DNA of 33,743 nt from Syntrophales bacterium. GTDB lineage: Bacteria; Desulfobacterota; Syntrophia; Syntrophales; UBA2210. Under the pieces are notes generated by a model, which was not told the DNA's origin, made no database searches, and was given only the letters and a program-made list of their open reading frames with translations. The translations under genes were made by a program, and so were the position numbers. Of this stretch, positions 1 to 33,743 are shown in pieces. Within the stretch, counting starts at the first letter, position 1. Each line of letters starts with the position of its first letter. The stretch lies in the NCBI GenBank assembly GCA_028718565.1, contig JAQULO010000015.1:1-33743 (forward strand), in the 5' to 3' direction.

Positions 1-1102
1 CCTGTAGCCCGATATGCTTCCTGATCGGAGGGCCCATGACCCGGTTAATCGGTACCGGGACCCTCTTCCAGCATGCCGCGGCGATCTCTCTGCCCATCCC
101 CTCTTCATTGCCGGGGGCAGAGGCCTTGCCCTTCACTGCATAGCTCCAGTGCAGGGGTAAGGGGCGCGCCCCCCACTGCTCCTTAAATCTGTACGTTCCC
201 TCCCCCGGCGAAGATCTCCCAAAATCAAAATACGCGTACCCGTTATCACAGGCATACTCAAGCATCTTCCAGTAGAGGAGCATGTTGGGACTCGTACTGC
301 TGTACTGGTGCAGTGCCGATGCCCAGGGATTCTCCAGCGTATCCCGGCATCCGATCATCATACTGCACGCGACGGGCCTTTTTTCATGATACACAATGAC
401 AAACTTCGATCTTCCGGGCAGTTCCTCAAATACCGACTCGACAAAAAGTTTTGAATGAACGGGAGAGCCAAGATCCCTCATATTCCGGGCGAATACATCA
501 TAGAAATCGCCGAGACGCTCAATTTCTCCCACGACGGCATAGAGGCCAGCCTTCATTGGACGCCGGATCTGACTCCTCAGCTTCGCCTTGAATGACTCCA
601 TCAATGCCTCCGACGATAATGCCAACTCCCGGAGCATCCGGACTTTGTGCCGTCTCGTAATAATCCGAATCTGATTACCCCCGGATAGTCCTTCCCCTCC
701 GGAAAGGCACGTACGAGGGGAGATATGTCTCAGCTCAACCATCCTACAGCGTAAATTGCCTGCAAGCTGGATTGCACGCCGGAGAAGTTCGGTTTCTATC
801 TCGCCGTTATCGGCGATAACACCTGCAAAGTCACAGAACGGCAGTGAAATGAGTGAGTTTCCGAAAAGGAAATGTCTCAGGTGGATCAGGGGGAGCACCC
901 CCGCTATCGTACTGCATGCCTTACCGGAAGGATCGGTCGCGGCACGCAGTGCAACCAGGCAGTAAGATGCATGCCCGTACGCCCTCTCAATCGCCTTCCG
1001 CCATCCCGACAGATGATACAGCGTCCCCTGTGGGTTATTGAGCACATACTCATCCCACGGTATCTCATTATCCTTTTCCAGAAGCTCAATTCTAACAGGC
1101 AT
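1..1102 (-). CDS. FemAB-like GNAT-fold protein, XrtA/PEP-CTERM type (partial at window edge)
   Basis: The reading frame is open from an ATG at 1102 to the left edge of the window (367 codons, no stop reached), so the C-terminus is cut off or nearly reached. The protein begins MPVRIELLEKDNEIPWDEYV, contains a central basic block RSQIRRPMKAGLYAVV, and near residue 290 has YFDFGRSSPGEGTYRFKEQW. That last motif is typical of the FemAB-like acyltransferases that accompany exosortase exopolysaccharide clusters. FemAB relatives transfer aminoacyl or acyl groups; the acceptor here is unknown. It lies 64 bp downstream of the polysaccharide deacetylase on the same strand, so the two are probably co-transcribed. 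I see no strong ribosome binding site before the ATG, so the start is less certain than the frame. Assignment to the XrtA-associated subfamily rests on motif recall and the neighbour. Confidence 0.85.
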   Translation of the reverse strand, partial: MPVRIELLEKDNEIPWDEYVLNNPQGTLYHLSGWRKAIERAYGHASYCLVALRAATDPSGKACSTIAGVLPLIHLRHFLFGNSLISLPFCDFAGVIADNGEIETELLRRAIQLAGNLRCRMVELRHISPRTCLSGGEGLSGGNQIRIITRRHKVRMLRELALSSEALMESFKAKLRSQIRRPMKAGLYAVVGEIERLGDFYDVFARNMRDLGSPVHSKLFVESVFEELPGRSKFVIVYHEKRPVACSMMIGCRDTLENPWASALHQYSSTSPNMLLYWKMLEYACDNGYAYFDFGRSSPGEGTYRFKEQWGARPLPLHWSYAVKGKASAPGNEEGMGREIAAACWKRVPVPINRVMGPPIRKHIGLQ

Positions 1103-1166
1103 GGCAATCAGAATGCCCCATCGACAAGAGGTTGTGTAGTTTGAAACACGTTACAGGGAATATCCT

Positions 1167-2063
1167 TCACTGAAAATCCGGTTTTTTGCCCACCAGGTTC
1201 AGATAGTCGCGGCAGGTCACGAAACTACACCCCTTCACATGGCTGAACAGTGCGGACAATTTGTGTTGAGTCCGGCTCAGGTTTACGTAATGCCTGAATC
1301 TGTAAAATGCGGGGATCGTATCGATTCTGGGCTGGCCCGGGTCGATCTCCCAAGGGTGGATGTAGAAGAGATATGCACCCTCTCCTTTCAGTATCGACTG
1401 AACACCCAGGCGAAAGATAAACAGGGGAATAAGACGGAAATACCCCCCGCCCCCCCATGGTAAAATCCTCCCGTACAACGTAAGGTTGCTGATGGGAAGC
1501 TCATAGAAGGTGCTGGAAATTTTTACGGCAACTCCCGCTGTTGCATATTGCGTAAGGTCCATCCTGCCATATCGCCTGTTGATTCCGAAGGAATTATAAC
1601 TTGAATCATAACGATACCCGCACGCTTCGATGATCTTCAGTACATCATCGGTGATGGAAAAACTGGGCGCACGGTACCCATAGACGGCCTCTCCGATGAT
1701 ATCCTCCAGAAGTTTCCTGCTATCGACCAGATCCTTTTCCAACTCTCCGGATGAGGACTCATTACAACATCGATGAAAATAGCCGTGAGATGCCACTTCA
1801 TGTCCCCGAGAACGTATCACACGCACCAGATGAGGAAGGCGTTCGGCGATCCATCCCAAAACAAAAAAGGTGGCCTGCGGCGGATTGTGTGTGCCCTTCA
1901 GTCTCATCGAATCAAGGAGATCGAGGATTCGATGGGTATTTTCTTCAACCCGTAATTCACGCGAAGACCATGAGGTAAAGGGGATTCCCTCCTTGAGGTT
2001 CTCCACCTGAAACCAGTCTTCAAGATCAACGGTAAGAAGGATATGATGGTCGATTGTGTTCAT
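1167..2063 (-). CDS. Polysaccharide deacetylase, XrtA/PEP-CTERM locus type
   Basis: This 298-residue cytoplasmic-looking protein has the NodB-type deacetylase fold, which removes N- or O-acetyl groups from polysaccharides. The motif TVDLEDW (D13, D16) at the N-terminus, HEVASHGYFH (H93, H97) and YGYRAPSFS near residue 130 supply the expected catalytic Asp, metal-binding His pair and Arg motif. HPWEIDPGQPR near residue 236 gives the C-terminal catalytic His. The opening LLTVDLEDWFQVEN and the HPWE block are hallmarks of the deacetylase subfamily found in exosortase-linked exopolysaccharide clusters. No signal peptide is evident. It is followed by the FemAB-like gene and faces away from the SLBB export operon, so it probably modifies the polymer that the export system secretes. 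The Shine-Dalgarno before the ATG is weak. Confidence 0.92.
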   Translation of the reverse strand: MNTIDHHILLTVDLEDWFQVENLKEGIPFTSWSSRELRVEENTHRILDLLDSMRLKGTHNPPQATFFVLGWIAERLPHLVRVIRSRGHEVASHGYFHRCCNESSSGELEKDLVDSRKLLEDIIGEAVYGYRAPSFSITDDVLKIIEACGYRYDSSYNSFGINRRYGRMDLTQYATAGVAVKISSTFYELPISNLTLYGRILPWGGGGYFRLIPLFIFRLGVQSILKGEGAYLFYIHPWEIDPGQPRIDTIPAFYRFRHYVNLSRTQHKLSALFSHVKGCSFVTCRDYLNLVGKKPDFQ

Positions 2064-2452
2064 AGGATCGGTTCTGAGAGAAAGTACGGCACGGCTGCAA
2101 GAGAGAAACCCGGCACTGCTCCGCCCCTTGAGTTACAGAGAACAGCAGTCGTAACCCATTGGGGTTAAATGCAAAGCTCACAATTGACTTTTTGAGCATA
2201 CCTGATCGTTGTGCTATATGTCCACTAAGCGTAACAGGCAGCATTTCTTTTTCGGCAAACACAATACCCGTACACGGCTTTCAGGCCAGAAAGCCTTAAG
2301 CCAAGATCGTCATATCATCCAATCGGCATCTGCCCTCGTACGGACTTTTTCAGCTTTTTTCATAAAATACCTTTGCCGACCCAACGCCTTTTAACGAGCA
2401 GTATCAGTTAACAGGCTTTAATCTCTATACATTCTGCTATGGCCTGATTTAT

Positions 2453-2530
2453 TTTTCTTTTAAAAAAGCAACTTTCTTCTTGCAATATACAATATGTGGT
2501 ATTATTATGCAACCAAACCACTATATCTTG
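2453..2530. repeat. 78-bp direct repeat, copy 1
   Basis: This stretch is repeated 116 bp downstream at 2569-2646 with 74 of 78 positions identical. It begins with an oligo-T/oligo-A tract (TTTTCTTTTAAAAAAGCAAC), then TTGCAATATACAATATG, and ends CCACTATATCTTG. The 38 bp between the copies are unrelated. The repeat sits directly upstream of the SLBB export gene, so it probably carries transcription control sites duplicated along with a promoter. Confidence 0.9.
2480..2508 (+). promoter_or_regulatory. Putative sigma-70 promoter in repeat copy 1
   Basis: TTGCAA (2480-2485) and TATTAT (2503-2508) are separated by exactly 17 bp. These match the sigma-70 consensus at 4 of 6 and 5 of 6 positions. 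The equivalent site in copy 2 (2596-2624) has TTGCAA and the poorer TATCAT. Either or both would transcribe the plus-strand export operon. This is a motif match only. Confidence 0.45.
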
Positions 2531-2568
2531 AGAAGAAATATCTACGCATCTCTCATGGTCGGGTTAAC

Positions 2569-2646
2569 TTTTCTTTTAAAAAAGCAACTTTTTTCTTGCA
2601 ATATACAATATGTGGTATTATCATGCAGCCAAACCACCATATCTTG
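2569..2646. repeat. 78-bp direct repeat, copy 2
   Basis: This is the second copy of the repeat at 2453-2530 and differs at four positions. One change turns the -10-like TATTAT of copy 1 into TATCAT. It ends 18 bp before the proposed GTG start of the SLBB export gene and just upstream of its GAGGGG ribosome binding site. Confidence 0.9.
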
Positions 2647-2664
2647 CAAAAAAGAGGGGCGCTC

Positions 2665-5172
2665 GTGCACGGTAAGATAATGATAAAAAAAGTCTCTTTG
2701 CAGGTCGCGCAGCAGTTGTTTCTCATAGTTCTCCTCGCTACCATTGCCTGCGCCGATTACGGCCTCCTGTTAAACTCCTACAGAAGTAAGGAAGCTGCGT
2801 TGCAGGATGTTCTCACCTTGACCAAGCAGGGTCAAAGCGTGGTCGCTGAGGAGATTCGGATGCCGGGGAGCGGCACTTGGTACAGAGTCTGTATTGGTCC
2901 TTTCGTTACGAAGGATGAGACCTTGGAACAGAGACGGGTCATGCGACTCAATGGGTATAAGGGCGACACCTTCGTTGTAAAGGTCAACACAAACAACCTT
3001 ATCACTTCCGGAATGCTTGGCACGGAGGAGTTCCCCCCTACTCAAGCCAAGGCTGCCGTCCCTCCACCAGAAGGGACGGTTACGGTGGAATGGGATGCCA
3101 GTAAAGATCCCAGCCTTGCCGGATACAAGATCTATTATGACACGGATTCCGGCCCGCCCTACGAGCCTGTCGAGGCTGACTACGCCGATGAAGGTCCGCC
3201 CCCGATTCAAGTGGGCCGTGAGGTTACCAAAATCACGCTTCATGGCCTGAGCAGTGCGAAGAAATATTTCTTCGCCATAACCTCTCTTAATGCGAGCGGT
3301 GCTGAAGGCGGCTATTCAACCGAGATAGCGGCGCTTCCGGCATATACGGATACGAAAGCTCCCGGCATCGGCGACACGAGGCAGCCCAAAGTTAGACCCG
3401 CCATTCCCTCTAAGGCCCCAGCCGTTGTAGCCGGAACACCTGATGACAAAAGGTATACATTTTCTATACAGTCACAGCCTGTCAAATCTCCCTCGTCCAG
3501 TCCCAAAAGCTCTTATCAGAAAAAACTGTCATCTCGCTCTGCGTCCGCCGCCTCTTCAGCCTTAGGGGAAAAGGACTCTCTTGTCGCTCCGGGTGATATT
3601 CTGAGGATAGAGGTCCCGGGCCAGAAGGAGATGAGCTATGATTACGACGTTGATCCCGATGGCAACATCTACATGTTAATTGTCGGCAAGGTCGTGGTCC
3701 AGGGCCTCAGTGAAGCCGGTCTGAGCGATAAATTGACCAAGGTGTCTAGACCATTTGTTGCCAAAGGAGAGAGGGTGTTGGTCCAGATCCTGGAACGGAA
3801 ACGGTATATACATATCCAGGGAGGTGTGCGCTATCCCGGTTGGTATCGAGTCCCATCCCGGGCGGCGGTGGACAACTTGCTCAAGATGGCTGGGGGGGCG
3901 GTATCGAAGTCAGTTTATTCAGGAATTAAACTCAGGCGGAATGCAGGGGGTGGGGATAAAGAGTTCGACGTGCAGGGGGAAATTGCCTTCCAGCCAAATG
4001 ATGTCCTGGTCGTTCCGGCTCCTAAGACCTATCGACAAGAAGTCGATAAGGGTGATCTTCTGTTTATCAGCCTGCCCCAGAGACAGGCCCCCGGAAAGCG
4101 GCAAGACACGACGGACTCGGCTGATTTAACCCAGTCGCTGGCGCAAAACCAGATCGAGATTGACAGAAACGGGTATATCTATATCCCTAACTATGGGCAC
4201 ATTTTCGTTAACAAATTGACAACCGAGGAAATCAAAAAAGAGATTGAGGTCCGGCTCCCTAAATACATTGCTGTTCTCGAGAAGGTAGAGGTCAGCATCA
4301 TTGAGAAAAAACACTATGTTGAGGTGTTGGGGCATGTTACCAACCCGGGCTGGTACAATATCCCGGAGACAGCAAATATTCAGGAAACGGTCGCCGTAGC
4401 GGGTGGAGCTGTTGACGGGGCGACCATGAGCGGTGTCGTTATCCAGAGAAGTCTGAATGGAGATGCCGAAAAGGTAACGGTAAACCTCTACCAGTTCACG
4501 ATAACCGGGGACGGCAGGCTTCTCACACCGATTCATGAAAATGATATTATCTTTGTGCCGATCTCTCCTAATTTCGGTAATATAAAAAGAACACTTGATG
4601 CTTGGAATCCACCCACCGAAAGGCTGGAAGAGGACGTCAAGAAAAAGGTCAGGATATTCGGGGCTATCCGCAACCCTGGGATCTACGAGGCTTCAGAGGA
4701 CATGAATCTTGTCGACCTCATGGTCCTCGCCAGCGGAGAGGACGAATTTGCTGAGCTGACCGATATAGCGATCATACGGGATGGCAAGGTGCAGACGCGA
4801 TTCGATCTGGAGGAATTCCTGCACGGTAAGGCAAAGGGGGGCACAAGACCTCTGCCCGTACTGCGGAGCGGAGACACCGTGTATGTTACGCGTATCGAGA
4901 CAACGACCAAAGAGTCCCAGGACAGGGTGTACATCGTCGGTAAGGTCCTGCGACCGGGGTCGTACGAACTGTACGACGATATGACGGTTCTCCAGGCCCT
5001 TGCATGGGCGGGTGGTTTGACTGAATGGGCCGATTCGAATAACATCACGATTGTTCGTATGGTAGATGGAAAGCAGGAGAACATTCCCTTCAACTACGAC
5101 AAAGGGGTGAGAGGAAGAGTTCCTGAGTTGAATATACGGATGGCACCGAATGACACCATCATCGTGCCGTAA
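2665..5172 (+). CDS. Polysaccharide export protein with SPOR, FN3 and four SLBB domains
   Basis: This is a large exported protein of about 835 residues. I place the start at GTG 2665, five bases after GAGGGG; ATG 2680 in the same frame is the alternative. An N-terminal signal segment (VAQQLFLIVLLATIACA) is followed by a SPOR-like domain (about residues 33-100), which binds peptidoglycan in other proteins, and a fibronectin type III domain (about 125-215). Two polysaccharide-export domains begin near 305 (VAPGDILRIEV) and 461 (KGDLLFISLP). Four SLBB domains start near 382, 550, 661 and 754, each with the signature G.V..PGWY or a variant such as GAIRNPGIYEA. Wza-type proteins with this core form the outer-membrane channel for exopolysaccharide. 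Cys29 could be lipidated but the lipobox (TIAC) is poor. Three lipoprotein genes follow on the same strand. Confidence 0.9.
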   Translation: MHGKIMIKKVSLQVAQQLFLIVLLATIACADYGLLLNSYRSKEAALQDVLTLTKQGQSVVAEEIRMPGSGTWYRVCIGPFVTKDETLEQRRVMRLNGYKGDTFVVKVNTNNLITSGMLGTEEFPPTQAKAAVPPPEGTVTVEWDASKDPSLAGYKIYYDTDSGPPYEPVEADYADEGPPPIQVGREVTKITLHGLSSAKKYFFAITSLNASGAEGGYSTEIAALPAYTDTKAPGIGDTRQPKVRPAIPSKAPAVVAGTPDDKRYTFSIQSQPVKSPSSSPKSSYQKKLSSRSASAASSALGEKDSLVAPGDILRIEVPGQKEMSYDYDVDPDGNIYMLIVGKVVVQGLSEAGLSDKLTKVSRPFVAKGERVLVQILERKRYIHIQGGVRYPGWYRVPSRAAVDNLLKMAGGAVSKSVYSGIKLRRNAGGGDKEFDVQGEIAFQPNDVLVVPAPKTYRQEVDKGDLLFISLPQRQAPGKRQDTTDSADLTQSLAQNQIEIDRNGYIYIPNYGHIFVNKLTTEEIKKEIEVRLPKYIAVLEKVEVSIIEKKHYVEVLGHVTNPGWYNIPETANIQETVAVAGGAVDGATMSGVVIQRSLNGDAEKVTVNLYQFTITGDGRLLTPIHENDIIFVPISPNFGNIKRTLDAWNPPTERLEEDVKKKVRIFGAIRNPGIYEASEDMNLVDLMVLASGEDEFAELTDIAIIRDGKVQTRFDLEEFLHGKAKGGTRPLPVLRSGDTVYVTRIETTTKESQDRVYIVGKVLRPGSYELYDDMTVLQALAWAGGLTEWADSNNITIVRMVDGKQENIPFNYDKGVRGRVPELNIRMAPNDTIIVP

Positions 5173-5214
5173 AAGGTTAAAATGCCCATATATTTTGATT
5201 TGGGGAGAAGGTTT

Positions 5215-5946
5215 ATGAAAAACAAAGGGAAAACGATAGGGCTTTTGGTTTTGTGTCTCATCACCGCGTTGATCCTGGCTTCATGTGCGACGGACATGTC
5301 CACGCGGGCGACTCGCGTCAGGCTGGTTTCCGCCGAGCAGGTTCACCAGTGCGAAATTCGGTGTGAAGCCCTTGGAAGTGTACAGGGTTCTTCGTATCCG
5401 GCTGGCGGATGTCTCTCCTGGTGGGGTACGGTGCGGAAGATAGCCCACAACAATGCGCTCAATGAACTGCTGGATAACGCCGCTGAGATCGGTGCAACTC
5501 ATCTGTTCGTCAACCTGGGAGATTATCCTGATTTGAGAGGAGACGCGTATCGTTGCGCCTTTTGCGAAGATGCCAATGGTGACCCGGATGTGGCGTATTG
5601 CGTGGACGCCGGCGGCACCCGAAAGAGGGCGTATTGTCAAGGGGCCGATGGTAAGGTTGTAGGCGCTGCGTATTGTCGGGGAGGTGACGGGAAGGGCCCT
5701 GCCGACTGTAGGGAGAATGGCGGGGTATGGGTACCTGCGGTCAAAGAAACGAAGTGTGAGACCATGGGTGGTGCGTGGGTTCCTGAAGCTGAGAATCGGC
5801 AGGCATGCGAAGCCAATGGAGATATATGGCTCCCTGCTGCGAAGGATCCGACAGCCTGTGAAAACAAAGGGGGAAAATGGGTTCTCGATCAAGATGTTCT
5901 CCGCCGTTTACCATCAGGCAGTCCCCCGCAAGAAGAGGTTAAATAG
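5215..5946 (+). CDS. DUF4156-like outer-membrane lipoprotein with Cys-rich tail repeats
   Basis: The start is ATG 5215, preceded by GGGGAGAAGG at a good distance; the in-frame ATG at 5182 would add 11 residues without a signal function. The product (243 residues) has a clean lipoprotein signal ending LASC (Cys24) with Ala at +2, which favours outer-membrane sorting. Residues 35-105 (VRLVSAEQVHQCEIRCEALG onward to AAEIGATHLFV) resemble the DUF4156 family of small lipoproteins. The C-terminal half is unusual. First come Cys-rich, Gly/Asp-rich segments (AYCQGADGK, AYCRGGDGK), then four units built like C..NGG.WVP: RENGGVWVP, ETMGGAWVP, EANGDIWLP and ENKGGKWVL. Function is unknown. Its place 42 bp after the export protein suggests a role in the envelope exopolysaccharide apparatus. 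Confidence 0.8.
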   Translation: MKNKGKTIGLLVLCLITALILASCATDMSTRATRVRLVSAEQVHQCEIRCEALGSVQGSSYPAGGCLSWWGTVRKIAHNNALNELLDNAAEIGATHLFVNLGDYPDLRGDAYRCAFCEDANGDPDVAYCVDAGGTRKRAYCQGADGKVVGAAYCRGGDGKGPADCRENGGVWVPAVKETKCETMGGAWVPEAENRQACEANGDIWLPAAKDPTACENKGGKWVLDQDVLRRLPSGSPPQEEVK

Positions 5947-6001
5947 GACAGGAACTAACGGTAGCACAAAACGAACATAAGAATCAAAAAGTGGGGGAGA
6001 G

Positions 6002-6742
6002 ATGTCGAAGTCCACATTTTTAGGGGTGTGTAGGGTGGCGGTCCTGTTCATGCTGCTGGCGATCTTCGGTTGTGCGACAAGCGGACGGTTTTATGTCCCC
6101 AAGCCGATTCCCATAAAGCCCGGGACGGTCCTCAAGCCGGAGTATAACATCGTGTGCTCTGTGAACCTTATCAATAGTCAAACAAGCTCACAGTGGGTTA
6201 GCATTGGAGACTACACGCATAAGTGGTCGGCAAATCTGCTCATGTGGACAGACACTGCTGTCGGGCTTCTCAAAGATGAGCTGGTAAAACGGGGGGTGGT
6301 CATTTCTGAAAAATCGCCCAAAACCCTGAAGCTTTCAATCACAAGGGTGAAGCTGTTCTGGGGGTTTGACGCTATCGGATGCACCCTAAATCTTAACGCG
6401 ACAACCGGTGACGGGTACGTCGTAAACCACGAGGAAACCGGCACTGCAAAAGATCTTTATGAAAGTTGCGATACCGCGGTGTCAAAAGCGGTAGCAGCTA
6501 TGTTCACGGATCCCGGAATCCAGGATTATCTCACAACTTCAAAAATATTCAGGGATTCGGATGGAGACGGAGTGCCCAACGACGTAGATGAATGCCCCGA
6601 GACACCTGAGGGTGTGAGGGTTGACAGCAGGGGGTGCCCGCTGGACGGCGATGGCGATGGTTTTCCTGACTACCTTGACAAATGCCCCGGAACACCCGGG
6701 GGCATGGAAGTTGACTGCGACGGGTGTCCTCCGGATAAGTAG
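6002..6742 (+). CDS. Lipoprotein with two TSP3 repeats, OmpA domain lost
   Basis: The ATG at 6002 follows GGGGGAGAG. The 246-residue product has a lipoprotein signal (LLAIFGCATSG, Cys24) and a domain of about 150 residues reminiscent of YajG-type lipoproteins (VGLLKDELVKRGVVI, LKLSITRVKLFW). The C-terminus has two exact 30-residue thrombospondin type 3 repeats at 6554-6643 and 6644-6733 (DSDGDGVPNDVDECPETPEG and the next unit). Such Asp-rich repeats bind calcium and normally lead into an OmpA peptidoglycan-binding domain, as in the next gene. Here the frame stops straight after the second repeat, and a decayed piece of an OmpA C-terminus follows in the next 150 bp. The gene is therefore probably a truncated remnant, although the frame is intact and a secreted protein could still be made. 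Confidence 0.75.
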   Translation: MSKSTFLGVCRVAVLFMLLAIFGCATSGRFYVPKPIPIKPGTVLKPEYNIVCSVNLINSQTSSQWVSIGDYTHKWSANLLMWTDTAVGLLKDELVKRGVVISEKSPKTLKLSITRVKLFWGFDAIGCTLNLNATTGDGYVVNHEETGTAKDLYESCDTAVSKAVAAMFTDPGIQDYLTTSKIFRDSDGDGVPNDVDECPETPEGVRVDSRGCPLDGDGDGFPDYLDKCPGTPGGMEVDCDGCPPDK

Positions 6743-6744
6743 TT

Positions 6745-6900
6745 ATGGCGTGCCAGGGTAGTTGGTTGTGAACTGCCTTACCTGGTAAGAGCGCCATAGA
6801 TAAGGAACGGTTCTCTGTCGTAGGGTATGGATGGTTTTTCAGGGCCTGGGGCGTCGAGTGAGACCGCGGGCGGAAGGACACTGAACCCGGGGGTCCGGTG
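6745..6900 (+). pseudogene. Decayed OmpA C-terminal relic
   Basis: Conceptual translation in shifting frames recovers the end of an OmpA domain. AIDKERFSVVGYGW matches VDRNRLYPVGYGF of the intact neighbour at about 7680, and ASSETAGGRTLNPGV matches ASNESAEGRALNRRV at about 7730. The DNA also aligns over this stretch with indels (for example GGGTATGG next to a T run in both). The first part of an OmpA domain, the FDFDKS to YNQILSNRRAE portion, is absent. The simplest reading is that the upstream TSP3 lipoprotein once ended in OmpA and lost it by deletion and frameshifts. Confidence 0.65.
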
Positions 6901-6960
6901 TCACGGGTATCGGTGATGTCGGTATGGACTGGCTGTCCGAAAAGATTTGAGAGGTATCAG

Positions 6961-7797
6961 ATGAATAAAATAACACTACTTGGCGGTATGATTATATGTA
7001 TTCTTACACTGGGATGCGCCCCCAACTATTCCCTGATGGATTCCGACAGTCACTCCAAAAAAGGGATATCACCACGGGAAGATGCCCAACTCTCATGTCT
7101 CAAGTCAGGACCAACGGAAGAATGTATGAGATCAAAGCAATATTCCCTCAAAGACCAAACACCGTCGGGCGTGAAGGTTGACGAGTTGGGGTGTCCGCTG
7201 GACAGTGACGGTGACGGCGTACCCGATCACCTCGATAAATGCCCCGGAACACCGGAGGGCGTAAAGGTTGACAGCAGGGGATGTCCGTTGGACAGCGACG
7301 GTGACGGCGTACCCGATTACCTCGATAAATGCCTCGAAACGCCGGAGGGCGTGGAAGTTGATTGCAAGGGGTGTCCGTTGGACAGCGACAGTGACGGTGT
7401 ATCAGATTCCTTCGACAAATGCCCTGGAACGCCGCTGGGCGCACTGATTGATGAAGATGGATGCTGGACCATTGGGGAACCCTTATTCGACTTTGATAAA
7501 TCCGATATTAAGACTGAGTACCATCCAATTCTTGATCAGGTCATCATTGTATTTGAGAGAAATCCCTCTTTGAGAGCTGAGGTCCGGGGTTATACGGATA
7601 ATTTCGGGGCCCAGGCCTACAACCAGATACTCTCCAACAGGCGCGCCGAGGCGGTGGTTAGTTACCTGGTACAGGGTGGCGTAGACAGGAATCGACTCTA
7701 CCCCGTGGGGTATGGGTTTTCAACGCCTAGAGCCTCTAATGAATCTGCGGAAGGAAGGGCGTTGAACCGGAGGGTCGAGATTCTGCCAGTTCAGTGA
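6961..7797 (+). CDS. OmpA-family lipoprotein with TSP3 repeats
   Basis: The start is ATG 6961 after GAGAGG; the upstream in-frame ATG at 6898 lies in the relic of the previous gene. The 278-residue product has a lipoprotein signal (ILTLGCAPN, Cys19). A linker leads into three tandem 30-residue thrombospondin type 3 repeats at 7201, 7291 and 7381 (period exactly 90 bp, DSDGDGVPDHLDKCPGTPEG), preceded by a partial unit. The C-terminal 110 residues are a complete OmpA peptidoglycan-binding domain: PLFDFDKSDIK, VRGYTDNFG, NQILSNRRAEAVVSYL, GYGFSTPRASN and the terminal GRALNRRVEI. It should tether the outer membrane to peptidoglycan, with the repeats as a calcium-stiffened stalk. It is the last gene of the plus-strand envelope group. 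Confidence 0.92.
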   Translation: MNKITLLGGMIICILTLGCAPNYSLMDSDSHSKKGISPREDAQLSCLKSGPTEECMRSKQYSLKDQTPSGVKVDELGCPLDSDGDGVPDHLDKCPGTPEGVKVDSRGCPLDSDGDGVPDYLDKCLETPEGVEVDCKGCPLDSDSDGVSDSFDKCPGTPLGALIDEDGCWTIGEPLFDFDKSDIKTEYHPILDQVIIVFERNPSLRAEVRGYTDNFGAQAYNQILSNRRAEAVVSYLVQGGVDRNRLYPVGYGFSTPRASNESAEGRALNRRVEILPVQ

Positions 7798-7900
7798 GAG
7801 GTGCCTTATAGAACCTATCTGAGCATAATCGGGGGACGCACAGTCGAATGATTGAGTTGGTGTGGTGCCTTTCTATTCGTCTCTCTGTCCTCTTGAGAAA

Positions 7901-8073
7901 TTAGTAAGGTGTTTCCAATTCTATCCCCAATTCCACCCCTGATTCAACCCAGCAAGTTGAGACATTGTCCGGCAGGTTGGTCTTCATTTCCAATCTACCC
8001 TCCTGAATAAGATCGGGCAGGTGCTTGGCGAAATTAGGCGTGAGATCTTCAATCGTGGCGAGACGAGCGGGGA
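7901..8073 (-). pseudogene. Possible C-terminal gene relic
   Basis: Read on the minus strand, an open frame enters from about 8073 and ends at TAA 7901-7903. It includes the phrases IEDLTPNFAKHLPDLIQEG and VESGVELGIELETPY. The composition looks coding-like, but there is no start codon with a ribosome binding site. The frame abuts the GGGGACAG motif and inverted repeat at 8069-8101, as if the rest of a gene had been replaced by the repeat element. I do not recognise the family. Confidence 0.3.
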
Positions 8074-8077
8074 CAGA

Positions 8078-8173
8078 GGGACGCTGTTAACTTATTAACT
8101 TTCTGTTCTAGCAATGATTTTGCTCCGCATTTTTACCTTGTACGCGAATAAGTTTATAAGTTAACAGCGTCCC
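8078..8173. repeat. 24-bp inverted repeat flanking a 48-bp core (REP-like)
   Basis: GGGACGCTGTTAACTTATTA and onward (8078-8101) pairs with 8150-8173 at 23 of 24 positions; the right arm ends TTAACAGCGTCCC. The two arms would form a long hairpin. The shape and the flanking GGGGACAG motifs recall repetitive palindromic elements mobilised by Y1 (RAYT/IS200-like) transposases. No transposase gene is present here. Confidence 0.75.
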
Positions 8174-8183
8174 ATTCCTCCCA

Positions 8184-8229
8184 TAAATAAATCTGTCCCC
8201 TTTTTCTAAATAAATCTGTCCCCTTTTTC
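8184..8229. repeat. Perfect tandem 23-bp repeat
   Basis: Two identical head-to-tail 23-bp units (8184-8206 and 8207-8229) each contain AAATCTGTCCCCTTTTT. In reverse complement the core is GGGGACAGATTT, related to GGGGACAGAGGGAC at 8069-8082 just outside the left arm of the inverted repeat. They probably belong to the same repetitive element. Confidence 0.8.
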
Positions 8230-8252
8230 CTTTTTCTCTATGAGGTCTAAGT

Positions 8253-11200
8253 TCAGGCCCGGGAAGGCCTGATTTTATCCTTAACCCTCGTAACGATATT
8301 GAGAATATCTTCAAGTATTAAGTAGAGACTCGGGATGAGGAGCAGCGTGATGAATGTCGCGAAGAGCACCCCGTAGCCGAGACTGACCGCCATGGGGATC
8401 AGGAATTTTGCCTGGAGGCTTCTCTCCAGGATGATGGGTGTCAACCCCGCGAAGGTGGTGAGAGAGGTGAGGATAATGGCGCGGAATCGCAGAACCCCCG
8501 CCTGTGTGACTGCGTCGTGAGCGTTGGCGCCTTCCTGCCGGAGCCGGTTTGTTGCATGAATAAGAACAAGCGAGTCGTTTACGACGACGCCCGCCAGCCC
8601 CACGATCCCGAAGAGGCTGACAAAGGTGATGTCGAGCCCCATGATGAGATGTCCGATAACCGCGCCGACGATGCCGAACGGAATGGCCATCATGACAACA
8701 AACGGTTGCGTGAAGGACCTGAAAGGAACGGCAAGAAGCGCGTAGATGCAGAAAAGAGCAAACAAAAAGCCCATCTTGAGATCGGCAAAGGATTCCTCCT
8801 GCTCCTTTCCCTCTCCCTCCATGGAATATCGCAGGCCGGGGTAACGGTAGGCGAGATCCGGGAGAAACTCTTTTTCGAGTGTCTGTCGCACCTCATTGGC
8901 GTTGGTGACCGTTTCATCCACGTCGGCGTAGACCTTGATGACGCGCCGTCTCTGGGCGTGTTCGATAGAAACGTATCCCTGTTCCATTGTGACGTCGGCC
9001 AGCAGGCTGAGGGGGACTTCCGATCCGTCGGCGGTACGGATGCGCATCTCTTCGACATGTCCGGTAGACGTTCGCTCCTGTTCGGGGTAGCGCACCATGA
9101 CCTTAACCTCGTCTTTGCCCCGCTGCATGCGGAGAGCTTCGGCTCCATAGAAAGCGTGTCGCACCTGCGTGGCGATATCGCCCAGGGTCATCCCCATGCT
9201 CCGGGCGGTTGGTTTCAGCTTGAGCTGCATTTCCTGTTTTCCCGGCAGGAAACTGTCACCGATATCGTAGACGCCGGGGTAGCTTTTCAACTCCTCCTCC
9301 AGCCCCTCGGCGGCCGCCAGGAGACCTTCGTGCTCATCCAGTGACAGGTGGACCTCGACCGATTTCCCCGCGCTATGCAGGATGCTCTTGAAGGTGATTG
9401 ATTCGATTCCAGGAATCGTGCCCGCATTCTGACGCCAGAGCGCCGCAAGCTTGGCCGTGCTTGTTTTCCGGTTTTCTCCTTCCAGCACCTGTATCCAGAT
9501 GTGGGCAAGGTGCCCCCCCTGATCGGCCATGCCTCCGCGCTCGTCCATCTGTGCCCCGATCAGGGAGAAACTGTACTCGAAAAGGGGGTCCTGCCCGGGA
9601 TTCTCCCGGTCCGCATCCGCCAGGGTCTTTTGGGCGGTCTCCAGTAGGTATCCGACCACGTCGGACGTACGCTTCAGGGGGGTTCCCGCGGGGAGGGTCA
9701 GCGTACACTCCAGCACGTCTCCCTCTACCTTTGGGAAGAAGGTGAATCCGACGATACCGCCGCGGATGATTCCCACCGTTATGAGCAGCAGGGCAACCCC
9801 AAGCGCCACCGTAGCGTATCTCCATCTCGCGCAGAAATCCACCGCTCTCAGATAGGGACCGTTGATAAACGCCCGCAGTCGGCGCGCCGTCCATTTTTCT
9901 CTCTGTTCCCCAGAGCCTTGTCGGGGCTGAGCGTGCTTGCCTCCGGACAGATGAGACGGCAGGATGAAGAGCGACTCGATCAGTGATCCGGACAAAACGA
10001 CTATGATCACGATGGGTATGCTGCGCATCAATTTTCCCATCATGCCGGTTGCTATCAGAAGCGGCGCGAAGGCCGCCATTGTGGTGAGAACCGAGAAGAT
10101 AACCGGGTGCCCAACCTCAAGGGCGCCCTGAGTTGCCGCCTGCAGAGGGGGGAGGCCCTCCTCCTGTTTCCGGAATATGTTCTCCCCGATGATAATGGCG
10201 TCGTCAACCACGATGCCCAGCACCATGATGAAGGCGAAGAGGGAGATCATGTTGATCGTCACGTCCAGAAAGGGGAGCGTGGCCAGCCCCGCCAGGAAGG
10301 ATATGGGAATCCCGAGGGTCACCCAGAATGAAAGACTTGCGGTGAGGAACGTTCCGAGTATCAGAATCACCAGGACCAGGCCGATGGCCATGTTTCTGAG
10401 CAGAAGCTGGAGGCGGCTGTGCAGGATTTCCGACATATCGGCGAAGAAAGCAATGCCGACACCTGTAGGAAGAGAGGGCCCGATATCGGCGATGTACTGT
10501 TTTACCTTACGGGCGACATCGAGGGCGCTCTGATCGGCCACGCGGGAGACCTGGATCATGGCCGCGGGTTTGCCCTGGAAGCGCGCGAAGATGTCGACAT
10601 CTTCAAAACCGTCGCTGAGGGTCGCAATCTGGCCGAGCGTCACTTTGCTGCCGTCGGCTCGGGTAATGACGGCAATATCGGCAAATTCGTCGGCGTAGTA
10701 CCGTCGGCCCTTGGTACGGACCAATATCTCGCCGCCTTTCGCCTTGACGCTTCCCGCCGGAAGGTCGAGACTTGCCCGCCCGACGGCATCGGCTACCCGG
10801 CCCAGGGTCAAACCGTACCGGCGCAATGTCTCCTCGGAGATTTCGATATGGACCTCTGACTTGCGCGCACCCAAGACCTCGGCGGAGGTAACACCCGGCA
10901 GGTTGGTGATATCGTCCTTGGTCTTTTCGGCAAGGTATTTGAGGGTTGCATCCGGGACATCGCCATAGACGGCGACGTCGATTACCTGTACCCGCTGAAT
11001 CACCTCCCGAATAACGGGTCTTTCCGCTTCATCAGGGAATGTGGTGATACGATCGACCTCGGCCTTTACCTCATCCAGGAGTTCTTGAACATCCCATCCC
11101 TTGATGACCTCCACGATAACGATGCTGATCCCCTCTTTCGACGTGGAGTCTATGCGTTTGATACCGGACAGGCCCGCCACCTGTTCCTCTATCCGGCGGC

Positions 11201-11393
11201 TGATGGCCTCTTCCACCTCGGAGGGCGAAGCTCCAAGGTATTGAGTAGTTATGGATATCCTGTCGAGAGAGGTTTCGGGAAACACCTCCAGCTTTATGGA
11301 AAAGATCGTGAAGATCCCGGCCAGGACCAGAAATATCATGAGCAGATTTGCCGCGACGTGATTTCCGGCGAACCAGGCAATCATACCTTTCAT
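8253..11393 (-). CDS. RND efflux transporter, inner-membrane pump (AcrB/HAE1-like)
   Basis: This pump of 1046 residues exports hydrophobic compounds using the proton gradient. An N-terminal membrane helix (ANLLMIFLVLAGIF) is followed by the first periplasmic porter domain, TM2-6 with GIVVDDAIIIGENI near residue 395 (the paired Asp of the proton relay), a second TM/porter half, and a C-terminal TM bundle (FGIVGLAGVVVNDSLVLIH). The length and two-fold architecture are those of a full RND pump and no frame damage is visible. I prefer ATG 11393, five bases after AAGGAG; GTG 11399, which overlaps the upstream stop, is an alternative. It is the last gene of the tetR-nodT-MFP-RND operon. Its adaptor gene immediately upstream is broken, so a working pump may depend on an adaptor from elsewhere. 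Confidence 0.95.
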   Translation of the reverse strand: MKGMIAWFAGNHVAANLLMIFLVLAGIFTIFSIKLEVFPETSLDRISITTQYLGASPSEVEEAISRRIEEQVAGLSGIKRIDSTSKEGISIVIVEVIKGWDVQELLDEVKAEVDRITTFPDEAERPVIREVIQRVQVIDVAVYGDVPDATLKYLAEKTKDDITNLPGVTSAEVLGARKSEVHIEISEETLRRYGLTLGRVADAVGRASLDLPAGSVKAKGGEILVRTKGRRYYADEFADIAVITRADGSKVTLGQIATLSDGFEDVDIFARFQGKPAAMIQVSRVADQSALDVARKVKQYIADIGPSLPTGVGIAFFADMSEILHSRLQLLLRNMAIGLVLVILILGTFLTASLSFWVTLGIPISFLAGLATLPFLDVTINMISLFAFIMVLGIVVDDAIIIGENIFRKQEEGLPPLQAATQGALEVGHPVIFSVLTTMAAFAPLLIATGMMGKLMRSIPIVIIVVLSGSLIESLFILPSHLSGGKHAQPRQGSGEQREKWTARRLRAFINGPYLRAVDFCARWRYATVALGVALLLITVGIIRGGIVGFTFFPKVEGDVLECTLTLPAGTPLKRTSDVVGYLLETAQKTLADADRENPGQDPLFEYSFSLIGAQMDERGGMADQGGHLAHIWIQVLEGENRKTSTAKLAALWRQNAGTIPGIESITFKSILHSAGKSVEVHLSLDEHEGLLAAAEGLEEELKSYPGVYDIGDSFLPGKQEMQLKLKPTARSMGMTLGDIATQVRHAFYGAEALRMQRGKDEVKVMVRYPEQERTSTGHVEEMRIRTADGSEVPLSLLADVTMEQGYVSIEHAQRRRVIKVYADVDETVTNANEVRQTLEKEFLPDLAYRYPGLRYSMEGEGKEQEESFADLKMGFLFALFCIYALLAVPFRSFTQPFVVMMAIPFGIVGAVIGHLIMGLDITFVSLFGIVGLAGVVVNDSLVLIHATNRLRQEGANAHDAVTQAGVLRFRAIILTSLTTFAGLTPIILERSLQAKFLIPMAVSLGYGVLFATFITLLLIPSLYLILEDILNIVTRVKDKIRPSRA

Positions 11394-11395
11394 GA

Positions 11396-12548
11396 TCACT
11401 CCTTCTCCAGAGCCGCCCGAACAGTCATGCCGTCCGCAGGGGCCTTGAGGGTTGAAAAGGCGACCATCTCGCCATCCTCAAGACCTGATTCCAAAACGAC
11501 CTCTTCCCCCTGATAACGGGCAACCCTGACTGTCCGAAAATGAAGGATGCCTTCACCATCCACGGTCCACACGATATCTCCCTGTCGGAGGGCGGCCCGC
11601 GGGATGACGGCCGCACCAGGCAGCACCTGTCCCCTGATGTCAACGGTCACGAAGAGACCGATCGCAAGGGGCGGTTTTGTCGTATACGGTCTGTCAACCC
11701 GCACGATAACGGTTATCATCCGGGTCTTTTCATCCACCTTCCCCTCGGCGCGGACCACTTCCCCTGAAAAGGTCAATTTCCGCCCCGCAATTTCGGCATG
11801 AACGGTGGCAGGCGACCCGGATCTTGCGTCGGTTGTAAATCCGGGGACATCAAACCAGAAGAGATTTTTGTCCTCCATCGACATATTTTTTGCTGACGCG
11901 ACCGTCAAAAGGAGCCTTCAAGACAGCCCTTTCACGGTTAAGGAGGGTCTTCTCCAGATCGGCGCGACTGGCCTCAAGCCTGGCCTGGGCCGCCTCCCGT
12001 TGTGGTTTTTTGGCCACCAGGGGAGGGGGCTCTTCGACGACGTGAGAGGTGTCCGAGTAGTGGGCCCGCCATTCTTCCTGTGCAATCAGGGCCACCTGCT
12101 GAATAATCTTCAGATTGCTTTCCGCATCCTTAACCTGTGCCTGTGCCAGGGTAACGGCCAGGTCATAATCGACAGGGTCTATTGCGAGCAGCACGTGTCC
12201 CTTGGTGAATGACCCGCCATTGACCAGGGCTGGGGAGATACGGACGATCTTGCCGCCGACCTGCGGGACGAGATTGATTTCCCTCAGCGGGTTCACCGTT
12301 CCCTCACCCCTGATCGTGATTGCCTGCGGCCCTGTTGAGACCTTCATGACACGAACCATGGGCACCGGAACGGAAGGGTCTATCTTTTCAAGTCGGGATT
12401 TGCTCGCCATCAGCGTACCCATGATGATGCTTCCAACGATGACGAGTGCCACGCTTACGATGATATGGGTGCCACGTTTTCCTTTTCGGTCCATTGTCGT
12501 TTCCCTGGAAGATTGGTTTTCAGTCATGGATTTTCCGTTCTCTTTCAT
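11396..12548 (-). pseudogene. Frameshifted, internally deleted RND membrane fusion protein
   Basis: Two overlapping minus-strand frames together make up one periplasmic adaptor. The upstream frame (12548-11850) has a membrane anchor (HIIVSVALVIVGSIIMGTLM), the first half of the biotinyl-lipoyl hybrid domain, a helical hairpin and its return (RAVLKAPFDGRVSKKYVDGG), then stops. The downstream frame (from about 11890 to 11396) resumes with MEDKNLFWFDVPGF and carries the beta-barrel and membrane-proximal domains to the end (VRAEGKVDEKTRMI, PPLAIGLFVTVDI, VIPRAALRQGDIVW). In intact relatives roughly 25-30 residues lie between these points, so sequence has been lost and the frame shifted near the A5 run at 11865-11869. 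The start ATG overlaps the nodT stop (ATGA). A sequencing error could explain the shift but not the missing residues. Confidence 0.8.
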
Positions 12549-13969
12549 TTATCTTGCGCCCCCGTTTTTTTGCTCTGCGGGTCTCCCCACCCGCCACCCA
12601 GGGCGCGATGCAGTGTTACCCGGTTGCCGAGGATGGCCAGGTCGACCAGAACCAGGTTTTCTTCAGCCTGAAAACGGGCCTGCTGTGCGTCGAGGACGGC
12701 AAGGTAGCCGACCAGCCCCCGTTCGTATCGATTTTCGGCCGCCTTCTGCGTGGCCCGCGCTTCGGAGAGAAAGGTCAACACCTTCTCTCTTTTCTCTATC
12801 TGTTCTTTCCGTGTCAGGAGAGAGCCTTCCACTTCAGAGAAGGCGGAGAGGACGGTCTTGGCGTAATCGGCCATACCCTGCCGAAACCGTGCCTCCGTGG
12901 CGCGCTGCCCCGCTGTGAGCTTGCCCGCGTTAAAGAGGGGGTGAAGCGCTCCGAAGGTGATATTCCACACGTTGCTTCCCGGCGCGAAAAGCTGATCGAG
13001 TTCGCTGCTGGAGTAGCCAAAACTTCCTGTCAGTGTTATCGCGGGGAAACGGCTGGCCTTGGCGACGCCGATCTTTGCGTTCAGTGCGCGCAGGTTCGCC
13101 TCAGCCGCTCTTATGTCGGGCCTGCGCAGTAGCAGGTTGGAGGGCAGACCCGGGGGGACGGGAGAGGGAAGGGTGAAATAGGTCTCCGGCTGTGTCCGGG
13201 CCGGTCGGGTCTCCGGATACCGCCCTGACAGGATGGCCAGATTCTGCTGTCTGATCCCGAGCTCCTGCCGCAGCGAGGGGAGGGAGGCCTCTTCTTGGGC
13301 AAGGGCGCGCCGTGCCTGCCTCAGGTCGAGAATGGAGGCCACGCCGCCTTCATACCTCCGCTCCACAAATGAAAGGTTGCGGCGGTAACTTTCTATGCTT
13401 TGCTTCGTTATTTGAATCCTTCGCTCCAGGGATTCGATCTGGAAATATAACGTTATCGCTTCGGATATGATGGTCTGGGTAACAGTTCGGGCATTTTCCT
13501 CCGTCATTAAGAGGGTTGCCAGAGCGGCTTCTTCGGCCCGGGCCAGACGGCCCCAGAGGTCGATCTCAAAAGATGCCGGCAGGGAAAATGTGTATGCGTC
13601 CGATTCGATTCCCGGGATGATCCGTCTTAGTCCAGCTGTCCCCTGAAGCTGGAGATTGGGAAAACGATCCGCCTTGGACTGGACGAAATAAGACTGGAGC
13701 TCCGAGATCGCGGCCAGGGCTTTTTTAATGTCCAGGTTACCCGACCGTATTCCCTCCACCAGTCTGTCCAATTCGGGATCATTGAAGGTTGTCCACCACT
13801 GGTCGGCAATCTCTTCCGCACCGGCTCCAGAGATGACATGCTGATACGATTCTCTGACCTGCGGGCCCATATCCGGTTTTGTAAAATCGGGGCCCATCTT
13901 CATGCACCCCGCAAGGGCCACGGAGACAGAGAGGATCATGAACAGGGAAAATGCCCTGCGCTTTATCAC
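12545..13969 (-). CDS. NodT/TolC-family outer-membrane efflux lipoprotein
   Basis: The product has 474 residues. A lipoprotein signal ends LAGC (Cys22), followed by MGPDFTKPD, the usual beginning of NodT-type outer-membrane factors. Two outer-membrane efflux repeats follow; visible pieces include WWTTFNDPELDRLVEG, RRYEGGVASILDLRQARRA, LLLRRPDIRAAEANLRALNA and RYERGLVGYLAVLDAQQARF. These trimeric channels link an RND pump and adaptor to the outside. The GTG start overlaps the tetR stop (GTGA) and has AAGGAG eight bases upstream; the stop overlaps the adaptor start. The frame is intact. Confidence 0.94.
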   Translation of the reverse strand: MIKRRAFSLFMILSVSVALAGCMKMGPDFTKPDMGPQVRESYQHVISGAGAEEIADQWWTTFNDPELDRLVEGIRSGNLDIKKALAAISELQSYFVQSKADRFPNLQLQGTAGLRRIIPGIESDAYTFSLPASFEIDLWGRLARAEEAALATLLMTEENARTVTQTIISEAITLYFQIESLERRIQITKQSIESYRRNLSFVERRYEGGVASILDLRQARRALAQEEASLPSLRQELGIRQQNLAILSGRYPETRPARTQPETYFTLPSPVPPGLPSNLLLRRPDIRAAEANLRALNAKIGVAKASRFPAITLTGSFGYSSSELDQLFAPGSNVWNITFGALHPLFNAGKLTAGQRATEARFRQGMADYAKTVLSAFSEVEGSLLTRKEQIEKREKVLTFLSEARATQKAAENRYERGLVGYLAVLDAQQARFQAEENLVLVDLAILGNRVTLHRALGGGWGDPQSKKTGAQDK

Positions 13970-14613
13970 AGCGTATTCTCCTTCAGGGGCATACCGGAAA
14001 GCGAGAACTGGACAATGTGCTGGACCAGCCGGTCCTTGAACGGCTCATCGTAGGCATGCCCGATAATTTTAGATACCGGCAACCTGGCAAAATTGAAATA
14101 GAGAACCATCGAAAAGATGCTCAGGACGTTAAGAAGTGTGCGCTCTTCATCGATGCCCTCATGAAGACAAGGTCGAAAGAGCTGTTCCAACCCTTCGAAG
14201 GAGGGCTTCATTGTCTCTTCCACGACTATTTCAAAGGCCTCTGTCGGCTTTGTCATCTCACGAATGATTAGCTGAAAATGGCGAAGGCGCTCCTCGTCCG
14301 TAAGGGGACCCTTGATGAGGGCTTCGGCCAGGGATTTGATCACAGACGCGGGCGATGTATCGGCACAGTGAGCGAGATTTTCCCCAAAACATGCGCGGAT
14401 GCGCTGCGCTCTGGACATCCAGCGTTCGCGAAACATATGCAGATAGAGGGTCTTCTTATTGCCGAAATGATAATTTACTGCCGCAAGGTTGCAATGCGCA
14501 GCGTTGGTAATCTCCCGCACACTTACCGCGTCGTAGCCCTTTTGAGCGAACAATGTTTCGGCGACCTTCAGCAGTCGCTCCCGGGTTGTTGTGCCTTTGT
14601 TGTCCGGGGACAT
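13966..14613 (-). CDS. TetR/AcrR-family repressor of the efflux operon
   Basis: This is a 215-residue regulator. The N-terminal DNA-binding domain (residues about 12-57) reads RERLLKVAETLFAQKGYDAV and then VREITNAAHCNLAAVNYHFG, the classic TetR helix-turn-helix. The C-terminal ligand-binding domain (LIIREMTKPTEAFE, EETMKPSFEGLEQLFRPCL) resembles the CecR/YbiH-type domain, as in other TetR regulators of transporters. It is the first gene of the operon, with GGGAGGGAG before the ATG and a perfect palindrome in its promoter. It therefore probably represses itself and the pump genes until a toxic ligand binds. The ligand cannot be told from the sequence. Confidence 0.93.
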   Translation of the reverse strand: MSPDNKGTTTRERLLKVAETLFAQKGYDAVSVREITNAAHCNLAAVNYHFGNKKTLYLHMFRERWMSRAQRIRACFGENLAHCADTSPASVIKSLAEALIKGPLTDEERLRHFQLIIREMTKPTEAFEIVVEETMKPSFEGLEQLFRPCLHEGIDEERTLLNVLSIFSMVLYFNFARLPVSKIIGHAYDEPFKDRLVQHIVQFSLSGMPLKENTL

Positions 14614-14640
14614 GGTTCTTGCTCCCTCCCGTTGGAAACG

Positions 14641-14669
14641 TCTGTATCAAACGAACGTTTGAATGTCAA
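14641..14669 (-). promoter_or_regulatory. Promoter of the tetR-efflux operon
   Basis: On the minus strand TTGACA (14664-14669) and TACAGA (14641-14646) are exactly 17 bp apart. The spacer is TTCAAACGTTCGTTTGA, which contains the palindromic operator. The -35 box is a perfect consensus and the -10 box is moderate. It lies about 30 bp upstream of the tetR ATG. Confidence 0.7.
14647..14662. promoter_or_regulatory. Palindromic TetR operator
   Basis: TCAAACG-AA-CGTTTGA is a perfect 7-bp inverted repeat around a 2-bp centre. It sits inside the -35/-10 spacer just upstream of tetR. A bound repressor would block RNA polymerase directly. The size and symmetry suit a TetR dimer; which protein binds it is inferred from position. 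Confidence 0.7.
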
Positions 14670-14697
14670 CCCGTTTTTGCACACGTTTCGGATGGGC

Positions 14698-14745
14698 GGA
14701 AAAAAGAAACCGCCTGTTCCCATACCTAGGCACGGGAACAGGCGG
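14698..14745 (-). terminator. Rho-independent terminator after the acyl-CoA synthetase genes
   Basis: CCGCCTGTTCCC (14710-14721) and GGGAACAGGCGG (14734-14745) form a perfect 12-bp stem with a 12-base loop. On the minus strand it is followed by TTTCTTTTTT, the U-tract of an intrinsic terminator. It ends the transcript coming from 17434 to 14799. Confidence 0.92.
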
Positions 14746-14798
14746 TCTTGTAAAAGGAACTGGTGGCTGCACCCTTTAAAGGGGTGTGCCTTGCGTTG

Positions 14799-15536
14799 CT
14801 AACTCTTGAGTATGACAAGAGAATCAACGGCGATCGGTTGATCCCCTGAGATGATAACGGGATTGATATCTATCTCAGCAATCTGGTCATATTCATCTCC
14901 GAGCCTGCCGATTCCCACGAGAGCCTTGACGAGGGCCTTTTTGTCAACGGCAGGGCTTCCGCGGAATTCATCGAGCAGTTTTTTGGTCTTTATTTCTTCT
15001 ATCATCTCCAAGGCGTCGATCTCCGATATGGGTGCTATCCTGAAGCTGACATCGTTCAGGACCTCCGTGAATATTCCACCCAGACCGAACATGACACACG
15101 GACCAAATTGGGGATCACGGGTGAGGCCTATGACGAATTCCCTGTCTCCCTTGATCATCTCCTGTACCAGAACACCGTCAAGTTCCACACCGGCCGCCAT
15201 GATTTCATCATATGCCCGTGCCACCTCGTTACCATTGCCCAAGTTCAGTTTGACCATCCCCATCTCTGTCTTGTGAGTCAACGTACTTGAACACCCTTTC
15301 AGTACGACCGGGAACCCGAGATCTTCGGCGAGTGTAACGGCTTCATCTCGTGAACCCGCGAGCCCTTCTCTCGTTATAGCAACCCCGGCCGATGCAACGA
15401 CACGCTTCGAGTCATACTCGGACAAAGCCTTCTGCTTTCTGTCGATCGCTCCCTGCAGTATACCTTTCAACGTGTCGTCTCTCCCTTTCAAGCCGAGGCG
15501 GCACAGGCCGCTACTCAACAGCCTTTGATCGGACAT
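14799..15536 (-). CDS. ATP-grasp subunit of an ADP-forming acyl-CoA synthetase
   Basis: This 245-residue protein is the ATP-grasp (beta) part of ADP-forming acetyl/acyl-CoA synthetases, which couple acyl-CoA cleavage to ATP formation. Visible motifs are ITREGLAGSRDEAVTLAEDL and FPVVLKGCSSTLTHKTEMGM (the start of the ATP-grasp fold), QEMIKGDREFVIGLTRDPQF, MFGLGGIFTEVLNDVSFRI and the C-terminal IAEIDINPVII. The N-terminal about 30 residues resemble a linker from a fused form. The CoA-binding/ligase alpha part is not in the window. The ATG overlaps the stop of the upstream AMP-forming synthetase gene (TAATG), so the two are translationally coupled. Whether it works alone, with a distant alpha subunit, or in acetylation-type regulation is open. 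Confidence 0.85.
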   Translation of the reverse strand: MSDQRLLSSGLCRLGLKGRDDTLKGILQGAIDRKQKALSEYDSKRVVASAGVAITREGLAGSRDEAVTLAEDLGFPVVLKGCSSTLTHKTEMGMVKLNLGNGNEVARAYDEIMAAGVELDGVLVQEMIKGDREFVIGLTRDPQFGPCVMFGLGGIFTEVLNDVSFRIAPISEIDALEMIEEIKTKKLLDEFRGSPAVDKKALVKALVGIGRLGDEYDQIAEIDINPVIISGDQPIAVDSLVILKS

Positions 15537-17434
15537 TATTTTCCCAAGCCCAACCCTAACTTGGCCACTGCCTCCTTGATACCGACGAGAACGGACGGGT
15601 CTTCGATTGTTGAGGGGATGGTATACTCTTCGCCATTGGCTATCTTGCGCATGGTTGACCTCAGTATCTTACCGGAGCGGGTCTTGGGAAGGGCACTGAC
15701 GATGGCGCACTGCTTAAAGCAGGCAACGGCCCCAATATCCGCCCTCACCATCTGTATCAGTTCCTTGACGATTTCATCCGGGTCAGTATCAATCCCGGCC
15801 TTCAGAACGGCAAAGCCGGCAGGAACCTGGCCCTTGAGCTGCTCGTTTGCTCCGAGAACGGCGCATTCCGCCACAGCCTTGTGTTTTGCAACCACCTCCT
15901 CCATGGCGCCGGTGGAGAGCCGATGACCCGCGACATTGATGACATCATCGATACGTCCCATGATGAAGAGATACCCGTCTTCGTCTATATAGCCTCCGTC
16001 GCCGGTCACATAGAACCCCGGTATTTCGGTTACATATTCAAGAAATCGCTTATCGTCCTTCCATAGGGTCGGCAGGCATCCCGGGGGGAGGGGAAGCTTG
16101 ATTGCTATGGTGCCGTCTACACCGGCCGGGAGCGCGTTACCCTCGGGATCGACGACTTGCACGTTATAGCCGGGGACGGCCTTTGTGGGAGAACCCGCCT
16201 TGACGGGAAAAGGCTCAATGCCCATGCAGTTCGCGGCAATACCCCACCCCGTTTCCGTCTGCCACCAGTGATCGATAACCGGTATCTTCAGCATGCCGGA
16301 TGCCCAATGGTAGGTGTCGGGATCGAGCCGTTCTCCGGCGAGAAAGAGGTACCGCAGGGACCCGATATCATATTTCTTCAGGTATTCAGCGTTCGGGTCT
16401 TCCTTCTTGATGGCGCGGAACGCCGTCGGGGCCGTAAACAGTATGGAAACGCCATGCTGGGAGATCACACGCCAGAAGGCTCCCGGGTCAGGCGTTCCAA
16501 CCGGTTTCCCCTCGTATACGATCGTTGTGCAGCCTGCCAGAAGGGGGGCGTACACGATGTATGAGTGACCGACAACCCATCCCACATCGGATGCTGCCCA
16601 AAACACCTCACCCGGCTGTGCGCCATACAGGTATTTCATAGACCATTTCAGGGCGACGGCATGGCCGCCGTTGTCGCGCATGACCCCCTTCGGTTTGCCG
16701 GTTGTTCCAGACGTGTAGAGAATGTACAGGGGATCTGTCGCCGCTACCGCAACGCAGCCCGCCGACTTTGCCTTGCTCATCAGGGTTTCCCCGTCAAAGT
16801 CGCGACCCGGGATAAGATGGGCTTCAACCTGGGAACGCTGGAAGATAACGCACTTCTCCGGTTTGTGACCGGCTATCCTGATTGCCTCGTCCAGGAGCGG
16901 TTTGTAGGGAATGACCTTTTTCCCTTCAACGCCGCAGGACGCGGAGACAATAACCTTCGGCTTCGCATCGTCGATGCGGATTGCCAGCTCGTTAGGTGCA
17001 AAACCTCCGAATACCACGGAATGCACGGCACCTATCCTCGCACAAGCGAGCATAGCAACCGGGGCTTCCGGGATCATGGGCATATAGATGATAACCGTGT
17101 CCCCCTTCGATACGCCAAGGTCTCTCAGGGCGCCCGCAAATTTTGAGACTTTCTCGAGGAGCTCACCGTAGGTTATCTTCCTCACGGTGTCTGTTACCGG
17201 ACTGTCATAGATTATGGCCGTCTGGTTCCCCCGGCCGTTCTGTACATGATAATCCACCGCATTGTAACAAGTGTTCAGCATTCCCCCGACAAACCACCGG
17301 TAAAATGGCTTATTGGTGTCGTCCAATACCGTGTCCCACTTTTTCTCCCACTGTACCGCCTCAGCAACCTCTCCCCAGAACTCGTTGGGTTGGTTGATAG
17401 AGCGGCCATAGATTTCAGAATAATCAGCTGTCAT
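15536..17434 (-). CDS. prpE: AMP-forming propionyl-/acetyl-CoA synthetase
   Basis: A 632-residue adenylate-forming enzyme that turns a short-chain acid, ATP and CoA into acyl-CoA, AMP and pyrophosphate. The N-terminal acetyl-CoA synthetase domain is seen in YGRSINQPNEFWGEVAEAV and NTCYNAVDYHV. The P-loop-like motif is YTSGTTGKPKGVMRDNGGHA, followed by VFWAASDVGWVVGHSYIVYA and DHWWQTETGWGI. The hinge and C-terminal lid are YVTGDGGYIDEDGYLFIMGR and KTRSGKILRSTMRKIANGE, where the lysine before ILR is the catalytic and acetylation-prone one. The overall character (GHSYIVYAPLL, YEGKPVGTPDPGAFWR) is closer to PrpE than to Acs, but the substrate cannot be fixed from sequence alone. The downstream ATP-grasp gene overlaps by one base. 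Confidence 0.88.
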   Translation of the reverse strand: MTADYSEIYGRSINQPNEFWGEVAEAVQWEKKWDTVLDDTNKPFYRWFVGGMLNTCYNAVDYHVQNGRGNQTAIIYDSPVTDTVRKITYGELLEKVSKFAGALRDLGVSKGDTVIIYMPMIPEAPVAMLACARIGAVHSVVFGGFAPNELAIRIDDAKPKVIVSASCGVEGKKVIPYKPLLDEAIRIAGHKPEKCVIFQRSQVEAHLIPGRDFDGETLMSKAKSAGCVAVAATDPLYILYTSGTTGKPKGVMRDNGGHAVALKWSMKYLYGAQPGEVFWAASDVGWVVGHSYIVYAPLLAGCTTIVYEGKPVGTPDPGAFWRVISQHGVSILFTAPTAFRAIKKEDPNAEYLKKYDIGSLRYLFLAGERLDPDTYHWASGMLKIPVIDHWWQTETGWGIAANCMGIEPFPVKAGSPTKAVPGYNVQVVDPEGNALPAGVDGTIAIKLPLPPGCLPTLWKDDKRFLEYVTEIPGFYVTGDGGYIDEDGYLFIMGRIDDVINVAGHRLSTGAMEEVVAKHKAVAECAVLGANEQLKGQVPAGFAVLKAGIDTDPDEIVKELIQMVRADIGAVACFKQCAIVSALPKTRSGKILRSTMRKIANGEEYTIPSTIEDPSVLVGIKEAVAKLGLGLGK

Positions 17435-17857
17435 GTCGTTTTCTTTTCCTTTTCTTATTTGTTTTTGTTTTTCCCCGGTCCATAATCCAATCCGCCCGAC
17501 CCTTATCTCGCCGATAACAATGATTTTTCTGACGCGTTAAGGTGCCAGTCCCGATCGAACCGCCACATCGTTAACGTTTTCGGATATTGACCACCTGAAT
17601 GTAGCGAGGCCCTCATAGCACTTTTCACGGGACGTATGCAAGAAAAAAGGACAATTCGGAGGTGATAGACCATGCCGCGCAGTTACCCTGCTATTCGAGC
17701 GGTGTCATATGTCGTTGTTTCCATGCTTACACATCACCTTCCAGCTTGTCTACACCCGGTACCCGGTGAATGGATAGTGAAAATAGAGACAGATCCAATA
17801 CCCGAAACAGATGTGCTGGGGGCTGGTTTGTGTAACACCTCTAATCTTGGAGAGTTT
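17435..17857. other. Intergenic region between prpE and the aldolase gene
   Basis: About 420 bp lie between the start of the synthetase gene and the stop of the aldolase gene, both on the minus strand. It must hold the synthetase promoter, but I cannot identify convincing boxes. On the plus strand a near-ideal ribosome binding site, GGAGGTGAT, precedes ATG 17672. The frame it opens (97 codons) runs into the aldolase gene in antisense and is of doubtful reality. Nothing else is recognisable. Confidence 0.5.
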
Positions 17858-19252
17858 CTATTTTTTCAATGCCTGCGGAATTTCCAGAGGGACATCAACC
17901 TGTTTCACAAATCTATCCATAATACCTCTGGTGCCGGACAGTTTGAGTCTGTCGAACAGGAATGAAAGCTTGCCTTCCAGTTCCTCCCCGATTGCCTCCA
18001 GAACATCGGGGGTGAGATTCCACGTAGCCTGCTTGAAGTGGCCGAATCCCTTTTTCCTGGTCTTGTAGATGAACTGCTCGTTAGTGTCGCTTCCCTTCTT
18101 TTCACCCTTCAGGTCCGTATTGATGTACGCGTATATCCTGTCTCTCAGATCTGCGGGGAAGTGGGGGCTGTCATATATGATATTCTGGAATCCTGTCGCC
18201 AGATGTATCTCCGATGTCTGTGTTCCCGGGAACCGGTCGAATGCCTCATCGGGGAGGGTTGATGCGCCGTGCTGAACCGCTCCCGACAGTCCGTATCTGG
18301 ATTTTGCCACACGAGAGATCTCTTCCAGGACTGCAAAATCTATCTTCGCCTCCGCAATCGAACCGTCAGGCAGGGGAACGCCCCCGTGGGTTGTTCCCGT
18401 CTGGATACTGATCTTGCTGATTCCCTTCAACCCTTTTCCCTCCTCGCGGAGCTTTTCGAGGTAGCCGTCCATGAAGGCGATAAATTCCTCTGCCGTGGTG
18501 TTCTTGTTCCCTATCTCTCCTATCTCTCCTCCTATCGATACGGTCACACCCGCCGGTTCTGTCTGCCGTATCAGGGTCGTTATATCCGCAGTTATGGTAT
18601 AGTTCACCTCCTGCTGCTCGCGGATGGTGGGTTTGCTCAAGTCGGCGGTGGTGGAGGCATCGATGTCGATGTTATAAAATCCCGCCTCGATTGCTTCCCG
18701 TATCAGTGATTTCAGCGCCTGGATCTCCGTATCCGGTGCGTCGCTGTACTTCTTTGCGTTGACTTGGAAGTGGTCACCCTGCAGGAAGAGGGGGGCCGTG
18801 TAGCCGGTTTTTATGGCGGCGGCGGTTATCACGGCGGTATATTCCGAAGGACGTTGATCTGTGTACCCGATTTCCGAACGTGCGATTTCAAAGATAACGG
18901 GCCCGACGTCGGCTTTCATGGCGGCTCGGAATATCGCCTGGGAGCTGTGATAGGTGATCCCGCGCAGGTTGATGGCGGGTACAGTGAACCCCGAGACGGC
19001 GCCGCTTCCCATCGCCTCGTACAGAGCCTGGATCGATGAGGCCATGCATCCCAATCGTGCGCCGGCCCTCCGGATTAGCCACCGTGCGGATGTTTTTACC
19101 GCACTGTCGGGGCTGAATACAGCGGAATATACCAAGTCGTCAATCAGAGTGTCCCGCAGGCGTTTCTTGTCCGATACGATGACGTCTTCCCCGTCGATTG
19201 TCAACACACCAGTGATGCTGCGCTTCAGTTGGTCGATAGTTTGGTAAATCAT
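17858..19252 (-). CDS. fba: Class II fructose-bisphosphate aldolase
   Basis: I choose ATG 19252, six bases after GAGGGAT; an in-frame ATG at 19282 has no ribosome binding site. The 464-residue product is a zinc-dependent class II aldolase of the longer type, which joins or splits dihydroxyacetone phosphate and glyceraldehyde 3-phosphate. Metal and catalytic motifs are FLQGDHFQ (Asp-His), YNIDIDAST, VSIGGEIGEIGNKNT, TGTTHGGVPLPDG and AVQHGASTLPDEAF. The C-terminal tail after residue 390 (GFGHFKQATWNL) is typical of the longer forms. It lies about 50 bp downstream of fructose-1,6-bisphosphatase on the same strand, so the pair catalyses two consecutive gluconeogenic steps. Confidence 0.93.
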   Translation of the reverse strand: MIYQTIDQLKRSITGVLTIDGEDVIVSDKKRLRDTLIDDLVYSAVFSPDSAVKTSARWLIRRAGARLGCMASSIQALYEAMGSGAVSGFTVPAINLRGITYHSSQAIFRAAMKADVGPVIFEIARSEIGYTDQRPSEYTAVITAAAIKTGYTAPLFLQGDHFQVNAKKYSDAPDTEIQALKSLIREAIEAGFYNIDIDASTTADLSKPTIREQQEVNYTITADITTLIRQTEPAGVTVSIGGEIGEIGNKNTTAEEFIAFMDGYLEKLREEGKGLKGISKISIQTGTTHGGVPLPDGSIAEAKIDFAVLEEISRVAKSRYGLSGAVQHGASTLPDEAFDRFPGTQTSEIHLATGFQNIIYDSPHFPADLRDRIYAYINTDLKGEKKGSDTNEQFIYKTRKKGFGHFKQATWNLTPDVLEAIGEELEGKLSFLFDRLKLSGTRGIMDRFVKQVDVPLEIPQALKK

Positions 19253-19303
19253 GACAGATCCCTCTATAAACAAGTTCGGCATATATTGTGTTGGGATAAC
19301 AAA

Positions 19304-20239
19304 TCAATCCCCCAGGAATGCTTTCGCCTTCTCAACTTCGTACTTGCTCCCAATATAGACAGGACAGCGTTGATCAAGGGCTTTCGGTTGTATCGAAAGG
19401 ATGCGTTGTCTTCCATCCGTGGCCATCCCTCCGGCCTGTTCCATAAGAAAGGCCATGGGCTGAAGCTCGAAGATGAGGCGCAGCTTGCCATTTGGGTGAC
19501 TTTTCAGCGTCGGGTATGTAAAGATGCCCCCCTTCTTTATCAGGATCTGGTTGATATCCGGGACAAATCCTCCACTGTACCGCAGCTTGTATCCTTCACT
19601 TTCCAGATATCGTATGTAGTCGAGGTGTCCCTGTGTCCAGTCCCTTCTCAGGCCTCCGATGCTGTATATATCTCCCCTTTCCCCGAGGGTTATGTTCTCT
19701 TCGGAAAGCACGTACTCCCCCTCTCTATTGAGGACAAATTCATGAGTTCCATTGCCGGCCGAATAGATCATTGTGATCAAAGGTCCGTACGTTATATACA
19801 TCGCGGCTACGAGACTTTTATCACCCCCCGTTAGAATTGATTCCCTGTGGATAGCGATAATGGTCCCGATGGCGAGATTAGTGTTTACCAGAGAGGAGCC
19901 GTCCAGAGGATCAGCAGTTACGATGTACTTCCCTTTTCCCCCACCAATTTGGATTATGGAATCCCTCTCCTCCGAGGCATAATGGCTGACGAAGCCTGAG
20001 AACTCGAGCTGATGTTTGATGATTTGGTCGGAACTCATATCCAGGGCGAGTTGTTCTTCCCCGTAGATGTTTTCAAGACCGGCCAGCTTCCGGTTGGATT
20101 CCTGGATTTTGGAGGATATATATTTACCCGTTACGGCTATCTGCCAGATAAGCCTGCGCAGATCCACTTCAATGCCGGCTATCCACATGTGCCGTCTCAG
20201 ATCGATGAAATGCTTGGTGGCATCAGATATGTTTTCCAT
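19304..20239 (-). CDS. fbp: Class 1 fructose-1,6-bisphosphatase
   Basis: The 311-residue product removes the 1-phosphate of fructose 1,6-bisphosphate, the committed step of gluconeogenesis. Diagnostic motifs are ASEERD (residues 88-93, metal-binding Glu), ADPLDGSSLVNTNLAIGTI (from 109, the metal and phosphate site shared by the inositol phosphatase superfamily), and YIRYLESEGYKLRYSGGFV with the Tyr/Arg residues of the substrate site. FELQPMAFLMEQAGGMATDG near residue 260 holds the last metal-binding Glu. GAGAGGACTATC precedes the ATG. It is the first gene of the fbp-fba pair; no promoter stands out in the 237 bp upstream, which otherwise show nothing I recognise. Confidence 0.95.
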   Translation of the reverse strand: MENISDATKHFIDLRRHMWIAGIEVDLRRLIWQIAVTGKYISSKIQESNRKLAGLENIYGEEQLALDMSSDQIIKHQLEFSGFVSHYASEERDSIIQIGGGKGKYIVTADPLDGSSLVNTNLAIGTIIAIHRESILTGGDKSLVAAMYITYGPLITMIYSAGNGTHEFVLNREGEYVLSEENITLGERGDIYSIGGLRRDWTQGHLDYIRYLESEGYKLRYSGGFVPDINQILIKKGGIFTYPTLKSHPNGKLRLIFELQPMAFLMEQAGGMATDGRQRILSIQPKALDQRCPVYIGSKYEVEKAKAFLGD

Positions 20240-20476
20240 GATAGTCCTCTCTGAAATACTCGTCCGAGATTTCTAACAGGGAGACTCGTTTTATACAAGT
20301 GTTTTTTAGGGGATTGGCCGTCATATTCCCACGGTAAGGGGCATATCCGCTACAATCCCGGCATCGGGTAAGGAGATGTACAGCAAAGAGAGATACGCAC
20401 GATACCAAGGTATATTAAACCAACCATAACATTTTGCGGTGTGGCGTCCCCGTTCGACCGGCGACACAGATACCTC

Positions 20477-21283
20477 TTATTCTCCCGTGAAGTTCGGTTT
20501 CCGTTTCTCGGCAAAGGCCTTCATTGATTCCAAGCAATCCTTCGATGTGAGGAGAACCATGTTTTTGTGCACCGCCAGTTCTATCCCTTCACGGACTGTG
20601 GCTGTTCGGCTGTAGTTCAAGACTTCCTTGGTGTTCTGAACCCCCAAGGGAGCGCTCTCCTTGATTTCCTCGGCCAGTTTCATCGCTCCGGCCATCAATG
20701 CCCCCTGATCCGGGTAGACATCGATAACCAGTCCCATCCTCTCAACCTCTCTGGCCGTGAAGAACCGTCCCGTGTAGGCCATCTGCCGTGTGAAGGCCTG
20801 GCCGATGATGTAGGGGAGCCGCTGTAGAACGCCCATATCGGCGACGATGCCGATCCGCGCTTCGCGGAGGGAGAATGTCGCGTCTTCGGTGCAGAGGCGC
20901 AGATCGCATGACGAAATGATGTCGAGACCGCCACCTACGCACATCCCGTGGACGGCTGCAATGACCGGCTTTTTGCACTCTTCGATGACATGGCAGCAGT
21001 CGAACAGGACCCGGTTCTCTATAGGGAAATTGAGCATGTCCTTCGGCCTTCCTCCGAACAAACCATGCGACATGGCGTCTTCCAGATCAAGTCCTGCTGA
21101 AAAGAGTCGGGCATTGCTCTTCAGGATAATGACCCACACATCGCTCATCGAGCCGAGTTCGGTGAATACCTGGACAATCTCCTTTGCGAAAGCGAGACTG
21201 AGGGTGTTGAGTTTCTCCGTCCTGTTCAGCGCCACCGTTGCAACGTGATCCTCTATCGTTACTTCAATCCATTGATAGTCCAT
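20477..21283 (-). CDS. Enoyl-CoA hydratase/isomerase family, dienoyl-CoA isomerase-like
   Basis: I choose ATG 21283 (MDYQWIEVTI), with AAGGG at the right distance, over in-frame ATGs further upstream. The 268-residue crotonase-fold protein acts on CoA esters. The oxyanion-hole segments are FSAGLDL (62-68) and HGMCVGGGLDI (112-122). Asp121, Glu141 and Asp149, spaced 20 and 8 residues apart in GGGLDIISSCD and REARIGIVADMGVLQRLP, coincide with the three acidic residues of ECH1. ECH1 is the Delta3,5-Delta2,4-dienoyl-CoA isomerase of unsaturated fatty acid oxidation. Ordinary enoyl-CoA hydratases lack this pattern. No other beta-oxidation genes flank it. The substrate is an inference and related enzymes act on aromatic or dicarboxylic CoA esters. 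Confidence 0.88.
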   Translation of the reverse strand: MDYQWIEVTIEDHVATVALNRTEKLNTLSLAFAKEIVQVFTELGSMSDVWVIILKSNARLFSAGLDLEDAMSHGLFGGRPKDMLNFPIENRVLFDCCHVIEECKKPVIAAVHGMCVGGGLDIISSCDLRLCTEDATFSLREARIGIVADMGVLQRLPYIIGQAFTRQMAYTGRFFTAREVERMGLVIDVYPDQGALMAGAMKLAEEIKESAPLGVQNTKEVLNYSRTATVREGIELAVHKNMVLLTSKDCLESMKAFAEKRKPNFTGE

Positions 21284-21447
21284 AGTCACCATCCCTTTTG
21301 TTGATATTCGTAGTGCCGGGAGGGTATTACCACCAAAATGGGAAAAATACAATTGGAAGAGGGCGGCATGATGCGCCCCGGTGTGGTCAATGTTGACTGG
21401 AAAAGATACGCGGGGTTGTGGTAGGGTGACACTCGTGAGGATGGATC

Positions 21448-22278
21448 ATGCTGAATATTTCGAAGATCGACTACCGGGGCCTCGACAGACCGGAAATTCT
21501 GAACTTTCTTTTCTACCCGCGCCGGGAGGACGGCTTTCTCAAGCCAGCAGGGGCCGCTTGCGGCATACAGATACCGGTGGACGAGCATGTGACCATCGGC
21601 GCCTGCTTTCACCATGCGCAGACGGCGGCGCCCACGATCCTCTTCTTTCACGGAAACGGCGAGATCGTCGCTGACTACGATGAGATCGGCCCCCTCTATG
21701 TACAAAGGGGGATCAACTTTCTCCCCGTCGATTACCGAGGATACGGCCGTTCCACCGGAACCCCCACGGTAACGGCGATGATGCGCGACAGTCACAGTAT
21801 CTTTGAATACATTCTGGATTGGCTCGCTGAAGGGGGATATACAGGCCCCCTGGCGGTCATGGGGCGGTCACTGGGCAGTGCGTCGGCCCTTGAACTTGCG
21901 GCACAGCATAGGGACCGGATCGCGGGTCTTATTATTGAGAGCGGATTTGCCTACCTTATGCCGCTCCTCCGGTTGATCGGCGTTTCCCTCCTCAGGATGG
22001 GGATCTCCGAAGAGGATGGCTGCCAAAATATTCAAAAGATCAGAACCTTTGACAAACCCACGTTGATCATTCATGCTCAGTTCGACCGGATCATCCCCTT
22101 TAGCGACGGCGAGGCCCTCTACGAAGCCGGGGCGGCCGGAGACAAGCGCCTTCTCATGATCCCCGGAGCCGACCACAATACGATATTCATGAGAGGACTT
22201 CAGGACTACATGGCGGCAATCGGGGATTTTCTCAAACTGATTGCCGGGGAATCAGCCCTTCGCCGATCCTACGGATAG
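21448..22278 (+). CDS. Alpha/beta hydrolase
   Basis: This 276-residue protein has the alpha/beta-hydrolase fold. FFHGNGEIVADY (about 66-77) supplies the oxyanion HGN motif. MGRSLGSASALELA (138-151) contains the nucleophile Ser141 in GRSLG. HAQFDRIIPF gives Asp213, and GADHNTIF gives His243, completing the triad. There is no signal peptide, so it acts in the cytoplasm. A 276-residue single-domain form like this occurs widely with esterase or peptidase-like roles and the substrate is unknown. It has its own position on the plus strand, diverging from the dienoyl-CoA isomerase-like gene; GAGG lies nine bases before the ATG. Confidence 0.9.
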   Translation: MLNISKIDYRGLDRPEILNFLFYPRREDGFLKPAGAACGIQIPVDEHVTIGACFHHAQTAAPTILFFHGNGEIVADYDEIGPLYVQRGINFLPVDYRGYGRSTGTPTVTAMMRDSHSIFEYILDWLAEGGYTGPLAVMGRSLGSASALELAAQHRDRIAGLIIESGFAYLMPLLRLIGVSLLRMGISEEDGCQNIQKIRTFDKPTLIIHAQFDRIIPFSDGEALYEAGAAGDKRLLMIPGADHNTIFMRGLQDYMAAIGDFLKLIAGESALRRSYG

Positions 22279-22533
22279 CAAATCCCGAAACTGCAAATAA
22301 CCTGAGTTTAGCTCACAAAGCAGGAATGGAATAACCACGGTGACGTGACCTTGTGATGTAGTAGCCCCGTGCTGTAAGGCGTAGTCCGGGTGTTTCACAA
22401 CCTGTTTACTTGAAGAAACCGGTCTACTCGACAAGATACCCTGTCCGCAAGGGCGTGGAGGCTCATTGGCAAGCGGGATTTCTGTTGTAAATACAATGTC
22501 TTATAAGAAAGCTGTTTGTGCCTTCGATGGAGC

Positions 22534-23745
22534 CTACATTACCTCCTTCTGGCTCAGATCCACCGCCCGATCTATCTCCGCCTTGAGCGGCGCGGGGAGA
22601 TCGGGGATGTCTACGCTCAGGAATCCTCTCACGATCGTTGCGGTTGCCTCCTCCTCCGTTAGACCGCGTGACATCAAATAGAGAATCTCTTCCTGTGCGA
22701 TCTTGCCGACCGCCGCCTCGTGCGACAGTTCAACGCCGTCAACCATACCTTTCAACTCGGGGATTGCATGCATGACACCCCCATTGAGGATAAGGCCGTG
22801 ACATTCAAGGTGGCCTCTGACTCCCGGGACTTCAGCGACGATATCTCCGCGGGAGATAATATTGCCCCCGTTGGTGATGGCCCGAGAGACGATCTCCGCG
22901 CGCGTGTCCTTTGCCCTGAGATATATCCGTCCTCCCACATCCAGCTCCGAACCGGGGCTCCCGACAAGGAGGCTGTAGGAACGGGCCACGGCCCCTTTTC
23001 CCACAAGATATATTGTCGGGTACGACTGGACGGACTTGACCGGTTTCATTGAGATGTAATTGCTGAGGAAGAGGCCGCCCTTTTCGACTATTCCCACGGA
23101 CCGGGGCCGCACCACCACGTCCTCCGCCCAGTGATGAATCATGGAAAAGCTCAGCTTAGCGTTCTTCTTCACATAAAATTCCGAGATCCCGACGTGAAGG
23201 CCCCGCGTCACATGCGAGGCGCTCGCGCAACCGGAGATGATGTGCAGTTCCGAATCCTCTTCGGCTATGATGATATTGTGAACATTCTGATTGAACCCCT
23301 CCTTGTCAAGGTAGAGGCATGCCTGTGCAGGGAGAGTGATCTTTTTTCCCGGAAGAGCCCGGATCACGTAGCCGTTCTGTAGATCGAGGCGGGCTTGTGC
23401 CGTATACTTGTCCGTATCCACAGACGCCAACTTCCAGTAATACTCCTGTATCCAATCCATCTCTTTGAGTGCCTTCCTGATGGGAATGATCTCCAGGCCG
23501 TCCTGATATGAACCGGAGTGAATAGCGAAGGCATCCTTCTGGATGTAAGTACCGGATCTCTCCTTCTCGCTGATATCAAGCCCGGCAAAGGCCATTTTTT
23601 CTTTGTCTGCCTCAGGCATCAAATTCAGATTTTTCACATCGACATGCGTGGGGGATTCGAGAGAATAGGCGTCCAAATCTACGTCCGGTCCGATCGCCGC
23701 CTTTTTATCCTTTGCCTCGTGGGCCCTGTCGTCTAAGCTGCGCAT
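22534..23745 (-). CDS. SufB/SufD-family Fe-S cluster assembly protein
   Basis: The start is ATG 23745, eight bases after AAGGAG; a GTG at 23754 is in frame but sits on that ribosome binding site. The 403-residue product is the scaffold partner of the SufC ATPase. The beta-helix core is visible in NVHNIIIAEEDSELHIISGC, KLSFSMIHHWAED, and GGRIYLRAKDTRAEIVSRAI. The characteristic C-terminal helical part is HLECHGLILNGGVMHAIPEL and AIGKIAQEEILYL-type sequence (here AVGKIAQEEILYLMSRGLTE). The compact form with only SufB/D and SufC is typical of strict anaerobes and archaea. The gene overlaps the sufC 3' end by 13 bp, so the two are translated together. Confidence 0.92.
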   Translation of the reverse strand: MRSLDDRAHEAKDKKAAIGPDVDLDAYSLESPTHVDVKNLNLMPEADKEKMAFAGLDISEKERSGTYIQKDAFAIHSGSYQDGLEIIPIRKALKEMDWIQEYYWKLASVDTDKYTAQARLDLQNGYVIRALPGKKITLPAQACLYLDKEGFNQNVHNIIIAEEDSELHIISGCASASHVTRGLHVGISEFYVKKNAKLSFSMIHHWAEDVVVRPRSVGIVEKGGLFLSNYISMKPVKSVQSYPTIYLVGKGAVARSYSLLVGSPGSELDVGGRIYLRAKDTRAEIVSRAITNGGNIISRGDIVAEVPGVRGHLECHGLILNGGVMHAIPELKGMVDGVELSHEAAVGKIAQEEILYLMSRGLTEEEATATIVRGFLSVDIPDLPAPLKAEIDRAVDLSQKEVM

Positions 23746-24578
23746 CGTGCACACTCCTTGTATCCCACCTTCCGGATCTGCTTGAATATCTCTGCCGGAT
23801 GACCCTTCCCAGCTATCACGCCATTGTAGAGGACCAGTCCCTTGTCCGCCGTCACATAATCGAGGATAAACCCCGTATGCGTGATAATAAGGCCTATCTT
23901 CGTCCGGGTCATGCCCGGTTGCCCCGCCGTTTTAAAGGGAGTTTCCCCTTTAGACGATTTTGTCGGCTCACAAGATTTAACAGCTTTACAGGGGCCCGCC
24001 GGTTCACACTGTCTTGCAGCACTGCAAGGTTGTTCCCCTGAATCACGCTGCAGGAGAGCATTGATCGTGTTTCCTATCAGGGAAATATTTTCGAGATCAA
24101 CGCCGGATTCGGGTTCGTCAAAGAGCGCCAGATCGGCATCCTGTGCCATCAGTTGCAGTAGTTCGGACCGCTTGATCTCGCCCCCCGAGAACCCCACATT
24201 GATGTCGCGGTCAAGAAAATCCGTAAAGTTCATCTGCTTGGCCAAGGCGTCGACATCGACACCATCGCGCGAGCAGGCCTCAATTATCCGCCTTGTTTTC
24301 AGGCCCTGTATGCTGGGTGGTCGCTGGTAGGACATCCCGATACCGAGCCGAGCCCGGTCGTCGATTGTCATATGCGTAATATCCTCACCCTTGAAGGTGA
24401 TCTTTCCGCCAGTCACCTTATATTGCGGATACCCCATGATAGTCATCAAAAGGGAGGTCTTACCCGATCCGTTCGGCCCGAACAGGATATGTGTCTCTCC
24501 GGGGAGGATCTCCAGATCCAAGTGTTTGAGGATCTTCTTGTTGCCCAGTTTCACCTGCAAATCTTCTATCAGTAACAT
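23733..24578 (-). CDS. sufC: SufC ATPase with a Cys-periodic insertion
   Basis: The 281-residue ABC-type ATPase drives iron-sulfur cluster assembly with the SufB/D partner. Walker A is GPNGSGKT (34-41), the Q-loop region SYQRPPS, the signature FSGGE (130-134), Walker B LALFDEPESG (150-159) and the H-loop ITHTG (His234). The ending GYKECARC with two Cys is common in anaerobe-type SufC. Between Walker B and the H-loop (about residues 180-226, nucleotides 23901-24041) lies an insertion of some 45 residues absent from usual SufC. It has Cys185, Cys191, Cys197 and Cys203 exactly six residues apart. The rest of the protein is normal, so the insertion sits in a surface loop. GGAGAAGG precedes the ATG. 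Confidence 0.93.
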   Translation of the reverse strand: MLLIEDLQVKLGNKKILKHLDLEILPGETHILFGPNGSGKTSLLMTIMGYPQYKVTGGKITFKGEDITHMTIDDRARLGIGMSYQRPPSIQGLKTRRIIEACSRDGVDVDALAKQMNFTDFLDRDINVGFSGGEIKRSELLQLMAQDADLALFDEPESGVDLENISLIGNTINALLQRDSGEQPCSAARQCEPAGPCKAVKSCEPTKSSKGETPFKTAGQPGMTRTKIGLIITHTGFILDYVTADKGLVLYNGVIAGKGHPAEIFKQIRKVGYKECARCAA

Positions 24579-24613
24579 TCCGCCTTCTCCTTGAAATCGG
24601 GAAATTATCGTGC

Positions 24614-24642
24614 TCTATCGTGTCTCTCTCGTAAAAAGTCAA
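24614..24642 (-). promoter_or_regulatory. Putative promoter of the suf genes
   Basis: On the minus strand TTGACT (24637-24642, 5 of 6) is followed after 17 bp by GATAGA (24614-24619, 3 of 6). It ends 35 bp before the sufC ATG in an otherwise gene-free 160-bp gap. The -10 match is weak. Confidence 0.4.
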
Positions 24643-24739
24643 CACATTTTTTCCTTGCCTCTGTAGTAAGGCAGGCACAAAAAAAGAGGTGCACATCCTC
24701 CGGCAGTACAAGCGGCTTAAAATCTCATGCTCGATTTTT

Positions 24740-26092
24740 TCAGCCGCTGCCTGAGGCCTTCTCTTCCGCGAACAGGTCATACTCATCCGCCTCGACGATG
24801 GTGCACGTCACGATATCCCCTATATTCCTCCGCCCCGCGTTCACATAGGTTATCCCGTCTATATCGGGTGCCTGCCGCCTCGATCTTCCAATATAGTCAT
24901 GCCCAGGAAGGTCCGATGGTTCTTCTATGACCACTTCCGTTGTACTCCCGACAAGGGCTTGATTGATCTGGCGGGAGATCGATGCCTGTTCTTCCATGAT
25001 GATCCCCCTCCGGAGCTTTTTGACCTGATCCGGGACATGACCGGGGAGCGTCGCGGCTCTGGTCCCCGCTTCCTTTGAGTACTCGAAGACTCCCAAATGA
25101 TCGAATCGCGTCTCTCTTACAAAGGCGAGGAGCCGGTCAAAGCTTTCCTGCGTCTCGCCGGGGAAGCCCACGATCAGTGACGTCCTCAGCGCCACGCCGG
25201 GAATGATCTTACGGGCATGCTCTATCATATTATTTATGAGCCTGCCGTCGCCTTTCCGGTTCATTGATCCGAGAATGGTGTCATCGATGTGCTGCACGGG
25301 GATATCGATATAGTTGCACACCTTGTCAAGGTCGCTGATGGTCCGAAAAAGGGCGTCATCCAGGGACGCCGGGTGGGTGTAGAGGAGCCTGATCCACTCG
25401 ATCCCCATCATCAGTGCCATCTCTTTCAACAGGTTGTGCAGCCCGGGTGCCGTGACGAGGTCTCTCCCGTACCTCGTGGTCTCCTGGGCCGTCAGGATAA
25501 TCTCTTTCACGCCCCCCTGCGCGAGCATTTCGGTCTCCCTCAGTATGTCGTCCATCCCCCTGCTCCTGAATTCTCCCCGGACAGCGGGTATCACGCAGTA
25601 GGAGCAGTAGTTGGAACACCCCTCCGCGATCTTGAGATAGGCTATGTGTGAGGGCGTAGACAGCAGACGCCGGTGGGATGAATTCATCAGAAAATCGGGT
25701 TTCCCGATGAAAGATCGCTGCTCCGGTCGTTGTTCACTTTGAAGGGATGCAATGAGCGTGGCTATGCGGGGAACTTCGCCCGTCCCCAGGAAAAGATCCA
25801 CCTCGGGGATCTCTTCCTCGAGCAGGGTTCCGTACCGTTGTGGCAGGCAGCCGGTCACCACCAGGTGTCGGCATCTTCCCTCGCTTTTCAACTGGGCCAT
25901 CCGGAAGATTTCATCGAGTGCTTCCTCCTGTGCCGGGAGGATGAAGGCACAGGTGTTGATAACGATGACCTGCGCGTCTTGGGGGGAAGGAACAATCTCA
26001 AAGCCGCCCTCAACGAGAGCTGCTGCCATCACCTCAGAATCGATCAGGTTCTTGGAGCATCCCAGACTGGTGATATGGATTGTATTCTTCAC
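24740..26092 (-). CDS. rimO: Ribosomal protein S12 methylthiotransferase RimO
   Basis: A radical SAM enzyme that methylthiolates an aspartate of ribosomal protein S12. I place the start at GTG 26092 (MKNTIHITSLGCSKN), one base past the ftsK stop; a longer frame exists but translates the end of ftsK out of register. The N-terminal cluster domain has the three Cys in SLGCSKN, INTCAF and VTGCLPQRYG. The radical SAM motif is EGCSNYCSYCVIP (CxxxCxxC) around residue 145, followed by ETTRYGRDL and LLYTHPASLDDAL. The C-terminal TRAM domain is present (VIEEPSDLPGHDYIGRSRRQ). Length (450 residues) fits the family. It follows ftsK directly on the same strand. Confidence 0.94.
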   Translation of the reverse strand: MKNTIHITSLGCSKNLIDSEVMAAALVEGGFEIVPSPQDAQVIVINTCAFILPAQEEALDEIFRMAQLKSEGRCRHLVVTGCLPQRYGTLLEEEIPEVDLFLGTGEVPRIATLIASLQSEQRPEQRSFIGKPDFLMNSSHRRLLSTPSHIAYLKIAEGCSNYCSYCVIPAVRGEFRSRGMDDILRETEMLAQGGVKEIILTAQETTRYGRDLVTAPGLHNLLKEMALMMGIEWIRLLYTHPASLDDALFRTISDLDKVCNYIDIPVQHIDDTILGSMNRKGDGRLINNMIEHARKIIPGVALRTSLIVGFPGETQESFDRLLAFVRETRFDHLGVFEYSKEAGTRAATLPGHVPDQVKKLRRGIIMEEQASISRQINQALVGSTTEVVIEEPSDLPGHDYIGRSRRQAPDIDGITYVNAGRRNIGDIVTCTIVEADEYDLFAEEKASGSG

Positions 26093-26093
26093 G

Positions 26094-28271
26094 TTACCGG
26101 GGGAGCTTTCCGGCCAGTATCTTCCGCGGCTTGGCGCCGTCGGACGGGCCCACGACACCTTCCGCCTCCATCTTCTCCACGATACGGGCGGCACGGTTAT
26201 ACCCGATCTTCATGTACCGTTGAACCAGGGATATGGAGGCCTGTCCCAGATCGGTAACCAGTTCGACCGCCTCATCGTACTTTTCATCAAATTCTTCTTC
26301 CGCACTTGACCCTTCCTTTGAATCCGGATTGTAGGCGGATATCGATTCGTCGTAGAGGGGCGACCTCTGTCCCACAATAAAGTTAACAATCTTTGATATC
26401 TCTCCGTCGGACACAAAGGCGCCGTGGATCCGCACCAGCTTCGATGTGCCCGGCGGGACGAACAGCATGTCACCCGCTCCGAGGAGTTTTTCGGCGCCAA
26501 GCTCGTCCAGTATCGTTCTCGAATCCACTCGCGACGATACCTGAAATGATATCCGTGTGGGGAAATTGGCCTTTATGACGCCGGTGATGACATCCACGGA
26601 GGGTCTTTGGGTTGCCAGAATGAGGTGTATCCCCGCAGCCCGTGCCATCTGCGCCAGGCGAGCAAGGGAGGTCTCCACGTTTCTCTGTGCTACCATCATC
26701 AGGTCGGCCAGTTCATCTATGATAACGATTATATAGGGAAGTTTCTCCGGAGCCGCTCCGCCCTCCTCCCCGGATGGGGGGGCAGGGGATCCCAACAACT
26801 GCTTTTTGAGCATATCCTGCTGCTTTTCTACCATCCGGTTGTACCGTTCGATACTCTTGACACCCGCTCCGGCTATGACGGCATACCGCCGTTCCATCTC
26901 ATCGACGGTCCACTTGAGTGCTTGAGACGCCTCCTTAGGATTGACCACCACCGGGTGGAGGAGATGCGGTAGCCCTTCGTATCCCGACAGTTCAAGCCTC
27001 TTTGGATCGATCATGATAAACTTGACCTCGTCCGGCGTCGCCTTGAACAGGATGCTGCAGATCATGGCATTGAGAGATACGCTTTTCCCCGAACCGGTTG
27101 TACCCGCGATCAGGAGATGGGGCATCGCGGCAAGATCGGCGATCACCGTCTTCCCCATAATATTTTTTCCCAGCGCTATCGGCAACCGGTATTTCGATTC
27201 CAGAAACTCCTCACTGTCGAGCACATCCCTCAGATATACGGGCTCCCTCTCCTGATTGGGAATTTCGATGCCGATGGCCGCTTTGCCGGGAATGGGCGCC
27301 ACGATCCTGATGCTCTGAGCCTTCAGCGCGAGGGCCAGATCGTCGGACAGGTTGGTTATTTTATTTATCTTGACCCCGGCTGCCGGTTCGAGTTCGTACA
27401 TAGTCACCACCGGGCCCGGCTTTACCTCCGTGACATTCCCCTCCACTCCAAAATCCGCCAGCTTTTTCTCGAGGATACGGGAATTCATAATGAGGCTCTC
27501 CCTCTTCATCCTCGTGTCTCTGACCTCCACCTTGTCGAGAAGAGTCACCATTGGAAGCCTGAATGTGCCTTCGGGCTGTAGAAAGCCGAATGATATCTGC
27601 TCGTCCTTTTTCGTCGTTTCCCCCTGCCTGTCCTCATCGGAGATAATCGGCACATGCTTTGAAATCCTGGGGGTTTTCCTCGTGAAGGTCTTCTTCCTCC
27701 GCATTCTTCCCATCCCAACCACCACAAAGGTCCTCAGGCTCAGAAGCGTACCCGACAGCACTATCGACAGTCTCCTGACAAGTGCCACGAGCGAGACATC
27801 AAGTGTAACCATCACAGAGATTACCAGCGTGACCACCAGAACGATGTCTGTTCCTATCCGATTCAGACCGGAATAGAGTATCCCCAGCGAGAATTTTCCA
27901 AGGAGCCCTCCCGGATTAAAGTCAATGCCGGAGAAAGCGACAACTCCGTACCGTGCTGCCAGAAGCGCCGATGTGGCAAAGATGAGACCCATAAAGCCAA
28001 GGATGGAAGAGAATACTATTCTGAATTCCATGCCAAGAAAGAGCCTGAAAGAAAGCAGAACAAGCACCACGGGGAAGAGATACGAGGTTATTCCAAAAAC
28101 CCTCAGGAGACCATCGGAGAGATAGGAACCGACAAGACCGCCGTAATTGGCTATTTTCATCTTTCCAGCCACGTAGTGTGTAAGTGAGGGGTCGTGGGGG
28201 TTATAGGAAAAGAGGCACAAAAACACAAGGACGGCAAGGGCGATGGATATGACCCCCGCTATCTCCTTCAT
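26094..28271 (-). CDS. ftsK: DNA translocase FtsK/SpoIIIE
   Basis: I choose ATG 28271, seven bases after GAGAAGG; GTG 28313 and ATG 28277 are in-frame alternatives. The product (725 residues) pumps DNA across the closing division septum. Four membrane helices occupy about the first 165 residues. After a short linker come the alpha/beta motor domains: Walker A GTTGSGKSVSLN near 390 and Walker B IIVIIDELADLMM near 518, with KYRLPIALGKNIMGK and LATQRPSVDVITGVIKANFP. The C-terminal gamma domain (ELVTDLGQASISLVQRYMKI) would read polar sequences on the chromosome. The linker is short compared with E. coli FtsK. It lies between uppP and rimO on the minus strand. Confidence 0.96.
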   Translation of the reverse strand: MKEIAGVISIALAVLVFLCLFSYNPHDPSLTHYVAGKMKIANYGGLVGSYLSDGLLRVFGITSYLFPVVLVLLSFRLFLGMEFRIVFSSILGFMGLIFATSALLAARYGVVAFSGIDFNPGGLLGKFSLGILYSGLNRIGTDIVLVVTLVISVMVTLDVSLVALVRRLSIVLSGTLLSLRTFVVVGMGRMRRKKTFTRKTPRISKHVPIISDEDRQGETTKKDEQISFGFLQPEGTFRLPMVTLLDKVEVRDTRMKRESLIMNSRILEKKLADFGVEGNVTEVKPGPVVTMYELEPAAGVKINKITNLSDDLALALKAQSIRIVAPIPGKAAIGIEIPNQEREPVYLRDVLDSEEFLESKYRLPIALGKNIMGKTVIADLAAMPHLLIAGTTGSGKSVSLNAMICSILFKATPDEVKFIMIDPKRLELSGYEGLPHLLHPVVVNPKEASQALKWTVDEMERRYAVIAGAGVKSIERYNRMVEKQQDMLKKQLLGSPAPPSGEEGGAAPEKLPYIIVIIDELADLMMVAQRNVETSLARLAQMARAAGIHLILATQRPSVDVITGVIKANFPTRISFQVSSRVDSRTILDELGAEKLLGAGDMLFVPPGTSKLVRIHGAFVSDGEISKIVNFIVGQRSPLYDESISAYNPDSKEGSSAEEEFDEKYDEAVELVTDLGQASISLVQRYMKIGYNRAARIVEKMEAEGVVGPSDGAKPRKILAGKLPR

Positions 28272-28337
28272 CCTCATGCCTTCTCTGTCGGCACCTTTTT
28301 TACTCAAATCCACCCCCCGCTTCCCGGTAAGACTAGA

Positions 28338-29162
28338 TTAAATCATTCTAATAATCAATGTTGAAATTCCAAGAACCCAGCAGTAATAAGCAAAGATGCT
28401 CAGCCTCCGTTTTTTGATTACCAGGAGCAAAAGCCCCAACGTCAGAAACCCTGTCACGGCGGCAACGACCATTCCGGCAAGGTATGTACCCATATCGTGC
28501 GGAGGGACCGCCTCTATATATCTCAATTCAAGGATCAGCGCGCCCAGGACAGCGGGGATGGACAGCAGGAAGGAAAATCTGGCAGCTGCGGTCCCATCCA
28601 ACCCCCTGAAGATACCGACGGCTATCGTAGATCCTGACCTCGATATTCCCGGAATCAGAGCCATCCCCTGAACGATCCCGATGACCAGAGTGTCGGTTAT
28701 GTTCATGTCCTTCTCCAAGCGCCTCCCCTGGAACCTATCGGATACGAACAACAGGGCGCCGGTGACAAGGAGTGCAAGGGAAACCGTTTGGGGGGATGTG
28801 AAGAGTTGGTGTATCCTATCTTCGAACGGCAGCCCTATAATACCGGTACATATCGTTGCGATGATTATGTAGAGGGCCATCTTTCTGCCGGCGCTCACCT
28901 GCGCTGCATCACGGTTTCCACGGAAGCTGCTGGACCATCCTGACGGGATCAGACAGATCAGAATATTCAGGATCTCTCTCCTGAGGAAAAAGAGGACGGC
29001 CAGGAGCGTTCCGAAATGCAGCATGACATCGAAAAGTGCTCCCGGCTGCTGGAATCCCCTTATGACACTTTGTACGATTACCAGATGGCCGGAACTGCTC
29101 ACGGGGAGAAATTCCGTCAGCCCCTGCACTGTCCCAAGCAGGACCCCTTCCCAAAGATTCAA
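28338..29162 (-). CDS. uppP: Undecaprenyl-diphosphatase UppP
   Basis: The 274-residue membrane enzyme dephosphorylates undecaprenyl diphosphate so the lipid carrier can be reused for peptidoglycan and polysaccharide synthesis. Family motifs are VQGLTEFLPVSSSGHL (residues 12-27, including Glu17) and GMALIPGISRSGSTIAVG near 165-180, with about eight hydrophobic helices (ALLVTGALLFVSD, AVTGFLTLGLLLLVI). The product can confer bacitracin resistance in other bacteria. It lies 66 bp upstream of ftsK on the same strand and diverges from ssb. Confidence 0.95.
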   Translation of the reverse strand: MNLWEGVLLGTVQGLTEFLPVSSSGHLVIVQSVIRGFQQPGALFDVMLHFGTLLAVLFFLRREILNILICLIPSGWSSSFRGNRDAAQVSAGRKMALYIIIATICTGIIGLPFEDRIHQLFTSPQTVSLALLVTGALLFVSDRFQGRRLEKDMNITDTLVIGIVQGMALIPGISRSGSTIAVGIFRGLDGTAAARFSFLLSIPAVLGALILELRYIEAVPPHDMGTYLAGMVVAAVTGFLTLGLLLLVIKKRRLSIFAYYCWVLGISTLIIRMI

Positions 29163-29381
29163 TGGTCGTTTCTCTTTCCTTCCCGAGAGTGGTGCGGATA
29201 ATAGCCGAAGCCGTCATCCGGCACAAACGATGGATGTGCGCAATTTTTGTACTGAATAATACCGATGAAGTCAATGGGAAATATACGGCTTCCGCGCCGA
29301 CACAAAACCCTTATATAATTCGTTTGACAGGGATATGCATTATGTACTACGCTCCGACAAGACTTTTATAAGGAGATGCGG

Positions 29382-29795
29382 ATGGTTAACAAGGTTATAT
29401 TGATCGGAAGACTGGGGGCGGATCCTGAGGTGAGGTATACCCAGGATGGGACCATGGTAACCAATTTCAACCTGGCCACAGATGAGCAGTGGAAGGACAA
29501 GAGCGGCGAGAAGGTTCAGAAAACGGAGTGGCACAGGATCGTCACGTTCAGAAAACTTGCCGAGATATGCGGTAACTTTCTGGCCAAGGGAAGGTTGGTT
29601 TACGTAGAGGGCCGGTTGCAGACGAGAACTTGGGATGACAAGGACGGCAACAAGCGCTCCACCACGGAAGTGATTGCCTCCAACATGCAGATGCTAGAGC
29701 GAAAAGAACAAGGGGGCTATCAGCCAACCGGTGCCGGGGGCAGAACGCCGTCCCCTGCCGGCTCAAGCATGCCTGAAGACGATGTTCCTTTTTAA
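29382..29795 (+). CDS. ssb: Single-stranded DNA-binding protein
   Basis: I choose ATG 29382 ([12 protein letters not shown]) because AAGGAG lies six bases before it; ATG 29376 overlaps that site. The 137-residue protein has the OB-fold ([54 protein letters not shown]) and a flexible Gly/Pro-rich tail ending EDDVPF, the acidic tip that binds replication and repair proteins. A TATAAT box at 29314-29319 and a TTGACA at 29324-29329 lie upstream, but neither has a good partner at the right spacing. It has its own terminator at 29808-29887. Confidence 0.97.
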
Positions 29796-29807
29796 CGAGC
29801 TTACCTC

Positions 29808-29887
29808 AACCTGCCTGTATCCGGCAGGTTGATAACGGACTAGCGCCCCGCTCCACAGCCTGGGGCTGCGGGGTGGGTTATTTTTTG
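29808..29887 (+). terminator. Terminator after ssb
   Basis: AACCTGCC/GGCAGGTT (29808-29830) is followed by a larger hairpin with CCCCGC (29846) pairing GCGGGG (29868-29873) around an inner AGCC/GGCT stem, then TTATTTTTTG. The second hairpin plus T-tract is a classic intrinsic terminator for ssb. Its T-tract overlaps the end of tatA on the opposite strand. Confidence 0.8.
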
Positions 29888-30069
29888 TCTTCCTTGATCT
29901 TCTTGGGACCGTTGGTACCATCCCCCTCGTCGGTCTCCTGAAAAGATTTTTTGAAGTTTCTGATACCCTTACCGATAGCCCCCCCTATTTCAGGGAGCTT
30001 TCCGGCACCAAAGATGATCAGGATAATAACCAGTATAATCACCAACTCGGGCATGCCTATTCCGAACAT
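29878..30069 (-). CDS. tatA: Twin-arginine translocation protein TatA/E
   Basis: This 63-residue protein has the TatA layout. A single N-terminal membrane helix (MPELVIILVIILIIFGAGKL) is followed by the FGAGKLPEIG hinge, an amphipathic helix (GKGIRNFKKSFQE) and a charged tail. TatA forms the pore that moves folded proteins across the inner membrane with TatC, which is not in the window. GGGAGG precedes the ATG by about ten bases. It is convergent with ssb and follows the RodZ-like gene. Confidence 0.95.
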   Translation of the reverse strand: MFGIGMPELVIILVIILIIFGAGKLPEIGGAIGKGIRNFKKSFQETDEGDGTNGPKKIKEDKK

Positions 30070-30134
30070 ATTCGATTTACCTCCCAGAATATCTCTTTAA
30101 AACCCTCGTACACCTGTTTGTGTTAACGCCTGTT

Positions 30135-31073
30135 TCACCCGTCCGTGGGCAGTGTCAGGAGGATGACCTCGCCGTGCTTTCCCAGAGGGCCAAGTGACCT
30201 TCCCTGAAAACGGATATCCACCCCCCCGGCATTGCCGATGAGCAGACCGAATTTCTCCGAAGCCCTCTCCGTAAACTGCTCTCCAGGTCTCAGCATGATC
30301 TCGAATGACGGCTTTCCGTCTTTGGCTATCTGTATCCAGGTCAGTTCCGATGCCTCTACTGCCAGAGTATACGGGTTTTCTTCAGCGGGAACGGTTGTGT
30401 CGGGGCCGACAGCTTCTCTCGGCTGGTCACCTTCAATCACCGGCCGGGCATCCTCTGTGATTGCTTGATCTGTCTCTTGTAAACTACTCTCCACGAAAAG
30501 GACTGCCAACGGCGCGCCGCCTGTCTCTGGAGGTTTTCTTTCCACGACGTCACCGTCCCCCGGCACGAGTATCTCTCCAGGGGCATTCTGAAACCTCACA
30601 GGGGGAGCCACTATCTCCTTCCCCGCAGCCTCTTTCGGCTGATCGTGATCCGTACCCGCTTGATACAGATAGAAAAACCCGACAAGGGCCATTACCCCCA
30701 ATACGATGACGACCGATATCCAGAATTGGAGATTGCGTTTCTTCACCGTAAGTCTTCTCAGCACCGCATACTTGTCCTCATCGGGCTCCAGGCTCTTGAG
30801 GTATGTGTCATAGAGCGGCAGTATCTTTTTGACGTCAACATCGAGGACCCTGGCATACATGTCGATAAAAGCCCTGGCATATATCGGCTCTGGAAGCAGC
30901 TCAAAAGTTTGTTCTTCAATAGCCTTGAGATTTTGATAGCTTATCCTCGTGGAAGAGGACATGTCCTTCAAGGTGAGTCCTTTGGACTTCCTGATCGCCC
31001 TCAGGTCAAGGGTGGATTCTTCCGAAACAACACCCGTTTCCTCCGTTGCAATGTCTTGTTCCTTTTTATCCAT
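30135..31073 (-). CDS. RodZ-like helix-turn-helix membrane protein
   Basis: The 312-residue protein has the RodZ layout. An N-terminal helix-turn-helix (about residues 22-90) reads LRAIRKSKGLTLKDMSSSTR, ISYQNLKAIEEQTFELLPEP and IYARAFIDMYARVLDVD. A single membrane helix lies near 117-137 (ISVVIVLGVMALVGFFYLY), followed by an acidic Pro-rich linker and a C-terminal DUF4115-type beta domain (ELTWIQIAKDGKPSFEIMLR, DIRFQGRSLGPLG). RodZ links the MreB cytoskeleton to the wall synthesis machinery and helps set rod shape; that role is inferred by family. No good ribosome binding site precedes the ATG. Confidence 0.9.
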   Translation of the reverse strand: MDKKEQDIATEETGVVSEESTLDLRAIRKSKGLTLKDMSSSTRISYQNLKAIEEQTFELLPEPIYARAFIDMYARVLDVDVKKILPLYDTYLKSLEPDEDKYAVLRRLTVKKRNLQFWISVVIVLGVMALVGFFYLYQAGTDHDQPKEAAGKEIVAPPVRFQNAPGEILVPGDGDVVERKPPETGGAPLAVLFVESSLQETDQAITEDARPVIEGDQPREAVGPDTTVPAEENPYTLAVEASELTWIQIAKDGKPSFEIMLRPGEQFTERASEKFGLLIGNAGGVDIRFQGRSLGPLGKHGEVILLTLPTDG

Positions 31074-31218
31074 AACAGCGTATGCAACTTCCCCTGCAGA
31101 TTGCTAAACGTTGAGATATCTATCACTAATCAGCTGGGGAAGCAACAGAAATTGTCTCAACTTTTTTATGAAATCGTGCTAAGAACCCCACCAATAATGC
31201 ATCGTAGGGGAGAGAGAC

Positions 31219-32016
31219 ATGCCGGAACAGGGAGATTTTGCCATATCCATAGCCAGGATAGCGGGATCATTGTTGAGGGATCGTTTCAAGGAGAAACACC
31301 AGATCGACTACAAGGGGGAAATTGATATCGTCACGGAGGCGGACAGGATGTCCGAGGAGATGTTGATCGCGGAAATCAACAGAAAATTCCCCGATCACAA
31401 TATTCTGTCTGAAGAGGCGGTGGAAATGGATAGAGGTTCACGGTACCGATGGATCATTGATCCACTTGACGGGACAACCAACTATGCCCACGGATTTCCC
31501 ATGTTCTGTGTCTCAATTGCCCTGGAAAAGGACGGACAGATTATAACGGGTGTCATCTACAGCCCTGTATCGGACGAATTGTTTGTTGCCGGAAAGGGGA
31601 AGGGGGCATTTCTTGACGGCTCTCGTATTTTGGTCTCCGGGACTACGGAGATTTCAAAGAGTCTCCTGGCAACCGGTTTTCCCTATGACATACGAAGAGA
31701 CCCGAACAACAATATCAACTACTTTTCTGAAATGGCCCTGAGGGCTCAGGCCATTCGCCGCGCGGGATCTGCGGCGCTTGATCTGGCCTACACGGCGGCA
31801 GGGTGTTTCGACGGTTTCTGGGAGCTTAAATTGCGGCCATGGGATACGGCAGCCGGATGGCTTCTTGTCAGCGAGGCAGGCGGGGTTATCACCGATATTT
31901 CCGGCGGCAGCTATGGTCTCGACTCTCCAAGCATGCTGGCATCAAACGGAAAGATACATGACGACATGATTCGTATACTGGACAGCATCAACCCGGCTGA
32001 CAGCAGATTGCCCTGA
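31219..32016 (+). CDS. suhB: Inositol monophosphatase family protein (SuhB-like)
   Basis: The 265-residue Mg-dependent phosphatase has the family motifs in order: IDIVTEADRMSEEML (35-49), the metal Glu in LSEEAVEMD (63-71), WIIDPLDGTTNYAHGFP (78-94), and LRPWDTAAGWLLVSEAGGVI near 210-225. The same superfamily includes the fructose-1,6-bisphosphatase encoded 11 kb away. Substrate could be inositol phosphate or fructose bisphosphate, and SuhB proteins also act in rRNA transcription antitermination; the sequence does not decide. GGGGAGAGA lies just before the ATG. It has its own plus-strand transcript, diverging from the RodZ-like gene. Confidence 0.93.
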   Translation: MPEQGDFAISIARIAGSLLRDRFKEKHQIDYKGEIDIVTEADRMSEEMLIAEINRKFPDHNILSEEAVEMDRGSRYRWIIDPLDGTTNYAHGFPMFCVSIALEKDGQIITGVIYSPVSDELFVAGKGKGAFLDGSRILVSGTTEISKSLLATGFPYDIRRDPNNNINYFSEMALRAQAIRRAGSAALDLAYTAAGCFDGFWELKLRPWDTAAGWLLVSEAGGVITDISGGSYGLDSPSMLASNGKIHDDMIRILDSINPADSRLP

Positions 32017-32208
32017 CCACCCCCCAAGAGATGGGTTGTACGGTGCATTGCACCCTACGGAACAGCGGTTGACGGCCCCCGGATGGGTGGTGGAGGAGCA
32101 TGACAATCGCCACAGATGCATTTTCCCCGTGGGTACCTTCGGGTATCCGGGGTCATGACCCGATTTATCTTTATCAAATCGGGATCGTGTCCCAGAAGAC
32201 GGGGAATA
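32017..32208. other. Hairpin-rich interval between suhB and the Fis-like gene
   Basis: A near-palindrome, GTACGGTGCATTGCACCCTA and one more base, lies at 32038-32058. GGGTACC-TTCG-GGTATCC (32131-32148) forms a 7-bp stem with a stable UUCG tetraloop. CCCGATTT/AAATCGGG (32159-32183) forms an 8-bp stem. None is followed by a T-tract. They may stabilise or define the 3' ends of the two convergent transcripts. The first palindrome resembles widespread repetitive extragenic sequences. Confidence 0.55.
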
Positions 32209-32496
32209 TCATATCTTTAGTTTTTTTATCTTGTCGTGCAGGGTGTTTCTATTTATCCCTAGAAAATCAGCGGCGGAGGTTTTTACATTATTGGAACGTC
32301 TCATGGCGATCGTTATCAGGGCTTTTTCGACCATCGACAGAACTTCGTCATATACCCCGTCCCTGCCATTTCTTCCGCAGCCAAGAATCGTAACGACCTC
32401 CTCGATCCTCTTTTCAAAGACCTCTTCCATAAGGGGGAAAGACGACTCACTCCTCTCTTCGTTCACTATCGCCCCGATCCGTTCCCTCTTTCCCAT
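32209..32496 (-). CDS. Fis-family DNA-binding protein
   Basis: The 95-residue protein ends in a Fis-type helix-turn-helix: ALITIAMRRSNNVKTSAADF and LGINRNTLHDKIKKLKI. This is the same motif found at the end of NtrC-type sigma-54 activators, but here it stands alone. The N-terminal half (EEVFEKRIEEVVTILGCGR) is helical, as in nucleoid-associated Fis. AAAGGAG precedes the ATG. It could act as a nucleoid protein or a local regulator. Confidence 0.85.
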   Translation of the reverse strand: MGKRERIGAIVNEERSESSFPLMEEVFEKRIEEVVTILGCGRNGRDGVYDEVLSMVEKALITIAMRRSNNVKTSAADFLGINRNTLHDKIKKLKI

Positions 32497-32550
32497 AAAA
32501 CGCTCCTTTTGGGTAGAATATGAATAATGTATGTAAAAAATAATACCGGG

Positions 32551-33066
32551 TTAGTAAACAACCTTCAAGACAATCGCCCCCAGAAGGATAACGGAGGCAA
32601 TCCAGGCGGATACCACGTCGGACATTCTCACTGCCGGATGTTCGATAACATCCCGGACACCCTCTTCGACCTTTTCCCGGTCGACATGCCGGACAATATC
32701 CTGGACAAGAGAGGTGAAATTTCCGTGAGAATTGGCCAACGCGTAAAATCCTTTCGTAGTTGTCAGCAGCAGATATACCTTTTTATGCACGACCAGAACA
32801 TCTATATTGGTGATATCCTCCCAGAGGAGATGTCTTTCTCTGAAAAGCTTTCTTATTCTCATGCCGTTGTTCCCGATGGTCGTCCTGCGCCAGCATGATT
32901 CAAGAAAGATGTACAAGGTGGGAACAAATATGATTGCGAGCACCACGATCTCCTGAGGAAATGTCCTGTCAAATGCGGAGAGTGCCAATAACACGAGAAG
33001 AAGCACGAAAACCAGCGAAAAGGGTATGAGAAACCCTCGTCTCGTCGTATAGGTGTTTGTTGCCAT
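32551..33066 (-). CDS. Membrane protein with bacterial PH-like domain
   Basis: The 171-residue protein has two membrane helices near residues 12-30 (FLIPFSLVFVLLLVLLALSA) and 38-55, then a PH-like beta domain (TTIGNNGMRIRKLFRERHLL, WEDITNIDVLVVHKKVYLLL), and a third helix at the C-terminus (VSAWIASVILLGAIVLKVV). Bacterial PH domains of this type are found in uncharacterised membrane proteins and no function is assigned here. Its ATG lies three bases after the moaC stop, so the two genes are co-transcribed. Confidence 0.75.
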   Translation of the reverse strand: MATNTYTTRRGFLIPFSLVFVLLLVLLALSAFDRTFPQEIVVLAIIFVPTLYIFLESCWRRTTIGNNGMRIRKLFRERHLLWEDITNIDVLVVHKKVYLLLTTTKGFYALANSHGNFTSLVQDIVRHVDREKVEEGVRDVIEHPAVRMSDVVSAWIASVILLGAIVLKVVY

Positions 33067-33069
33067 AGG

Positions 33070-33546
33070 TTATTCTTGCCTCACAAAGGCACCACTCTTT
33101 CCCCCGCTTTTTTTCAGCAATCGTATGTCGGACAGCACGATTTCCTTGTCTGCGGACTTGCACATATCGTATATGGTAAGCGCGGCCACACTCACCGCCG
33201 TCATAGCCTCCATCTCCACCCCCGTTCTGTCCAGGGTTTTGACGTGCGCGGTAATGGCAACTGCTCCGGCCTCAGGGTCGCTCGAAAAATCGATGTCGAT
33301 CCCGGTCAGACCGAGAGGGTGGCACATCGGGATGAGACCACTTGTTTTTTTGGCAGCCATAATCCCCGCTATCTTTGCGGTGGCATAGACGTTACCCTTT
33401 GCAACACCCCCCGATTCAATAGCCTTGACGGTGTCGGGCCTCATCAACACCCTGCCGCCGGCAACGGCTTCCCTCAGGGTGGACTCCTTGGTGGTCACAT
33501 CGACCATCCGGGGCCTGTTTTTTTCGTCCAAGTGTGTAAATTTCAT
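33070..33546 (-). CDS. moaC: Cyclic pyranopterin monophosphate synthase MoaC
   Basis: I choose ATG 33546 (MKFTHLDEKNRPRMVDVTTK), five bases after GGAGAAGG; an in-frame start at 33582 lacks a ribosome binding site. The 158-residue enzyme completes the first step of molybdenum cofactor synthesis with MoaA. Motifs are RMVDVTTKESTLREAVAGG, GGVAKGNVYATAKIAGIMAA, KTSGLIPMCHPLGLTGIDID and VEMEAMTAVSVAALTIYDMC, the family's active-site regions. Length is normal. It is followed by the PH-domain protein. Confidence 0.96.
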   Translation of the reverse strand: MKFTHLDEKNRPRMVDVTTKESTLREAVAGGRVLMRPDTVKAIESGGVAKGNVYATAKIAGIMAAKKTSGLIPMCHPLGLTGIDIDFSSDPEAGAVAITAHVKTLDRTGVEMEAMTAVSVAALTIYDMCKSADKEIVLSDIRLLKKSGGKSGAFVRQE

Positions 33547-33679
33547 CGTGCCTTCTCCGTCCGGTGGGGGGAAAAGTAGCACAGCCCTCCCTTTCAGTCA
33601 AGAGAGTTCACAGGCAGCGAATTGCCTCATATTAAATGTTACCGAAGGAGGTGAATAAAAAGGATCGTTGACTCATAAT

Positions 33680-33699
33680 TCGATGTTACCGAACATCGA
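33680..33699. promoter_or_regulatory. Palindrome upstream of the right-edge gene
   Basis: TCGATGTT-accg-AACATCGA is a perfect 8-bp inverted repeat with a 4-bp centre, ending 21 bp before ATG 33721. It could be an operator for an autoregulated gene or an RNA hairpin upstream of the ribosome binding site. The half ATGTTACCGAA also occurs at 33636-33646. Confidence 0.5.
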
Positions 33700-33720
33700 C
33701 TTCCAAAAGGAGGGATAATC

Positions 33721-33743
33721 ATGAGTCCTCGGTCCAAACAAGA
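33721..33743 (+). CDS. Start of an unidentified gene (partial)
   Basis: ATG 33721 follows AAAAGGAGGG, a strong ribosome binding site, and the first seven codons read MSPRSKQ before the window ends. The product cannot be identified. Some TetR-family regulators start with similar MSPR sequences, and the palindrome upstream would fit an autoregulated repressor, but this is a guess from very little sequence. Confidence 0.5.

Follow-up and report, generated by a model that had tools for sequence, protein, structure and literature searches.

We analyzed a 33,743-nucleotide stretch of DNA from a Syntrophales bacterium (assembly GCA_028718565.1, contig JAQULO010000015.1), hereafter called the window, in which a polysaccharide exporter of the OPX type carries additional domains at its N-terminus (Table 1). 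The open reading frame encodes 835 residues, begins with GTG, and has an AGAGGGG stretch directly 5′ of it. It had originally been predicted, from boundaries placed by eye in residues 33 to 215, that a SPOR and an FN3 domain precede two export domains and four SLBB domains in one chain. Pfam profiles bear out this order, and the placement by eye was almost exact when set against the Pfam borders (residues 32–99 and 124–221). Both SPOR (PF05036, 31.6 bits, cut-off 21, E = 2e-7) and FN3 (PF00041, 26.5 bits, cut-off 25, E = 8e-6) score above their curated cut-offs, as do Poly_export (PF02563, two stretches, 74.2 bits) and SLBB (PF10531, four stretches, 124.3 bits). The SPOR domain comes first in the mature chain and, together with the FN3 domain and the link that follows, makes up an arm of roughly 270 residues. 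Because relatives carry ASA-DY, ANA-DF, and AFA-DY at the same position of the alignment, cleavage by signal peptidase I is likelier than lipoprotein processing.

Table 1. Positions of the exporter gene, its domains, and neighboring genes in the window
Feature	Position	Strand	Basis
FemAB-type XrtA-associated protein, at contig edge	2..1102	-	TIGR03019, 289.9 bits, cut-off 260.35
XrtA-associated polysaccharide deacetylase	1167..2063	-	TIGR03006, 278.3 bits, cut-off 276.2
OPX protein, SPOR-FN3-(Poly_export-SLBB)-(Poly_export-SLBB-SLBB-SLBB)	2665..5172	+	Pfam, NCBIfam
Signal peptide, residues 1–30	2665..2754	+	Alignment with relatives; cleavage read by eye
SPOR domain, residues 32–99	2758..2961	+	Pfam; fold match to RlpA SPOR 6i09_A
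FN3 domain, residues 124–221	3034..3327	+	Pfam; many FN3 structures, Z about 9
Link, about 80 residues, poorly conserved, low model confidence	3328..3564	+	Alignment, AlphaFold2
Poly_export domain 1, then SLBB1	3571..3786	+	Pfam, profile search
Poly_export domain 2, then SLBB2	4048..4296	+	Pfam, profile search
SLBB3 (borders by alignment)	4642..4884	+	Pfam, alignment
SLBB4, end of chain, no Wza_C helix	4924..5169	+	Pfam, alignment
Predicted lipoprotein, conserved neighbor	5182..5946	+	75% (L038) and 48% (L039) identity
Predicted lipoprotein carrying TSP3 repeats; stops short of the OmpA domain present in its homologues	6002..6742	+	
TSP3-OmpA protein, second peptidoglycan-binding-type domain of the locus	6898..7797	+	Profile matches

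The deacetylase and FemAB-type genes lie upstream of the exporter gene and are divergent from it. Both products score above the cut-offs of their NCBIfam models, in agreement with the original description of XrtA-type modification genes adjoining the exporter, and the domains and flanking genes together support its assignment as the polysaccharide exporter of an XrtA-linked locus. Homologues of the small lipoprotein encoded directly 3′ of the exporter are also found near the exporter in the related loci L038 and L039; the L039 homologue matches DUF4156 weakly, as does one protein of locus L144. The OmpA-bearing homologues of the TSP3 lipoprotein lie at L038 10965–12701 and L039 6300–7754, and in the window the OmpA domain is found in the next gene. 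Four loci (window, L038, L039, and L144) have a gene for an OmpA-domain protein close to the exporter gene.

Directly 5′ of the exporter gene is a 99-base direct repeat (2439–2537 and 2555–2653, 88% identical). The same place in genome G002 holds a single copy, 90% identical over 77 bases, and the repeat is duplicated only in the window. A role as promoter or operator element is possible; the repeat folds weakly (z of −1.7 and −1.9), and an Rfam search of the window gave no match. Further downstream, two overlapping minus-strand frames (11396–12548) correspond to the first and last parts of the RND periplasmic adaptor model TIGR01730; the gene is frameshifted or decayed, or the assembly is in error there.

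Exporter class, partner barrel, and pathway

OPX proteins are sorted by the C-terminus: a Wza_C helix defines Class 1, GfcC Class 2, and the presence of neither Class 3 (PMC9603273). Pfam found neither Wza_C nor GfcC in the exporter at E values up to 10, and SLBB4 forms the end of the chain in all seven family members compared (the window protein and six relatives). We therefore file the exporter as Class 3 by Pfam domain content, the HHpred step belonging to the published scheme (PMC9603273). The original description of a Wza-type exporter holds as far as polysaccharide export is concerned; the protein is not strictly Wza-like, since it has neither the Wza_C helix nor a lipoprotein site conserved in its relatives. 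Residues 454–634 match residues 61–232 of the Escherichia coli Wza chain (2j58), from which the exporter differs further by an extra Poly_export-SLBB unit, an extra SLBB domain, and the arm. The best NCBIfam model is that of the XrtA/PEP-CTERM export protein, TIGR03027, which fits the XrtA-associated context; however, the score of 142.2 bits is below the curated cut-off of 180, and the 835-residue chain contrasts with a model of 169 positions.

The alternating layout is characteristic of the branch to which the exporter belongs. With a profile built from 40 survey proteins, nine of ten branch members were found to have two Poly_export domains that are separated by about 145 residues and flank an SLBB domain, the tenth being a shorter protein from genome G481 that has one Poly_export domain and aligns to exporter residues 460–835. 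More than one Poly_export match was present in 5 of the 40 survey OPX proteins, among the matches listed, and in all five the matches are adjacent. The layout looks like the product of a duplication of the Poly_export-SLBB unit. One frame, L070:1338–3581 (genome G211), encodes a CpsB/CapC phosphatase (PF19567, 7e-52) together with Poly_export and SLBB domains, and is either a true fusion or the result of a stop codon having been lost.

Class 3 OPX proteins of Myxococcus pair with beta-barrels (PMC9603273), and the WzaX/S/B and WzpX/S/B proteins described there resemble the window family in having Poly_export and SLBB domains, no Wza_C or GfcC, and, in the relatives of the window protein, an adjoining barrel. 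The differences from the Myxococcus proteins as described are the two alternating Poly_export-SLBB units, the N-terminal SPOR-FN3 arm, and the type of barrel, which is TIGR03016/BBP2_2 in the window family versus PgaA-like in Myxococcus (PMC9603273). In L039 (after 11 bases), L052, L054, L055, and L144, the gene next after the OPX gene encodes a TIGR03016/BBP2_2 barrel, with the L054 match falling below the BBP2_2 cut-off. In G002 the barrel gene lies 3.2 kb downstream of the OPX gene and overlaps a chain-length gene; a second small exporter-like frame of 251 amino acids (C73:53913–55099) adjoins another BBP2_2 barrel in that genome.

The window protein is the only Poly_export protein in its 98%-complete genome. 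The barrel gene of this genome is located on contig C8 rather than on the exporter contig, and there overlaps, at C8:26400, a gene for a chain-length-type protein named by its likeness to the G002 counterpart. Because C8 also encodes an exosortase, a Wzx-type flippase, a Wzy_C protein, glycosyltransferases, and aminotransferases, the gene content points to a Wzx/Wzy-type, XrtA-linked exopolysaccharide system. In genome G001, a member of the same genus, searches recovered neither the exporter nor the exosortase nor the barrel, so the locus is patchy.

Fold and distribution of the SPOR-FN3 arm

The exporter core is ordinary, and the arm is what is unusual. An AlphaFold2 model of residues 31–235, built from seven alignment rows (mean pLDDT 71), shows a beta-alpha-beta-beta-alpha-beta domain that a disordered link connects to a beta-sandwich. 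The first domain matches 6i09_A, the SPOR domain of Pseudomonas aeruginosa RlpA in a structure with denuded glycan (Z 8.8, rmsd 3.1, 76 residues, Foldseek E = 8.2e-3), and the second resembles many FN3 structures (Z about 9). The Z scores are of the middling size that small domains usually give, and the matches are consistent with the Pfam profiles; structure prediction, which had been proposed as a check, recovered both an RNP-like SPOR fold and an FN3 fold. A sequence search of PDB chains with the SPOR stretch alone gave no SPOR match, whereas the fold search gave one. A full-length model made from three sequences (pLDDT 42.6, pTM 0.23) was set aside.

A protein 69% identical to the exporter is encoded in a Syntrophaceae MAG (UBA6078), and one 46% identical in a Desulfobacteraceae MAG (L039). 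The SPOR-fused relatives are about 70% (L038/G002, the same genus as the window), 45% (L039), and, over the core, about 49% (L052/G400) identical. The fusion is on this comparison neither a chance event nor an assembly join, because SPOR recurs at the mature N-terminus of these three other proteins. FN3 is less uniform: it scores 24.5 bits in L039, just below the cut-off, and a weak 18.9 bits in L038, and Pfam did not find it in L052/G400.

The frequency of the domain order was assessed in genome sets that overlap one another. Among 155 genomes of the class, four had a match at E = 1e-25 or better, two of them SPOR-fused and two (G111 and G154) without SPOR. Among 395 genomes of the phylum there were five, of which the window's own genome and G400 are SPOR-fused, G481 is not, and G243 and G272 match only exporter residues 737–835. 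Within the order of G400 (291 genomes), four matched at E = 1e-40 or better: G400 is fused, G567 and G615 lack SPOR, and the G585 exporter is cut at a contig end. SPOR was present in four of nine two-export members compared (two of the same genus and two distant), absent from four, and indeterminate in one that is cut, which places it in four proteins from three genera or more. For comparison, 40 long OPX proteins from 148 genomes of the phylum, defined as frames of at least 386 amino acids among the matches listed, gave no SPOR and two fn3 matches. The surveys thus indicate that the fusion is genuine and rare, and that it recurs.

A search of 50 proteins with a profile trained on the exporter SPOR domains detected SPOR in four, all of them members of the training set. 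Other SPOR proteins recovered by searching were rejected as exporters; five are SPOR-TPR proteins, one of them with SPOR just below the cut-off. A plasmid collection yielded only distant SLBB proteins, in three records. Our searches of the open-licence literature, and the text consulted of the OPX survey (PMC9603273), turned up no description of an OPX protein with SPOR, and the open-licence papers that join a SPOR domain with polysaccharide export are, in the text available, unrelated to a fusion.

Because SPOR is missing from several close relatives (G111, G154, G567, G615, and the shorter G481 protein), the exporter core presumably works without it, and SPOR is presumably not needed for export as such. 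In a tree of seven cores, the branches that would order gain and loss of SPOR have support of 32–33.

Glycan contacts and the role of the arm

SPOR domains contact glycan through a Gln (RlpA Q270, FtsN Q251), which is the only highly conserved contact, a basic patch (R309; FtsN R285), FtsN W283, and, for much of the interface, the main chain (PMC6895207). In our alignment the Gln position is occupied by Leu35 in the window protein, Leu in G002, Ile in G400, and Gln in L039. The Trp equivalent to FtsN W283 is kept in all four (Trp72 in the window), and the equivalent of FtsN R285 is Arg in the window (Arg74), G002, and G400 and Lys in L039. Gln is thus lost in three of the four exporter SPORs, compared with 3 of the 19 other SPORs in six genomes whose rows include this position; the remaining 16 keep it. 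Note that 5 of 26 SPOR rows were left out of the alignment: four are without the Gln column, and the fifth (L133), with Val, is included in the 16-of-19 count. The conserved Gln is a common but not a strict feature of the family. Because Gln is lost while Trp and Arg are kept, the predicted glycan site is partly kept but weakened in the window lineage, and intact in L039.

How polysaccharide export conduits pass through the wall and are positioned in it is little known. Rings of Class 3 OPX proteins do not have their own membrane anchor, and a SPOR arm built into the chain is a simple possible answer. The reading to which we lean, with modest confidence, is that the protein forms a Class 3 ring of the XrtA pathway whose SPOR-FN3 arm holds the wall, much as the AMIN domains of PilQ do. 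Following Sec export and cleavage, subunits would assemble into a periplasmic ring stack in the order Poly_export-SLBB-Poly_export-SLBB-SLBB-SLBB, probably linking an inner-membrane chain-length protein to the TIGR03016/BBP2_2 outer-membrane barrel, through which the polymer would leave. Such a ring would have no outer-membrane helix or conserved lipid anchor; instead, the N-terminal SPOR domains, carried on flexible arms formed by FN3 and the disordered link, may hold glycan strands of the peptidoglycan, with assistance from the OmpA-domain lipoprotein of the same locus. With several arms per ring, avidity could offset a weak SPOR site. By analogy with PilQ, the mooring would place or stabilize a large wall-crossing conduit.

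In PilQ, the nearest working precedent, N-terminal AMIN domains attach to peptidoglycan and direct the secretin to septa and new poles (PMC5285504, PMC10653833). The likeness to the exporter is that a multimeric envelope conduit carries an N-terminal domain of a peptidoglycan-binding type; the domains and cargo are unrelated, and the exporter is not a member of that group. With RlpA, FtsN, and DamX the exporter shares the SPOR fold and, as in FtsN, the glycan-face Trp and Arg, but it has lost the conserved Gln, and the host protein is an exporter rather than a division protein or wall enzyme. The wall-holding reading draws its observed part from domains at curated cut-offs, the fold of the arm, the gene context, and the recurrence of SPOR. 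Set against it are the SPOR-less relatives, the barrel lying off the exporter contig, and the loss of Gln, which by alignment is the main evidence against simple peptidoglycan binding.

That same loss is the starting point for another explanation, which we regard as rather unlikely: the SPOR domain of this lineage may no longer bind denuded glycan and may have been repurposed to contact proteins or polymer, for example the nascent deacetylase-modified polysaccharide or the OmpA/TSP3 lipoprotein. The change to Leu or Ile in three of four exporter SPORs, at a position most other SPORs keep, would fit such a change of role. FN3 domains, moreover, often occur in carbohydrate-active enzymes, which counts on the same side. 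However, the retained Trp72 and Arg74 positions (in the window, G002, and G400, with Lys for Arg in L039) speak for continued glycan contact, three of the 19 other SPORs likewise lack the Gln, and the contact is largely made by the main chain (PMC6895207).

It is possible, though we put this forward tentatively and with some doubt, that a captured division-type SPOR module installs or tethers the export ring at particular peptidoglycan sites, so that export would depend on the state of the wall, in the way that AMIN domains act for type IV pilus secretins. A tie of the channel to septal or denuded peptidoglycan had originally been suggested; in its specific form, that SPOR targets the exporter to the division septum, with polymer leaving at new cell walls, we consider it improbable. 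Known SPOR proteins do recognize septal glycan and act in division or morphogenesis (PMC6895207), and PilQ shows that an envelope conduit can be recruited to the septum (PMC5285504, PMC10653833); nevertheless, the key Gln is lost, and a ring of many low-affinity arms could bind the wall anywhere. PMC6895207 places every known SPOR protein in division or morphogenesis, so an exporter SPOR would widen the list of SPOR roles.

Very little weight falls on the arm as a passive extension without a role in export, gained and now being lost: G111, G154, G567, and G615 lack SPOR, FN3 was not found in G400, and the link is poorly conserved, but SPOR with its invariant positions has been kept over deep divergence (about 45% core identity). 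The relatives, which differ in the presence of the arm and of the Gln, form a ready natural comparison set.
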